Below are positions 1 to 52,194 of a stretch of 52,194 bases of DNA, piece by piece. Source of the stretch: a bacterium (lineage in GTDB: Bacteria > Patescibacteriota > Saccharimonadia > Saccharimonadales > SZUA-47); the NCBI GenBank assembly GCA_030427365.1, contig JAUHWW010000001.1, positions 95,963 to 148,156 of the forward strand, given 5' to 3'. The stretch's first letter is position 1; each line of letters begins with the position of its first letter. A model generated the notes under the pieces. It worked only from the letters and a program-made list of their open reading frames with translations. It searched no databases and had not been told where the DNA came from. Both the position numbers and the translations under genes were made by a program.

Positions 1-72
1 TTCTTTTTCATGTGAAAACACTTATGCTGACTTCTTTTTACATCTGTTTGGTACTTGCTGTAAACTGTTGGT

Positions 73-2715
73 ATGAAACTTGGGAAAACGTATACTCCGC
101 AGGAGTTTGAATCAGATATTTACGCGTTGTGGGAGAAAGCCGGGTGTTTTACCGCTGATCCAGATAGTAAAAAAGAACACTTCTCTATTGCGATGCCACC
201 GCCGAACGAAACCGGCACGTTGTCCATTGGCCATGCCCTGTTTCTAACCCTGCAAGACCTGATGGCGCGACACGCAAGACAATCAGGAAAAGACGTTTTA
301 TGGCTGCCAGGCACCGACCACGCTGCCCTGCCCGTTAACGCGCTGATAGAAAAACAGCTTGCTGATGAAGGCACTGATAAGCATGCCATTGGGCGTGACA
401 CATTCCTTGAGCGAACACGCGAGTTTGTCGCAAGTAGCCGCGGCACGATGATCGAGCAAATGCGCGCAATGGGTGCGAGTGCGGACTGGACTCGTCAGCG
501 ATATACGCTTGACCCTGCCCTGTCCCGTTCGGTTGAAGAAACTTTTGTTCGTATGCACGCCGATGGCCTGATTTACAGAGGTGCGCGCATCGTGAATTGG
601 GATCCCCTGCTCCAAACCACTATCTCTGATGATGAGGTTGAGCGCGTCGATGAGACGACGACGTTTTATACGTTCAAATATGGTCCGTTTGAGATCGGCA
701 CGGCTCGTCCGGAGACGAAATTCGGCGATAAATACGTGGTCATGCACCCGGATGATGAACGATATAAAGACTACGCTCACGGCGATACGTTTGAGGCTGA
801 GTGGATTAATGGTAGCGTGACGGCAACGGTCATCAAAGACGAGGCAGTTGACCCTGAATTCGGTACGGGCGTTATGACGATTACGCCGTGGCATGATGCG
901 ACTGACTTTGACATTGCGGAGCGTCACGGGCTGGATAAACAACAGATTATTGATTTTAACGGTAAGTTGTTGCCAGTCGCAGAAGAGTTCGAGGGCATGC
1001 CAATTGCTGAAGCGCGGCCAAAAATTGTCGAGAAGCTGAAAGAGAAGGGGCTTTTAGTCAAAGTTGACGAAGCGTACCAGCATTCGATCGCTGTAAATGA
1101 GCGTGGTAAAGGGGTTATTGAGCCGCAAATCAAAGAGCAGTGGTTCATTGACGTGAACAAACCGGCCGTTGAGTGGGCAGGGAAGAAGCGGAGCCTCAAA
1201 GAAGTCATGCAGCACGTGGTGCGCGAGAAAGAAATCGATATTCTGCCGGAGCGATTTGAGAAAACGTATTTCCACTGGATTGATAATCTGCGTGACTGGT
1301 GTATCTCTCGGCAGATCTGGTGGGGACATCGCGTACCAGCCTGGTATCGCAGGAGTGAGCATGGGGGAGAAGAAATCTATGTGGGATTGACAGAACCTGA
1401 AGATGATGGCAAAGAAGGTTTTCACAAGTGGGAGCAGGATCCAGACACGCTTGATACGTGGTTCTCGAGTGCTTTATGGACGTGGAGTACGTTGATCGAT
1501 CCTGAGTTAGCGGCCGATGAGAGCCTTACGTTTGAAGAGGTGCTGCAGAAGAGTCAAGACTACAAAGCCTATCACCCGACCTCTGTTTTAGAGACGGGCT
1601 GGGACATATTGTTCTTTTGGGTGGCGCGCATGATTTTGATGACGACGTACATGACAGGGCAAGTACCGTTTAAGACGGTGTATTTGCACGGCATGATCAG
1701 GGCGGAAGATGGCAAAAAGATGAGTAAATCTCGCCCAGAGAGCATCGTCGATCCGGTTGATGTCATCGGCGAATATGGCGCTGATGCGCTGCGCATGGCG
1801 CTGATGATGAGCACAGCCCCGGGTGCGGACCAGAACTGGTCGAAGGGAAGGGTAGAAGCTGGGCGAAACTTTGCAAATAAACTCTGGAACATCGCGCGCT
1901 TTATCGAAATGACACTTGAGGATACAAAGGTAGACGGTAAGACAGAGGTGGTCAGTATGGCTGATCACTGGATGGTGAGCCGGCTGGATGAAGTCTGCAA
2001 ACAAGTTGATGACCACCTGAAAGCATATCGATTTAGCGAGGCGTACGGGCTGGTGTATCACTTTGTCTGGGATGATTTTGCTGACTGGTATATCGAGGCG
2101 AGCAAGCATGAAATCAACCCTCGCTTGCTGCGGTATGGGCTTGAAGCAATCTTGAAGATTGTGCATCCGTTTGCGCCGTTTGTGACCGAGACGATTTGGC
2201 AGACATTAGAGTGGACAGGGGAGAGCATTCTCATGCAGCAGCCGTGGCCAAAGATTGACGTAAAATATGACGATAAAAAAGCCGTACACTTCGGAGAAGT
2301 GCAGACAATTGCCCGTGAGGTACGCCAAATCAAAGCGGCGCTGCAGTTGCGGCATATCAACCTCTACCACAGTGGCAGTACGCTGCTACAAGAGCATGCT
2401 GCGCTGATTGCGGGCTTATCAGGCGTAGGCGAGGTAAAGGAAGTCGACGCAGGGCAGGGGCTGCATCTGACGCAGACGTCTGAAACGTGCTGGCTTGATG
2501 TCGATAAGGATGCCATTGATGCTTACGTGAAAAAACTCCAAAAACAGCTCACAGCGGCTGAGAATGCCCGAGACGGACTCAAAAAACGGCTCGATAATGA
2601 TGCCTACGTGAAGCAAGCGCCAAAGCAGCTCGTAGAAGAAACACGCCAGCAGCTAAAAGACCAAGAAGAGCTAATTGAAAGCACCTCAGCGGAGATTAAT
2701 CGGTTTTCTAACTAG
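73..2715 (+). CDS. valS: Valine--tRNA ligase
   Basis: Class I aminoacyl-tRNA synthetase charging tRNA-Val in the cytoplasm. The 880-residue length is normal for the family. The ATP-binding HIGH region follows the family motif PPPN at residues 42-45, but reads SIGH (51-54), so the first His is Ser. The KMSKS loop is intact at 549-553. A lysine-rich coiled-coil-like tail (about 815-880) matches the C-terminal arm of ValRS. The start is the ATG six bases after a TAAACT -10 box (61-66) with no Shine-Dalgarno, so the mRNA is probably leaderless. It converges with the next gene, overlapping its stop by four bases. Identity is secure; the HIGH substitution is the only oddity. Confidence 0.97.
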   Translation: MKLGKTYTPQEFESDIYALWEKAGCFTADPDSKKEHFSIAMPPPNETGTLSIGHALFLTLQDLMARHARQSGKDVLWLPGTDHAALPVNALIEKQLADEGTDKHAIGRDTFLERTREFVASSRGTMIEQMRAMGASADWTRQRYTLDPALSRSVEETFVRMHADGLIYRGARIVNWDPLLQTTISDDEVERVDETTTFYTFKYGPFEIGTARPETKFGDKYVVMHPDDERYKDYAHGDTFEAEWINGSVTATVIKDEAVDPEFGTGVMTITPWHDATDFDIAERHGLDKQQIIDFNGKLLPVAEEFEGMPIAEARPKIVEKLKEKGLLVKVDEAYQHSIAVNERGKGVIEPQIKEQWFIDVNKPAVEWAGKKRSLKEVMQHVVREKEIDILPERFEKTYFHWIDNLRDWCISRQIWWGHRVPAWYRRSEHGGEEIYVGLTEPEDDGKEGFHKWEQDPDTLDTWFSSALWTWSTLIDPELAADESLTFEEVLQKSQDYKAYHPTSVLETGWDILFFWVARMILMTTYMTGQVPFKTVYLHGMIRAEDGKKMSKSRPESIVDPVDVIGEYGADALRMALMMSTAPGADQNWSKGRVEAGRNFANKLWNIARFIEMTLEDTKVDGKTEVVSMADHWMVSRLDEVCKQVDDHLKAYRFSEAYGLVYHFVWDDFADWYIEASKHEINPRLLRYGLEAILKIVHPFAPFVTETIWQTLEWTGESILMQQPWPKIDVKYDDKKAVHFGEVQTIAREVRQIKAALQLRHINLYHSGSTLLQEHAALIAGLSGVGEVKEVDAGQGLHLTQTSETCWLDVDKDAIDAYVKKLQKQLTAAENARDGLKKRLDNDAYVKQAPKQLVEETRQQLKDQEELIESTSAEINRFSN

Positions 2716-3566
2716 AATTCGAGGGAGTCTTTAATACGCTGGGCAGATGCTTCGGCGCGGTAGTCGTCAAACCAAGTGACGCGCCAACCAAGATGTTCGG
2801 CGGCCATAAGATTCGCGCGGCTGTCATCGATAAATAAGATCTCATCAGGTGCAACACCGCTGGCAGCCTGCGCTGACTCGTAGATGCCTTCTTCTGGTTT
2901 GATGCTGCCGACTACGGACGAATCGATAATGGCATCATAAGTGATATTCGGCAGCAAGCCCGCGGCGATCATGCGGTCAAGTTGACCCGGCATGATGTTG
3001 GTGAGCAGGCCGACCTTGTAGTGTTCGGCGGTCCATTTGAGCAGTTCAATCATTTGCGGCAAAACCTCGACGGCCTTTTCGTAGTAGTCGCGCCAGTCGA
3101 GGGCAGGGAGGTCGAGCCGCGTCGCAAGCGCTTCATTGAAATCTTCAATACTCATATCACCGCGGCAAACGGCGTCGTTGTAGTGCCAAAAGGTGCTTTC
3201 CACAGCGTCGATAGGCTGACCAGACTCCTCTGATAGCGCACTAAACGCGGCGTGAAAAAAGCGTACCAAGACGCCGTTAACGTCAAAGTAGACGAACTTC
3301 ACTCCTGATTTGCTGGTTTTCTTGCTTGGCTGCGGCCCTTTGGTATCAACGCCTGCGCCCCGCAGGAGTGCGTCGATAGTAGTCCCAGTGGCGTCACAGA
3401 TAGCATGAACAGTGAATACCGATGGAGCTGCAATCGCTCCACGCTCGATTTTGGCCAAGGTCGAATAGGATACGTCTATACGCTCACAGAGTTCCTGCTG
3501 TGTCAGACCAGCGTTTTTACGCGCTTTTTGTATAGACTTACCTAAAGTCTTGGCTTCTCCACCCAT
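2712..3566 (-). CDS. XRE-type HTH fused to HAD-superfamily hydrolase
   Basis: The first ~70 residues are a Cro/C1-type helix-turn-helix (LTQQELCERIDVSYSTLAKI region, about 21-40), followed by a basic linker and a HAD subfamily IA domain from about residue 88 to the end. The HAD motif I reads DVNGV, so the nucleophile Asp is present but the acid/base Asp at +2 is Asn. Motif II (LLTN), the KPE lysine motif and the DD of motif IV (FIDDS) are present. A plausible role is a DNA-binding regulator sensing a phosphorylated metabolite, but no substrate can be named. It is transcribed alone, with CATAGT just upstream of the ATG. Domain assignment is sure; function is not. Confidence 0.85.
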   Translation of the reverse strand: MGGEAKTLGKSIQKARKNAGLTQQELCERIDVSYSTLAKIERGAIAAPSVFTVHAICDATGTTIDALLRGAGVDTKGPQPSKKTSKSGVKFVYFDVNGVLVRFFHAAFSALSEESGQPIDAVESTFWHYNDAVCRGDMSIEDFNEALATRLDLPALDWRDYYEKAVEVLPQMIELLKWTAEHYKVGLLTNIMPGQLDRMIAAGLLPNITYDAIIDSSVVGSIKPEEGIYESAQAASGVAPDEILFIDDSRANLMAAEHLGWRVTWFDDYRAEASAQRIKDSLEF

Positions 3567-3620
3567 CTAGCACTATGTTACCAGTTATGAGCGGAAAAAA
3601 CGAGACATTTTAGCCGGATG

Positions 3621-3791
3621 TTACAAGACGAGGTTGAGCGTGCCCCAGACAATTATCAGCACAACCACGCCGATGACGCCGGCTGCGATAACTGACTGCT
3701 GCGTATTGCTGCCTGAGCGGCGCATGAATTTGTTGTATAGCCAGGCGGTAGCACTAGCTGCGATAAGAAGAGCGATGACAAAGTTACTCAT
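3621..3791 (-). CDS. Small two-helix membrane protein, unknown function
   Basis: A 56-residue ORF on the minus strand, too short for most gene callers. It begins MSNFVIALLIAASATAWLYN and has two hydrophobic segments (about 3-20 and 33-55) separated by a basic loop with KFMRRS, which predicts an inner-membrane hairpin. It ends 54 bp from the start of the XRE-HAD gene, and both are on the minus strand. The plus-strand ORF in the same place has no membrane or codon logic and is taken as the shadow. No family recognised. The hydrophobic pattern in one frame is the main support. Confidence 0.6.
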   Translation of the reverse strand: MSNFVIALLIAASATAWLYNKFMRRSGSNTQQSVIAAGVIGVVVLIIVWGTLNLVL

Positions 3792-3814
3792 GACAAGAAG
3801 TATACAGCGAACGG

Positions 3815-3844
3815 CTGACAGAAGACAGCGGAGGAGGCTATAAT
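3815..3844 (+). promoter_or_regulatory. Promoter of tRNA-Ser(CGA)
   Basis: A -35 box CTGACA (3815-3820) is followed, after 18 bases, by a perfect -10 TATAAT (3839-3844). The mature tRNA 5' end lies 10 bases further on at 3855. This is one of the few stable-RNA promoters in the window with both boxes recognisable. Confidence 0.7.
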
Positions 3845-3854
3845 TATTTTCATT

Positions 3855-3944
3855 GGAAGAGTGCAGGAGTGGTTGAACTGGCTTGTCTCGAAAACAAGTG
3901 TGCCGGCAACGGTACCGAGGGTTCGAATCCCTCTTCTTCCGCCA
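3855..3944 (+). tRNA. tRNA-Ser (anticodon CGA)
   Basis: Class II tRNA with long variable arm. The acceptor stem GGAAGAG (3855-3861) pairs with TTCTTCC; the anticodon loop CTCGAAA puts CGA at 3889-3891; the T arm is GAGGG-TTCGAAT-CCCTC; discriminator G and an encoded CCA (3942-3944). It reads UCG. A terminator follows, and then a partial copy of the T arm and acceptor end (4010-4056), described separately. Confidence 0.96.
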
Positions 3945-3954
3945 GGAAGAGAGG

Positions 3955-3985
3955 CGGCCGTCTTTTGATGGTCGTTTCTCTTTCT
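3955..3985 (+). terminator. Intrinsic terminator of tRNA-Ser(CGA)
   Basis: Stem CGGCCGTC (3955-3962), loop TTTT, stem GATGGTCG (3967-3974) with two G-U pairs, then a pyrimidine-rich TTTCTCTTTCT tract. A second small hairpin (TTTCTCT/AGAGAAA, 3975-3992) overlaps the tract. Confidence 0.65.
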
Positions 3986-4003
3986 AGAGAAAGATTTGAA
4001 GCC

Positions 4004-4056
4004 TCGTGAGTGGTTCGCTACCGATGGCCTAGGCCGTCCATCCCTCCTCTTCCGCT
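4004..4056 (+). other. Partial tRNA-Ser(CGA) copy with a hairpin inserted in the T loop
   Basis: Beyond the terminator, GAGTGGTTCG (4008-4017) resembles the T-arm 5' strand of the tRNA. It is followed by about 22 inserted bases that hold the palindrome GATGGCCTAGGCCGTC (4023-4038), and then TCCCTCCTCTTCCGCT (4041-4056), which matches the tRNA 3' end (3928-3943) at 14 of 16 bases. A GGAAGAG at 3945-3951 can pair with CTCTTCC at 4047-4053 as an acceptor-like stem. No anticodon arm is visible, so this is not a functional tRNA. Two other tRNA genes in the window carry the same kind of unit. Confidence 0.55.
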
Positions 4057-4104
4057 AAACTGCTGCTGCTTGCAATATGTATGAACGGCTATAGAGTGTA
4101 AGCT

Positions 4105-4518
4105 ATGACAGACACAAATCTCTACATTTACTTTGAGATGGGTGAAAGAAGGGATCCCACACCTGGCTTAGAAGAAATATTGTCACGGCGTAATGGTGGC
4201 GAACCCTACGAATGGATACCTGAAGCAGAAGAGGCATATCGCTCGCAGGCTGCTTCCATAGCGGAAACAGGCTTATCAGCCTTTTTGAATGGAGTCCCTG
4301 AACCGCCGGAAAGCCCTTTTGAAGGCTATCACCGCGTTAACATACTTGATGTTAGGGAGTTGGGGGAAAGCATAAGGTTAGATAGGAGCATGTATCGAGT
4401 AAGACAAGTCTACGCAAGTCCTGAAATAATTGAGAGACGATGGGGCGTGCTTCCTATTGATGGATGGTATTTAAAATCTGCTATTGATGACGACGGTGAT
4501 ATTACGATTTGGTTTTAA
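4105..4518 (+). CDS. Hypothetical protein
   Basis: A 137-residue acidic soluble protein with no signal peptide or membrane segment. It has a Glu/Pro-rich first half and a C-terminal part that looks like mixed alpha/beta (WYLKSAIDDDGDITIWF at the end). I do not recognise the family. The start ATG lies nine bases after a possible TATAGA box (4090-4095). Codon use looks more AT-rich than in valS, which suggests an accessory gene. It converges with the reductase gene, six bases away. Confidence 0.65.
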   Translation: MTDTNLYIYFEMGERRDPTPGLEEILSRRNGGEPYEWIPEAEEAYRSQAASIAETGLSAFLNGVPEPPESPFEGYHRVNILDVRELGESIRLDRSMYRVRQVYASPEIIERRWGVLPIDGWYLKSAIDDDGDITIWF

Positions 4519-4524
4519 ATTTGA

Positions 4525-5817
4525 TTACATGGAAAAGGCTTCGTTGTGGATCTGCGCAAGAGGGACACCTGCATCGGTGAGCTGGCGTTTTAACGCGCCC
4601 ATCATGCCGGGCGGGCCACAGATCATGTAATCGTATTCCTCAAGCTTTGGAAGTGAGTTTTTGAGCAGGTCAACGCTGACGAATCCGCTTAAATTTTTGG
4701 CAACAACTCTCGTATCAAAGTTTTCTGGTACGGTGCGCGCTACATCAATAAACTCTTGTAGGAACACTGCTTCCTCGAGGCTCTCAGTTCCATAAAAAAA
4801 GCGAATATCGTAGTGACTACGCCCGGAGAACGAACGAGCCATGCTAAGAAACGGTGTAATTCCAACGCCTCCGGCAATCCAGACCTGCTTGTGATTTTTC
4901 ACACGGCGGTAATCAAAACGGCCAAAGGGACCTTCGAGGTAGGCTTTCGTGCCTTTTTTCAGGTGTTTGAGCATCGAGGTATCATCACCGAGGCTTTTGA
5001 CCGTGAAACGGATGTATGGCCCATTTGGTGCATTGGAAAACGAATACGGGTGCGCCTCTGAATCAATGCCATTTTGCTCAAAGCTGACAAATGCAAATTG
5101 ACCAGGGGTGAAAGTGAGAGGAACACCCTTTGGTTTGAGAACTATCTCAACCACGTTTTCAAGGAATTGATTCACTTCAGCGACTTCATACACGTGCCGG
5201 TGCACAAAAAAACGACTGAAGACTGAACGATACAAAAACGCGGTGAATCCGCCTGTGGCGAGCACAATATAAAACACGAGCAGGGGAGTGATCTGCATAA
5301 TTTGTCCACCTGCAATCAGGCCGTGCACCATAAACAGTGGGATAAGCCAGCCGAAGGCTTTGTGCACTTTCACCCACTTCTGATGCTTGATATGCGAGTA
5401 GATGGCTAGACCGGTCAAAATGATTAGCGCGAGCAAGCTAATAATTCCTGTAATGATCAGAAGACTCCACCAATTCCAAATCGTCGTAAAGCCGAGCGGA
5501 CCAATGCTTCGCCCAATACCGAGCGCGAATGGATGCAGGAGAATCAGATAAAAGGCGGCTTTGCCGGTTGATTTGTGCAGTGAGTAGACATGATCAAGAC
5601 CGCCAAACAGCTTTTCCAGCCAAGGGGAGCGCATACTGAGAATTGGGTTCACAAGATAAAGTGCTAGGCCACTGAGAGCGGTCGCTTTTCCAACACTTGC
5701 GACAACAACAGAAGTGTTGGTCGTGACGCTGGCAAGTCCAACGTGATACAGCCATAGTGCAACCGGAATAAGCGCGACAAGTCCCAAAAGCAATCTTCCA
5801 CTCGCATGAATAAGCAT
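4525..5817 (-). CDS. Ferric reductase-like membrane oxidoreductase (FAD/NAD(P)H)
   Basis: 430 residues. The N-terminal half has six or so membrane helices with paired histidines typical of a two-heme ferric-reductase/NOX/MsrQ fold: SLHKSTG and LLHPFA, then KVHKAFG and MVHGL. The C-terminal half is a ferredoxin-reductase module: FAD motif HPYSFSN (about 250-256), NAD(P)-binding GGVGITPF, and the late CGPPGMM. It should move electrons from cytosolic NAD(P)H through FAD and heme across the membrane; the acceptor (metal, oxygen or quinone) cannot be told. The start follows TACAAT by six bases on the minus strand. An electron-transfer protein is noteworthy in a genome type that usually lacks a respiratory chain. 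Confidence 0.88.
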   Translation of the reverse strand: MLIHASGRLLLGLVALIPVALWLYHVGLASVTTNTSVVVASVGKATALSGLALYLVNPILSMRSPWLEKLFGGLDHVYSLHKSTGKAAFYLILLHPFALGIGRSIGPLGFTTIWNWWSLLIITGIISLLALIILTGLAIYSHIKHQKWVKVHKAFGWLIPLFMVHGLIAGGQIMQITPLLVFYIVLATGGFTAFLYRSVFSRFFVHRHVYEVAEVNQFLENVVEIVLKPKGVPLTFTPGQFAFVSFEQNGIDSEAHPYSFSNAPNGPYIRFTVKSLGDDTSMLKHLKKGTKAYLEGPFGRFDYRRVKNHKQVWIAGGVGITPFLSMARSFSGRSHYDIRFFYGTESLEEAVFLQEFIDVARTVPENFDTRVVAKNLSGFVSVDLLKNSLPKLEEYDYMICGPPGMMGALKRQLTDAGVPLAQIHNEAFSM

Positions 5818-5849
5818 GACCTTATTGTAGCAGCGAACGACCTTCGGTT

Positions 5850-6707
5850 CTACGCCAGTTCGGAGGCAAGTTTTATGGAACCTAGTACCCCGATGGTGTC
5901 CCCGCTGGAGCGGACGATATATTCGTTAACATCGGGAATTTCGAAATAATCATTAATGAATTTTAGGGTGTGACGCCGCACCGCGTTGATGAGCTCGGGA
6001 TGCTTCATGACGCTGCCACCGAGGATGATGATTTCTGGCTGCAACACTGAGATGATGTTGGTGACGCCGTAGGCGATGTAGCGGGCAACTTTATCCCAGT
6101 ATTCTGCATCGTGCAATTCGCCGGCAGGCTGGCCAGTGCGGATCTCGATGGATTTGCCACTGGCGAGACCCTCAAAACAGTTCATGTGGTAGGAGCAGCC
6201 TCCATGCTTTCCTTGATCTTCTGGGTCGGCGGGGATACGCATGTGCCCCATTTCAGGGTGGGATATGCCATGTACGATATCTTTATTGACGATGACAGTG
6301 CCGCCGACGCCGGTGCCAATAGTGAGGTAGACGCTGTTCTTTTTCATCACGCTTTTGCCATGAAACTGCTCACCAATTGCGGCGGCGTCAGTATCAGTGA
6401 CAACGGCAGTAGGGATGCCGAGTGCTTCGGTAAAGTAGGTATAAATATTCACGTTTGACCAGCCAGGTTTGGTTGTGGTGAGGATCGTCCCGAAATTATC
6501 ACTTGATGGATGAAGTTCAATCGGTCCAAAGCTGCCAACGCCGAGCGCTCGTACGTTCCGCCCTTTGAAAAATTCTGCGGCCTGGCGCAAAGTGTTCGGC
6601 GGGTCCGTGGTATCGATACTTATCTGCTCCCGGATTTCTCCGTAGCCACTTCCAATCGCACAAATAAACTTTGTGCCCCCAGCTTCAACCCCACCATACA
6701 TGTTCAT
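5850..6707 (-). CDS. ROK-family sugar kinase (fructokinase-like)
   Basis: 285 residues. It phosphorylates a hexose using ATP. The phosphate-binding GGVEAGGTKF at 5-14 and the catalytic-Asp segment TDTDAAAIGE (104-113) are clear. A zinc site is formed by H155, C171, H174 and C177, in the spacing of bacterial fructokinases (GHMRIP start, C-x2-H-x2-C), and GTGVGG at 131-136 contacts ATP. The resemblance is closer to ScrK/YdhR fructokinases than to glucokinases. The ATG follows CATACT by eight bases, leaderless style. Stands alone, transcribed away from the candidate RNA at 6771-6905. Confidence 0.88.
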   Translation of the reverse strand: MNMYGGVEAGGTKFICAIGSGYGEIREQISIDTTDPPNTLRQAAEFFKGRNVRALGVGSFGPIELHPSSDNFGTILTTTKPGWSNVNIYTYFTEALGIPTAVVTDTDAAAIGEQFHGKSVMKKNSVYLTIGTGVGGTVIVNKDIVHGISHPEMGHMRIPADPEDQGKHGGCSYHMNCFEGLASGKSIEIRTGQPAGELHDAEYWDKVARYIAYGVTNIISVLQPEIIILGGSVMKHPELINAVRRHTLKFINDYFEIPDVNEYIVRSSGDTIGVLGSIKLASELA

Positions 6708-6767
6708 TTGCTACTAGTATGGCATATTTACAGCTCATAGAAAGCCCTAGTAAAAAGTGTGAAAAAG

Positions 6768-6776
6768 TGCTACAAT
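6768..6776 (+). promoter_or_regulatory. Extended -10 promoter (TGCTACAAT)
   Basis: TACAAT at 6771-6776 preceded by TGn. No -35 box is visible at 16-18 bases. It would drive rightward transcription of the structured region at 6799-6896 and possibly tRNA-Arg. Confidence 0.5.
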
Positions 6777-6798
6777 TCACCTCTGTTACAAGATTGTA

Positions 6799-6896
6799 GC
6801 TGACCATTTTTGTGAGGGGATTCGCAAAAATGAGACGAGGCGGCTTGATTTGGTCAGCAACAGTGCTCGAAAACTTGTTTTGCGAGCCGTGTGCTG
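6799..6896 (+). ncRNA. Candidate structured RNA upstream of tRNA-Arg
   Basis: A gene-free stretch with nested pairing: outer stem GCTGACC/GGTCAGC (6799-6805 with 6852-6858), inner hairpin ATTTTTGTG/CGCAAAAAT (6806-6814 with 6823-6831, one G-U), then hairpin GCTCGAAAAC/GTTTTGCGAGC (6865-6887, one bulge). It lies between an extended -10 box and tRNA-Arg. It may be an independent small RNA or a leader processed from the tRNA transcript. It does not show the signature elements of RNase P RNA, tmRNA or SRP RNA. The short minus-strand ORF across it has no support. Confidence 0.4.
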
Positions 6897-6920
6897 GACG
6901 AATCATTACACGCCGAGGAA

Positions 6921-6997
6921 GGACCCGTAGCTCAGCTGGATAGAGCGTCTGTTTGCGGTACAGGAGGTCGCAGGTTCAAATCCTGCCGGGTTCACCA
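6921..6997 (+). tRNA. tRNA-Arg (anticodon GCG)
   Basis: 77 bases with encoded CCA. The acceptor GGACCCG pairs with CGGGTTC; anticodon stem TCTGT/ACAGG; the loop TTGCGGT places GCG at 6955-6957; T arm GCAGG-TTCAAAT-CCTGC. It would read CGC and, by wobble, CGU. Most bacteria use an ACG anticodon edited to inosine by TadA, so the genomic GCG is unusual. Confidence 0.95.
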
Positions 6998-7006
6998 ATT
7001 TAAGAC

Positions 7007-7029
7007 ACCGACCATCCGGGTCGGTTTTT
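7007..7029 (+). terminator. Intrinsic terminator of tRNA-Arg
   Basis: ACCGACC (7007-7013), loop ATCCG, GGTCGGT (7019-7025), then TTTTT. Flanking CCAATTTA and TAAATTGG extend the dyad on both sides. Confidence 0.85.
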
Positions 7030-7055
7030 AAATTGGTACTTTGTGAGTGTTGAAG

Positions 7056-7190
7056 CTGCGACCGGTCGCAGGTGAGCAGTGCCGTTCGCGCACTGCGCAA
7101 GAGAATCTTTCAGCAATGAAGCTTGTCTTCATGCTTGAAAATTCTGGGCCCGCGCTAGCGTGGGCAAATCCTGCCGGGTTCACCAATGTA
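7056..7190 (+). ncRNA. Hairpin-rich partial copy of tRNA-Arg with a large T-loop insertion
   Basis: GGTCGCAGGT (7064-7073) repeats the variable-loop/T-stem 5' strand of tRNA-Arg, and 7165-7187 repeats exactly the 23 bases from its T loop through CCA (6977-6999). About 91 bases are inserted between them, consisting of three further hairpins: GCAGTGC/GCACTGC (7076-7096), a long imperfect stem 7102-7145 with inner ATGAAG/CTTCAT, and GCCCGCGCTAGCGTGGGC (7148-7165). Upstream, CTGCGACC forms a perfect 16-bp palindrome with GGTCGCAG (7056-7071), which would compete with the T stem. A terminator follows at 7195. No anticodon arm is present. Confidence 0.55.
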
Positions 7191-7194
7191 AGAA

Positions 7195-7217
7195 CGCCAG
7201 CCCGGTCTGGTGTTTTT
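7195..7217 (+). terminator. Intrinsic terminator after the tRNA-Arg-like unit
   Basis: CGCCAG (7195-7200), loop CCCGGT, CTGGTG (7207-7212), then TTTTT and a T-rich tract. Its placement after CCAAT mirrors the terminator after the true tRNA-Arg. Confidence 0.75.
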
Positions 7218-8391
7218 ATTTTGTTTTTTTGTCGTTAGAGTTAGTAACTTTTTTCTTTAGCGCTTCTTTACGTTTCGTATTGTTTTTTTTGTATTTTTTT
7301 GGCTTCTTGGTAGCGATCTTGCGGTAGTGTTTCTCAAGGTGCTCAGGTGGTTCTTTGAATAGTCGTCGTTTGTGTTCGCGCCGTTCGTAGCCGTGGTAGT
7401 AGTAAAGGATGAACAGCAATATCGCGACTGCAGCATAAACGGTGAAGAAGCGGAAGGTCCAGAAGGAGATATCAGCCACTGCACGGCTGATAATTGGCTG
7501 AATGACGTTGCTAGCAAATGTGCTGGCAGCTTCGTCTTGCGAGAAAACGCCCTCTAGCCAGTTGTCGGAACGCGCTGTGAAGAAGGTGAAGATGCCGAGG
7601 GTCAGTGCACCAAACAAAAAGCCGCGACCGAATCGTGTAAGTAAGCGACGTTTATTGCTGGCCAGCACATAGAGCAGGCCAGCACTGATGACAGCGGCGG
7701 CGATAGCAATAACCGCGCCGAGCTTCGCAATCTGCCAGGCAGGTGGCAAGAAAGAGACGGTGCTTTCCAGAGGTTTCGCTTCTCCATTTTCCGGATCTCC
7801 ACGGGTGATGTCATCGGCAGAAATAATCGGTTCCACAGGAGTAAAATCGTCATCAAGCGTGCGCGTTTTGAAGTCACTGAGTAATGCCTGAATATCGACA
7901 TTTGGTGGCAGGCAGGCAGCTTTGAACGGATCGACATCGAGTGAATCCGGCAGCGTTGTGCACGTTGGCAAGTCCATTAGCCGGGCTTCAGCGCGATCGA
8001 CGATATTGGAGCGGAAATCCTCTATTTCATCGCGAAAATCAATCGTAAATTGGATAGTTTCAGATTGCCCGTCGAGCCACGCGTAAAAACCATCGAGCAG
8101 CGTTTCAAAATTATTCTGCAATCGCTCAGGCGTAAACGAGTTGTTTGCCGCAGCAATCAAGGTATCGGTATCGAGGCTGCTTTCATTAATTTGATCTTTC
8201 GCTTGTTCCGCAGACGTTTTTACAAGCTCGCTAACAAATGAGTCATAGGCGCCACTTTGCTCCACCCAGCCTTTAACAGATGAAGAATTTGCGACAGTTT
8301 CGTTGAACGTCCAGCCGTAGGCAATAAAAAGCAAACTGCTAAAGAAAATGCTGGTGAGGATGAGTGCCGCTACTTTGCGTAAAAATCCCAC
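7216..8391 (-). CDS. Membrane protein with extracytoplasmic helical domain and basic tail
   Basis: 391 residues. An N-terminal membrane helix (about 7-28) is followed by a mostly helical, acidic extracytoplasmic segment of roughly 190 residues, three membrane helices clustered near 220-345, and a cytoplasmic tail extremely rich in Lys/Arg (about 350-391) that may bind RNA, DNA or ribosomes. The same plan, without the long tail, occurs in the protein at 43805-44656, so the two look like paralogues. Start GTG with a GGGGAG sequence upstream. It lies 18 bp after the 219-residue membrane gene and is probably cotranscribed with it. Function unknown. Confidence 0.8.
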   Translation of the reverse strand: MGFLRKVAALILTSIFFSSLLFIAYGWTFNETVANSSSVKGWVEQSGAYDSFVSELVKTSAEQAKDQINESSLDTDTLIAAANNSFTPERLQNNFETLLDGFYAWLDGQSETIQFTIDFRDEIEDFRSNIVDRAEARLMDLPTCTTLPDSLDVDPFKAACLPPNVDIQALLSDFKTRTLDDDFTPVEPIISADDITRGDPENGEAKPLESTVSFLPPAWQIAKLGAVIAIAAAVISAGLLYVLASNKRRLLTRFGRGFLFGALTLGIFTFFTARSDNWLEGVFSQDEAASTFASNVIQPIISRAVADISFWTFRFFTVYAAVAILLFILYYYHGYERREHKRRLFKEPPEHLEKHYRKIATKKPKKYKKNNTKRKEALKKKVTNSNDKKTK

Positions 8392-8409
8392 CGTACAGGT
8401 TGCTCCCCG

Positions 8410-9069
8410 TTAGAACCGTATGCGTCGTGAGGCACGCTCAACGGCATCTAGTTCACGCTGTTGGTAGGGAAGGACTTGGGACAAAGCATCGGTGATGGCT
8501 TGACCGTCTTCTGGGGCAAAATACAGCCTGATGGTGGGGGTGAGCTTGCTGAGTGTCTCGAGCCAAATACTCTCAATAGCACCTTCGCGAACGACTGAAA
8601 AAGAGCGGAATTCACTCATAGGGTAGGATTTATCATCAATTGCTAGCCCGTTTGTTGATAGCTTGTAGCGACGAATTTCTGGACGGCGCGCGGAGTAAAA
8701 CATAGCAGCAAAAGCAACGATGATAATGGTGATGGACGCAAGTAATTCACCGGTGATGAAATAGATGAGTGCTGCAACAACAGCGCCACCAGCGGCGGAT
8801 GCAGCGAACCATGTCGGCGATTTTTCATGAGCTATGTATTCAGATGCTGTCCACTCGATGGTAGCAATGTCGGTAGTGGGCTGGTCAGCGCCCTCGCCCG
8901 TGAAAGCCCATTCGCTGCTTGCTTCCGGGTCTTCAGGAGTAGGGGGTACTCCTGCCGCCTGCGGTTGCTCATTATTTGGAGCAGAAGCTTGCCCTGCCTC
9001 TAATTCAGTTTGCTCAGGTTTCCCTGGCGTGACGTTGTCTCCCGGCTTTGGCGTGTTGTCATCCTGCAT
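8410..9069 (-). CDS. Two-helix membrane protein with PH-like C-terminal region, unknown function
   Basis: 219 residues. The first ~70 are Pro/Glu/Gln-rich and probably disordered. Two membrane helices lie at about 88-107 and 110-126, preceded by the aromatic juxtamembrane EWTASEYIAHEKSPTWF. The C-terminal ~90 residues resemble a bacterial PH-type beta domain (YKLSTNGLAIDDKSYPMSEF). The start ATG follows TACAAT by six bases, leaderless. First gene of a two-gene operon with the 391-residue membrane protein. Role not known. Confidence 0.75.
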   Translation of the reverse strand: MQDDNTPKPGDNVTPGKPEQTELEAGQASAPNNEQPQAAGVPPTPEDPEASSEWAFTGEGADQPTTDIATIEWTASEYIAHEKSPTWFAASAAGGAVVAALIYFITGELLASITIIIVAFAAMFYSARRPEIRRYKLSTNGLAIDDKSYPMSEFRSFSVVREGAIESIWLETLSKLTPTIRLYFAPEDGQAITDALSQVLPYQQRELDAVERASRRIRF

Positions 9070-9097
9070 GTGCTTATTGTAACAGGAGTACTAAAAT

Positions 9098-9121
9098 GAA
9101 AAAAACTCACAGAAAGTGAGT
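9098..9121 (-). terminator. Terminator after the tRNA-Ser(GCT)-like unit
   Basis: On the minus strand: ACTCAC, loop TTTCT, GTGAGT, then a run of seven T. It lies just beyond the second copy of the tRNA-Ser(GCT) 3' end. Confidence 0.8.
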
Positions 9122-9128
9122 TAATTTT

Positions 9129-9190
9129 CTGGCGGAGAGAGAGGGATGGGCGACTGGCGCCGCCGAACCGAACCCCTTGCAGGGAACGAA
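9129..9190 (-). other. Partial tRNA-Ser(GCT) copy with T-loop insertion
   Basis: Reading the minus strand, a T-arm-like GGGGTTCG (9169-9176) is followed by about 21 bases with a GGCG/CGCC hairpin, and then 19 bases (9147 down to 9129) identical to the last T-loop-to-CCA stretch of tRNA-Ser(GCT) (9263 down to 9245). A CCCT-GCA-AGGG dyad upstream could mask the T-stem strand. The unit sits between two intrinsic terminators. No anticodon arm is seen. This is the third unit of the same design, after tRNA-Ser(CGA) and tRNA-Arg(GCG). Confidence 0.55.
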
Positions 9191-9207
9191 TCCTTTCTTC
9201 GGTAGAA

Positions 9208-9235
9208 GAAAAAAGACCAGGCATAAAACCTGGTC
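9208..9235 (-). terminator. Terminator of the tRNA-Ser pair
   Basis: Minus strand: GACCAGG (9235-9229), loop TTTTATG, CCTGGTC (9221-9215), then six T. Confidence 0.85.
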
Positions 9236-9245
9236 GCTCTTCTCC

Positions 9246-9338
9246 TGGCGGAGAGAGAGGGATTCGAACCCTCGCTGGGGGTTTCCCCCCACTATCGATT
9301 TAGCAAACCGACCCCTTCAGCCACTTGGGTACCTCTCC
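9246..9338 (-). tRNA. tRNA-Ser (anticodon GCT)
   Basis: 93 bases with encoded CCA and a long variable arm (GGGGGG-AAA-CCCCCC type). Acceptor GGAGAGG at the 5' end; anticodon loop TTGCTAA with GCT complementary to 9302-9304; T arm GAGGG-TTCGAAT-CCCTC. It reads AGC/AGU. It lies 19 bases downstream of tRNA-Ser(TGA) and is probably cotranscribed with it. Confidence 0.95.
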
Positions 9339-9356
9339 ATAGGAAATGGAAAACAG

Positions 9357-9447
<91 letters not shown>

Positions 9448-9476
9448 TGGTGCTGCAAGTTAGGGACTGGATGAGG

Positions 9477-9482
9477 ATTATA
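9477..9482 (-). promoter_or_regulatory. Extended -10 box of the tRNA-Ser pair
   Basis: TGTTATAAT on the minus strand (TATAAT at 9482-9477), a TGn-type extended -10, about 30 bases before the mature 5' end. No clear -35. Confidence 0.55.
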
Positions 9483-9525
9483 ACAGAGATAGAGCAGTTT
9501 TTATAGTCTCGTTAATCGTTTGGGA

Positions 9526-9933
9526 TCAGGTGTGTTGTACAAGTTCGCTAACTCTTTGCCTTATCTCATCTCTGATCTTGCGGGTATCCTCGAGTGAACT
9601 ACCTTTTGGGTCAGAGACCTCCCAATATTCATAGGATGGTAGTTTCGGCAGCCACTCTGGAATCGTTTCTGGCTCTGCCATGACGACGACTTTCTCGTAG
9701 TGCCGCGTCTCTTCTTCGTCGATTTGCGCGCGAATATTCCCCGAAACGTCTATGCCGAGCTCTTTCATCACGGCAATAATGTTCTCGCCCCCGCGCGTGC
9801 TGACCGTCGTTCCGCTATCGGCTACTCTCGTGCCGGCAGAATGTGCATCCTGTGAACCAGTAAGCTGATTGTAGAATGCTTCAGCCATCTGACTTCGCCC
9901 CGTATTCCCACGGCAAACAAATAGAATTTTCAT
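9526..9933 (-). CDS. Low-molecular-weight protein-tyrosine-phosphatase family protein
   Basis: 135 residues, close to the usual size for this family. The phosphate-binding loop C-x5-R is C7-R13 (VCRGNTGRSQ), and the general-acid Asp-Pro pair is D108-P109 (VSDPKG). The fold also covers thioredoxin-coupled arsenate reductases, but the extra cysteines of ArsC are absent, so phosphatase is the better reading. Start ATG six bases after CATACT on the minus strand. The substrate, a phosphotyrosine protein or small phosphate ester, cannot be told. Confidence 0.85.
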   Translation of the reverse strand: MKILFVCRGNTGRSQMAEAFYNQLTGSQDAHSAGTRVADSGTTVSTRGGENIIAVMKELGIDVSGNIRAQIDEEETRHYEKVVVMAEPETIPEWLPKLPSYEYWEVSDPKGSSLEDTRKIRDEIRQRVSELVQHT

Positions 9934-9975
9934 GGCCCTAGTATGTCACAGGGAGGTCGTGAACATGACAAACAA

Positions 9976-10524
9976 CTAAGTAGTTTGACCGGCGTGTTTA
10001 CCCTCAAGAATTTCTTCAACCATTTTGTCACAAAAAGCAGGCAGGTCATCAGGGTTACGGCTTGTCGTCAAACCCTCGTCGACGACCACTTCTTCGTCCA
10101 CCCATGTTGCCCCCGCATTCTCTAAGTCAGTTTTGAGACTTGGCCAAGAAGTGAGGGTACGTCCATCGACCACCTCAGCTTCTATGAGAAGCCAAGGCGC
10201 ATGACAGATAGCACTCACGGGCTTACCCTGCTCAAAGAAATCACGCACAAAATGTACTGCTTTTTCGTTGGTGCGCATAACATCAGGGTTCTTCACGCCC
10301 CCTGGCAAAACTAGCGCAGCGAAATCAGAGGCATCGGCGTCGTCCACATGCATTGCCACGTCAATAATTGTACCGTTCTTCCCAGTGATAGACCCCTCTT
10401 TATTTGATATAACCGTCACTGAAGCGTGCTCCTCATTTAGGCGCTCAAGCGGCTTTTTCAGCTCCGAGTCTTCAAAGCCATCCGTTGCCAAGATAGCGAC
10501 TCGTGTGTTTTCTAGTTTACTCAT
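9976..10524 (-). CDS. DJ-1/PfpI family protein (YhbO-like)
   Basis: 182 residues. The nucleophile elbow AICHAPW puts Cys107 next to His108, and Glu18 (DGFEDSEL) is the conserved acidic partner. This is the PfpI/YhbO type of the class I glutamine-amidotransferase-like fold, credited in other bacteria with glyoxalase or stress-protective roles; which applies here is unknown. A Shine-Dalgarno-like AGAGGA stands before the ATG, so this gene has a leader. It lies 42 bp upstream of the phosphatase gene on the same strand. Confidence 0.88.
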   Translation of the reverse strand: MSKLENTRVAILATDGFEDSELKKPLERLNEEHASVTVISNKEGSITGKNGTIIDVAMHVDDADASDFAALVLPGGVKNPDVMRTNEKAVHFVRDFFEQGKPVSAICHAPWLLIEAEVVDGRTLTSWPSLKTDLENAGATWVDEEVVVDEGLTTSRNPDDLPAFCDKMVEEILEGKHAGQTT

Positions 10525-10672
10525 TGTAATTCCTCTCTTTAATGTCTATATGATAGGACGGTTGTTATATATCGTCAGTTGAAAAACTAACAGTCGAGCT
10601 CCATCCGGGTTGTTGTCCTGCATACTCCACCGTTCGTTGCGGTATACTTTATCTAGCACAAGGAGGCGACGT

Positions 10673-11593
10673 ATGTTTTTTATCATTTTGATTGTTGCAG
10701 CGATTATTCTTTTGACTGGACTATTTACAGTTCGGCAGCAAACGGCGGCGATTGTCGAGCGATTCGGTAGGTTCAAGCGTATTGCGGGCGCAGGCTTGAA
10801 CTTTAAGATCCCACTGATTGACCGGATTGCAGGCCGAATCAGTTTGCGCGTGCGACAGCTCGATGTGCGAGTTGAGACAAAGACAAAAGACAATGTCTTC
10901 GTGTTCGTCATTGTCAGCGTGCAGTATTTTGTGATTCCTGAAAAAATCCAAGACGCATTTTATAAACTCCAGAACACCGAAGCGCAGATTACCAGCTATG
11001 TCTATGACGTGGTGCGAGCTCGGGTGCCAGGCATCACGCTCGATAACGTGTTTGAGACGAAGGATGATATCGCGCAAGCCGTGAAAGTAGAGCTCGAGCA
11101 AATTATGGATGACTTCGGGTACGGAATAGTGAAAACGCTGGTGACAGACATTGACCCAGATGCCAATGTGAAGCAGTCGATGAACAAAATTAATGCCGCT
11201 CAGCGTCTGCGTGTGGCTGCCGTGGAAGAAGCCGAAGCAGACAAAATTCGAGTCGTGAAGGCAGCAGAGGCTGAAGCCGAGAGCAAAGCACTCTCAGGAA
11301 AGGGTATAGCTGACCAGCGAACAGCTATCGTCAATGGCCTGCAGGAATCAGTAACTGAATTTAAGGAGAATGTCGCTGGCACGACATCACAAGATGTGAT
11401 GAACCTTGTGCTCATGACGCAGTATTTTGACACTTTGAAAGACGTCGGCCTCTCGAGCAACAGTAACACCATTATGATTCCACACTCACCAAGCGGTATG
11501 AACGACATCTCAGAACAATTGCGTAATGCGATGATTACCGCCAATGAAGTGACGAAAAAGAGCGGCGGCCGCAAAGCTCCCCCGGCAGCGTAG
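10673..11593 (+). CDS. SPFH/stomatin-family membrane protein
   Basis: 306 residues from the ATG preceded by AGGAGG (10661-10666); the upstream in-frame extension is rejected. One N-terminal membrane helix (about 1-18) is followed by a prohibitin-homology domain (ERFGRFKRI, then DVRVETKTKDNVFV), a coiled coil with repeated Ala/Glu (about 185-225) and a C-terminal stretch ending KKSGGRKAPPAA. The sequence resembles plant HIR-type and bacterial stomatin-like proteins, which form oligomeric membrane scaffolds. Usual partners such as NfeD are not adjacent. A GCGGTATACT box lies upstream (10639-10648). Confidence 0.9.
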   Translation: MFFIILIVAAIILLTGLFTVRQQTAAIVERFGRFKRIAGAGLNFKIPLIDRIAGRISLRVRQLDVRVETKTKDNVFVFVIVSVQYFVIPEKIQDAFYKLQNTEAQITSYVYDVVRARVPGITLDNVFETKDDIAQAVKVELEQIMDDFGYGIVKTLVTDIDPDANVKQSMNKINAAQRLRVAAVEEAEADKIRVVKAAEAEAESKALSGKGIADQRTAIVNGLQESVTEFKENVAGTTSQDVMNLVLMTQYFDTLKDVGLSSNSNTIMIPHSPSGMNDISEQLRNAMITANEVTKKSGGRKAPPAA

Positions 11594-11597
11594 ATAG

Positions 11598-12098
11598 CTA
11601 TATCAGCTCAAGGGCTTTCTTAACACGGACAGCAACAGATCCTGAACTCTCTGCCAAGGTCTTTTCTAGCAGTGTTCTCGTTGTCGACTTGTTACTATCC
11701 GATGCGGATTTCGCCAGTGTATAAAACGCCCAGGCTCGCACGATTGCTTTGGCATGTTTTGTATCTTGGTATGCAGCCTGATACACAGCAGGCTTGAGTT
11801 TGTCTGGAACATCGTGCGTCTGCAATATCTGATAGTAATGTAGTTTTGCTCCCCATTCGCTGTAATCTAGATAGGCTTTGGTGAATGATTCAAGCTGAGA
11901 GCCAGTGAGGATGTTTCCGGCATCAACCCAGGCTTTGATAAGCCATGAGTTCGCAATCTGTTTCTTCGCCGTTTCAGTGCTCCATGTAATTAGATGTGTA
12001 ATATCATCTGTCGCCATGCTTTGCAGAAGTGTCCGCAGGGGCTTCGGATTATTGCCATCAAATGCACTCACGGCACTTGCGTAGTCTGATGATTGCAT
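11598..12098 (-). CDS. Hypothetical all-helical protein (HEAT-like)
   Basis: 166 residues, soluble and predicted all-alpha, with repeated amphipathic helices such as LKPAVYQAAY and AKAIVRAWAFYTLAKSA, which suggests a HEAT/ARM-like solenoid. There are no catalytic motifs. The ATG follows TAGTAT by six bases (minus strand), leaderless. It ends four bases from the SPFH gene end, convergent. The tandem-helix texture resembles DNA-alkylation-repair solenoid proteins only superficially, and I do not assign that function. Confidence 0.65.
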   Translation of the reverse strand: MQSSDYASAVSAFDGNNPKPLRTLLQSMATDDITHLITWSTETAKKQIANSWLIKAWVDAGNILTGSQLESFTKAYLDYSEWGAKLHYYQILQTHDVPDKLKPAVYQAAYQDTKHAKAIVRAWAFYTLAKSASDSNKSTTRTLLEKTLAESSGSVAVRVKKALELI

Positions 12099-12150
12099 GA
12101 CCCTATACTACGTCTAGTAACACTACGCTGCAACGTTGTACACTAACCTC

Positions 12151-12603
12151 ATGAATATGTTTAAACCCGTGGGGGCAAAATCACCAGAAGAATATATCGC
12201 CATGCTCAACGAAGAGCGACGCGAAGCCATCGAGACGCTCGATACACTCATCAAAGACACCGTGCCAGAGCTGAAGCGCTGGTTTGCCTACAATATGCTC
12301 GGCTACGGGAAGTTTCAATACACGGATTACAAAGGCAATCCAGGCGAGTGGCCGATTATCGCCATAGCTAGCCAGAAAAACTACATGAGCTTGTATGTCT
12401 GCGCAATCGACCCGGTAGAGAAGGGCAAATACATTGCCGAAGTGCACGTCGATGACCTGTATAAAGACGGCGTGAAGCCAAATGTTGGAAAGAGCTGCAT
12501 CCGCTTCAAGAAACTTGATGATTTGAACCTCGACGAAGTCAGAGAGGTGCTGAAACAAGCTGCGAAAAACCCCGGCCTAGTCGGCGCCAAAGATAAAAAA
12601 TGA
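12151..12603 (+). CDS. DUF1801 (YdhG-like) protein
   Basis: 150 residues. The pattern PEEYIAMLNEERREAIETLD, then RWFAYNMLGYGKF and SCIRFKKLDDL, is typical of the DUF1801/iron-chaperone-like fold, whose biochemical role is unsettled. The start is placed at the ATG six bases after TACACT (12139-12144) rather than the upstream TTG. First gene of a three-gene unit with tag and a HAD phosphatase, joined by an ATGA overlap, which suggests a link to DNA repair or nucleotide clean-up. Confidence 0.8.
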   Translation: MNMFKPVGAKSPEEYIAMLNEERREAIETLDTLIKDTVPELKRWFAYNMLGYGKFQYTDYKGNPGEWPIIAIASQKNYMSLYVCAIDPVEKGKYIAEVHVDDLYKDGVKPNVGKSCIRFKKLDDLNLDEVREVLKQAAKNPGLVGAKDKK

Positions 12604-13163
12604 GCAAAATTCGCTGCGGCTGGGCAGGGAATGACCCCGATTACATCCGCTATCACGATGAAGAATGGGGTGTGCCGGTTCATGACGATGCAACAATGTT
12701 CGAGTTTTTGATCCTGGAATCCGCTCAGGCAGGCCTGTCGTGGCTGACGATACTGAAGCGTAGGGAAGGCTATCGGCGAGTATTTCACGACTTTGATCCC
12801 GTGAAAGTCGCCGCAATGACTGAGTCTGATGTTCTACAAGCGCTGCAAGACGAAGGCATTATCCGTAACAAACTCAAAGTACGAGCAACCGTTAAGAATG
12901 CGCAGGTTTTTCTCGACATACAGAAAGAGTTTGGTTCGTTCTGCGACTATATATGGTCGTTTGTAGATGGGAAGCCAATCAAAAATTCATGGGAAACACT
13001 CGATGATGTACCAGCTACCACCAAAGAATCGGATAGTCTCTCGAAAGATCTTAAAAAGCGCGGTATGAGTTTCGTTGGTAGCACCATCATGTATGCACAC
13101 ATGCAGGCAACAGGTCTTGTGAACGACCATGTCACTTCATGTTTCAGATATAATGAAGTCTGA
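12600..13163 (+). CDS. tag: DNA-3-methyladenine glycosylase I
   Basis: 187 residues, normal length. It removes 3-methyladenine from alkylated DNA by hydrolysing the N-glycosidic bond. The zinc-snap ligands are all present in the E. coli spacing: C6, H19, H177 and C181. The N-terminal RCGWAGNDP and YHDEEWGVP are family signatures, and the tail NDHVTSCFR is diagnostic. Translation is coupled to the gene before (ATGA) and after (TGATG) it. Very firm. Confidence 0.97.
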   Translation: MSKIRCGWAGNDPDYIRYHDEEWGVPVHDDATMFEFLILESAQAGLSWLTILKRREGYRRVFHDFDPVKVAAMTESDVLQALQDEGIIRNKLKVRATVKNAQVFLDIQKEFGSFCDYIWSFVDGKPIKNSWETLDDVPATTKESDSLSKDLKKRGMSFVGSTIMYAHMQATGLVNDHVTSCFRYNEV

Positions 13164-13804
13164 TGCAGAGAGATCACACCGTTATATTCGATTTTGATGG
13201 CACGCTGGCAAATACCGTCGAGCTGATTGCTCGCTTGTATAACGAGCACGCAGGCGAGTTCGGTGTGCTGCCAGTCAAAGAAGACGAATTCGAGAGTTTG
13301 CGGGAAATGGGGTACAAGAAAGCGATGAAACTCAAGAAAGTTCGCTTTAGCCGCTTGCCGAAAATGGTGCGCACGATTCTTAAGGAAATGCGGCAGCAGA
13401 TGGGGGAAGTGGAGCCATATGAGGGCATTATTGAAGTGCTTGAACGCCTGAAGGCGCGCGGCATTAGCATCGGTGTACTAACGTCGAATGAAAGCGGTCT
13501 TGTGCATGAGTTTCTGCGGGTGCACAATTTTCCGTCGTTTGATTTTGTCGTCAGTGAAAAGACCTATTTCGGCAAAGAAAAGGCACTAAAGCGCATTATG
13601 AAACGCCGTGGCCTGAACCGCGAAGACGTCATCTATGTCGGTGACGAGCCGCGTGACATTGTCTCTAGTAAAAAGGCTGGTGTGCGGAGCTTCGGCGTAA
13701 CATGGGGGCTCGGCGGCCGCACGGGCCTGATGAAGTCGCCGCCAGACCATCTGGTCAATACGCCTGATGAGCTGTACCAGGAAATTGTACGCGTCACGCA
13801 GTAA
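13163..13804 (+). CDS. HAD-family phosphatase (phosphoglycolate phosphatase-like)
   Basis: 213 residues. Complete HAD motif I FDFDGTL with D10 and D12, motif II LTSNES, and motif IV VGDEPRD. The helical cap between about 20 and 85 is of C1 type as in Gph/PpaX. Likely dephosphorylates a small phosphate ester such as 2-phosphoglycolate, a product of DNA end repair, which fits its place behind tag. Of four HAD proteins in the window, this is the only one with both catalytic aspartates. Confidence 0.85.
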   Translation: MQRDHTVIFDFDGTLANTVELIARLYNEHAGEFGVLPVKEDEFESLREMGYKKAMKLKKVRFSRLPKMVRTILKEMRQQMGEVEPYEGIIEVLERLKARGISIGVLTSNESGLVHEFLRVHNFPSFDFVVSEKTYFGKEKALKRIMKRRGLNREDVIYVGDEPRDIVSSKKAGVRSFGVTWGLGGRTGLMKSPPDHLVNTPDELYQEIVRVTQ

Positions 13805-13807
13805 GTG

Positions 13808-14245
13808 CTACCCGATTGGGTTGAAAGATTCTTTCTTGATTCGGAGTTTTAGGCTGTCGATTTTCCAGCGTCCAGCAACTTTGCGGAATTGGAAGTCATA
13901 CACACCGTCCATGCGGCGTACATATCGCTTGCCGTCCTTCATAGTGTAGTAGCGTGCTTCGATTTCGCTGGTTGCTTGAACTTCTTTTTTGCCAGTTCGT
14001 TCGACGTCCATCGCGCCAAGCTTGTGCCGGGCAGAGTAGTACAGATCGCGAAGCATGCGGCGCCAGCCATACAGCACATTGGCTGCGGCTTTTTTACCGG
14101 CTTCTTCTTGCGTGAATACGCTTTCGTCGATATACGGCGTTTCTGTGAATAATTGTTCTAGTTTGTCCCACTGTCCTTGGTCTCGATACTCCATGACTTG
14201 TTCAATGAGTTCGCGGATGTGAGCGTTGACTGCTGCTGAATACAT
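13808..14245 (-). CDS. NTF2/SnoaL-like protein under a CIRCE-like operator
   Basis: 145 residues from the internal ATG (MYSAAVNAHI), preceded by GAGGG; the 19-residue upstream extension is not used because it would run through the leader. An amphipathic N-terminal helix and a beta-rich second half (YDFQFRKVAGRWKIDSLKLR) with a WKI motif match the NTF2-like fold. No catalytic residues are evident, so a binding or chaperone-like role is possible. Promoter TTGCTA-17-TATCAT (14322-14294, minus) overlaps a CIRCE-like element, pointing to heat-shock control by HrcA. Confidence 0.65.
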   Translation of the reverse strand: MYSAAVNAHIRELIEQVMEYRDQGQWDKLEQLFTETPYIDESVFTQEEAGKKAAANVLYGWRRMLRDLYYSARHKLGAMDVERTGKKEVQATSEIEARYYTMKDGKRYVRRMDGVYDFQFRKVAGRWKIDSLKLRIKKESFNPIG

Positions 14246-14269
14246 ATTGATGTAACCCTCTTTCCTTTG

Positions 14270-14286
14270 CCGACTGATTTTGTCGG
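14270..14286 (-). promoter_or_regulatory. Leader hairpin of the NTF2-like gene
   Basis: CCGAC/GTCGG pair with a seven-base loop in the roughly 40-base leader, upstream of the GAGGG ribosome-binding site. Possibly a stabilising or thermosensing stem. Confidence 0.35.
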
Positions 14287-14315
14287 TCGCTACATGATAC
14301 ACGAGCTTTGCTCTA

Positions 14316-14342
14316 TTAGCAATAGCACAATGAGAGTGCTAA
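14316..14342. promoter_or_regulatory. CIRCE-like operator (HrcA site)
   Basis: TTAGCAATA, nine bases, GAGTGCTAA. The right arm is a perfect CIRCE half-site and the left arm matches TTAGCACTC at six of nine positions, with the canonical nine-base spacer. The element covers the -35 box of the minus-strand NTF2-like gene and lies about 30 bases upstream of the rlmH -10 box. HrcA is not encoded in the window. Confidence 0.6.
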
Positions 14343-14384
14343 TTTACCCCTGTATGAGCTCTACTTTACGGTATACTTCCTATT

Positions 14385-14834
14385 ATGATTGTAAGAATTT
14401 TGACGGTTGGCGAAAAAAGTTCGCCAGACCATGCAGCGCTGATCGCTGAGTATGAAAAACGCCTGCCAAAAACCCTGAATCTTTCCTGGCAGCTGGTCCA
14501 GAGCGGCCGCGGTGATCCAAAAAGTAGTATGCGCGCTGAGGCTGAGAATCTGCTGAGTAAAATCAGTGGCTCTGATTATGTCATCTTGCTGGATGAGACA
14601 GGGAAGCAACTTACATCACCCGGACTTTCAGAAAAACTATTCAACCTTGGGCGCGACGTCACGATTATTATTGGCGGGGCGTTCGGCGTCGACGAGGCTG
14701 TTACCCAGCGCGCGGATTTCGTATGGTCGCTATCAAAGCTTGTCTTCCCGCATCAGCTGGTGCGTATTATTCTGACTGAACAATTGTATCGGGCAGCAAT
14801 GATTCACCAAGGCCATCCATACCACCACTCTTGA
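14385..14834 (+). CDS. rlmH: 23S rRNA pseudouridine-1915 N3-methyltransferase
   Basis: 149 residues, a SPOUT-class methyltransferase that modifies helix 69 of 23S rRNA on the assembled ribosome. The SAM-binding trefoil-knot segment IIGGAFGVDE and the C-terminal signature EQLYRAAMIHQGHPYHH are diagnostic. The start ATG lies seven bases after TATACT (14372-14377), leaderless. It converges with the CarS-like gene. Confidence 0.96.
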   Translation: MIVRILTVGEKSSPDHAALIAEYEKRLPKTLNLSWQLVQSGRGDPKSSMRAEAENLLSKISGSDYVILLDETGKQLTSPGLSEKLFNLGRDVTIIIGGAFGVDEAVTQRADFVWSLSKLVFPHQLVRIILTEQLYRAAMIHQGHPYHHS

Positions 14835-14845
14835 GAAAGTAGAAT

Positions 14846-15412
14846 TTAGAAGGGCCAAGGGCGCATTTTCAGAGCCCAACCGAGGAAACTGACCGCTGGG
14901 TGGAGAATGAGGAACAAGACAAAGACGGTAATGTACTCAGCTAATTCAAGCCGGACGAACAAGAGGCTGAATAATAAGCCACCAACGATGTAATCAATCT
15001 GATCAAACGGGAACCAGCTGCTGCCTGACGGTACGCCGACCTGGCGCTTGAAAAAGCTTTTGACCGCATCGCCTAGTAAAGCGCCGATCCCAAGAACTGC
15101 ACCAAGTAAGATAACTGATGCGTCGGTATAGTCGATGCTACCGAGCTCTGCAAAATATTCGAAGTTACGAGCAATCAGCAGCTGGACGAGGCCAATTATT
15201 GCGCCGTTAACGATGCCAGCTGATAATCCGCGCCACGTCTTATGATCGCCAGTTATTCGATGTCCGCGGAAGCTTTTTCCGAGGTCTAACGGCGTGTTCC
15301 AGTACTTCTTGAGCGGCGTGTTGTTCGCCAAAATTGGCGCGGAATTCGCGCTGCCGGCTGGCCAGAAAAACCACAATGCAAATAGGAGCGTTTCCACTAA
15401 GCCTTTACCCAC
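14846..15412 (-). CDS. CarS-like CDP-lipid synthase (DUF46 family)
   Basis: 188 residues with about five membrane helices. The motifs GDHKTWRG and GDAVKSFFKRQVGVPSGSSW, with FPFDQIDY after them, are the catalytic signatures of CDP-archaeol synthase, an archaeal-type CTP:lipid-phosphate cytidylyltransferase distantly related to bacterial CdsA. It would make a CDP-activated lipid. Start GTG, overlapping the PHP gene by 16 bases. Third gene of the operon CDP-alcohol phosphotransferase - PHP - CarS. The lipid substrate in this organism is unknown. Confidence 0.85.
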   Translation of the reverse strand: MGKGLVETLLFALWFFWPAGSANSAPILANNTPLKKYWNTPLDLGKSFRGHRITGDHKTWRGLSAGIVNGAIIGLVQLLIARNFEYFAELGSIDYTDASVILLGAVLGIGALLGDAVKSFFKRQVGVPSGSSWFPFDQIDYIVGGLLFSLLFVRLELAEYITVFVLFLILHPAVSFLGWALKMRPWPF

Positions 15413-16059
15413 TTTTTTCGTTTCACATACCGATTATACTTTGGCGCGAGGATATCCAGAAGCGACGCTCTGCGGAAAGTGATGGTAGCTTTCTGAAGCT
15501 GCAAGGCAAGGTTTTTTGCCGAGGGCGTTTTCGCAACGGCAGTGTGCGTTTTACCAACAGCGTCAGCTCGGTGCGCGTCACTACTGCCGGCGATGGCAAC
15601 GGCGTGACGCTCAGCCCAGTCTAGTGCCTGCGCATCTTTCGGCTGCAAGCTGCGGCCGTTTGGCGCTTCGATGATGTCTACGAACTCCGCAATCTCATCG
15701 AGCGACTCAATACTTAAGCCCTTGCGAAGGGTTTCGAAGGGGTGGGGAACGTAGACCAGCCCACCTTGTCGCTTGATAGCTTGAGCCGTTTCTAGTGCTG
15801 ATTTTCCTGGAGCCACTCGCCGCGTAAGGAACAGGCCAATGATTTCTCCATCAGCCGTGGTTATCTCTTCGCCGACGATAATCTGCTTCCCTAATTGCGC
15901 ATATGCATCAAGTGCGAAATCGATGCGGTCGTGATCGGTAACAGCCACATAGTCGACCCGCCCAACAGCGAGTAGATCGGCGTACTGTTCGAGCGTGATA
16001 CTACCGTCAGGTGAGGCAATCGAATGCGTATGCAAATCAATGTTTAGCTTTTTTGCCAT
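15397..16059 (-). CDS. PHP-domain metal-dependent phosphoesterase
   Basis: 220 residues from the ATG that directly precedes KKLNIDLHTHS; an ATG six codons earlier is possible. The PHP metal ligands are all visible: DLHTHS, VTDHD, GEE, VPHPFE and SSDAH. Family members hydrolyse phosphate monoesters or nucleotide 3',5'-bisphosphates (YciV/RNase AM type). Its genes on both sides concern CDP-activated lipids, overlapping it by 23 and 16 bases, so a role in lipid head-group phosphate chemistry is a reasonable inference. Confidence 0.85.
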   Translation of the reverse strand: MAKKLNIDLHTHSIASPDGSITLEQYADLLAVGRVDYVAVTDHDRIDFALDAYAQLGKQIIVGEEITTADGEIIGLFLTRRVAPGKSALETAQAIKRQGGLVYVPHPFETLRKGLSIESLDEIAEFVDIIEAPNGRSLQPKDAQALDWAERHAVAIAGSSDAHRADAVGKTHTAVAKTPSAKNLALQLQKATITFRRASLLDILAPKYNRYVKRKKWVKA

Positions 16060-16714
16060 GGCTCTTTTTCTCTTCATGAGCGTCGATGATGTTCAATTCG
16101 CGTCCGATGATGATAAAGCGGCCGGCAGCCGTAAAGAGGTTTAGCGCGACGATGAGCTGCAATATTGATGGCAAAAAGTCCGTTAGTAATAAGCCAGCAA
16201 TCAGCATGACCATGCGCACTTCGTAGCGGGCGATACCATTTGAAAACGTGCGGTTGAGTGCCTGGGCATCGACTGTCTTTCCGGCCATTGCCATCTCGCC
16301 CTTCGCCTTCACATAGCTAACGAGCAAGCTTGAGCCTGCGAGAGCTGCGGCGAGCCACGCGCCGGCGTCTGGAACGTGTTTTGACAGGTATACGCCCAGT
16401 GCCGCATAAATGATAATTTCTTTCATCCGATCAGTGACAGCGTCAAAAAACATACCGAGTCGGCTTTGCGTTCCTTGCACACGCGCCAGGGCGCCGTCGA
16501 GCGCGTCGAGGCTCGCGAAAAAGGCAATGAGCGCTGCCGCTAGGACTGGCCGGCACGTCCACAGTGCCCATGCTGCTGGGATATGGCCCAGCAGGGAAAC
16601 AGTTGTAACATGCGCCGGTTTCAATTTGCCGCCAGAAATTTTGTTCAGCGCGGCAGCGAGCTTCATCATCAAGACTTTGCCGTGCGCGCTTAGAATTTTA
16701 CTCGGATCATTCAT
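16037..16714 (-). CDS. CDP-alcohol phosphatidyltransferase
   Basis: 225 residues with several membrane helices. The family signature D-x2-DG-x2-AR-x8-G-x3-D-x3-D is complete, from LDALDGALAR to FFDAVTDR. It joins a CDP-activated lipid to an alcohol or phosphate acceptor, as PgsA or archaetidylinositol-phosphate synthase do. The Lys/His-rich tail (HEEKKSHGKKAKH) overlaps the PHP start. A strong GGAGG lies six bases before the ATG. First gene of the lipid operon; together with the CarS-like enzyme it could make a complete phospholipid head-group pathway. Confidence 0.88.
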   Translation of the reverse strand: MNDPSKILSAHGKVLMMKLAAALNKISGGKLKPAHVTTVSLLGHIPAAWALWTCRPVLAAALIAFFASLDALDGALARVQGTQSRLGMFFDAVTDRMKEIIIYAALGVYLSKHVPDAGAWLAAALAGSSLLVSYVKAKGEMAMAGKTVDAQALNRTFSNGIARYEVRMVMLIAGLLLTDFLPSILQLIVALNLFTAAGRFIIIGRELNIIDAHEEKKSHGKKAKH

Positions 16715-16741
16715 TCGCCTCCAGTATACTTGTCATCAGAT

Positions 16742-17488
16742 ATGAAAGAAAGTGTACGAAGTGGTGGGCTCCAGCTCGCAGTCGAAGTAGAGCAAGCAAA
16801 AGGGGAAGGAAAACACCCGGCGGTTATTTTGCTGCACGGAAACACCGGCTGGAAAGATGAAGAGCATATAACCACACTTTCAAGAGAGCTAGTGGATGCA
16901 GGAATAACAGCTATCAGGTTCGACGCACCCGGCTCTGGAGAATCTGAAGGAAGCTGGGAGCATGATTATCGAGCAACGAACTACATACGCTCCGTAAAAG
17001 ATGTATACGATTGGGCCGTGTCAAATCTCAGCATCGATACAAGCAAAGTTGGCTTGTGGGGACATAGTATGGGCGGCATGGTTGCAATTCAGGCAGCTGC
17101 ACGCTGGCCAGCATGTATTTCTGCGCTTTGTGGTAGCCAGCCTTCAACAGGCAGATCTCCATCATCGGATGGTTGGGAAAAACAGGGCGGTTTAGAAAAA
17201 AAGACGCAAATATTTGGCACAATTTGGCTTCCTGCAGCGTTTTTTAAAGACAGGCTGCAGTATGATTCAGTCAAGACGGTGGCATCTCTGAAGATGCCAC
17301 AGCTCTATATAGCCGGCACCAAAGACAAGTATGTACCGCTAGCCGAGGCACAAGATATTTTCGATCATGCTGGGGGCAGTAAGCAGCTTGAAGTGTTCGA
17401 GACCGATCACTTCTACAAGAATGATCCAGAGATGCTTCAACGCATAAATGACGTCACGGTCTCCTTTTTCAGAGAACACTTGTTATAA
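16742..17488 (+). CDS. Alpha/beta hydrolase (dienelactone hydrolase/S9-like)
   Basis: 248 residues from the ATG after TATACT (16725-16730); the TTG four codons upstream is less likely. The nucleophile elbow is GLWGHSMGGM, the acid lies in AGTKDKYVP and the catalytic His in ETDHFYKN; the oxyanion region is LLHGNTGW. A cytosolic serine esterase or peptidase of unknown substrate. Its stop codon is embedded in the TATAAT box of argS. Confidence 0.85.
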   Translation: MKESVRSGGLQLAVEVEQAKGEGKHPAVILLHGNTGWKDEEHITTLSRELVDAGITAIRFDAPGSGESEGSWEHDYRATNYIRSVKDVYDWAVSNLSIDTSKVGLWGHSMGGMVAIQAAARWPACISALCGSQPSTGRSPSSDGWEKQGGLEKKTQIFGTIWLPAAFFKDRLQYDSVKTVASLKMPQLYIAGTKDKYVPLAEAQDIFDHAGGSKQLEVFETDHFYKNDPEMLQRINDVTVSFFREHLL

Positions 17489-17497
17489 TCATCAGAT

Positions 17498-19168
17498 ATG
17501 AGAGAAATGTTGCGCAAAGTAATTGCTGAAGCAGCCAAAGAGTTGTTCGATATCGATGTTGATGTTTCTTTGGAGCGGACTGACGAGCAGTTTGGTGACT
17601 TTGCGTGCAATATTGCCATGCAACTAGCAGGAAAGCTGAAGGGCAACCCTCGAGATATCGCGCAGCAACTGGCGGAAAAGCTTGCGAGTAGCGAGGCTAT
17701 TTCGACTGCTGATCTAGCAGGACCAGGATTCTTGAACATTACATTGACTGATGAAGCACTGCTCGAGATGAGCCAGGCACAGCCTGAGAGTATTTTAAAC
17801 GGACAGAAGATACTCGTTGAGTATTCAGATCCAAACCCATTTAAACCACTACATGCTGGTCATCTTTACACCACACTAGTCGGCGATGTGATTGCACGTC
17901 TCGTTGAGAATGCGGGTGCTGAGACGATTCGCTTGAACTTTGGCGGCGACGTCGGTATGCATGTCGGTAAGACAATGTGGGCGGTCATCAAAGAGCTTGG
18001 CGGGGAAGATGTCGAAAAGCTAAAGGCTTTGCCAACAGATACACTCGGCCTGTGGATGGGCCAGCGCTATGTTGAAGGCAACAATGCATTTGACGACGAC
18101 GAGGCGGCCAATGCCGAAATCCGTGAAGTGAACAAGCACGTGTATCAAGTGCATGCGGACGGCGACTGTGAATCATCGTTTGCACAAATCTATTGGTATC
18201 TTCGTGACCAGAGCTACGAGTTTTTCAAGCAGCTCTACGAAGAGTTGCAGGTAAAATCATTCGATCGATTTATTCCAGAAAGTGAAGTCGCCGCCCCTGG
18301 TTTGAAGGCTGTTCAGGAGCATACACCCGGTGTATTTCAGGAGAGTGATGGCGCGGTTGTGTTCAATGGTGATGCGCACGGTCTGCACACCCGCGTGTTT
18401 ATTAATAATGAAGGTCTGCCAACCTACGAGGCCAAGGACGTTGGCCTCAGCTTAACCAAATGGAATGACTACCATCCAGATCGTTCGATTATCATCACGG
18501 CGACTGAACAAAAACAGTATATGCAGGTGGTTATCAAGGCCATTGAGCAGTTCGAGCCCGATGCTGCCCATGCGACGACGCACCTCACGCACGGCGTGGT
18601 GAAGCTGACCGGCGGCGTGAAAATGAGCTCTCGCAAAGGCAATATATTGAGCGCGTTCGACATTTTGGAAGCGGCACGAGCAGCTGGCAAACAGAGCGGC
18701 CAGGCTGAGAATGAAGAAGTCGTACTCGCCGGGATAAAATACGCGTTTGTGAAATCCCGCCTTGGCGGTGACATCATTTATGATCCGAACGAGTCGATTG
18801 CGACAGAGGGGAACAGCGGTCCGTATCTGCAGTATGCGCATGCCCGCGCCCGAAGTATTTTGCGCAAGGCAGAAGATGCGGTTCAGAAGAATACTGATAC
18901 GCCTGACCTCAATCCAGCCGAGCGAACACTGGTGAGAAAACTTGGTGAATACGCCGAAGTCGTTGAGCAGGCAACCGCAGAGCTCGCACCGCACATCATC
19001 TGCACGTATCTCTATGAATTAGCGCAAACATTTAATCGGTTTTATGAGCAGACAAAAGTCATCGGTAGTGACAACGAAGCCTTCCGCCTCCATCTCGTAG
19101 ACAACTATGCTTCGACGCTCAAAAACGGCCTCGAACTGCTCGGCATCCACGCCCCAGAACAGATGTAG
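17498..19168 (+). CDS. argS: Arginine--tRNA ligase
   Basis: 556 residues, normal for a class Ic synthetase. The N-terminal Add-1 tRNA D-loop recognition domain includes FGDFACNIA (32-40). The HIGH motif is HAGH at 119-122 within SDPNPFKPLHAGH; the KMSKS-like loop KMSSR is at 375-379. The DALR anticodon-binding domain ends at the C terminus (FNRFYEQTKV). The TATAAT -10 box (17484-17489) leaves eight bases to the ATG, leaderless, and contains the TAA stop of the preceding gene. Confidence 0.97.
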   Translation: MREMLRKVIAEAAKELFDIDVDVSLERTDEQFGDFACNIAMQLAGKLKGNPRDIAQQLAEKLASSEAISTADLAGPGFLNITLTDEALLEMSQAQPESILNGQKILVEYSDPNPFKPLHAGHLYTTLVGDVIARLVENAGAETIRLNFGGDVGMHVGKTMWAVIKELGGEDVEKLKALPTDTLGLWMGQRYVEGNNAFDDDEAANAEIREVNKHVYQVHADGDCESSFAQIYWYLRDQSYEFFKQLYEELQVKSFDRFIPESEVAAPGLKAVQEHTPGVFQESDGAVVFNGDAHGLHTRVFINNEGLPTYEAKDVGLSLTKWNDYHPDRSIIITATEQKQYMQVVIKAIEQFEPDAAHATTHLTHGVVKLTGGVKMSSRKGNILSAFDILEAARAAGKQSGQAENEEVVLAGIKYAFVKSRLGGDIIYDPNESIATEGNSGPYLQYAHARARSILRKAEDAVQKNTDTPDLNPAERTLVRKLGEYAEVVEQATAELAPHIICTYLYELAQTFNRFYEQTKVIGSDNEAFRLHLVDNYASTLKNGLELLGIHAPEQM

Positions 19169-19171
19169 CTA

Positions 19172-19200
19172 TTGACAAAAGCAATATAATTTGCTATAAT
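19172..19200 (+). promoter_or_regulatory. Consensus sigma-70 promoter fused to a leaderless start
   Basis: TTGACA (19172-19177), 17-base spacer, TATAAT (19195-19200), then six bases to ATG 19207. The TTTGCTATAATGTAA core recurs at 48392-48406 and, in part, at 32747 and 24962. Confidence 0.85.
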
Positions 19201-19206
19201 GTAAAT

Positions 19207-19428
19207 ATGAAAGAAAATGATACAAATATCGAGATATTTCCTAGCCAAGCTGACATTGATGCTGAAAAAATAGCCACTTGGGAAGCTACACAAGGAAAAT
19301 GGAAAGCATTCATGGACGGAACTGATCATGCGGATCCTGCTGGGCTTGAACAGATTGAAGAAGATGCATCGAACGAAGTCTTTTTCAACATGGGTAACTA
19401 TCCTGGAAACAGAAACATCCGTTATTGA
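19207..19428 (+). CDS. Small acidic hypothetical protein
   Basis: 73 residues, soluble, rich in Asp/Glu, with no recognised family. It contains IATWEATQGKWKAFMDGTDH, which looks helical. The perfect promoter six bases ahead of the ATG is the best evidence that it is real. It sits alone between argS and the photolyase-like gene and belongs to a set of unknown genes in the window that carry near-identical consensus promoters. Confidence 0.6.
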   Translation: MKENDTNIEIFPSQADIDAEKIATWEATQGKWKAFMDGTDHADPAGLEQIEEDASNEVFFNMGNYPGNRNIRY

Positions 19429-19499
19429 ACTCCTAGGTGTTTCATAGGTCATTTCTATCTTGTACTAATGCGAGCGATACGGCACAATAGTGTTAATAC

Positions 19500-21041
19500 A
19501 TGAGTGGGCATAAAAATATTCTTTTGCTGTACCCGTATCAGCTTTTCAATGTTGATGAGCTGCCGGGTGATGCGGAGCAGGTGATTCTCGTCGAAGAGCC
19601 GTTGCTATTCGGCACCGACCAGCAATATCCAATGTTCATGCATCGCCAGAAACTCGTTTTTATGCGTGCAGCGATGCAGCGCTATGCGAAGGAAGTACTC
19701 TGGCCAGCTGGCTACGAGGTTGATTACGTCGAGTACCACCACATGAACGAAACCGGCGATATTGTGAACAAACTTTCGGGTGCCGAGACAGTCATGTACT
19801 TTGATCCAACTGATGATGTGCTCGGACGCCGGCTGAAGTCAGCGATCGAGGGGTTATCGAATAAACCGACGGTGCATATTCTAGAATCACCAAACTTCTT
19901 TCTCAAAAGAGAGGAGGTCGAGAGCTTTTTTGCAAACAAATCCAAGAGCTTCTTCACGACTTTCTACCAGTGGCAGCGTGAGCGATTCAACATCCTCATC
20001 AACCCAGATACGTATAAGCCAGTTGGAGGTAAACTGAGCTTCGACACGGAAAACCGCAAGCGATTGCCAAAGAATCATCATCTGCCGAGCTTTCAGGTGT
20101 ATGGCAGCAACGAGTATGTGAAAGAAGCCAAGGAATATGTTGCGCATCACTTCCCGGAGAACCCGGGCAGTATCGAAGATTTTCCGTGGCCGACGAATCA
20201 TGAAGAGGCAAGTGACTGGCTTGATGAATTTCTGGAGCATCGCCTCGATAATTTTGGCCCGTACGAGGACGCTATCGACGGCAGTGCGCCGTGGGTGTAT
20301 CACTCAGCACTATCCCCGGTTATTAACGCCGGTTTGCTCAGCCCTCGTGAAGTCGTGCAGCGAGCTATGGAGCGCCACGAGAAAAAAGAAGTGCCAATCG
20401 CTTCTTTAGAAGGTTTTATCCGACAAGTGCTCGGGTGGCGTGAGTATATCCGCGGCATGTATCTGAAGCAGCACGTCTCAATGCGCACTGGCAATACCTT
20501 TGCTCACAATCGCCGTCTGACAGCAGACTGGTACAACGGCACGACTGGCATTCCGCCAGTTGATGACGTCATCAACAAGGTAAAAACTCGTTCTTACGCC
20601 CACCACATTGAACGCCTCATGGTGGTGGGGAACATCATGTTCCTTAGCGAAATTCACCCGGATGACGTGTATCGCTGGTTCATGGAAATGTTCATCGACG
20701 CTTATGATTGGGTCATGGTGCCGAATGTCTACGGCATGAGTCAGTACGCCGACGGCGGCAGCATGGTGACAAAGCCGTACGTCAGCAGCAGCAACTACAT
20801 CCTGAAAATGTCACATTACGAAAAAGGTGAGTGGTGCAACGTTTGGGATGGGCTGTACTGGCGCTTTATCGAAAAGAACCAAGAACGCTTCAAGCGAAAT
20901 CCGCGTATGTCGATGATGGTGCAGCAGCTCGACCGATTAAGCGAAGAGCGCCGCCGCGTCATCGGCTACCGCGCTGATGATTTCTTGAACGCCAAAACTG
21001 ACAATTCCTTCGCTGAGCAGTCTGAGGGAGCTGAACAGTAA
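19500..21041 (+). CDS. Photolyase-related protein (FeS-BCP/CryPro family) lacking Fe-S cysteines
   Basis: 513 residues, the usual length of the prokaryotic (6-4) photolyase-related family. FAD-binding signatures are clear: GFIRQVLGWREYIRGMY, GNIMFLSEIHPDDVYRWFMEMFIDAYDWVM, VYGMSQYADGG and TKPYVSSSNYI. Family members normally carry a [4Fe-4S] cluster on four cysteines, several within the loop after the last motif. Here that loop is shortened to HYEKGEWCNVWDG and the whole protein has a single Cys (C446), so no cluster can form. Light-dependent (6-4) DNA repair is the family role; activity of this variant is uncertain. The ATG follows a weak CACAAT region with no SD. Confidence 0.9.
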   Translation: MSGHKNILLLYPYQLFNVDELPGDAEQVILVEEPLLFGTDQQYPMFMHRQKLVFMRAAMQRYAKEVLWPAGYEVDYVEYHHMNETGDIVNKLSGAETVMYFDPTDDVLGRRLKSAIEGLSNKPTVHILESPNFFLKREEVESFFANKSKSFFTTFYQWQRERFNILINPDTYKPVGGKLSFDTENRKRLPKNHHLPSFQVYGSNEYVKEAKEYVAHHFPENPGSIEDFPWPTNHEEASDWLDEFLEHRLDNFGPYEDAIDGSAPWVYHSALSPVINAGLLSPREVVQRAMERHEKKEVPIASLEGFIRQVLGWREYIRGMYLKQHVSMRTGNTFAHNRRLTADWYNGTTGIPPVDDVINKVKTRSYAHHIERLMVVGNIMFLSEIHPDDVYRWFMEMFIDAYDWVMVPNVYGMSQYADGGSMVTKPYVSSSNYILKMSHYEKGEWCNVWDGLYWRFIEKNQERFKRNPRMSMMVQQLDRLSEERRRVIGYRADDFLNAKTDNSFAEQSEGAEQ

Positions 21042-21098
21042 ATTTAGTTACATCTAGCTACCTTGTATATGTCATACTCTTTTTGAATAGGAGAGAGT

Positions 21099-22307
21099 AT
21101 GCTAGAAACTGCACATGATGAGATAAAAAAGGCAGCCAAAAAACTGCAATTAACAGATCAGGACATTGATGAGCTCTTGAAGGTTGAACACGAGCATCAG
21201 TTCAAGATTGAGCTCGATTCTGGCAAAACACTCGGCGCGTTTCGCATGCAGCACTCCAGCAAGCGCGGCCCGTATAAAGGTGGTATTCGCTTCCATCCTG
21301 ACGTAGATCTTGACGAAGTAAAAGCACTTGCAACATTGATGAGTTTTAAGACGGCAGCCGTGAACATCCCAATGGGCGGCGGCAAGGGCGGCGTGGTCGT
21401 GAATCCGCGAGAATTATCTAAAGAAGAAGTCGAAGAAATCGCTCGCAAATATGTACGTGGGCTGCAGGAACACCTTGGTCCACAGACCGATGTGCCGGCG
21501 CCAGACGTAAACACAAATGGTGAAATCATCGACTGGATGGTCGACGAATATAGCAAGCTGACTGGTGATGAAACGAAAGCCAGTTTTACTGGCAAAACGA
21601 TTGCTAACGGTGGCAGCGAAGGACGTATCCAGGCAACAGGCTATGGCGGGTATCTGGTCGTTAACGAGCTGCTTGAACAGATGGGGCGAGCGGATGAAGA
21701 GCTGACGTTTGCTGTGCAGGGAGCGGGTAATGTCGCTGAGTATTTTGTACGTAGCGTGCTGGATAAACGGCCGAACTGGAAGTTCATTGCTATCAGTGAT
21801 TCTTCAGCGACAGTTTACAGAAAAGACGGCTTAGACATGCACTCACTTCTTGCGTTGAAAGAAGGCAAAGGTCGCTTTTCTGATTACGAGGGCGGCGATG
21901 CAGAGGTGCGGTCGAGTTATGCAATTATTGGGCTGGAATGTGACGTGTTAGTGCTCGCTGCTCTTGGCGATGCGGTTAATGAAGGTAATCAAGATCAAGT
22001 CAAAGCAAGTATGATTTTAGAGCTCGCTAACGGGCCGGTTGATTCTGATGTGATGGAAGAGCTAGAGTGGCGCGATATATCCATCATTCCTGATATCGTT
22101 GCCAATGCCGGCGGCGTCATCGTGAGCTATCTGGAGTGGCAGCAAAACCTCGATGGCGAACATTGGCCTGAAGACACTGTACTGCGCAAGCTCGAAGACA
22201 TTATCGTCCCTGCAACCCGAGACATGGTGACGACGTCACGTAAAGAAAATGTAAATCTCAAAACAGCCGCCTTTATAAACGCTATAAAGCGATTAAAGAA
22301 CGCTTGA
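21099..22307 (+). CDS. gdhA: Glu/Leu/Phe/Val dehydrogenase, probably glutamate dehydrogenase
   Basis: 402 residues. Interconverts glutamate and 2-oxoglutarate with ammonia and NAD(P). The substrate lysines lie in GGIRFHPDVD and GGGKGGVVVNP, and the catalytic Asp in PAPDVNT. The Rossmann domain starts at VQGAGNVAEY, and NAGGVIVSYLEW is a late signature. An SD AGGAGAG precedes the ATG, so this mRNA has a leader. A stand-alone gene that would provide glutamate in an otherwise auxotrophic cell. Confidence 0.93.
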   Translation: MLETAHDEIKKAAKKLQLTDQDIDELLKVEHEHQFKIELDSGKTLGAFRMQHSSKRGPYKGGIRFHPDVDLDEVKALATLMSFKTAAVNIPMGGGKGGVVVNPRELSKEEVEEIARKYVRGLQEHLGPQTDVPAPDVNTNGEIIDWMVDEYSKLTGDETKASFTGKTIANGGSEGRIQATGYGGYLVVNELLEQMGRADEELTFAVQGAGNVAEYFVRSVLDKRPNWKFIAISDSSATVYRKDGLDMHSLLALKEGKGRFSDYEGGDAEVRSSYAIIGLECDVLVLAALGDAVNEGNQDQVKASMILELANGPVDSDVMEELEWRDISIIPDIVANAGGVIVSYLEWQQNLDGEHWPEDTVLRKLEDIIVPATRDMVTTSRKENVNLKTAAFINAIKRLKNA

Positions 22308-22362
22308 TTTTCTGAACACATTTCCGATACGCTTGAGGGACAACTAAGGAGGAGAATAAAAA

Positions 22363-22677
22363 ATGGTGAAAGATTTTCTCACGTTTGTGCGTGAGCAGGG
22401 AATTGTTGGTATTGCGGTTGGTATTGCCATCGGTGTGCAGGCAGCTGCGTTTGTTGGCACAATCGTTAGTGGTTTTATCAACCCGCTTGTGGGTGTTATC
22501 CTGCAGGGCACTGATTTAACCAGTATTGAATCAACAGTGACAGTTGATGGCGAGCCACAGGTATTTGCATGGGGCGTGATAATCCAGGCGTTTATTGCCT
22601 TCATCGCTACGGCTTTCGTGGTCTACTTCCTGGTAAAGCAGGCGAAGTTGGACAAACTCGACAAGAAAAAAGACTAA
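22363..22677 (+). CDS. mscL: Large-conductance mechanosensitive channel
   Basis: 104 residues, slightly short. An N-terminal amphipathic helix (VKDFLTFVREQ), TM1 rich in Gly/Val/Ala (IVGIAVGIAIGVQAAAFVG), a periplasmic loop, TM2 (GVIIQAFIAFIATAFVVYFL) and a Lys-rich cytoplasmic helix match MscL. The pentamer releases solutes on osmotic downshock. A strong SD AAGGAGGAG lies ahead of the ATG, and a terminator follows. Confidence 0.93.
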   Translation: MVKDFLTFVREQGIVGIAVGIAIGVQAAAFVGTIVSGFINPLVGVILQGTDLTSIESTVTVDGEPQVFAWGVIIQAFIAFIATAFVVYFLVKQAKLDKLDKKKD

Positions 22678-22689
22678 AACAATCACACC

Positions 22690-22735
22690 ACGGGGCTCTG
22701 CTCTTTGACTATGTCAGAGACACTAGCCCCGTTTC
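22690..22735 (+). terminator. Terminator of mscL
   Basis: ACGGGGCT (22690-22697) pairs with AGCCCCGT (22725-22732), with an inner CTC..GAG / GAC..GTC hairpin in the loop, followed by TTTC. The T-run is short. The next ~175 bases to msrB hold no gene I can support. Confidence 0.55.
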
Positions 22736-22922
22736 GTGCACATTTCGACTTTTTCTTGCCAGTGATTCGCTCGCCGTATGCTTGATACGACTCACTAGAA
22801 TAACTGACAAGAGAAAAGCCAAACTGCACAACGATGTGATCGTTTTAGCAATTGTTCCTGCGATGTGGAACCATGATATTTCTCACAATCAAAGGATGGG
22901 GTGATCGCGATATAATAGGTGT

Positions 22923-23318
22923 ATGGCGGAGCAAGTAAACAAAGATTTGAGCGACGAACAGAAAAGAGTTTTGCTCGAAAAGGGCACCGAAGCGCCGTTT
23001 TCTGGCGATCTGCTGCACAACGAAGAAGATGGTGATTACACGTGTGCAAACTGCGGCCAGGTAGTGTTTGGCGCGGAGACAAAGTTTGATTCGGGCTCGG
23101 GCTGGCCGAGTTTTTATGACGTGAAAGACACCAAAGCGGTCAAACTGATTGAAGATAATTCTCACGGCATGCAAAGAATCGAAGTGCAGTGCGCAAACTG
23201 CGGGGGGCACCTTGGCCATGTATTCAACGATGCACATGATCAGCCGACCGGCATGCGCTTTTGTATAAATTCTGTGAGCCTCGATTTTGCACCTGAGGGC
23301 GGGAAGAAGGAGGACTAA
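22923..23318 (+). CDS. msrB: Peptide-methionine (R)-S-oxide reductase
   Basis: 131 residues, normal. Reduces methionine-R-sulfoxide in proteins. Structural zinc cysteines C41, C44, C90 and C93 (two CxxC) and catalytic C114 in MRFCINSVSL are present, with the signature SGSGWPSFYD. The start lies six bases after TATAAT (22911-22916), leaderless. First gene of a three-gene unit with an unknown protein and a CapA-like protein. Confidence 0.96.
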   Translation: MAEQVNKDLSDEQKRVLLEKGTEAPFSGDLLHNEEDGDYTCANCGQVVFGAETKFDSGSGWPSFYDVKDTKAVKLIEDNSHGMQRIEVQCANCGGHLGHVFNDAHDQPTGMRFCINSVSLDFAPEGGKKED

Positions 23319-23320
23319 GC

Positions 23321-23728
23321 ATGTATCACACAACAACAAATCAGTCCTTGGCCATTGTGCTCGAAGGCCGTGAGCAGATGTGGGCACTACGCGCCAAAAT
23401 TACCATTGATAAAGCCGACATTACCTCCATCACATGGCATGGTCACTTCAACGAGTGGCCACGGCTGATTATCCGCATGCCTGGGAGCTATTTTCCGAAG
23501 TGGCTGATGGCAGGGAGTTATTGGTCGGATGATGGCTGGGATTTTGTCTATGCCAAAAACCCAAGCGGCATGCTTCGCCCTTCATTAGACGATGTGGTCG
23601 TGATAGAGACAAACAAGGATCGCTATCGCCGCATTATTGTTCAGCTGTCCAAAGACGAATATAATGATCTGAAGACGTGGTTTAACGAGGGGAAGAAAGG
23701 GAGTCGCAAAAGTGTTCCAGCTAAATAA
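23321..23728 (+). CDS. Hypothetical beta-rich protein
   Basis: 135 residues, soluble, with alternating hydrophobic strands (LAIVLEGREQMWALRAKI, SITWHGHF, RLIIRMPG) and the segment AGSYWSDDGWDFVYAKNP. The pattern suggests a PH-like barrel, but I do not recognise a named family. It starts three bases after msrB, with AAGGAGG upstream, so the two are cotranscribed. A Lys-rich end overlaps the next gene by 17 bases. Confidence 0.7.
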   Translation: MYHTTTNQSLAIVLEGREQMWALRAKITIDKADITSITWHGHFNEWPRLIIRMPGSYFPKWLMAGSYWSDDGWDFVYAKNPSGMLRPSLDDVVVIETNKDRYRRIIVQLSKDEYNDLKTWFNEGKKGSRKSVPAK

Positions 23729-24953
23729 GCAGCAATTACGCCGCCGCAAATTATTCCAGACAATTGGATTGCTCGTTGTTATCATTACGGCTGCTATTGC
23801 TATTTTCGTCACTATTCAGCTAGTGCGTGGCAATGAGCCGGCAGTTGATAACCAAATTCTGCCAGGAGCAGACCCCCCAACATCGCAGAGTGAGCAGCCT
23901 GTAAGCGGCCAGGTAAATGGCCGATTTTTATTTAGTGGGACAGTTGTCACCGCACGCGCGGTTGAGAACGAGGCGCGCCGCACTGATGGCACAGTCGACT
24001 GGGCACAAGTGTTTAGTCGCTTTGACACGTTCGAGCCAGAAAAGTACTCAGAGTGGTTTGTTGATTATGAATGTCCTGTCACAGAGAACAGTATTCCGTA
24101 TTCAGTCCAGGTAGCGAACACTGTCTTTAACTGTGAGCCAAGTGTATTTGGTGAGGCGAGCAAGTATTTTACCGTCGCAAACATTGCCAACAACCACACG
24201 CGTGATCAGGGTGATGAAGGATTCACTCAGACACGCCAGAATATTATTGACGGCGGTTTGCAGCCGGTCGGTCATTGGGATCCGCGTGAGGTCGAAGATT
24301 CGTGTGAGGTGCTCGGCCTGACCTACACACTGCAGCTTTCTGATGGGCAGACGAGAGACGTTGAATTGCCAATTGCCGCCTGCGCATTTCATCACTTTGA
24401 GAAAGCACCACTTGCTAGCGATTTCACACTTGTCGAGCAGTATGCAGAGGTCATGCCGGTTATCGGCTTGATGCAGGTCGGGGCAGAGTACCAAGCTGAT
24501 CACGATCCGCGGCAGACGGAAGTTGCGCATGCGTTGATTGATCGCGGCGTGGACTTCGTCGTCGGCAACAGCCCGCACTGGGTGCAAGACACCGAGGTGT
24601 ACAAGAATAAATTGATTGTATATTCGACGGGGAACTTCATTTTTGACCAGCTAGACGAGGAAACAAACCGCGGATTAAGCCTAGACGTCAGCATGACGAC
24701 AGCATATAACGAATCCCTCGCTGAATGGATTGGGTTGGCGGAAATCTGCACCCCAGCTGTGCACAGAGATGATTGTTTTGAGCAGGCACAAAACCTCGGT
24801 CTCCAGCGCTACGATTTTGACTATAGTTTTGACATCGTTGGCTCTACTGGTGGGTATCGTGAACTGACCCAAAAAGCCGATCCGGCAACTCAAGCCGCAA
24901 TAGAGCAGCGCGCAAAGTGGGCCGAAACCACAAGCTTATTGACAGAAAGGTAA
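23712..24953 (+). CDS. CapA-family (poly-gamma-glutamate synthesis-like) membrane-anchored protein
   Basis: 413 residues, GTG start inside the end of the preceding gene. One N-terminal membrane anchor (about 15-37), a Pro/Gln linker, then a calcineurin-like CapA/PgsA domain: NGRFLFSGTVVTAR, DYECPVTEN, TVANIANNHTRDQG, VDFVVGNSPHWVQ, IVYSTGNFIFDQ. In this family these residues bind metals; enzymatic function is not settled. Predicted to face outside. The -35 box of the next gene is formed by its last sense codons (TTG ACA). Confidence 0.85.
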   Translation: MFQLNKQQLRRRKLFQTIGLLVVIITAAIAIFVTIQLVRGNEPAVDNQILPGADPPTSQSEQPVSGQVNGRFLFSGTVVTARAVENEARRTDGTVDWAQVFSRFDTFEPEKYSEWFVDYECPVTENSIPYSVQVANTVFNCEPSVFGEASKYFTVANIANNHTRDQGDEGFTQTRQNIIDGGLQPVGHWDPREVEDSCEVLGLTYTLQLSDGQTRDVELPIAACAFHHFEKAPLASDFTLVEQYAEVMPVIGLMQVGAEYQADHDPRQTEVAHALIDRGVDFVVGNSPHWVQDTEVYKNKLIVYSTGNFIFDQLDEETNRGLSLDVSMTTAYNESLAEWIGLAEICTPAVHRDDCFEQAQNLGLQRYDFDYSFDIVGSTGGYRELTQKADPATQAAIEQRAKWAETTSLLTER

Positions 24954-24967
24954 TAAATTGGTATAAT
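24939..24967 (+). promoter_or_regulatory. Consensus promoter with leaderless start
   Basis: TTGACA (24939-24944), 17-base spacer, TATAAT (24962-24967), six bases, ATG 24974. Confidence 0.85.
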
Positions 24968-24973
24968 GTAATT

Positions 24974-25255
24974 ATGACAGTCGAACAAGGTCTAAATCGT
25001 TCAGGAACGCCAGAATCACGACTTGGCGAGCCAGGAGGTGGTAAAACAGGCCTAAAGAAACGCTTAGCAATCCATGCCAGCTTAGTGGTGGGTTATTTAT
25101 TTCCTGAGGTACCCAGTGAAGGAGAAATGGCGGAGTTCGATGCAAACCAAAACGCTGGCGATCCTCTGCCTGTAGTTTACGAAGATGGCTCAACACCTCC
25201 TGGTCCTGCAACGATGAATGATACAACCGTAATCACTCACGAAACCCACAAATAA
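24974..25255 (+). CDS. Small hypothetical protein
   Basis: 93 residues, starting at the ATG after the promoter (MTVEQGLNRSG); the longer in-frame version would run through the promoter and is rejected. Composition is Gly/Pro/Asp-rich, with one modest hydrophobic stretch (LAIHASLVVGYLF, about 31-43) and a probably disordered C-terminal half. No family recognised. The dedicated consensus promoter is the main support. Confidence 0.6.
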   Translation: MTVEQGLNRSGTPESRLGEPGGGKTGLKKRLAIHASLVVGYLFPEVPSEGEMAEFDANQNAGDPLPVVYEDGSTPPGPATMNDTTVITHETHK

Positions 25256-25302
25256 TCACTGCACTTAAATAGGTTATCTAGATGTTATGTATACTGTAGT
25301 CA

Positions 25303-25854
25303 ATGAATAAAAATACTATCCCAACCAAGTTTCTCTGGGTGGATTTAGAAATGACCGGATTGGTTGCCAGCAAGGACGTGATCCTTGAGGTGGCAGCGGA
25401 AGTGACCGATGCGCAGATGGAAACGCTTGATAGCTACGAAGCGAGTATCAAGCATTCACGTGATAAAGTCGCCAAGCTGATGCAAGAAAACACCTGGTGG
25501 AAGGAGTACCCTCAGAATCGTGATGACTTCCTCAAAGGGCTGCCAAGCGGCAAGCCACTCGAAGCAGTTGAAAAAGAGCTGATTGCGATCGTTGAACATC
25601 ATTTCGGCGATGAGCCAGCGATATTAGCAGGGAACTCCATTCACTCCGACCGAGCATTTATCAAACAATGGATGCCTGAGCTTGATTTGCGGCTGCACTA
25701 TCGTATGCTCGACGTCAGCTCATGGAAAGTGGTAGTGCAGGCGATGCACGGCGAGGTATTTGAAAAGCCAGAAGTCCACCGCGCCTATGAAGACATTCAG
25801 GCCTCAATAGCCGAACTCCAACACTACTTAGAGTATTTGAAGGGACGCGAGTGA
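25303..25854 (+). CDS. orn: Oligoribonuclease
   Basis: 183 residues. A DEDDh 3'-5' exonuclease that degrades di- to pentanucleotides, the last step of RNA turnover and of linearised cyclic-di-GMP (pGpG). Catalytic residues D14 and E16 (WVDLEMTGL), D116 (SIHSDRAFI), H159 and D164 (HRAYEDI) are all present. ATG seven bases after TATACT (25290-25295), leaderless. A GTGA overlap couples it to the next gene. Confidence 0.97.
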   Translation: MNKNTIPTKFLWVDLEMTGLVASKDVILEVAAEVTDAQMETLDSYEASIKHSRDKVAKLMQENTWWKEYPQNRDDFLKGLPSGKPLEAVEKELIAIVEHHFGDEPAILAGNSIHSDRAFIKQWMPELDLRLHYRMLDVSSWKVVVQAMHGEVFEKPEVHRAYEDIQASIAELQHYLEYLKGRE

Positions 25855-26207
25855 CTCGAAAAGAAGTTGAAGAACTCATCATGGCAATGCCGAACGCAAG
25901 ACTAGATTATCCGTTTGGTGAAGAAGTGGCCGTTTACAAAGCGCCAGTCGGCGAAGACGAAAAAATGTTTGCGCTTGTTCAAGAGAAGGGTGATCCAGTC
26001 CGACTCAGCCTCAAATGCGATCCGCAGCTCGCGAAGTTGCTACGTGAACGTTACGAGTCAGTACTTGAGGGCTATCATCTGAACAAAAAACATTGGAACA
26101 CCATTTTGCTCACGGGCCAACTCACTAATGATGAAATCAAAGATCTCATTGTTCATAGCTACAACCTCGTTCTTGGTTCTTCTGACGCAACCCCCCAGTT
26201 CGAATAG
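25851..26207 (+). CDS. MmcQ/YjbR-family (DUF419) protein
   Basis: 118 residues, GTG start overlapping the orn stop. The family pattern is clear: RLDYPFGEEVAVYKAP, MFALV, LSLKCDP, and KKHWNTILL followed by a tail helix. The fold is CyaY-like and often called DNA-binding, but its function is unproven. The last 23 codons are repeated in diverged form 153 bp downstream (26290-26360), so the gene's 3' end appears to have been replaced by an insertion. Confidence 0.85.
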   Translation: MTRKEVEELIMAMPNARLDYPFGEEVAVYKAPVGEDEKMFALVQEKGDPVRLSLKCDPQLAKLLRERYESVLEGYHLNKKHWNTILLTGQLTNDEIKDLIVHSYNLVLGSSDATPQFE

Positions 26208-26209
26208 CA

Positions 26210-26287
26210 GCAAGGGGTGAGCAGCCAAAGAAGCGGCTTTTGCCGACTTCGTTGCGCGATGAGAGGGGATGCGCTCCTCTCATAGAT
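26210..26287 (+). repeat. Structured repeat, copy A
   Basis: A 78-base element beginning just after the stop of the YjbR-family gene. It starts GCAAGGGGTGAG, then has hairpin GAAG-CGGC-TTTT-GCCG-A-CTTC with a bulged A (26230-26250), the linker GTTGCGCG, and hairpin ATGAGAGGGG/CTCCTCTCAT (26259-26283). There is no T-run, so it is not a simple terminator. Copy B at 50499-50575 is about 80% identical by hand alignment and keeps both hairpins through compensatory changes. Confidence 0.75.
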
Positions 26288-26360
26288 GGTCAAAGACCTC
26301 ATAGTCCATAGCTACAACCTCGTTCTTGGGAGCGACATCGCAACACCTGACTTTAGTTAG
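26286..26360 (+). pseudogene. Orphan 3' end of the YjbR-family gene
   Basis: Reads M-VKDLIVHSYNLVLGSDIAT-PDFS-stop in one frame. It matches the real gene's end IKDLIVHSYNLVLGSSDATPQFE, mostly with third-position differences. This is the likely original 3' end left behind when a segment carrying the structured repeat and a new 3' end was inserted, or else a tandem-duplication remnant. Confidence 0.6.
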
Positions 26361-26361
26361 C

Positions 26362-26946
26362 CTATTCGACCCCAGCTATCACTCGTATGCTTGCGAGTGC
26401 AGAGGCATACAAATCAGTCTCTGATTGAGAATTCGTCGCGTTTCGGGCGTCTGTGAGTGCTTCGATGTAGCGATTAACTGCTGCAGTGACGTTTTCTTCC
26501 AGCACTTTATCTAGTTCACGGTCGGCAATGGCCTGCTCGATTTCCGCATCAATGTCGCTGTCTCTTTGCGCACGTCGATCAACAGTTTCTATCGTGTAGT
26601 CCTTCTGCGTTGCAATGCCGTTCGCTTCCCGTAAATCACTTACGACGACCGCATGTATCGTCTGCAGACGTTGTTTGAGCTGGAGGTCATCGACATCATC
26701 TAGACCAAGCTCAATGACTCGCGATACCTCTGTCTGGTGAGCAATGACACGTACTAATGCGTCGCGGTTGCCGCCACTCGAACTGCCAAATAGAAGAGAA
26801 ATGATAATGATAATGAGTAAGACAACAACAGCAAACATACCGACTATCGCTAGCAGTTTTTTTGGACTAGAAAGAGCCGGGCCGGTAGGCTGCTTCGGCT
26901 GATTGTTCATTATGAAGTCAAAATCACTAGGTTGATGTGGTTGCAT
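26362..26946 (-). CDS. Single-pass membrane protein, unknown function
   Basis: 194 residues. A short cytoplasmic Pro/Gln-rich N terminus, one membrane helix (about 30-52), and an extracytoplasmic helical domain rich in Asp/Glu/Gln (HQTEVSRVIELGLDDVDD to the end). No family or catalytic motif recognised. The ATG follows TACAAT by seven bases on the minus strand. Its stop abuts the orphan 3' end at 26360. Confidence 0.7.
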   Translation of the reverse strand: MQPHQPSDFDFIMNNQPKQPTGPALSSPKKLLAIVGMFAVVVLLIIIIISLLFGSSSGGNRDALVRVIAHQTEVSRVIELGLDDVDDLQLKQRLQTIHAVVVSDLREANGIATQKDYTIETVDRRAQRDSDIDAEIEQAIADRELDKVLEENVTAAVNRYIEALTDARNATNSQSETDLYASALASIRVIAGVE

Positions 26947-27015
26947 AAGCAGTATTGTAGCATTTATTTAGGGGTTAGTATGAAGCACTGCAGTTCGTTA
27001 TTTAGACAGATCGTA

Positions 27016-27062
27016 AGTATGTAGTGCTAGCGCTTGCTACTACTTACTGCCTGCTACATACT
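27016..27062. promoter_or_regulatory. Inverted repeat over the dnaG promoter
   Basis: AGTATGTAG (27016-27024) and its exact complement CTACATACT (27054-27062); an inner GTAGT/ACTAC pair strengthens the dyad. The right arm overlaps the probable -10 TACTAT (27059-27064), eight bases before the dnaG ATG. Possible operator for the dnaG-rpoD unit. Confidence 0.4.
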
Positions 27063-27072
27063 ATCTACTAAC

Positions 27073-28800
27073 ATGAGTGATGCGGTTGCAGATATTAAAG
27101 ATCGGTTGAACATTGAAGATGTTGTTTCTGAGTACGTTGAGCTGAAGCGATCTGGCCGTAACTTCAAGGGCCTTAGTCCATTTACCAATGAAAAATCACC
27201 AAGTTTTATGGTCAGTCCAGAAAAACAAATCTGGCACGATTTCTCGAGCGGACAGGGCGGCGACATCTTTAGTTTTATCCAAGCGGTTGAGGGCGTCGAC
27301 TTTAAAGGTGCACTTGAACAGCTGGCGCGTAAAGCGGGTATTGATTTAGCCGACTATCGGACAAATGTTAGCTCGCAGAGCAAGTCGAACGCCAAGGCAA
27401 AGGAGCGATTGTTCCAAGCGGTCGAAGACGCTGCCACCTTTTATCAAAAGGAGCTGCTCAAACACACACCGCCGCTGAAGTACCTTCGCGAAACACGCGG
27501 CTACGAAAAGCAAACCATTCTCGATTTTCGCTTTGGCTACTCACCAGAAAAAGGCGACGCGCTGACGCAGGCCTTGCTGAAGAAATATGATATGAACGAG
27601 CTAAAAAAGGTCGGGCTGTCTGGCGAGCGTAATGGCCGCAGCTACGACATGTTCCGTGGCCGCATCATGATCCCACTGCGCGATAGTCAGGGCAGGCCGG
27701 TTGGGTTTACCGCACGACTTCTGAAAAAGGATCCCGACGCCCCGAAATACATCAACACACCAGCAACGATGCTGTACGACAAGGGTCGTCAGCTCTATGG
27801 GTTCTCACAGGCGAAAGATGCGATTCGCAAAAGCGGGTTCGTGGTTGTCGTCGAAGGGAATCTGGACGTCGTTGCCAGTCATCAAGCGGGCGTCAAAAAC
27901 GTCGTTGCTAGCGCGGGCACGGCCTTAACGCAGTTCCACCTGAAAGAGCTACAGCGCTTTACCGGTGATGTACGGGTTGCCTTTGATGAGGATAACGCCG
28001 GCCAAGCAGCCGTCGAGCGGACGATTCCACTCGCGCAGGAATTGGGCCTGGAAATGAGCGTGATTAGCTTGCCAAGCGGCAAAGATCCTGACGAACTTAT
28101 TAAAGAGAATCCGAAGGCCTGGCAAAAGGCAATCGAGCAATACACGTACATGGTGGATTGGCTCATCAACCGCATAGCGGGGGAGCTCGATATGACGAGC
28201 GCCCAGGGCAAACGGCAATTTACCAGCAAAGTATTCGGCGTTATTCGTCAGCTGAAAGATCCGGTAGAAATGGAGCATTACGTTGGCAAGGTCGCGGAGC
28301 GCACCGGTGTCAGTGTAGAGACGGTCAAGGCAAAGCTCGACAGCCAGTCAGCAGTGACGAGGCGGCTAAAACAGGTAAAATCCGCGCCACATGACGACCA
28401 AGACAAAGAACAGCGCGTGCGTGAACAACACTTGCTTGCAATTGCCGTGCAGCGTTCGGATATTGCCGTGCAGCTGCAAAAAGTGCCACTCGATGTGTTC
28501 AGCGACGACGCACAAGACTTGGCGCGCAGTCTGCAAGAGCATCCAGGCGTAACGCCAGCCAAAGACGACTATGTTACAATGTTGTCACTTCTTTTTGAGG
28601 AATTCTACCAGTCTGCGGACACGGGTGAGCTTGCCTACCAGGCAAATCAGCTCCTCTCTCGCCTGGTAAAGACATATGCGAACAACAAAAAACAATCACT
28701 GATCGCCGACATGGAATCAGCGAATGACTCGACACAAAAGACACTCTTAACAGCGGTAAAACAATTGGACGATTTAGCCAAGCAGTTCGCCGCGCACTAA
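27073..28800 (+). CDS. dnaG: DNA primase lacking zinc ligands
   Basis: 575 residues from MSDAVADIK; the 13-codon upstream extension is rejected. Synthesises RNA primers for replication. The N-terminal CHC2 domain aligns with DnaG ([36 protein letters not shown]), but the four zinc ligands Cys-His-Cys-Cys are replaced by S35, T38, D56 and S59 in exactly the normal spacing. The TOPRIM core is intact ([19 protein letters not shown]). The C-terminal helicase-binding region is present but divergent. Followed 25 bp later by rpoD, as in the classical macromolecular-synthesis operon, but without a visible rpsU. Confidence 0.95.
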
Positions 28801-28825
28801 ACGACTACAATCAAGGAGATTTGAA

Positions 28826-30013
28826 TTGGCAGAACTCAAGCAACGTAAAGTAAGCACCCGAGAAACAGCAAAACAACGTAAGAAAAAGCAGACTGCTCGC
28901 AAGACGAATGATATGTCATTGCACAAGCTTGCTGACGAGGCAAAGAAGCTGCAGGCAAAAGCGGTCAAAGACGGTGAAATTGATTATAAAGATATCATCA
29001 AAGTCATCCCTGAGAAGCCAGAAAACCTCGAGCTGCTCGACAAGCTCTACAACGACCTTGCCGAAGAAGGCGTCGACGTTACCGGGCAGGCTGAGCCAAG
29101 TCCGGAAATGTTTTCTGGTGAGTGGGCCGAGGAAGAAGAGGGAGATTCAAAGCCAGAAGAGGACCAGAAGTATCTCGATGACGTGGCTGACGATTCAGTA
29201 CGATTATATTTGCGTGAAATTGGTAAAATCCCACTTTTGACTGCCGAGGAAGAACTTGCGCTCGCGCAAAAAGTTGTGGCTGGTGACAAGCGTGCCAAAG
29301 ACCAAATGGCGGAGGCGAACATGCGCCTTGTCGTATCGATTGCGAAGCGCTATGTTGGCCGCGGCCTCGACCTTCTTGACCTTATCCAAGAGGGAAACAC
29401 TGGCTTGCTTCGTGCGGTTGAGAAGTTTGATCCGGACAAAGGGTTCAAATTCTCTACTTACGCGACATGGTGGATTCGCCAGGCGATTACTCGTGCGATT
29501 GCTGACCAAGCCCGCACGATCCGTATTCCGGTGCACATGGTGGAAACTATCAACAAACTGCTCCGAACGCAGCGCCGTTTGACCCAGGAAATGAACCGCG
29601 AGCCGACCAACGAAGAAATCGCCAAAGAAATGGAGATGGACGTTGAGAAGGTCGAGCACATCATGAAGATCAAGCAAGATATTAGCTCACTCGATGCGAG
29701 TGTTCGTGATGACGAAGAAGATTCAGTGCTCGGTGATTTCATTGAGGACGAAGATACCGTCACGCCGGAAGAATCTGCGACCGGTCAGCTACTGAAAGAG
29801 CAGGTGAAGGGGCTCCTAGGGTCGCTTAGCGAGCGCGAGCAAAAGATTTTACGTCTGCGCTTTGGCCTGGAGGACGGCAAGAACCACACATTAGAAGAAG
29901 TTGGACAAGAATTCAGCGTCACTCGTGAGCGTATTCGTCAGATTGAGGCGAAGGCACTTGCGAAGCTGAAGAAGCACAAAGATTCCAAGAAATTGATGGA
30001 TTACCTCAAATAA
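28826..30013 (+). CDS. rpoD: RNA polymerase primary sigma factor
   Basis: 395 residues with a TTG start and AAGGAG SD (28813-28818). A Lys/Arg-rich N terminus replaces region 1.1. Then come region 1.2 ([16 protein letters not shown]), 2.1-2.4 ([28 protein letters not shown]), region 3 ([15 protein letters not shown]) and 4.2 ([15 protein letters not shown]). Region 2.4 fits recognition of the TATAAT-like -10 boxes found before most genes in this window. Housekeeping sigma-70, cotranscribed with dnaG. Certain. Confidence 0.97.
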
Positions 30014-30109
30014 TTTAGTAATATGCTCTGTTTCGGCAGACGCACGACCAAGATTTTGACTTGGCAAAACCCTGGACAAAATCAACTCGCGGTTCAAAAA
30101 AACAGCTTA

Positions 30110-30225
30110 TCCAAAGCAAAGAAAAACGCCGCGCGGCAGAACGCCCAAGGCGCCGAAAATAGCTTCAGAGTTACTTATTTTCGGTTTCGGCTGCCGCTTG
30201 ATTCGTCGTTTTTCTCCGCTTTGGA
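30110..30225 (+). repeat. Large inverted repeat downstream of rpoD
   Basis: TCCAAAGC and GAAAAACG in the left arm (30110-30128) pair with CGTTTTTC and GCTTTGGA in the right arm (30208-30225), with mismatches between them. GCGGCAG pairs with CTGCCGC, and CCGAAAATA (30153-30161) with TATTTTCGG (30176-30184), around a 14-base loop. One ~116-base imperfect hairpin results. No ORF. It could be a long-hairpin RNA such as a 6S-type RNA, a MITE-like element, or an unusual rpoD 3' end. The rest of 30014-30295 shows nothing beyond a GATTTTG/CAAAATC dyad at 30051-30083. Confidence 0.5.
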
Positions 30226-30295
30226 AAGAGTTTTCTGAAAGCGAGGGTAACTACAGGCGCTGCGAAAGCTGTTTATCTACTGTAAACTGGTAGAC

Positions 30296-31096
30296 ATGAG
30301 TGATTTTATTGAGTACAGCCCGCCAAAAGCGACTGCTGATGAAGCTGCCAAAAAAGCCATTGCTGCGCTTGAAGACGTCGAAAAACTCGGAGGAGACAGC
30401 CTTTACTACTGCGTGCAAGCTTCAAATATTTTGGCGCTTGCTGGGCTACGCACTATTAGTCCGTATAACGAATTCGCCGAAGATTTTTCCGATGAAAAGA
30501 TAACTCAGCTTGATGAGGCGCTGCAGAAGCACGGCGTCAGAATTATGGAGCAGGATGATTACGGTTATTCTGAGAGTAAGGATTTCTGCCTTATGAACAT
30601 AGATGCGCTGCAAGCGAGTTCGGAGGTTTATCCTATTCTGAAAAAGGTAATTGCCCCGCCACCGAATGTTGCGTGGTCTCTTTATAAGGACTGGATTCAT
30701 CTTCTTTGGTCGTTTTTTGCCGGCGAGATGAACCAGGATGAGGGTGTTTTGCCAAAGAAATGGCTGGCTGACTGGTGGTCGCCACACACGATATCGTTTG
30801 GAATGATGCTCGGGTATCCTGGTATTGCTCTCGAGGACGGCTGTGAGCGCGGTATTGGCACGCTTGATCGCGAGTCTGATATGGATTGGGCGGACGTCGA
30901 GATAATAAATAATGATCGGTATGATGGGACAGATGTTGGGTACGCTGTGAGCAAAGAACACACGAACCACCCCGAGATCAAACAGCACGCCGAGCTCTGG
31001 AGACAAACACTTGATAAAGTATATGCAGCGTTCAGCGATGAAAGACTCACGGCGGCGGCTGGCTTTACGGAAGAAAAAGAAAAGGCAAAAAAATGA
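30296..31096 (+). CDS. Hypothetical protein
   Basis: 266 residues, soluble, acidic. Helical N-terminal half (DEAAKKAIAALEDVEKLGG), an aromatic middle (VAWSLYKDWIHLLWSFFAG) and a segment GMMLGYPGIALEDGCERGIG. No recognised family, membrane helix or catalytic motif. The ATG follows TAAACT by seven bases, leaderless. ATGA overlap couples it to the P-loop kinase gene, so the two probably act together. Confidence 0.75.
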   Translation: MSDFIEYSPPKATADEAAKKAIAALEDVEKLGGDSLYYCVQASNILALAGLRTISPYNEFAEDFSDEKITQLDEALQKHGVRIMEQDDYGYSESKDFCLMNIDALQASSEVYPILKKVIAPPPNVAWSLYKDWIHLLWSFFAGEMNQDEGVLPKKWLADWWSPHTISFGMMLGYPGIALEDGCERGIGTLDRESDMDWADVEIINNDRYDGTDVGYAVSKEHTNHPEIKQHAELWRQTLDKVYAAFSDERLTAAAGFTEEKEKAKK

Positions 31097-31668
31097 AACT
31101 ATTTGGTATCGCAGGCACGGCAGGGAGCGGGAAGGACACCGTAGCAGATATTATTGCCGAGGTGTTTGATATGCACCAGTTCAGCACCAGCGACTATGTA
31201 CGTGCGGTGACGCGCTATATTTTTGATCTCGAGCCGGATGCTTCGCCGATTCGTGATCAACTGTTTGAAGTCGCGACTGAGCTGCGCAAACTCAATCCAG
31301 CCAGCACGGTGAACATGGGAATTGTTCAAGCGCGAGAACGGGATTTTGGTAAGCAACTTATTACTGGTCTGCGTTCCGTCGGCGAAGCTGCTGCAATTCG
31401 CGAGCAGGGTGGCATTATCATCGGTGTTGATGCAGCTCCAGAAATTCGTCATGAACGAATAAAAGCCCGCGCTCGCGATGCCGAAAGCGAACGAAATTAC
31501 GAAGAGTTCTTGCATCAGGACGAGCATGAGAACGAAGGAGTCGGCGAAGGAGACATGCGTGGTATCAAGTACGTCATCGAGGATGCCGACATTATTATTG
31601 AGAACAACGGCACGCTTGATGAGTTGCGCGAGCAAATCACCGCCAAACTCGCCCAACACCTTTCATAG
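31093..31668 (+). CDS. P-loop nucleotide kinase-like protein
   Basis: 191 residues. Walker A GTAGSGKDT (8-16), a short LID-like region with paired Arg (RHERIKARARD) and a C-terminal ENNGTLDELREQI segment, as in dephospho-CoA kinase, cytidylate kinase and related NMP kinases. The substrate-binding region does not let me choose among them. Cytosolic. Second gene of a two-gene unit. Confidence 0.75.
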   Translation: MKLFGIAGTAGSGKDTVADIIAEVFDMHQFSTSDYVRAVTRYIFDLEPDASPIRDQLFEVATELRKLNPASTVNMGIVQARERDFGKQLITGLRSVGEAAAIREQGGIIIGVDAAPEIRHERIKARARDAESERNYEEFLHQDEHENEGVGEGDMRGIKYVIEDADIIIENNGTLDELREQITAKLAQHLS

Positions 31669-31670
31669 CA

Positions 31671-31699
31671 TTGACTTAATATTGAAAATTTGATATAAT
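31671..31699 (+). promoter_or_regulatory. Near-consensus promoter with leaderless start
   Basis: TTGACT (31671-31676), 17-base spacer, TATAAT (31694-31699), eight bases, ATG 31708. It starts three bases after the stop of the kinase gene. Confidence 0.8.
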
Positions 31700-31707
31700 A
31701 AATAAAT

Positions 31708-32718
31708 ATGAACTTAGTTGAGCAAATTCGTGATGAAGCACGTTTGGAAATCCAACAAACCGTTGAGCGGTTAGTTACTGATAATGAGCTGAGAGATATG
31801 ATTACCGGAGTAGTCGCGTTGCGCCAAAGCAACCTCGATCCGAAGGTGGATGGTGTAGAAGCCCAAGACTACAACGATCTTAGCGGACTATCTGAGAGTC
31901 TGAGGCACGCCGCCGACTTTCGAACAGGACCGAACGGAGAATACCGTGAGCGCTGGGAATCTGATGAAGATGCTAAGAAATACCTTGATGGTATGAGCGA
32001 CGAGCTTAGGGAGGCGATTTATGATTCAGCTCAGCGGTATAGCCTCGTAGGCAGTACATCACACGTAGATCCAAAAAAGGATGCGGAGCTCGTCTTGGGT
32101 GGTGGTGGAGCAGCTCCACTGGATCGCAGCCTGTATACAGTTAAGCAGCTAGAAAGCGGACTTTTGGTTACAGATACAGTAATCGGACTTGGCAGCGAAA
32201 GAGCGGTTGAAGATGATGAAAGATCTCGAGCAGGCGATTATGCTCGTAGTGCTAAAACCGAAGAAGATTTATTGCGGTTAGGCCTTGCAGTAGCTTTTGA
32301 TGTGGATCCAGATAGCTACACGGTTGAAGAAAAAGTCGTTGAAACTTTACATCCGGAGGTACCGAACATACAGCGTGTTGGGCATCTGGCGGTGCAAGGG
32401 CTCGAAGTCGTAGTTGTCTCAGCTGCAGTCATTACGGATCCATATCGATCAAATGGAAAGATTCGTAATCGCTCTAATACAACCGATACACTGCAAACAG
32501 TTATTAATGAAAAATTAGTTCAGCCTGGTAATGAAGTTGGCTTAGTCACGAATGCACACTTCCGGCCATTCCAGGGAGCTGATGCGAAAAATATTCTTGG
32601 AAGATACGGTATCCGATCAGAAGTTATTGGCTTTGACCCGTCAGAATTTGATCGCCCAGAGAAAAAGCCACACGAGCTGCTAGCAGAACTGCTGACACTA
32701 GTGGAACGACTTAAGTAG
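31708..32718 (+). CDS. Hypothetical protein, possibly DUF218/YdcF-like
   Basis: 336 residues. An N-terminal helical region of ~110 residues is followed by ELVLGGGGAAPLDRS, the segment TVIGLGSERAV, RSNTTDTLQT, and GLVTNAHFRPFQGADAKNIL. The order of a glycine-rich strand, an nT-x-en-like motif and a late H-x-Rp motif is reminiscent of DUF218 (YdcF/SanA) proteins, but the match is weak and I give it only as a lead. Own consensus promoter; AT-rich codon use compared with its neighbours, suggesting an acquired gene. Confidence 0.6.
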   Translation: MNLVEQIRDEARLEIQQTVERLVTDNELRDMITGVVALRQSNLDPKVDGVEAQDYNDLSGLSESLRHAADFRTGPNGEYRERWESDEDAKKYLDGMSDELREAIYDSAQRYSLVGSTSHVDPKKDAELVLGGGGAAPLDRSLYTVKQLESGLLVTDTVIGLGSERAVEDDERSRAGDYARSAKTEEDLLRLGLAVAFDVDPDSYTVEEKVVETLHPEVPNIQRVGHLAVQGLEVVVVSAAVITDPYRSNGKIRNRSNTTDTLQTVINEKLVQPGNEVGLVTNAHFRPFQGADAKNILGRYGIRSEVIGFDPSEFDRPEKKPHELLAELLTLVERLK

Positions 32719-32727
32719 AGCGGCATA

Positions 32728-32756
32728 TTGACTTTTTAGCCAAAATTTGCTATAAT
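32728..32756 (+). promoter_or_regulatory. Near-consensus promoter of the GGDEF gene
   Basis: TTGACT (32728-32733), 17-base spacer ending TTTGC, TATAAT (32751-32756). ATG is 24 bases further on, giving a short leader with no SD. Confidence 0.8.
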
Positions 32757-32780
32757 TAAATAGTTAAGTCAAAAACAAAA

Positions 32781-33845
32781 ATGTCAGAAAATATTACCCA
32801 CAGCACCAGTACGCCGCTTGAAGTGCAACATCTAAAAGATTTGCAGCAAACAGCCCCTGTTAAATATATTCCGATTGGATCTCCGGCTGTGCGTGCGTTA
32901 CTCCCCGAAAGTAATTTTCATAGCCGTGATGATGCTATAAAATCTACAGCTGCTGTCGATTATACTTCAGCTTTGAGAGCTCGTGTCGACGAACTAGGCT
33001 ACGATAGTTTGACAGGGATGCCCACAAGAAAAATATTCGATGAGCAGATGCCACGTTTTGCAGCACGAGCCAGTCAGAACCTAAGAGATGGGAAAACGAC
33101 ACGAACACTTGTTTTTCTTATGGATCTGAACAATCTTAAAATCGCCAATGATTTGGATGAAAGTCACGCAGAGGGTGACTTTTATCTCAATGAGGGAGCA
33201 GTCGCCATAAAGCAGGCGAGTCGACCTGGTGACTTTAAAGCGAGGATTGGTGGTGATGAGTTTGCTGAGGTTCTTGAAGGAATAAGCTCAGATATGATCG
33301 AGCGTATTGCCGCAGAAAAAGAGCGACTAATCAATGCCCATATCGCAAGGCAGCGTATTCCTGAGGAAGTCGATCCTGGTATGAGTATTGGGTATGCTGT
33401 GTTCGAGGAGGGAGACTCAATCGAATCAGTTATAGAGCGTGCCGATCGTATGGTGTACGACAAGAAAACAAAAAGAAAATCCGACCGAGAAATCATGGCA
33501 ATGCTTGCTCCTGAAGAGGGAAAACAATCCAATAATTTTGGACCTAAATTCACAACATGGATAGAAGGCGATAAAGAGAGCCCTCAGTACAACTCGCTTG
33601 CCCCTGAACTTATAGCTTCCTTCGAAAAGCTGGAAAAACAAAAACCAGGCATCTTCGGTAGACTGAAATTCCTATCAAAACAGATTAATCGCCTGAAAGA
33701 TGCTTTGTACGGAGAAGACGAATATAAAAAACAAGCAGCCGCTGCTGAATTTAGGGTATATGCCGATGAAAGACTCAATATATCAGCATACGCCTGCCAA
33801 CATTTGCTTGACGAGGGCGTCGATTCCGCAACATTGATTGCCTAG
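32781..33845 (+). CDS. GGDEF-domain protein (probable diguanylate cyclase)
   Basis: 354 residues. A ~70-residue N terminus without sensor or membrane segments precedes a GGDEF domain: DSLTGMPTR, FLMDLNNLKIANDLD (metal Asp), RIGGDEF with GGDEF at 157-161 and an RPGD at 148-151 in the position of the RxxD inhibitory site. All residues needed to make cyclic-di-GMP from two GTP seem present. A helical C-terminal region of ~120 residues has no recognised family. Regulatory input is unknown. Confidence 0.85.
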   Translation: MSENITHSTSTPLEVQHLKDLQQTAPVKYIPIGSPAVRALLPESNFHSRDDAIKSTAAVDYTSALRARVDELGYDSLTGMPTRKIFDEQMPRFAARASQNLRDGKTTRTLVFLMDLNNLKIANDLDESHAEGDFYLNEGAVAIKQASRPGDFKARIGGDEFAEVLEGISSDMIERIAAEKERLINAHIARQRIPEEVDPGMSIGYAVFEEGDSIESVIERADRMVYDKKTKRKSDREIMAMLAPEEGKQSNNFGPKFTTWIEGDKESPQYNSLAPELIASFEKLEKQKPGIFGRLKFLSKQINRLKDALYGEDEYKKQAAAAEFRVYADERLNISAYACQHLLDEGVDSATLIA

Positions 33846-33846
33846 T

Positions 33847-34539
33847 CTAATTACTCAAGATCCACTGTTTTACGAGCTTTTCCCAGTGGCGGTATTCTTC
33901 TTCGGTGACCTGCATGTTGGCGATGCAGAAGCGCTTATCAGTAATCTGTGAGCAGAACATACAATCCGATAGGTTCTTAGAATCCTTGATGAACAGACAG
34001 TTGGTGATGTTGCCCGACCAAGAAACTTGGAAACTCTTGCTGACTTTATTGCTGTCATCGACGCGCAGGGAATAGAGGCAGGTGTTTGATCGTTGCAGAG
34101 CAGCAGAGTATTCATTAAATAGACTTGTTTCGCTGAAGAGAACATTCTTCGAATCATGAATGTCGATACATTGATAAATGTTCTGTGAGCCGTAGATGGC
34201 GTCACTCTTTGCTACGTTGACGGAGTTTATCGTGCGTTGTGCGGAGGTGTAGTTGACCTCCTGCCACAAACGCATAATATCCTCAACTGAATTAATCTGC
34301 TGGGTAGGGCGCATAGAGTCCCCGTCACGTTTGATAAGATCCTCAAAATCAACGAACTTATTCCCAGACGAATTCTGCACCCACGTCGTCTTGCCGGTGA
34401 CAGAATCAGTGACTTCGGTCGTCATACGAATGTCGAATGCAAATTTTTGTTTAAACTCTTCGAGCGTGTACGGATTTTGCACACCGAAAATTTGTCCGAT
34501 GATGACGTCCGCGATTTCCTTAGCTTTGTTCTCGTCCAT
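33847..34539 (-). CDS. Hypothetical beta-rich protein downstream of a VirB4-like ATPase
   Basis: 230 residues. Helical N terminus (about 1-45), then repeated short strand-turn units such as NIYQCIDIHDSKNVLF, NITNCLFIKDSKNLSD and CMFCSQITDKRFCIAN, which suggest a parallel beta-helix with a small cysteine cluster. No signal peptide. It follows the ATPase gene by 11 bases and is likely cotranscribed. TAGGAG stands before its ATG. Confidence 0.65.
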   Translation of the reverse strand: MDENKAKEIADVIIGQIFGVQNPYTLEEFKQKFAFDIRMTTEVTDSVTGKTTWVQNSSGNKFVDFEDLIKRDGDSMRPTQQINSVEDIMRLWQEVNYTSAQRTINSVNVAKSDAIYGSQNIYQCIDIHDSKNVLFSETSLFNEYSAALQRSNTCLYSLRVDDSNKVSKSFQVSWSGNITNCLFIKDSKNLSDCMFCSQITDKRFCIANMQVTEEEYRHWEKLVKQWILSN

Positions 34540-34550
34540 ATGCTCGGCTC

Positions 34551-36797
34551 CTATTGTACATTGGTTTTAGTTGACTCTTGTTTCATCAGGCTTGCCAGAT
34601 CAGGCATACCGCGGTTCACAACTGGTGCACCACTTAGCGCGAAACGTACGACGGTTGGGGCGAGTCCGGTAAGCGGTCTCTGCGGCGCGCTATCAGCCGA
34701 CGTTTCTGGCATCGTCTCGACATCTTCAATGTGTTTTTCCATTGTTGTCTCAAGCGGCTTGAAGGCTTCCGGATGCTGTTCTTTCAGTAATTCAGTGGCT
34801 GATTTAGCGCTGTCATCATCTCCTGGTTTAGTACCTTCTTTTGAAATGTTGGTGAACGATGGGTTGTCTTGATGATGGTCAATGGCGGCTTCTGCGCGCT
34901 CAAGAAAGTCGTCCATACCAACGGGGGCTTTTTCCGTAAACGGCTTGAGCGAGCTAGCATCTTTCTTGATGTCAGACTTTTTTCCGCGCGGTTTGCCGTC
35001 ATTGAAGGACGGTAGATCAAGCCTCGACGCATCAGAAGGGATGTCAAAATTCATATCAATCGTTTTTGCCCTGAAACTTGGCAGCAGTTGTCCGCCTGCT
35101 GCTATCCGCACGATGCACTCACGTGGGCTGAGCTCGGTTAAGAAACGAGTTTTGAGCTCGTCTTGCTTGAGACCCTTGTCTTTTGATTCGACGGCCAGAT
35201 CTTTTGGCAGTTCCATTGGCAAATTCCCAACAAGTTGTTGCGCATCTTCTTCAGACACTCTGAAAGAGTAATAGTTGCTGACATTGGCAAAGATAGAGTC
35301 TTGCAGCTTCTTCTCGACCTGCGTGAAGTATTGCTGCGTGAGGAACACGAATAAGTTATATTTACGGGCTTCTGAGAGGATCTGCGCGAGCACTGGCGTC
35401 TGGACGATCGATACCTCGTCGATGAAAAGCAGCACTTTCGTCTTGAATGCTTTTGACTGCGCAAGTAGAAATATCTGCTGTATGAGCAGGCCGGCGACAG
35501 TCTTAACGACCTTTTCTCCCATGCTGACTTTATTGAGAGAAAACACCGTGAGAAACTTGTTATTTATGCTACGCTCAAGTGATAGTCCACCTTCAGCGAG
35601 GAAGGTTGGCTGCAGCTCCATTTCATCGACGAGCGAGATGATGGGCATTAAGCTCTCGTTGTAGTGTGCAGTGCGCAGTTCATTGTAGTCAGTGTTAAAA
35701 AACTGAATAATGTTATGAGGCACGTGGCCATCGACGTGGTCGAGAACTTTTGTTCGGTAGTCAGTATCTATCAAGAATTTTTTCAGATTTCCCATCGACA
35801 TATTCTTTGCCGTGAACTGAACAAACAAGGTAAAGCGCAGGACTCGCTCGACGCGGGCGTTAAAGTTCTCGCCCATGAGTGATTTGAACAAGCCAGTTGT
35901 TAGTTCAGTTGCTGCAGTTATATCGGCTTCAGCACCGGCAAACAACTCTGCGCTATCACTGCCAAAATCCACGACCTCTAGGTCTTTTTCAGGCACGATT
36001 TGTTTCAGTTCGTCGGCGAGGTTTGCGTGTGGATCGATTAAGGCAACTCGGTAATCACCTGCGTTCGGTAATTTGCGTACGCGGTCAATCATGAGTTCAA
36101 TAAATTTAGATTTACCGCTGCCACTTGCACCGACAATCATGGAGTGTTTGTCGAACTCATAGTTAGTGAGATTCAGGTAGTATGGTTTTGAGCTGTAGGG
36201 GAAGGTGTCTACTTCAAGTATCGCGTTGGTTTCCTCTGGCGCAAACCATGTCAGGGCTTTCTCAATATTGAGGTATTTCGGGGTTTCCTTGCGCATAAAA
36301 TTATTTGATTTGTTGAAATCAACTGCGAATAAATGAGCAGGGAAGGCAAAGCCAATTTTGCTCGCCAGCGACCATTGCCCGCCGCCGTCTTTAAAATACA
36401 GCTTTAGATCAACTTTTGCTTTTGTCGACGTGACTCTGGTCGCGTCACATACAACGTGTTCGAGATGCTTACCTCGTTTTACTGCCAGCTTTTCATGCAG
36501 GTCTATGAGTGAACCGCCTTTTACAAAATTCACAAATCGTTCACGGCTGACATGGCTCGGCAGGGCAACCTCTTCGCTCGCTACAGGTCGCAGCACGCCG
36601 AAGGTAATGCTGCCCGAAGTGCTGCTGATGTCTTTGTCTGATTCGATAAAATAGCGCAGGTTATTGTCGCCAAGTTTTACGTGGAACCGCACTTTGGCGA
36701 GCATACCGATGTAGCCAGTGACGGTAGTGTAGAGCTCGTTGAAGTCCTTTGCAGTTACCTCGTCCTTGTTGGTGTAGAGCTCAAACGCGTATTTCAT
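34551..36797 (-). CDS. VirB4/HerA-like DNA-translocating or secretion ATPase (DUF87-type)
   Basis: 748 residues. An N-terminal ~215-residue domain is followed by a P-loop motor: Walker A GASGSGKS (223-230), LIDPHANL after it, and Walker B VLLFIDE (454-460), then an arginine-rich region and the Q-motif LTQQYF. The C terminus (about 600-748) is Pro/Lys/Asp-rich and probably disordered. Such proteins power type IV secretion, conjugation or pilus systems, or DNA pumping; membrane partners are not seen here. The TrmB-type regulator lies immediately upstream on the same strand. Confidence 0.82.
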   Translation of the reverse strand: MKYAFELYTNKDEVTAKDFNELYTTVTGYIGMLAKVRFHVKLGDNNLRYFIESDKDISSTSGSITFGVLRPVASEEVALPSHVSRERFVNFVKGGSLIDLHEKLAVKRGKHLEHVVCDATRVTSTKAKVDLKLYFKDGGGQWSLASKIGFAFPAHLFAVDFNKSNNFMRKETPKYLNIEKALTWFAPEETNAILEVDTFPYSSKPYYLNLTNYEFDKHSMIVGASGSGKSKFIELMIDRVRKLPNAGDYRVALIDPHANLADELKQIVPEKDLEVVDFGSDSAELFAGAEADITAATELTTGLFKSLMGENFNARVERVLRFTLFVQFTAKNMSMGNLKKFLIDTDYRTKVLDHVDGHVPHNIIQFFNTDYNELRTAHYNESLMPIISLVDEMELQPTFLAEGGLSLERSINNKFLTVFSLNKVSMGEKVVKTVAGLLIQQIFLLAQSKAFKTKVLLFIDEVSIVQTPVLAQILSEARKYNLFVFLTQQYFTQVEKKLQDSIFANVSNYYSFRVSEEDAQQLVGNLPMELPKDLAVESKDKGLKQDELKTRFLTELSPRECIVRIAAGGQLLPSFRAKTIDMNFDIPSDASRLDLPSFNDGKPRGKKSDIKKDASSLKPFTEKAPVGMDDFLERAEAAIDHHQDNPSFTNISKEGTKPGDDDSAKSATELLKEQHPEAFKPLETTMEKHIEDVETMPETSADSAPQRPLTGLAPTVVRFALSGAPVVNRGMPDLASLMKQESTKTNVQ

Positions 36798-36817
36798 ATC
36801 CTATCGCCCAGTATATA

Positions 36818-37567
36818 TCACTTATGGTTCTCTGCAGTAGCCAGTCTATATATCTCACGCATGGCCTTGGCAATCTCTGGAGATGTGATGATCATACCGA
36901 TTGCTTCTTTACCGAATGAGATGATGCTGACCTTGTCGCCATAGGTGGCGATCTCTGCATCGGCGGTGTAGGCAGCTGGCGGGATAACCGTTCTGATGAG
37001 ATTAAAGCGTTTGTCAGTCTCATCATTCCAAAAGTCTGGATCATTTTCTGGGTTTATCATGTGTGTCTTGATGCCTAGTTTGGCGCGCTTGTCTTTAAAC
37101 TTGATATAGAAATCAGTCGACATGAGATCTTGGTCATGGCTTGATCGGAACACGTAGTTATCTTTGCACGTACGAAGCACGTCATCATAAATTTCTTTTA
37201 TGCCATCAACGCCTTGGTAGAATGCCACGCCCGGCTTGTTGCTGGCGAGGTTGTATCGATTCATAAACTCCGGCAGGGCAGCAGCGAGTACTTTTTCGTC
37301 GCTCACGGCTTGCTCTCTTCTGCGGCGGGCGAGTTCTTCAAGTGCCGCTGGGCTTTCCGCGAAATAGGTAAACTTCTTTTTCACTTCCTTTTTGCTCGCT
37401 AGACCCATATCTACCAGTTGGTCGAGCACGGCATAGGCGTTCGTTCGCTTGATATCGAGTTCATCAGCCAGTTCAGGTGGCGTTAGCTTCCCGCGCTCAA
37501 CAAGTGAAATATAGGCGCTCGCTTGCGTCTCATTAAGCCCAAGGGATAGTAGGATTTCTTCGTTCAC
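36818..37567 (-). CDS. TrmB-family transcriptional regulator
   Basis: 249 residues. N-terminal winged helix (LGLNETQASAYISLVERGKL, then NAYAVLDQLVDMGLASKK) followed by a PLD-like sensor domain (GVDGIKEIYDDVLRTCKDNY; KVSIISFGKEAIGMIITSPE). TrmB proteins are mainly archaeal sugar-responsive regulators, with bacterial relatives. Start GTG six bases after TATACT on the minus strand, leaderless. It is 20 bp upstream of the VirB4-like ATPase gene and may regulate it. Confidence 0.85.
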   Translation of the reverse strand: MNEEILLSLGLNETQASAYISLVERGKLTPPELADELDIKRTNAYAVLDQLVDMGLASKKEVKKKFTYFAESPAALEELARRRREQAVSDEKVLAAALPEFMNRYNLASNKPGVAFYQGVDGIKEIYDDVLRTCKDNYVFRSSHDQDLMSTDFYIKFKDKRAKLGIKTHMINPENDPDFWNDETDKRFNLIRTVIPPAAYTADAEIATYGDKVSIISFGKEAIGMIITSPEIAKAMREIYRLATAENHK

Positions 37568-37665
37568 TCAGGTAGTATAACAGAGATACATGAATAATGT
37601 CAAATAGTAAATGACAAAAATAGAATATCAATAACACTTTAAAATATAAATATGAAAAAATATAA

Positions 37666-37694
37666 TTGACATAAATATAAAATCGAGATATAAT
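37666..37694 (+). promoter_or_regulatory. Consensus promoter in an AT-rich intergenic region
   Basis: TTGACA (37666-37671), 17-base spacer, TATAAT (37689-37694). The leader contains GAAGGAG (37711-37717) before ATG 37724, so unlike its relatives this transcript carries an SD. The flanking 37568-37690 is strikingly AT-rich and holds no gene. Confidence 0.8.
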
Positions 37695-37723
37695 AATACC
37701 AACAGCTTTTGAAGGAGAGATAA

Positions 37724-38173
37724 ATGACACAGTCAGTTGAGCTAGACATACAGTTACGTAGCTTTGAGAACGCACTAGGTATAGCAAGAACAGAAGGAGC
37801 CTCCTATTTGCTAGGTAGGACGTTAGTTGTCGATGCGTTTGCTGTCGGTACGAGCAAAGTCACGATGGATACTCACGGCGTATGGATGTCACACACGTTG
37901 CCTGAAGAAGATGAGACAGAGTTCCGTTTACATGGCATCAAGTGGAACATTGACGGTCCTCGTGGTGAGCTTGGTGTCCCTACATTGATTGATATCGATT
38001 CATCAAAGCCGAATGTAACTATCATGGGTTCATCAGATGCAGCTGAGATAGACGCAGGTGGTGTACTTACTTTGGTTTCCGATAATTTGATACAGATTGA
38101 CCCAGATAGTTTGCCAGCCTATTGGCCGAATCGTCTAGGGGCTCACACTCCCAACACGCAAACAAGATACTAG
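37724..38173 (+). CDS. Hypothetical protein
   Basis: 149 residues, acidic, soluble, probably beta-rich (TLVVDAFAVGTSKVTMDTHG; GVLTLVSDNLIQI). No recognised family, no signal peptide, no catalytic motif. AT-rich surroundings and a consensus promoter mark it as one of the accessory genes. It lies upstream of the IMPase-like gene but has a separate promoter. Confidence 0.65.
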   Translation: MTQSVELDIQLRSFENALGIARTEGASYLLGRTLVVDAFAVGTSKVTMDTHGVWMSHTLPEEDETEFRLHGIKWNIDGPRGELGVPTLIDIDSSKPNVTIMGSSDAAEIDAGGVLTLVSDNLIQIDPDSLPAYWPNRLGAHTPNTQTRY

Positions 38174-38227
38174 TCTTATAAGGCTAAAGCATTATTCGCC
38201 TGAACTTTTTGGCGGTATACTGGGTTC

Positions 38228-39010
38228 ATGGATGAAGTAAAAGAGTTTTTTGAAGCAGTTGCTAAGGACTGTTTCGATTTAGTTGACCAACAGATTGACT
38301 CTGTTAAGGTTACTGTCAGCAAAGAAGTGCGCGGCGATATCGCTACTAATATCGACGTCGCTGTCGAAGAACTGATTGTCTCGGAGATCAAGAAGCGATT
38401 TCCAGAAGACGATATTTTGGCTGAAGAGGGCTACGCAGACACTGCTATCACGGATGGTCGGCTATGGGTAATCGATCCAATTTGTGGGACTGTGAACCTT
38501 AGCCGCGGCATCAATGCTTTCTGTGCCAATATCGCGCTTGTCGAGAACAAAGACATAATCGCCGCGTGTGTCGTCGATTTTGCAAAGAATGATGTCATTT
38601 GGTCGGTAGGTGATGGGGTGTTTGTCAATGAAGACCGGTTGGAGAATATTGAGGAAAACGAAGGTAAAGTATTAGACGTCGATCTCGGGTGTGTATTTAA
38701 AGTGTCTGATGAAGAGCAACAAGAGTATAGCCGCATACTGGCAGGCCTATTGCAGCAGGAAGGTTGGATGCTGGATTCATTCGGTACGTCGCTTACTGCG
38801 GCCTATGTTGCAACAGGCAAGTTCGACGCGAATGTTCGTTATCATTACGGTCCGTGGGACGTCTGTTCCGCAGTATTTTTGACCAGACAAATGGGCGGCT
38901 CGGCTGTAGATTTTGAAGGCAATGAATGGACGATTTTTTCCAAGAGACTTGTGCTTTCACGCGGCTTATCAATGAAAGATAAGATCATAGAGACTATTAA
39001 AGCGGCATAA
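38228..39010 (+). CDS. Inositol monophosphatase-family protein with altered metal site
   Basis: 260 residues, normal for the SuhB/IMPase family. LAEEGY supplies the metal-binding Glu pair (66-67), and PWDVCSA the C-terminal Asp (D211). The central motif, normally DPxDGT, reads DPICGT (83-88), so a metal-binding Asp is Cys86. The enzyme may be inactive, use fewer metals, or have another role. TATACT (38216-38221) is six bases before the ATG, and the 17 bases TTGGCGGTATACTGGGT recur before the next gene. Confidence 0.85.
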   Translation: MDEVKEFFEAVAKDCFDLVDQQIDSVKVTVSKEVRGDIATNIDVAVEELIVSEIKKRFPEDDILAEEGYADTAITDGRLWVIDPICGTVNLSRGINAFCANIALVENKDIIAACVVDFAKNDVIWSVGDGVFVNEDRLENIEENEGKVLDVDLGCVFKVSDEEQQEYSRILAGLLQQEGWMLDSFGTSLTAAYVATGKFDANVRYHYGPWDVCSAVFLTRQMGGSAVDFEGNEWTIFSKRLVLSRGLSMKDKIIETIKAA

Positions 39011-39049
39011 GCGTTATTTATCAGTTTGCTTTGGCGGTATACTGGGTGT

Positions 39050-39241
39050 ATGGGAGATCGAGAACCGACCCGTCATGACAATACCAGATCAGCTGTAGCA
39101 GTTGGTGCTGTGATTGTATCCACTGCGTTAGCAGTCGGTGTTTTTCAAGTTGTTGCAGGTTGTGATCCTACATTGAACAGTGACCTAGATCGCCAGGAAG
39201 AGCCGATGATTGATGATGGAAGTGGGCAGTCTGATGGCTGA
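39050..39241 (+). CDS. Small lipoprotein
   Basis: 63 residues from the ATG six bases after TATACT (39038-39043). A charged N terminus, a hydrophobic core (AVAVGAVIVSTALAVGVF) and a lipobox VVAGC predict cleavage before Cys and lipid anchoring, leaving an acidic mature peptide of about 27 residues. No family recognised. Its end overlaps the polA start by eight bases (ATGGCTGA), so it may couple translation of polA. Confidence 0.65.
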   Translation: MGDREPTRHDNTRSAVAVGAVIVSTALAVGVFQVVAGCDPTLNSDLDRQEEPMIDDGSGQSDG

Positions 39242-41864
39242 ATCTGCTAGAAAGAAATTGGCGATTATTGATGGGAAGTCGGTGTTCTACCGGGGCTATT
39301 ACGCCATGCCGAACCTAACGACGAAGGAAGGTACGCCAACGGGCGGGGTATATGGATTCTGTGCCATGGCGCTGGAGCTCATTAAGCGCTATGAGCCGGA
39401 TTATGTCTGCGTGGCGTGGGACAAGCCGAAGACAAACATCCGCCGCAGGCTGAAAGTCCATCCTGAGTACAAAGCTGGTCGCAAGCCAGCGCCGCCTGAT
39501 TTTTATGAACAAATCCCGCTGTTGCATGAAGTATTGGCCGCCTTTAATTGGCCGCTGTATGAGTTCGATGATTATGAGGCGGATGACATTATGCATACAC
39601 TGGCGAAGAAGGCTGACAAAGCTGGGCTGGAGACCATGTTGATTACCAGTGATATGGATGCGCTGCAATCGATTTCTGAACACACGCACATGTACGCGCT
39701 GAAAAAGGGCCTCACCAATATCCAAAAATATGATCCAGAAGCCTTTGAGGAAAAGTACGGTATCAAGGTTGAACAATTCCTCGATTCAAAAGCGCTGAAG
39801 GGCGATAGCAGCGACAATATCCCGGGCGTGCCGGGCATCGGCGAAAAGGGTGCGGCGAAATTACTGCAGGAGTACGAAACACTTGATGGAGTGTACGAAC
39901 ACCTTGATGAGATTACTGGCACGACGAAGAAGAAGCTCGAAGAAGGCAAAGATTCTGCCTACATGTCGCGTGAGGTTGCAGCGCTGTATGATGACGCGCC
40001 GGTTGAGCTCGACCTGAAGGAAACTGACGTGAACAAACTGGACGTGAACGCGCTGGCTGCGATATTGAAGCGGCTAGAATTCCGCAGTTTATTGCGCAAC
40101 TTACCAAAGGGCATGCAGGCGGATGATGTCGATTCGATCGCGCCGGCGGCAGCTGAGAAGGAACTGCACGTGCCAAAGCTGGTGAGAGTTGATGCAAAGA
40201 CCAAGGTTGAGCTTGAGGGGGATATTGTTCTGCACGCGCGCTCAAAGGGCGCACACGGCAAGGATCCGCAGTTTGTACTACTCGCGGATAAGGACACCTG
40301 TTATCTATATGATGTTCGCTCGAAAGACCTTCGGCCTTCGACCATTGACCTTCCACCCGAGGTGATCGGCTACGACCTAAAGAACAGCTTCAAAGTGCTC
40401 CTGGAACTTGGTGTGGAGGAACTACCAAGGGTTTCGCATGATTGCCTCGTGGGTGCCTTTATTGTGAACGCGATTCGCCGTGATCAATCATTGAGCGAGC
40501 AGGCAGCGAATGATCTGGGCTACGACGTTGAGCTGGATAATCTCGATGATGATGAGTTTGTGAGCAAAGCTTGTGAGATCGCGGCGGTCATCCGTGAACT
40601 AGCCAACATGCAGGGTGAACAAATGAGTGAAGTGACGAGTCTCATTCAGATGGCGGAGACGGTTGATTGGCCGGTGATTCCGGTGCTAGCGCGGCTGGAA
40701 CGTGCCGGTATGAAGCTCGATATTGATTTCTTCAAGAAGCTGTCGGATGAACTTACAGACAAAATCAGCGATGTGCAGCAAACGATTTATGGGCACGCTG
40801 ATCGGGAGTTTAATATATCGAGCCCGTCCCAGCTGAGTGAAGTGCTGTTTGTCGACCTGGCACTGCCGACGAATGTGACCAAAAAGGGCAAAGCCGGTCA
40901 TTATTCGACAGCCGTGGGCGTGCTAGAAAAGCTCAAAGGCCAGCATCCGATTATTGATGAGATAGAGAAATACCGCGAATACACCAAACTTAAGAGTACG
41001 TATGTCGATCCGTTGCCAAGCATGGTGGATGAGAATGATCGTGTACACAGCACGATGAATTTAACGGTAGCTGCCACAGGTCGTTTGTCATCAATCGATC
41101 CAAACTTGCAGAATATTCCGGTGCGCACAGAACTTGGCCGCGAGATACGGCGCGGGTTTATCGCGAGCCCTGGGAACGTGATTATTAGCGCCGATTACAG
41201 TCAGTTTGAGCTGCGCATCGCGGCTGCGATGTCAGGCGACACAGCTATGATTGATGCCTTTAATGCTGATCGTGACATCCACACCGAAACCGCCGCATTG
41301 ATCCAGGGCGTGAAGGCGGAAGAAGTGACGAAAGAGATGCGCTACGCGGCCAAGGCTGTGAACTTCGGTATTCTCTACGGGCAAGGCGTGCACGGACTTT
41401 CCGAAGGCTCAGGCATCAGCTACAAAGAGGCGAAAGAGTTCATCGAGCGCTATTTTGAGGTGCGGCCAAAACTCAAGGGCATGATTGATGGTTTCCGCGA
41501 TATGGCCAAAAACAAAGGCTACGTCGAAACCGTCATGGGCCGCCGCCGGCCAACGCCAGACGTGCAGTCGAGTAATTTTATGATTCGCGAAGGCGCATAC
41601 CGCGCGGCAATCAACATGCCAATTCAGGGTAGTGCGGCAGATCTCACCAAGATGGCGATGACGGCCGTCGAGGAAAAGTTGCGGGACTACGACGGCGCAT
41701 TCCAGATTATGCAAATCCACGATAGTATCATGGTTGAGTGTGCTGAAAAGGATGCAGAGAAAATCGGCGCCATGATGAAAGAGACAATGGAATCCATCAA
41801 GCCGGACTTGGGCGTAAACTTGAAAGTCGATGTCAGCATCGGCAAAAATTGGGGCGAGTTGTAG
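39234..41864 (+). CDS. polA: DNA polymerase I
   Basis: 876 residues from MAESARKK. N-terminal 5' nuclease domain (FYRGYYAMPNLTT; DDYEADDIMHTLA; KGDSSDNIPGVPGIGEKGA). The middle 3'-5' exonuclease domain keeps the fold but lacks the DxE of ExoI and the N/D pair of ExoII (it reads GYDLKNSFKVL), so proofreading is probably lost. The polymerase domain is complete: DYSQFELRIAA (D654), KAVNFGILYG and QIHDSIMVE (H829-D830). Needed for Okazaki fragment processing and repair. It overlaps the lipoprotein gene upstream and abuts the HEPN-like gene (TAGTG). Confidence 0.97.
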   Translation: MAESARKKLAIIDGKSVFYRGYYAMPNLTTKEGTPTGGVYGFCAMALELIKRYEPDYVCVAWDKPKTNIRRRLKVHPEYKAGRKPAPPDFYEQIPLLHEVLAAFNWPLYEFDDYEADDIMHTLAKKADKAGLETMLITSDMDALQSISEHTHMYALKKGLTNIQKYDPEAFEEKYGIKVEQFLDSKALKGDSSDNIPGVPGIGEKGAAKLLQEYETLDGVYEHLDEITGTTKKKLEEGKDSAYMSREVAALYDDAPVELDLKETDVNKLDVNALAAILKRLEFRSLLRNLPKGMQADDVDSIAPAAAEKELHVPKLVRVDAKTKVELEGDIVLHARSKGAHGKDPQFVLLADKDTCYLYDVRSKDLRPSTIDLPPEVIGYDLKNSFKVLLELGVEELPRVSHDCLVGAFIVNAIRRDQSLSEQAANDLGYDVELDNLDDDEFVSKACEIAAVIRELANMQGEQMSEVTSLIQMAETVDWPVIPVLARLERAGMKLDIDFFKKLSDELTDKISDVQQTIYGHADREFNISSPSQLSEVLFVDLALPTNVTKKGKAGHYSTAVGVLEKLKGQHPIIDEIEKYREYTKLKSTYVDPLPSMVDENDRVHSTMNLTVAATGRLSSIDPNLQNIPVRTELGREIRRGFIASPGNVIISADYSQFELRIAAAMSGDTAMIDAFNADRDIHTETAALIQGVKAEEVTKEMRYAAKAVNFGILYGQGVHGLSEGSGISYKEAKEFIERYFEVRPKLKGMIDGFRDMAKNKGYVETVMGRRRPTPDVQSSNFMIREGAYRAAINMPIQGSAADLTKMAMTAVEEKLRDYDGAFQIMQIHDSIMVECAEKDAEKIGAMMKETMESIKPDLGVNLKVDVSIGKNWGEL

Positions 41865-42553
41865 TGACCTTCAGTGATAGTTTTACTTTTATTCCTAATA
41901 CTGATTGGCAAACAACACTCCTCCCAAAATTATTCGCTGAAGTAGTTGATATACATCTGATAAAGAGAGGAGGTAAATCATTTCAGGTTAGTGTAGCTGA
42001 GAGAGCGCACGCGCAGCCAATAATTATTCTCGCGGCCTTTCAGATTGAGTCTGTGGCAAGAGGTATTTTTTCAAGTAATCACAAAAAAGATCCTCCATGG
42101 CAGGCTGAAAAATGCATAGAGGATCTAAAACTCACCGCTAGCTTAGAGGAAGCAGTCAAGGAACTTTTTGTTGTAAGAGACTGCCTAGCTCATGGACATT
42201 CTTATAAAGTTTATTACCGCTATGACAAGGAATATAAGCTGATTCGAGGAGAGACCATAAAGAAGTATGGAGGAGATACAAAATTTAAAAAGCTTGTCAG
42301 AAATAATAGAACTAGAATACTAAATATGACAGTATCAACGCCGCGAATTGGCTATTATGAATCTCTGTGCTCCGCCTTAATTCTGGACGAATTTATACAT
42401 CAAACGACGGGTCATGCTGCATGGAATGCTCTATTGAGTGATATTGAAGGAGAGACGAAGTCCTACAGGATCAGAGATTTCATCAATACGGTGTTTGCAT
42501 TGAGAGACCCTAGATTAAAGAAAGATGCCAAGAAGATCTTAGTTAAATTATGA
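41864..42553 (+). CDS. HEPN-like protein
   Basis: 229 residues, taking the GTG that overlaps the polA stop as start; no better start is visible. Mostly helical. ELFVVRDCLAHGHSY contains R105-x4-H110, the R-x4-6-H catalytic motif of HEPN ribonucleases, in a fitting helix context with an upstream partner helix (about 50-70). HEPN proteins often act in toxin or abortive-infection systems. AT-rich base use contrasts with polA, suggesting acquisition. It is coupled by ATGA to a HAD protein, followed by a toxin-antitoxin pair. The HEPN call is by motif only. Confidence 0.6.
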   Translation: MTFSDSFTFIPNTDWQTTLLPKLFAEVVDIHLIKRGGKSFQVSVAERAHAQPIIILAAFQIESVARGIFSSNHKKDPPWQAEKCIEDLKLTASLEEAVKELFVVRDCLAHGHSYKVYYRYDKEYKLIRGETIKKYGGDTKFKKLVRNNRTRILNMTVSTPRIGYYESLCSALILDEFIHQTTGHAAWNALLSDIEGETKSYRIRDFINTVFALRDPRLKKDAKKILVKL

Positions 42554-43113
42554 TTAAAGCAATACTCTTCGATTGTTTTGGTGTCGTGTGTCTGGATGAT
42601 TTTGCAGGGCTATATTCTCATTTCGGGGGTGATATTGAATCAGACCACCAGTTTATTCACGACGTATTTTTCAGTGTTTCTAAGGGAGAGGAAGTAAGCG
42701 CGGCGGAAACGTTTTCAAAACATCTCGGCGTTGACGTTGAAGAATGGCGACGTGTAGCAAGAGATAAGAAAGAACTGAACATGTCGCTCCTCGAGTATAC
42801 TGAGGAGCTCAAGAAAAAATACAAAATTGGCATGCTCTCAAACGTTGGTCAGAAGGGCCTTCGTTTTCACATTGATTACGACACCGTTGCGCCATACTTT
42901 GATGTGATTGTTGAATCTGCCAAGATAGGCTTCGCAAAGCCGGAAGCAAGGGCATATGAAATTGCGGCAGACAAGTTGGGTATGCGACTGGATGAGATTG
43001 TGTTTACTGACGATCGTATTCAATATGTTGAGGGAGCACAGCACGTCGGTATGAAAGCAATCCTGTTCGAAAATACCGAGCAGTTTAAGCGAGAATTAGA
43101 GAAAATATTATAA
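42550..43113 (+). CDS. HAD-superfamily protein (subfamily IA)
   Basis: 187 residues. Motif I is FDCFGVV: nucleophile Asp8 is present but the +2 acid/base Asp is Phe. LLEYTEELKKKYKIGMLSNV, AKPEARAYE and VFTDDR represent motifs II-IV. A residue other than Asp at +2 is seen in haloacid dehalogenases (DAYGT) and in non-phosphatase HADs, so the reaction is uncertain. Translationally coupled to the HEPN-like gene. It closely resembles the HAD protein at 45756. Confidence 0.8.
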   Translation: MIKAILFDCFGVVCLDDFAGLYSHFGGDIESDHQFIHDVFFSVSKGEEVSAAETFSKHLGVDVEEWRRVARDKKELNMSLLEYTEELKKKYKIGMLSNVGQKGLRFHIDYDTVAPYFDVIVESAKIGFAKPEARAYEIAADKLGMRLDEIVFTDDRIQYVEGAQHVGMKAILFENTEQFKRELEKIL

Positions 43114-43117
43114 TAAT

Positions 43118-43147
43118 ATTGTAATAAAATTATAATTTTGTTACAAT
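43118..43147. promoter_or_regulatory. Operator-promoter of the toxin-antitoxin pair
   Basis: A 30-base palindrome with only two mismatched positions between its arms (ATTGTAA...TTACAAT ends). It contains TTGTAA (43119-43124), 17 bases, TACAAT (43142-43147), followed by six bases to the antitoxin ATG. It fits autorepression by the AbrB-like antitoxin. Confidence 0.7.
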
Positions 43148-43153
43148 AGTCTC

Positions 43154-43384
43154 ATGACAATCAAATCAATACAGAAAGTGATAAAAGTTGGCGATAGTCT
43201 TGCCACTACAATTCCGGCTAAAGACGCCAGAGCAATGAACATCAAAGCTGGTGACAATGTTGTTGCTGCATATACTCCAATGAAGAATAATGATGATAAA
43301 GCAAGCGATGCTGAGGTACTAGAAGCAGCAAAAAAAATGCTCTCAGACTATAAACAAGACTTCGATAACCTTGCTCAGCGATGA
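43154..43384 (+). CDS. AbrB/MazE-type antitoxin
   Basis: 76 residues. The N-terminal half is a swapped-hairpin AbrB domain (QKVIKVGDSLATTIPAKDAR; NIKAGDNVVAAY); the C-terminal half is a charged helix (DAEVLEAAKKMLSDYKQD) expected to wrap the toxin. It neutralises the adjacent Doc toxin and represses its own promoter, whose palindrome lies directly upstream. Leaderless start. ATGA overlap with the toxin gene. Confidence 0.82.
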   Translation: MTIKSIQKVIKVGDSLATTIPAKDARAMNIKAGDNVVAAYTPMKNNDDKASDAEVLEAAKKMLSDYKQDFDNLAQR

Positions 43385-43764
43385 AGCTTTTGTCGCTAGA
43401 ACAAGTTTTGCAGTTGCATGTCCTCGCACTTCTGGAAAGTGGCGGCGGAGAAGGCATTAGAGATCTTGGACGATTGGAATCAGCGGTAGCTTCTCAAACG
43501 CAGGAAGCATTTGGCGAAATATTATACGAGTCGCTACATGAAAAAGCAGCCGCGATGTGTCGGAACATCATTGGCGATCATCCCTTTATTGACGGCAACA
43601 AACGTACAGGTATGTTAACAGCGCTTACACTTCTCTCTATCAACGGATTCAAAGTCAAGATAAAAAAAGGTGAGCTTGAGGATTTTGCTGTCTGCATAGC
43701 TGTTGAGAAGCTTGACGTGCCAGCGATCGCAGACTGGCTAAAAAAGCACAGCACCCCTGTATAA
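43381..43764 (+). CDS. Doc-type (Fic-fold) toxin
   Basis: 127 residues, the size of Doc. The active-site loop HPFIDGNKRTG runs from H67, with D71, K74 and R75, matching the Doc version of the Fic motif, which phosphorylates EF-Tu in characterised members. N-terminal LEQVLQLHVLALLESGG and RDLGRLESAVA are family features. ATGA coupling to the AbrB-type antitoxin supports a stoichiometric module. No degeneration seen. Confidence 0.88.
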   Translation: MKLLSLEQVLQLHVLALLESGGGEGIRDLGRLESAVASQTQEAFGEILYESLHEKAAAMCRNIIGDHPFIDGNKRTGMLTALTLLSINGFKVKIKKGELEDFAVCIAVEKLDVPAIADWLKKHSTPV

Positions 43765-43804
43765 ACATCCGTGATAGAATAACCATAAGTAATAAGGTGA
43801 ATGT

Positions 43805-44656
43805 ATGCTTCGGCGGTTTTTCTCACATGTTCTTATCTCTCTCGCGACATTTGCACTAACGGCCACATTGTTCATATGGACGATTGATGGAAGAGTATTA
43901 AATCCTTCAGCGCTAAGTGGTGAGCTGCGAAAAGCTGGCGTGGGGCAAGAAATCGCAACATTGCTGCCGGATGTTTTGACCGCAGATCCAGACATGCCGG
44001 AGGACGAAAAACAGCGCGTGCGCGAAGTAGTGAGTGACGCTGTAACGGCAGAATACGTTGACGAGAAGATTGAAGAAGCGAGCTACGCGGTACTGGATTA
44101 CATACACGGTGATTCGGAGGAGGCTGTTATCGATCTAACGGATTTCTCCGAGCGGCTCAAAGAAGCCTTGCCTGAAGAAGCTAATGAATTAGACGATGGC
44201 GATACCCCGCTGGCTGAGCCGATTGACCTTAATGAAGATGGACAAATGGATAATTTACGTAGTGCATACGGCGTTTTTTCTACCGTAAAGCTGGCTGGCG
44301 TACTGATCTTTGCGCTGCTATTGCTACTGGAGTGGTATGTAGCGACAAAGGGAGAGAAGCTGAGGCGCATCAGCCGCGTATTTCTTTACGCGGGGCTTTC
44401 GTACGCGGCGTACTGGATTCTGCTCATTCTCGCGCCTCGTTTGCTCGGTGATTCGCTCAGCAATAACGTGGAAGCTGAGTTTGATGCGAGTGGCGTCATT
44501 GATGCGGTTGTTCGCGCTGTGCAAGGACTATTCTCGTTCTACTTCTTGGCGTTTGCTCTATTCAGTCTTGGTATCGCCACTGTCCTGTATGTTATCAGGC
44601 ACTACCGACACGGTGATGTTGGCAAGGACCCGACGCCAAAGAAACCATCACGTTAG
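43805..44656 (+). CDS. Membrane protein, paralogue of the 391-residue protein
   Basis: 283 residues. An N-terminal helix (about 8-27), an extracytoplasmic acidic helical region (about 28-150), then three membrane helices (about 160-180, 192-212, 240-263) and a short basic tail. The order and spacing match the product of 7216-8391, including a basic loop with Arg after the second helix (KLRRISRVFLYAGLSY against RRLLTRFGRGFLFGAL). AAGGTGA precedes the ATG. Function unknown. Confidence 0.78.
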   Translation: MLRRFFSHVLISLATFALTATLFIWTIDGRVLNPSALSGELRKAGVGQEIATLLPDVLTADPDMPEDEKQRVREVVSDAVTAEYVDEKIEEASYAVLDYIHGDSEEAVIDLTDFSERLKEALPEEANELDDGDTPLAEPIDLNEDGQMDNLRSAYGVFSTVKLAGVLIFALLLLLEWYVATKGEKLRRISRVFLYAGLSYAAYWILLILAPRLLGDSLSNNVEAEFDASGVIDAVVRAVQGLFSFYFLAFALFSLGIATVLYVIRHYRHGDVGKDPTPKKPSR

Positions 44657-44676
44657 ATATTTGCTACACTACCTCT

Positions 44677-45088
44677 ATGGCGATGAAAAAGTTCTACGTT
44701 GGGGTGAAGGCGATCATTCATGATGAAAAGCGTGGGTTCTTACTTCTCAAGCACAATGAAGGACACTATGATATTCCTGGCGGCAGAATTGACGGCAGCG
44801 ATGATTTTGAGCAGACTATTCGCCGCGAATTGGCCGAGGAAGTGCCCGGCACCGAGTTGAAAGAAGTAAAAAAAACTCACCGGCGCCTTCCGTTTACCGA
44901 AAGACATCGCAGAGGATACAAGTCTTGTTTTACTATATTTTCTCGTTGAGGCTGCTGTTCCAGATAAGGTAGTACTCGGGGACGAGCACGACAGTTTCAT
45001 CTGGGTAACGAGCACTGAAGACGTCCCTGTAGAAGGGCTCAATCCAGAGATAAAACGGATACTTCTAGACCTCCTAAAAACAGCATAA
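44677..45088 (+). pseudogene. NUDIX hydrolase interrupted by a frameshift at an A8 run
   Basis: Frame 1 gives GHYDIPGGRID and RRELAEEV, a NUDIX box (G-x5-E...REx2EExG-like), then stops after 90 residues at 44949. If one base is removed from the eight A at 44868-44875, the frame continues with KLTGAFRLPKDIAED, LVLLYFLVEAAVPDK, HDSFIWV and ends at 45088, giving a normal 136-residue NUDIX protein. Either a recent frameshift, an assembly error, or expression by transcriptional slippage. TACACT six bases before the ATG. Confidence 0.8.
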
Positions 45089-45093
45089 AAGTA

Positions 45094-45122
45094 TTGCAAT
45101 AATGCTTAAAATGTGCTAAAAT
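45094..45122 (+). promoter_or_regulatory. Promoter of the anchored 201-residue protein gene
   Basis: TTGCAA (45094-45099), 17 bases, TAAAAT (45117-45122), nine bases before ATG 45132. Confidence 0.6.
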
Positions 45123-45131
45123 AGACACATT

Positions 45132-45737
45132 ATGGAGATGTTGTCCAGACTTCGATGGTTTATCATCGGTTTTATCGTTCTTATCTTCTTGCTGCTTGTC
45201 GGCTGGGGACTTATTTCTATTGCCCGCAATATCTTTGACGGCGGTATCTCTGGTTCAAGTAGCCAGACTAGTGACAGCGCTGAAGACATCCTAATCGACA
45301 CAGTTGATGTTGCTCGCTTTTCTGTCAGTGGACCTGTCGTTGCGACAAATGAACACCGTAGTTATACGATTGAAGTCAACGAACGACTGGTTGTTTTTAC
45401 CCTCTATTCTGACTACGGTCAAAAGCAACTGAACCGCAAGAGCTTCACTAACAACGAAGCGGCATATGATGAATTTATTGAAGCACTTGATAAAGCAAAC
45501 GTGCTCAGCAGACGCAGCGGCACTGATGTCGAAGATGACATCAACTATGAAGGCGCGTGTCCATCAGGCCGACGCTACATTATTGAGCTCAATGACGACG
45601 TGACTCGCTGGTCAACATCATGTGAAAGCTCCCGCGGAACCTTTGGTGGCAGCATGAAAGCGATTCGTCGCTTGTTCAATAAGCAAGTGCCTGAGATCCG
45701 TGACTTGCTTGATGACACCGGCCTGTACGTCAGCTAA
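45132..45737 (+). CDS. Membrane-anchored extracytoplasmic protein, unknown function
   Basis: 201 residues. A single N-terminal helix (about 10-33) anchors a mostly beta domain (RSYTIEVNERLVVFTLYSDY) with a possible disulphide between Cys in EGACPSGRRY and in WSTSCESS. No named family. Stands between the NUDIX gene and a HAD gene, each with its own -10 box. The cysteines suggest an oxidising outer compartment. Confidence 0.7.
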   Translation: MEMLSRLRWFIIGFIVLIFLLLVGWGLISIARNIFDGGISGSSSQTSDSAEDILIDTVDVARFSVSGPVVATNEHRSYTIEVNERLVVFTLYSDYGQKQLNRKSFTNNEAAYDEFIEALDKANVLSRRSGTDVEDDINYEGACPSGRRYIIELNDDVTRWSTSCESSRGTFGGSMKAIRRLFNKQVPEIRDLLDDTGLYVS

Positions 45738-45755
45738 GCTGCTACACTACGTAAC

Positions 45756-46337
45756 ATGATAAAGGCCGTCCTTTTTGATTATTTCGGTGTGCTGTACCCG
45801 GACACATTCTGGGCGCTCGCCAACACGTATTTACCAGAACGCAGTGAAGAAACGCAGCAACAATTGCATGATCTAATCAAGCAGGCCGACACAGGTGTCA
45901 TTGATCAGAAGGAATTCTGGGGCAGTGCAGCTGAACTCTTTGCTATTCCGCTGGAAAAGCTCGAACAAGATATTGAGCAGTTTGGCGGCGTCGACAAGGG
46001 CTTGATCGCAATCGTGAAACGCCTCAGGGATCGCGGTATGAAAACGGGCATTATCTCAAACGTAGGGCATGACGTCGTTCGACACGCTCTCGGCGAAGAC
46101 GCGACGCTTTTCGATACGTATATTCTGAGCGCTGATACCGGGTATATAAAGCCAGATCCGCAGGTGTATCACCTCGCGCTAGATGAGCTTGAGCTTGAGC
46201 CGGAAGAGTGTGTGTTCATTGATGATATCCCAAGGAATGTTCGAGGCGCTGAGGCTGTCGGCATGAAAGCCATTCACTACCATAGCTTTCCGCAGTTCAA
46301 GTCGGAGCTCAATCAGCTACTGACTGAGCCAATCTGA
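45756..46337 (+). CDS. HAD-superfamily protein (subfamily IA)
   Basis: 193 residues. Motif I FDYFGVL has Asp8 but Phe in place of the +2 Asp; MKTGIISNVG, YIKPDPQVYHLA and CVFIDDIPRNV are motifs II-IV. Same architecture as the HAD protein at 42550, so likely paralogues. Possible activities are a dehalogenase-like or specialised phosphatase reaction; none can be assigned. The ATG is seven bases after TACACT (45743-45748). Confidence 0.82.
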   Translation: MIKAVLFDYFGVLYPDTFWALANTYLPERSEETQQQLHDLIKQADTGVIDQKEFWGSAAELFAIPLEKLEQDIEQFGGVDKGLIAIVKRLRDRGMKTGIISNVGHDVVRHALGEDATLFDTYILSADTGYIKPDPQVYHLALDELELEPEECVFIDDIPRNVRGAEAVGMKAIHYHSFPQFKSELNQLLTEPI

Positions 46338-46561
46338 ATAACAAGCTTTTTATCGAGCTTACAGGCTTCCTGGATCTGCATCGTCTCTAGGCGCAAACGA
46401 CCTGCAAGTGCCGCAGAGGACACGGTGATTCGATAGTAATTTGGATTCACAGACACCTTCACAGGCTCATCATATGTATGAAGAACGTAGGCCTTCAAAG
46501 CGGCAACTTGCGGCGGCTCTTGTGGTGCCTTTTTCTGAAGTAGATTGCCTATAGTGTCCAT
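46313..46561 (-). CDS. Small protein resembling the DUF721/DciA C-terminal core
   Basis: 82 residues, convergent with the HAD gene and overlapping it by 25 bases. YYRITVSSAALAGRLRLET followed by LVIQIG resembles the strand-helix-strand core of DUF721 proteins (DciA loads replicative helicase), but the N-terminal part is different, so the call is tentative. The minus-strand TATACT lies eight bases before the ATG. Confidence 0.5.
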   Translation of the reverse strand: MDTIGNLLQKKAPQEPPQVAALKAYVLHTYDEPVKVSVNPNYYRITVSSAALAGRLRLETMQIQEACKLDKKLVIQIGSVSS

Positions 46562-46606
46562 TGCATGACAGTATACAAGTTGGCTCTAAAATAACGCAGT
46601 GGTACC

Positions 46607-47497
46607 ATGAGCGTAAGCAGGACGCATCATATGAATATCGAAACGGTAAAGCACGATTCTTGGAGGCTGACTCCTGCTTCTCCGTCGTGCAACATATATA
46701 CTCCGCATGATGAAGGCCGAGCACAAGAGTTTGTTGATACCTATGGGGCGGTTATCATTGTCCCGGGTCTTGGAAGTGTCAAGGCTGACTATGAAGCGCT
46801 TGGCGTTGTCCTTGCAGAGAATGGCTTTACGGCGATATCTCCGAACTGCAATGTTGCAATTGAGGGCTCCACTGCGGAGAGTGCGCTTGAGCGTCGAGCG
46901 GAGATAATTACTGCTTTGCTGCGAGAGCGTGTCGAGCGAGCACGGCTCGTCCCTCATTCAATCGGCGCACCAGTCACAATGTATGCGTTGCGAGGTGCAC
47001 TTGGTCGACTAGATGTGAGCCAAGTGAACTCAATTGATTTTATGCAGCCGGCAGGCTTTGGTGATCATGGGCCGAGTGACTTGTATCGAGCAACGCGTTT
47101 TTACAGAAGAGAAGTAGTCCCAAGAACAATGAAATTACTGCCGGCTTTTGTCCGTCGTCCGAAAGATGTGTATGAACGCTTTGACTTAAGGCAGAGAGGG
47201 CGAGAGCTTCGGGAGCTCTGGGATCTTGAAGATGAATTTATGCAACGTGCAGTACTTGAGCTTGATGATTTAGGAGTGCCGATGCATTTTCTGGTTGGCC
47301 CTCGAGATGAACTGACATCTGCACAAGATATCAGGAGGGCGGTTGCTCCAATTGTTGGTGAGGAAAGGGTGCAGGATATACATCCAAACGCAGGGCATCT
47401 TCCAGCGCAAACGCACCCCAATCATGTCGCAAGGCTGCTTATAGAATCTTTCATGCGGCAAACGGGTACGAAGAGTGCAGGTGAACAGGCGGCGTAA
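46607..47497 (+). CDS. Alpha/beta hydrolase
   Basis: 296 residues. IIVPGLGSVKADYEALG (oxyanion region), nucleophile elbow VPHSIGAP, acid in LVGPRDELT and His in NAGHLPAQ form a credible Ser-Asp-His triad. The elbow has His before Ser and Ile-Gly after, a common variant. A basic insertion (about 160-215, RRPKDVYERFDLRQRGREL) makes a cap. Cytosolic esterase or lipase-like enzyme; substrate unknown. Confidence 0.78.
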   Translation: MSVSRTHHMNIETVKHDSWRLTPASPSCNIYTPHDEGRAQEFVDTYGAVIIVPGLGSVKADYEALGVVLAENGFTAISPNCNVAIEGSTAESALERRAEIITALLRERVERARLVPHSIGAPVTMYALRGALGRLDVSQVNSIDFMQPAGFGDHGPSDLYRATRFYRREVVPRTMKLLPAFVRRPKDVYERFDLRQRGRELRELWDLEDEFMQRAVLELDDLGVPMHFLVGPRDELTSAQDIRRAVAPIVGEERVQDIHPNAGHLPAQTHPNHVARLLIESFMRQTGTKSAGEQAA

Positions 47498-47511
47498 CCT
47501 ATACTGGTAGC

Positions 47512-48384
47512 ATGCCAGAGTTACCAGAAGTAGAGACGGTGAAGCGAGGGCTTGAGAAGCTCATTGTTGGAAAGAAAATCGCTAGCGTTGATCATGACAC
47601 GCCAAAAAGTTTCCCGAACGATTCAGCTGCGGTGGAGGAGTTTTTACTTGGCGCTGAGGTTCGGGAAGTCAAACGTCGAGCGAAGGTGCTGCTGATTGAG
47701 TTATCGACGGACTATACGTTGATGGTGCATTTGAAGATGACCGGCCAGCTTGTCTACGTGGGCAAAGAACGCTTTGGGGCAGGGCATCCGAACGATTCAC
47801 TCGTCAGTAACCTTCCTGATAGATCGACGCGGGTGACGTTTGGGTTCGAAGACGAGTCGCATCTGTATTTTAACGATCAGCGTAAATTTGGCTGGATTAA
47901 ACTCCTGCCAAACGACTTAGTTAGTGAGGACCCTTTTATGCAAAAGGTGGGCCCGGAGCCACTCCATGATTCGTTTACAGCAGACGTGTTCATCGAACAG
48001 GTGCGTCGCCGGAAAGGTACGTCTATCAAAGCTGCAATCCTTGATCAGACGGTGCTGGCTGGCATCGGTAATATTTATGCCGATGAGGGATTATGGGGAG
48101 CGCAAATTCATCCAGCGCGGCGCGTGGCGGATGTGAGCGATGCCGAGCTAGAAAAGCTGCACGAAGAGCTGATCTATGTACTGAATCTATCAATAGAAAA
48201 GGGCGGCAGCACGGACAAAAACTACGTGAATGCAGAGGGAAAACGGGGCAGCTATATCGACTTTGCACGGGTGTTCCGCCGTGAAGGCAAAGAATGCCCG
48301 AGATGCGGCACTATTATCGAAAAAACAAAGGTCGCTGGCCGTGGCACCCACACCTGCCCAACCTGTCAGATATTGACAAATTAG
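47512..48384 (+). CDS. mutM: Formamidopyrimidine-DNA glycosylase
   Basis: 290 residues. Bifunctional glycosylase/AP lyase removing 8-oxoguanine and Fapy lesions. PELPEVETVKRGLE at the N terminus supplies catalytic Pro2 and Glu3. The H2TH region (TVLAGIGNIYADEGLWGA) and the C-terminal zinc finger (CPRCGTII, then GTHTCPTCQ) are complete. The ATG is six bases after TATACT (47500-47505). The last codons TTG ACA form the -35 box of the next gene. Confidence 0.97.
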   Translation: MPELPEVETVKRGLEKLIVGKKIASVDHDTPKSFPNDSAAVEEFLLGAEVREVKRRAKVLLIELSTDYTLMVHLKMTGQLVYVGKERFGAGHPNDSLVSNLPDRSTRVTFGFEDESHLYFNDQRKFGWIKLLPNDLVSEDPFMQKVGPEPLHDSFTADVFIEQVRRRKGTSIKAAILDQTVLAGIGNIYADEGLWGAQIHPARRVADVSDAELEKLHEELIYVLNLSIEKGGSTDKNYVNAEGKRGSYIDFARVFRREGKECPRCGTIIEKTKVAGRGTHTCPTCQILTN

Positions 48385-48401
48385 CATATTTTTGCTATAA
48401 T
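48373..48401 (+). promoter_or_regulatory. Consensus promoter with leaderless start
   Basis: TTGACA (48373-48378), 17-base spacer ending TTTGC, TATAAT (48396-48401), six bases, ATG 48408. The -35 box lies within the end of mutM. Confidence 0.85.
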
Positions 48402-48407
48402 GTAATA

Positions 48408-49505
48408 ATGACACGAAATAATCCGAACCGAGATCCACTGCTCCGCAACAGTCTTCTTGTAGCAACTGGTGCAACCTTAGCTATACTTGGAGCAGCCGCA
48501 TGTTCTAGTGACGACGATGCAACCTTCAGTGCCCCTGGAGTGGCAGAACAAGAACTGGTAATCGGAAGATATGACTTAGAGCATGAAAGCAGGGGTGTTC
48601 AGCTCCCGCATTCGTTCTCATACGAACAACAATTCTCTGACCAAGAAAGAAACGCTGCACTTGAATCGTTCATACATGACCAAGCGGACAGGCTTTATGT
48701 TGCTATGGACAAAGAAGACCTGCCAGGAATAAGCATTAAGTCTTACAATACTTCTGAGTCTGATAAAGATGAGTCACGAACAGGTACCGTGGTAATATCA
48801 CTACAAACTCATTCACATTTCTACGATATTACGGTTTCAGGAAGAAAAGCATGGGATGGGCAAAGCTTTATCACTCACGATGACGGTGAAGTTACTATTC
48901 AGCCAGACAGTATTGAAGTTGATCGCGGTCCAGTCGATAAAGAGGGAAAGCGTATGCATAACGAAGGCGAACGAGTAAGTTACGAGCTATACTTTGTAGA
49001 TGCGCACTCAACAACTGATTCTTCGGGTTTTGCAGCTCATTTTAAAGAAAGAGGTACGGAAAGAGTTGACTCACTAGGAAACGTACTTGGTGATAGGAGA
49101 GGTCATGTTGTCTATGACAACGCTTCAATATCGCAGGATGTTACGCCCATGGGTAGTCAAGTAAGCAGCAGGGAGAGGTATAGCGCCTCTGTAGCGGCCA
49201 TTGATGAAATTACTATGAATGGCATTGAATCAGTTATCGATGAGATTGTAGACCTTCACCGTAAAAATGTTGAACAGGAATCTATTGAATCAAGCGCTCT
49301 AAACCAGCAATCAAGTAAAACCAGTGGCTATCAAGACGAAGAGAGTTGGCAGACGACAAATACTATTTTGGATGAGGATGGAGACACAGTCGAGGGTGGT
49401 AGTAATGGAGTTTCAGACTCTGGTACAAATGGCACAGACACCGGACCGGGGATGCCAGATGTCGAGGATGAGTCGCATCATCCCTCAACGACGCTTGCTG
49501 ACTAA
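48408..49505 (+). CDS. Large lipoprotein, unknown function
   Basis: 365 residues from the ATG after the promoter; the longer in-frame ORF would include the end of mutM and is rejected. The signal has a basic start (TRNNPNRDPLLRNS), a hydrophobic core (LLVATGATLAILGAAA) and a lipobox GAAAC. The mature part is acidic, with beta-like segments (TGTVVISLQTHSHFYDITVSG) and a low-complexity Ser/Gly/Asp C terminus. Surface-exposed lipoprotein of no recognised family. AT-rich codons suggest an accessory gene. Confidence 0.75.
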   Translation: MTRNNPNRDPLLRNSLLVATGATLAILGAAACSSDDDATFSAPGVAEQELVIGRYDLEHESRGVQLPHSFSYEQQFSDQERNAALESFIHDQADRLYVAMDKEDLPGISIKSYNTSESDKDESRTGTVVISLQTHSHFYDITVSGRKAWDGQSFITHDDGEVTIQPDSIEVDRGPVDKEGKRMHNEGERVSYELYFVDAHSTTDSSGFAAHFKERGTERVDSLGNVLGDRRGHVVYDNASISQDVTPMGSQVSSRERYSASVAAIDEITMNGIESVIDEIVDLHRKNVEQESIESSALNQQSSKTSGYQDEESWQTTNTILDEDGDTVEGGSNGVSDSGTNGTDTGPGMPDVEDESHHPSTTLAD

Positions 49506-49579
49506 AGCATAAGCTTTTTGAACACATAATTTATTCAAAGTATTGCCGATTCACATCTGTTGATGGATACTGGTAGGCG

Positions 49580-50506
49580 ATGATCTACACTTTTACTGGT
49601 AAGAATACCCACTTGTTGAGCGAGGAGCTGCAGCGGATTACTGCAGCATTCCTAAAAGAGCATGGTGATATGGCGCTAGAGCGAATTGACGCCAGCGAGC
49701 TGGCAGCGGATGAGATTATTTCGCGGGTATGCAACCTGCCATTTTTAGCTGAGCGGAAGCTGGTTATTGTGCGCAGCGCTGAGCAAAATCAGCCACTACT
49801 AGAATCAATCGAGACACTGACTGAACGCGTGCCAGATAGTGTCGACGTGTATCTCGTTGGGCAATTTGATAAACGTAAGTCGTCGTTCAAAGACCTCAAA
49901 AAACTCACGCAGCTGAAAGAATTTTCTGACGTCAATGAACGCGATCTGCCCGCATGGATTGTTGCGTATACAAAAGAGCAGGGCGGCAGTATTTCTCAGT
50001 CAGACGCTCGCTACCTTATGGAGCGCGTTGGAGCCAAGCAGCAGCTGCTGGCACGCGAGATAGAAAAGTTGTTGATTGTTGATGCTGCAATCGCGCGGAG
50101 TTCGATTCAGACATTGACGGAAGATTCGGTCGAAGAATCTATTTTTGCGCTGCTTGACGAAGTCTTTAGCGGCAAAAGTTCGGCGGCTCTCAAGCGCTAC
50201 CGGCAGCAACGTTCCCAGCAGATTGATCCACACTACATTATTGCCATGTTGACTTGGCAGCTGCAGCAGCTCGCTCTCGCTGTGTTTGCTCCTGACAGCG
50301 ACAAACAAACGCTCGTTCAGGCCGGTATGTCATCGTATGCTGCCGGGAAAATGCAACGCTTGGCTAATTCAACGACGAAAGCAGATGTGCGACGATATAT
50401 CACACTGCTCAGTGATGTCGACATGCAAATTAAAAACAGCGCCGGGGTTGATGCCGACGCTGCACTTGAGACGTATATTCTCGAAATTACTTCTAAGAAT
50501 CTATGA
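49580..50506 (+). CDS. holA: DNA polymerase III subunit delta
   Basis: 308 residues. Clamp-loader subunit that opens the beta clamp. N-terminal domain YTFTGKNTHLLSEEL, then VCNLPFLAERKLVIVR, DVYLVGQFDKR and AWIVAYTKEQGG; the C-terminal domain has SVEESIFALLDEVFSGK, characteristic of HolA. The ATG is eight bases after GATACT. Its TGA stop lies inside the second hairpin of structured repeat copy B. Convergent with rpsT, a common neighbour. Confidence 0.92.
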   Translation: MIYTFTGKNTHLLSEELQRITAAFLKEHGDMALERIDASELAADEIISRVCNLPFLAERKLVIVRSAEQNQPLLESIETLTERVPDSVDVYLVGQFDKRKSSFKDLKKLTQLKEFSDVNERDLPAWIVAYTKEQGGSISQSDARYLMERVGAKQQLLAREIEKLLIVDAAIARSSIQTLTEDSVEESIFALLDEVFSGKSSAALKRYRQQRSQQIDPHYIIAMLTWQLQQLALAVFAPDSDKQTLVQAGMSSYAAGKMQRLANSTTKADVRRYITLLSDVDMQIKNSAGVDADAALETYILEITSKNL

Positions 50507-50575
50507 GAGGGGCACATCCCCTCTCATCGCGCAGGAGAGTCAGCAAAGCTGCTCTGCTGGCTACTCACCCCTAGC
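50499..50575 (-). repeat. Structured repeat, copy B
   Basis: On the minus strand, immediately after the rpsT stop: GCTAGGGGTGAGTAGCC, hairpin GAG-CAGC-TTT-GCTG-A-CTC with a bulged A, linker TGCGCG, and hairpin ATGAGAGGGG/CCCCTCTCAT. Relative to copy A the first stem changes CGGC/GCCG to CAGC/GCTG and AAG/CTT to GAG/CTC, keeping pairing. Both copies sit directly behind a stop codon, in the orientation of that gene. Confidence 0.75.
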
Positions 50576-50580
50576 AAACA

Positions 50581-50946
50581 CTATTTCTTCGAAGTAGTCT
50601 TCTTTGCTGCAGGTTTCTTGGCAGCTGGTTTCTTGGCAGTAGCCTTTTTCGCAGCAGCTTTTGGCTTGCTAGCAGCTGTGCGCTTGCCACCATTTGCTGC
50701 TTTGGCTTGAGCGTTCACTTGGCTTTTCTTGCGAGCAGCCTTGTTCTTTTCGATAACGCCTTTTTTGACTGCTGTATCGAGTGCGCTTTGCACGTCGTTC
50801 TGAGCTTCTTCAACGCCCTTTTTAGATGCGACCGCCTCCTGAAACTTCTTTAGTGCGAGTCGTATCGACTTCTTTGTGCGGCTGTTTTCGATTGCTTGGC
50901 GCTTAGCGACGCGTACGCGCTTCTTTGCTGACTGGATAATTGGCAT
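50581..50946 (-). CDS. rpsT: 30S ribosomal protein S20 with basic tail
   Basis: 121 residues against about 87 in most bacteria. Residues 1-83 form the S20 three-helix core (MPIIQSAKKRVRVAKRQAIE; LDTAVKKGVIEKNKAARKKS). The remaining 38 are an Ala/Lys/Pro tail with repeated PAAKK, like histone H1 or bacterial Hc1 tails. SD AGAGGAG is 11 bases before the ATG; promoter TTTACA-17-TATAAT lies at 51027-50999, giving a leader of about 45 bases. Structured repeat B follows the stop. Confidence 0.93.
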   Translation of the reverse strand: MPIIQSAKKRVRVAKRQAIENSRTKKSIRLALKKFQEAVASKKGVEEAQNDVQSALDTAVKKGVIEKNKAARKKSQVNAQAKAANGGKRTAASKPKAAAKKATAKKPAAKKPAAKKTTSKK

Positions 50947-50998
50947 TAACTGGGATTCTCCTCTTTTTAGCCTATCAATATTTTTAGCTTGGCCATGA

Positions 50999-51027
50999 AT
51001 TATACCGAAAATAACAGGGAATGTAAA
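50999..51027 (-). promoter_or_regulatory. Promoter of rpsT
   Basis: On the minus strand TTTACA (51027-51022), 17 bases, TATAAT (51004-50999). One of the few housekeeping genes here with both boxes, a leader and an SD. Confidence 0.7.
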
Positions 51028-51118
51028 GAGTTATGAGTAACGACTGCTGAAAGGGGTAGACATAAGCATTAATCTGTGGTATTTTTATAGAGTACTAATC
51101 CAAATCAAAACAACAAAC

Positions 51119-52194
51119 ATGCAAAATCAAACACTCGGCCAAGTTATTTCTACCTTGCAACAGGCGAACAACGTCCTGGTTACGGTCAAAAAAGATCCGT
51201 CAATTGACGAGCTTGCTTCGGCTGTTGGGTTGACACTTGCACTCAACAAAGAAGGGAAGCACGCGACCACGGTATTTAGTGGCAAGGTGCCATCGACAAT
51301 TGAATTCCTGCAGCCGGAAACGGTTATTGACTCAACGACTGATAGCTTGCGCGATTTCATCATTTCTCTCGACAAATCAAAAGCCGACAAACTGCGCTAC
51401 AAAGTTGAAGACAACGTTGTTCGTATTTTTATTACGCCGTATCGGTCAACGATTACCTCTGATGATCTTGAGTTCACCCAAGGTGATTTTAATGTTGATG
51501 CAGTGGTCGCAATTGGCGTTGTCTCGCAGCAGGACTTTGACACTGCCGTTGCCTCACACGGCCGAATCATGCACGACGCAACCGTTATCAGCATGACCAA
51601 GCGTGACGCACCAAGCCAAATCGGAGCTATTAATTGGCACGAGCCAATGGTGAGTAGTGTTTCTGAAATGGCTGCGCGAGTTGTCGATGGGATGAACCCG
51701 CAATTGTTGGACGGTCAGATGGCAACGGCGTTCTTGACCGGTGTTATCGCTGAAACGGATCGTTTCCGAAACAGCTACACAACTCCAGCTGTTATGTCAC
51801 TCAGCTCGCGTCTGATGATGGCGGGTGCCAACCAACAGCTCGTTGCTGAAGAGCTCGAAAAGCCAGAAGAGATACCATTTGATGATCAGATTATGCCCGC
51901 GCACGAAGCAGCGCAGCAATCGGCTGACGGCACGCTTGAAATAGCCCATTCTGACGAAGAAGATGCCTTGCAATCAATCCATATTGATGAAGATGGGACA
52001 GTTGCCGCTGGGGATGATATGCACCAGGATGCCTTTGGGTCATCAGAAAAACCAGCTGACAGCGGCAGGCAAGATGTCAGCGAGGCACTTGAAAAGCCGA
52101 TAAAAGATAGTGGACTCAGCTATGTCGAGTCGCCGCTATCGACACTCCCACCTCGCTCACCGCAGCTTTCAGACTCACTCCCAGAATCAGCCTC
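51119..52194 (+). CDS. DHH-like phosphoesterase family protein (3' end beyond window)
   Basis: The open frame runs from ATG 51119 (MQNQTLGQVI) to the window end, 358 residues so far. The N-terminal half resembles DHH/nanoRNase-type proteins: VLVTVKKDPSIDELASAVGL in the place of the first motif, DAVVAIGVVSQQDFD in the third strand and GVIAETDRFRNSYTTPAV further on. The usual DxD and DHH residues are only partly preserved, so activity is uncertain. From about residue 265 the sequence is acidic and low-complexity, ending Ser/Pro-rich. No SD before the start; short leader after a TATAGA/TACTAA region. Confidence 0.6.
   Translation, partial: MQNQTLGQVISTLQQANNVLVTVKKDPSIDELASAVGLTLALNKEGKHATTVFSGKVPSTIEFLQPETVIDSTTDSLRDFIISLDKSKADKLRYKVEDNVVRIFITPYRSTITSDDLEFTQGDFNVDAVVAIGVVSQQDFDTAVASHGRIMHDATVISMTKRDAPSQIGAINWHEPMVSSVSEMAARVVDGMNPQLLDGQMATAFLTGVIAETDRFRNSYTTPAVMSLSSRLMMAGANQQLVAEELEKPEEIPFDDQIMPAHEAAQQSADGTLEIAHSDEEDALQSIHIDEDGTVAAGDDMHQDAFGSSEKPADSGRQDVSEALEKPIKDSGLSYVESPLSTLPPRSPQLSDSLPESA

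Follow-up and report, generated by a model that had tools for sequence, protein, structure and literature searches.

The repeats that follow three tRNA genes of a saccharimonadal genome are probably small non-autonomous mobile elements, each combining a structured core with flanks derived from the tRNA gene that is its target. The window (the whole stretch of 52,194 nt that was analyzed) spans 95963–148156 of contig C10 in an assembly of 935 kb, here designated G000. By valS, the nearest relatives of this Saccharibacterium-like Patescibacterium are genomes named Candidatus Saccharibacteria. A preliminary description had reported that tRNA-Ser(CGA), tRNA-Arg(GCG) and tRNA-Ser(GCT) are each followed by a partial copy of their own 3′ end. 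That observation is real, and it was understated.

Anatomy of the elements in the window

ARAGORN placed the intact host genes for tRNA-Ser(CGA) at 3855–3944 (+ strand), tRNA-Arg(GCG) at 6921–6997 (+) and tRNA-Ser(GCT) at 9246–9338 (−), and the sequence confirmed the three partial copies where they had been described. All three elements sit immediately downstream of the tRNA gene. Reading from the tRNA, CCA and a terminator come first; then follow the tRNA 3′ end in inverted form, the 5′ strand of the T arm, the core, and a direct copy running from the T loop to CCA. A second terminator often closes the element. The stem of the terminator 3′ of the tRNA is often prolonged, so that CCA pairs with TGG.

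The Ser(CGA) element (+) comprises a terminator-like hairpin region (3945–3980), an inverted T-loop/T-stem copy (GATTTGAAGCCTCG, 3993–4006), the T-arm 5′ strand copy GGTTCG (4012–4017), a short predicted hairpin within the T loop of the copy, which we term a type-B core (4023–4038), and a direct copy of the T-loop-to-acceptor end that is slightly decayed (4040–4056, 14/16). Directly 3′ of it lies a 137-aa ORF with no recognized family (4105–4518, +), a possible but unproven cargo. In the Ser(GCT) element (−) the corresponding parts are the terminator (9201–9245), the inverted T-loop copy GGATTCG (9187–9193), the T-arm 5′ strand copy GGGGTTCG (9169–9176), a predicted type-B hairpin (9149–9164) and a direct T-loop-to-CCA copy matching at 18/18 positions (9130–9147). 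The Arg element (+) begins with a terminator hairpin whose stem is prolonged until CCA faces TGG (6998–7037), followed by an inverted T-arm copy (TTGAAGCTGCGACC, 7050–7063) and the T-arm 5′ strand copy GGTCGCAGGT (7064–7073). Its core is of a different type, type A, a four-way junction whose ends are the T-stem strands (7068–7174) and which matches the covariance model R1 with 68.4 bits. The direct copy of the T-loop-to-CCA end is perfect (7165–7185, 21/21), and a second terminator (7186–7222) bears a weak likeness to the first.

The T-arm 5′ strand and the palindromic insert in each copy were thus seen as originally described. Two features went beyond that account: every element of the window is preceded by the tRNA end in inverted form, and the insert at Arg is a domain of ~100 nt with a structure of its own. 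The inverted copies fit the adjoining gene better than other tRNA genes, with a mean score of 21.1 against their own tRNA and 14.6 against other tRNAs (n = 67 elements, Wilcoxon p = 3e-11); for the Ser(CGA) and Arg copies this test of the class adds to the evidence of the sequence. Saccharibacterial inverted copies are decayed; those of other Patescibacteria are almost intact. The flank beyond CCA is also duplicated, exactly or near-exactly, at five loci, and in G000 a duplication of 48 nt comprises the promoter and the 5′ part of tRNA-Phe. Tandem arrays of elements occur, and one Parcubacterium has a second copy of a tRNA-Glu element with no tRNA nearby.

Recurrence of tRNA-end copies

To gauge frequency, the last 22 nt of each tRNA gene were sought downstream and upstream of that gene in fetched loci, the upstream side serving as the control. 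For about a quarter of the ~40 tRNA genes in the window genome, the gene's 3′ end recurs 60–300 nt downstream. Downstream matches of at least 16/22 were found for 12/40 genes, while upstream scores were 9–15, tandem or neighboring tRNAs excepted. One of those twelve, tRNA-Ser(TGA), is an artefact of its neighbor, tRNA-Ser(GCT), which has an element. Among the family genomes sampled, 21/92 tRNAs reached at least 16 downstream vs. 0/92 upstream. In a phylum sample of Patescibacteria loci fetched by valS, 17/114 tRNAs reached at least 17 downstream (one is a double count, leaving about 16/114), and the best upstream score was 16. Second copies therefore recur in the window genome, in its relatives and across the phylum far above the upstream controls, in agreement with the original argument that recurrence at three loci was not chance.

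Fold, covariation and distribution of the cores

The type-A core (~100 nt), found at 7068–7174 of the window and also at tRNA-Pro, -Lys, -Leu and others, consists of the T-stem and three hairpins in a four-way junction that is closed by the tRNA's own T-stem. Compensatory changes were present in 19/36 pairs in an alignment of five sequences and in 30/38 pairs with twelve sequences, a value reached in 0/500 shuffles; over 60 matches to R1 they were present in 31/34 pairs. One pair is G-U in 48/60 of these matches. The covariation and this fixed G-U pair favor an RNA function on the tRNA-sense strand, the strand to which the alignment was fitted. Type-B cores, by comparison, are short hairpins 3′ of GGTTCG that align poorly (47% identity); both Ser elements of the window are of this type and neither was matched by R1.

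R1 was built from type-A cores and is blind to distance from tRNAs. It gave 16 strong matches in the window genome, four of which belonged to its training set; a tRNA lies within 400 nt of 11/16 and within 2 kb of 14/16. Over 72 fetched loci there were 53 strong matches, of which 35 follow and 12 precede a tRNA encoded on the same strand, although outside the window genome the regions were fetched around matches or tRNAs, which favors finding tRNAs nearby (many of the 72 loci were fetched around R1 matches regardless of tRNAs, and others around tRNAs). Nearly all core copies share the orientation of the tRNA. Upstream cores stand after a copy of the promoter and of tRNA nt 1–26 or 1–53, and the nt 26/27 versions finish in a snapback hairpin. 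Exceptions are two cores away from tRNAs (L284 and L285) and one reversed beside tRNA-Ala (L286).

Across 380 Patescibacteria genomes, R1 matches were concentrated in the same order (about 10/30 of its genomes) and sparse elsewhere; at the right place in other Patescibacteria there was a single, weak match (L071, E = 0.45), and in E. coli there was none. Since R1 is specific to relatives of Saccharibacteria, elements elsewhere share the architecture and not a demonstrated common core.

More than ten kinds of tRNA are associated with the same type-A core, and on this basis we reject the suggestion, made in the preliminary description, that the copies are remnants of integrase att sites: the core has a conserved fold with covarying pairs and is not a residue of recombination. 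The 3′ ends of tRNA genes are classic att sites and direct repeats do flank the element. Nevertheless, an origin as short relics of integrated phages or islands is very improbable, given the breadth of tRNA types, the inverted copies, the upstream nt 26/27 versions and the lack of any integrase other than a Xer-type enzyme in the window genome.

Occupancy and spread

When G000 was compared with its congener G001, about 10/25 single-copy tRNA genes differed in occupancy. Only tRNA-Phe was above threshold in both genomes, while tRNA-Lys(CTT) was judged by eye to be filled in both. In the filled genome at tRNA-Thr(TGT), the second copy is followed at once by the sequence that flanks CCA in the empty genome. 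Such exact absence of an element is also explicable by deletion between direct repeats. Cores 99–100% identical were found at different tRNA genes within one genome (Gly/Arg in G196, Lys/Lys in G295 and Gln/Gln in G277), and the nearest-neighbor core was on the same tRNA in just 3/47 cases. Mean core similarity by genome vs. by tRNA type was not significant (p = 0.15 and 0.49); the informative parts of this test are the near-identical pairs and the nearest neighbors only.

The differences in occupancy and the near-identical cores at different tRNAs indicate that the family spreads. The elements therefore spread while taking their tRNA-specific flanks from the target, either by insertion or by conversion between elements, and we regard the mobility of the family as well supported. 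Of the three options first proposed, tiny mobile elements inserting at tRNA 3′ ends is the one that best fits the presence and absence of elements in sister species, the near-identical cores and the duplicated flanks.

Another of those options was a small RNA that borrows a tRNA 3′ end. In its fuller form, the elements would be functional small RNA genes read through from the tRNA promoter, with a processed CCA-like end and a regulatory role, and their spread would be secondary. We consider this possible, if less probable than mobility as the primary property. It draws on the strong covariation of the tRNA-sense strand with its fixed G-U pair, on the shared orientation of nearly all copies, and on the 5S-linked E. 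coli repeats RrA/B/F, for which expression and in vitro binding to Hfq and CsrA are described (PMC8144298). The conserved strand is what keeps this option alive, but occupancy is not conserved even inside one genus, orthologous Phe and Met elements are only 65% and 49% alike where their tRNAs are 96–100% alike, and in E. coli the tyrT copies are lost or multiplied among strains.

Proposed insertion and candidate enzymes

Under the mobile-element interpretation, a core (type A, ~100 nt, or the type-B hairpin) would enter the tRNA sequence at one of two fixed, single-stranded positions: between nt 53 and 54 in the T loop, or at 26/27, where the D-stem and anticodon stem meet. Insertion would duplicate the adjoining target, that is, the segment from T loop to CCA with the terminator, or the promoter with the 5′ part of the tRNA. 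As a result of this duplication the tRNA gene would stay intact and the partial copy would take on host tRNA sequence. Fold-back (snapback) synthesis is suggested by the inverted copy, which lies toward the intact gene, and we infer that insertion may be of a copy-in kind and may involve a single-stranded or RNA intermediate.

Inverted and direct copies occurring together also resemble the products of replication template switching, which, combined with gene conversion among similar T arms, could in principle produce the repeats without a dedicated mobile element. The junctions fall in conserved tRNA micro-homologies, and partial copies that have no type-A core exist (tRNA-Thr at L176 and tRNA-Leu(CAA)). 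We find this rather unlikely as a full account, however, because a core that is conserved and covaries over many genera and tRNAs has to be maintained by selection or to propagate itself, and because of the cores located away from tRNAs and the reversed core beside tRNA-Ala.

No candidate was found for a transposase common to all carriers. Profile searches of the window genome gave no match to Y1, RVT_1 or TnpB, and its one recombinase, the only tyrosine recombinase, is of the Xer type (137 bits against a TIGR02249 cut-off of 265). Y1 was present in 7/9 genomes searched, the window genome being among those without it, and no element sequences were found beside the Y1 genes of other carriers; a Y1 transposase was rejected as the mover on both grounds. 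Reverse transcriptase and TnpB were rejected as movers since both are absent from the window genome. An origin as a TnpB/IS605 guide RNA was likewise set aside, with TnpB (PF07282) found in 0/12 carrier genomes, as were group I and II introns and retrons, based on the lack of an Rfam match and, in the window genome, of RVT_1. Group I introns need no reverse transcriptase, and for them only the Rfam result counts.

Possible gene cargo

The tRNA-Glu(CTC) locus has two ORFs, of 243 and 216 aa, and behind each of them come a type-A core and a Glu tail (20/20 and 19/20); a similar unit is present at tRNA-Trp. The candidate cargo proteins at both loci had no recognized family. These arrangements suggest, tentatively, that the gene-bearing copies at tRNA-Glu and tRNA-Trp carry cargo, although ORF 1 of the Glu(CTC) locus was found in just 1/119 genomes of the order and mobility of the cargo is therefore unproven. 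The sequence GCTTATGCTTGCA, which follows CCA at both loci, was considered as a cassette boundary and rejected, as its spacing to −10-like sequences suggests, in our reading, a promoter.

These units and the tandem arrays raise the question of integron-like cassettes, in which the tRNA would be the insertion site, the folded element would resemble attC, and arrays of ORFs would be moved by a tyrosine recombinase. The order of a direct box, then an inverted box, the core and a second direct box matches that of an integron cassette. We nonetheless judge this explanation improbable: the sole tyrosine recombinase is Xer-type and below the integron-integrase cut-off, the fold is a four-way junction and not one attC hairpin, ORF 1 is as rare in the order as noted above, and a site-specific recombinase leaves both the tails that switch between tRNAs and the inverted copy of the nt 26/27 versions unexplained.

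Comparison with known systems

In the literature searched, the scope of which excluded bioRxiv preprints and supplementary files, we found no description of tRNA repeats in Patescibacteria. Among other small, structured and non-autonomous repeats, REPINs with their RAYTs and the repeats derived from IS200/IS605 resemble the present family in these properties, but the window genome has neither a Y1 transposase nor TnpB, and in other carriers no element sequences were found beside Y1 genes. Integron cassettes and attC sites share the order of direct and inverted boxes, a folded site, arrays and, at tRNA-Glu, apparent ORF cargo; they differ in that here there is no IntI, the tRNA is the insertion point, the tails are specific to the host tRNA, and a four-way junction takes the place of the single imperfect hairpin of attC.

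The closest counterparts are in E. coli. The statement in the preliminary description that no element of this architecture had been described was wrong, as the E. coli tRNA-linked repeats (TLRs), which include RtT RNA (Rfam RF00391), have it. TLRs were first seen in 1978 and number 22, at ten loci, in E. coli K-12; with the exception of the three 5S-linked RrA/B/F, they are without known function or origin (PMC8144298). Like the window elements, they follow tRNA (or 5S rRNA) genes, and the last 18–19 nt of the repeat are the 3′ end of the upstream RNA. By the same criterion the tails in the window match at 21/21 positions for Arg and 18/18 for Ser(GCT), and at 14/16 for the decayed Ser(CGA) copy. 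At E. coli tyrT and tyrV the parts have the same order (inverted copy, 5′ strand of the T arm, closed core, tail) and tandem copies are present; strains differ in the occupancy and copy number of RtT, and strain E7-1N7 has an exact empty site at tyrT. Because the E. coli repeats have the same order of parts, strain-variable occupancy and an empty site, we group the window elements with TLRs; judging from sequence, the elements appear to work like TLRs, and their tails would place them in that class.

The two sets also differ. The RF00391 model, which does match the E. coli tyrT copies, gave no match up to E = 5 in the window (3400–9700) and none at gathering in five further loci (L020, L071, L099, L103, and L105), just as R1 had no match in E. 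coli. The type-A core is a different structure, a four-way junction. Versions upstream of the tRNA, at nt 26/27, are seen here, and the share of sampled tRNA genes that are occupied is no less than a tenth to a quarter, compared to ten loci in E. coli. A more ambitious proposal, which we advance as speculative, is that E. coli TLRs and the present family are one class of RNA-structured mobile element that would use the tRNA fold as its insertion guide, enter the T loop or position 26/27 of any tRNA, use its own sequence to rebuild the tRNA and sometimes carry genes in tRNA-anchored cassette arrays.

This comparison extends TLR-type elements from E. coli to the candidate phyla radiation, and points to a repeat class that is currently missed when small genomes are annotated. 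The family in Patescibacteria is large and polymorphic in occupancy, has a defined fold and two fixed insertion points in tRNAs, and apparently moves from one tRNA gene to another; the question of TLR origin can thereby be put to the test in E. coli as well as in cultured Saccharibacteria.

Repeats and duplications downstream of tRNA genes

A separate repeat family, with the pattern ..TTTTTGAA.T.AATTCAAAAACT.CACCAC.CCCCTAAAGCTC, lies 3' of tRNAs (locus L286, 1504-1603) and was also seen downstream of tRNA-Leu(CAG) in L031 and tRNA-Leu(TAA) in L033. In L286 the hairpin of this repeat encloses a type-A core (the ~100-nt four-way-junction fold closed by the T-stem) in reverse orientation. Duplications of tRNA 3' parts occur as well. 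In L035, 3' of tRNA-Leu(CAA), the tRNA 3' half is duplicated, with a decayed copy, together with the flank AATGTGATTAACGAA. In L176 the tRNA-Thr(GGT) tail and at least 50 nt of its flank are repeated exactly ~150 nt downstream, with no type-A core.

A Parcubacterial tRNA-Glu element has a second copy (L103, 335-588, minus strand), which has a longer core, lies at a distance from any tRNA gene and sits 3' of the terminator of a different gene. The L045 contig, labelled Chlamydiae bacterium, is probably mislabelled or misbinned; its valS groups with Saccharibacteria and is 61% identical to that of the window.

Recombinase and ORF-bearing units

The sole tyrosine recombinase of the window's own genome, G000, is Xer-type (L287, 1823-2746), scoring above the NF040815 (XerA-type) cut-off and under both the XerC and XerD cut-offs.

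Two loci of this genome carry ORFs beside type-A cores. At tRNA-Trp (L280, 3773-5188, contig C17, minus strand), a 169-aa ORF comes first after the gene, next a core bearing a Trp-like tail (tails being direct copies of the host tRNA's T-loop-to-CCA end), and last a 68-aa ORF. Downstream of tRNA-Glu(CTC) (L279, 545-3125, contig C6) are two ORFs without family, each closed by a core and a Glu tail, and then a third, decayed unit; this locus looks like a tRNA-anchored array of gene cassettes.
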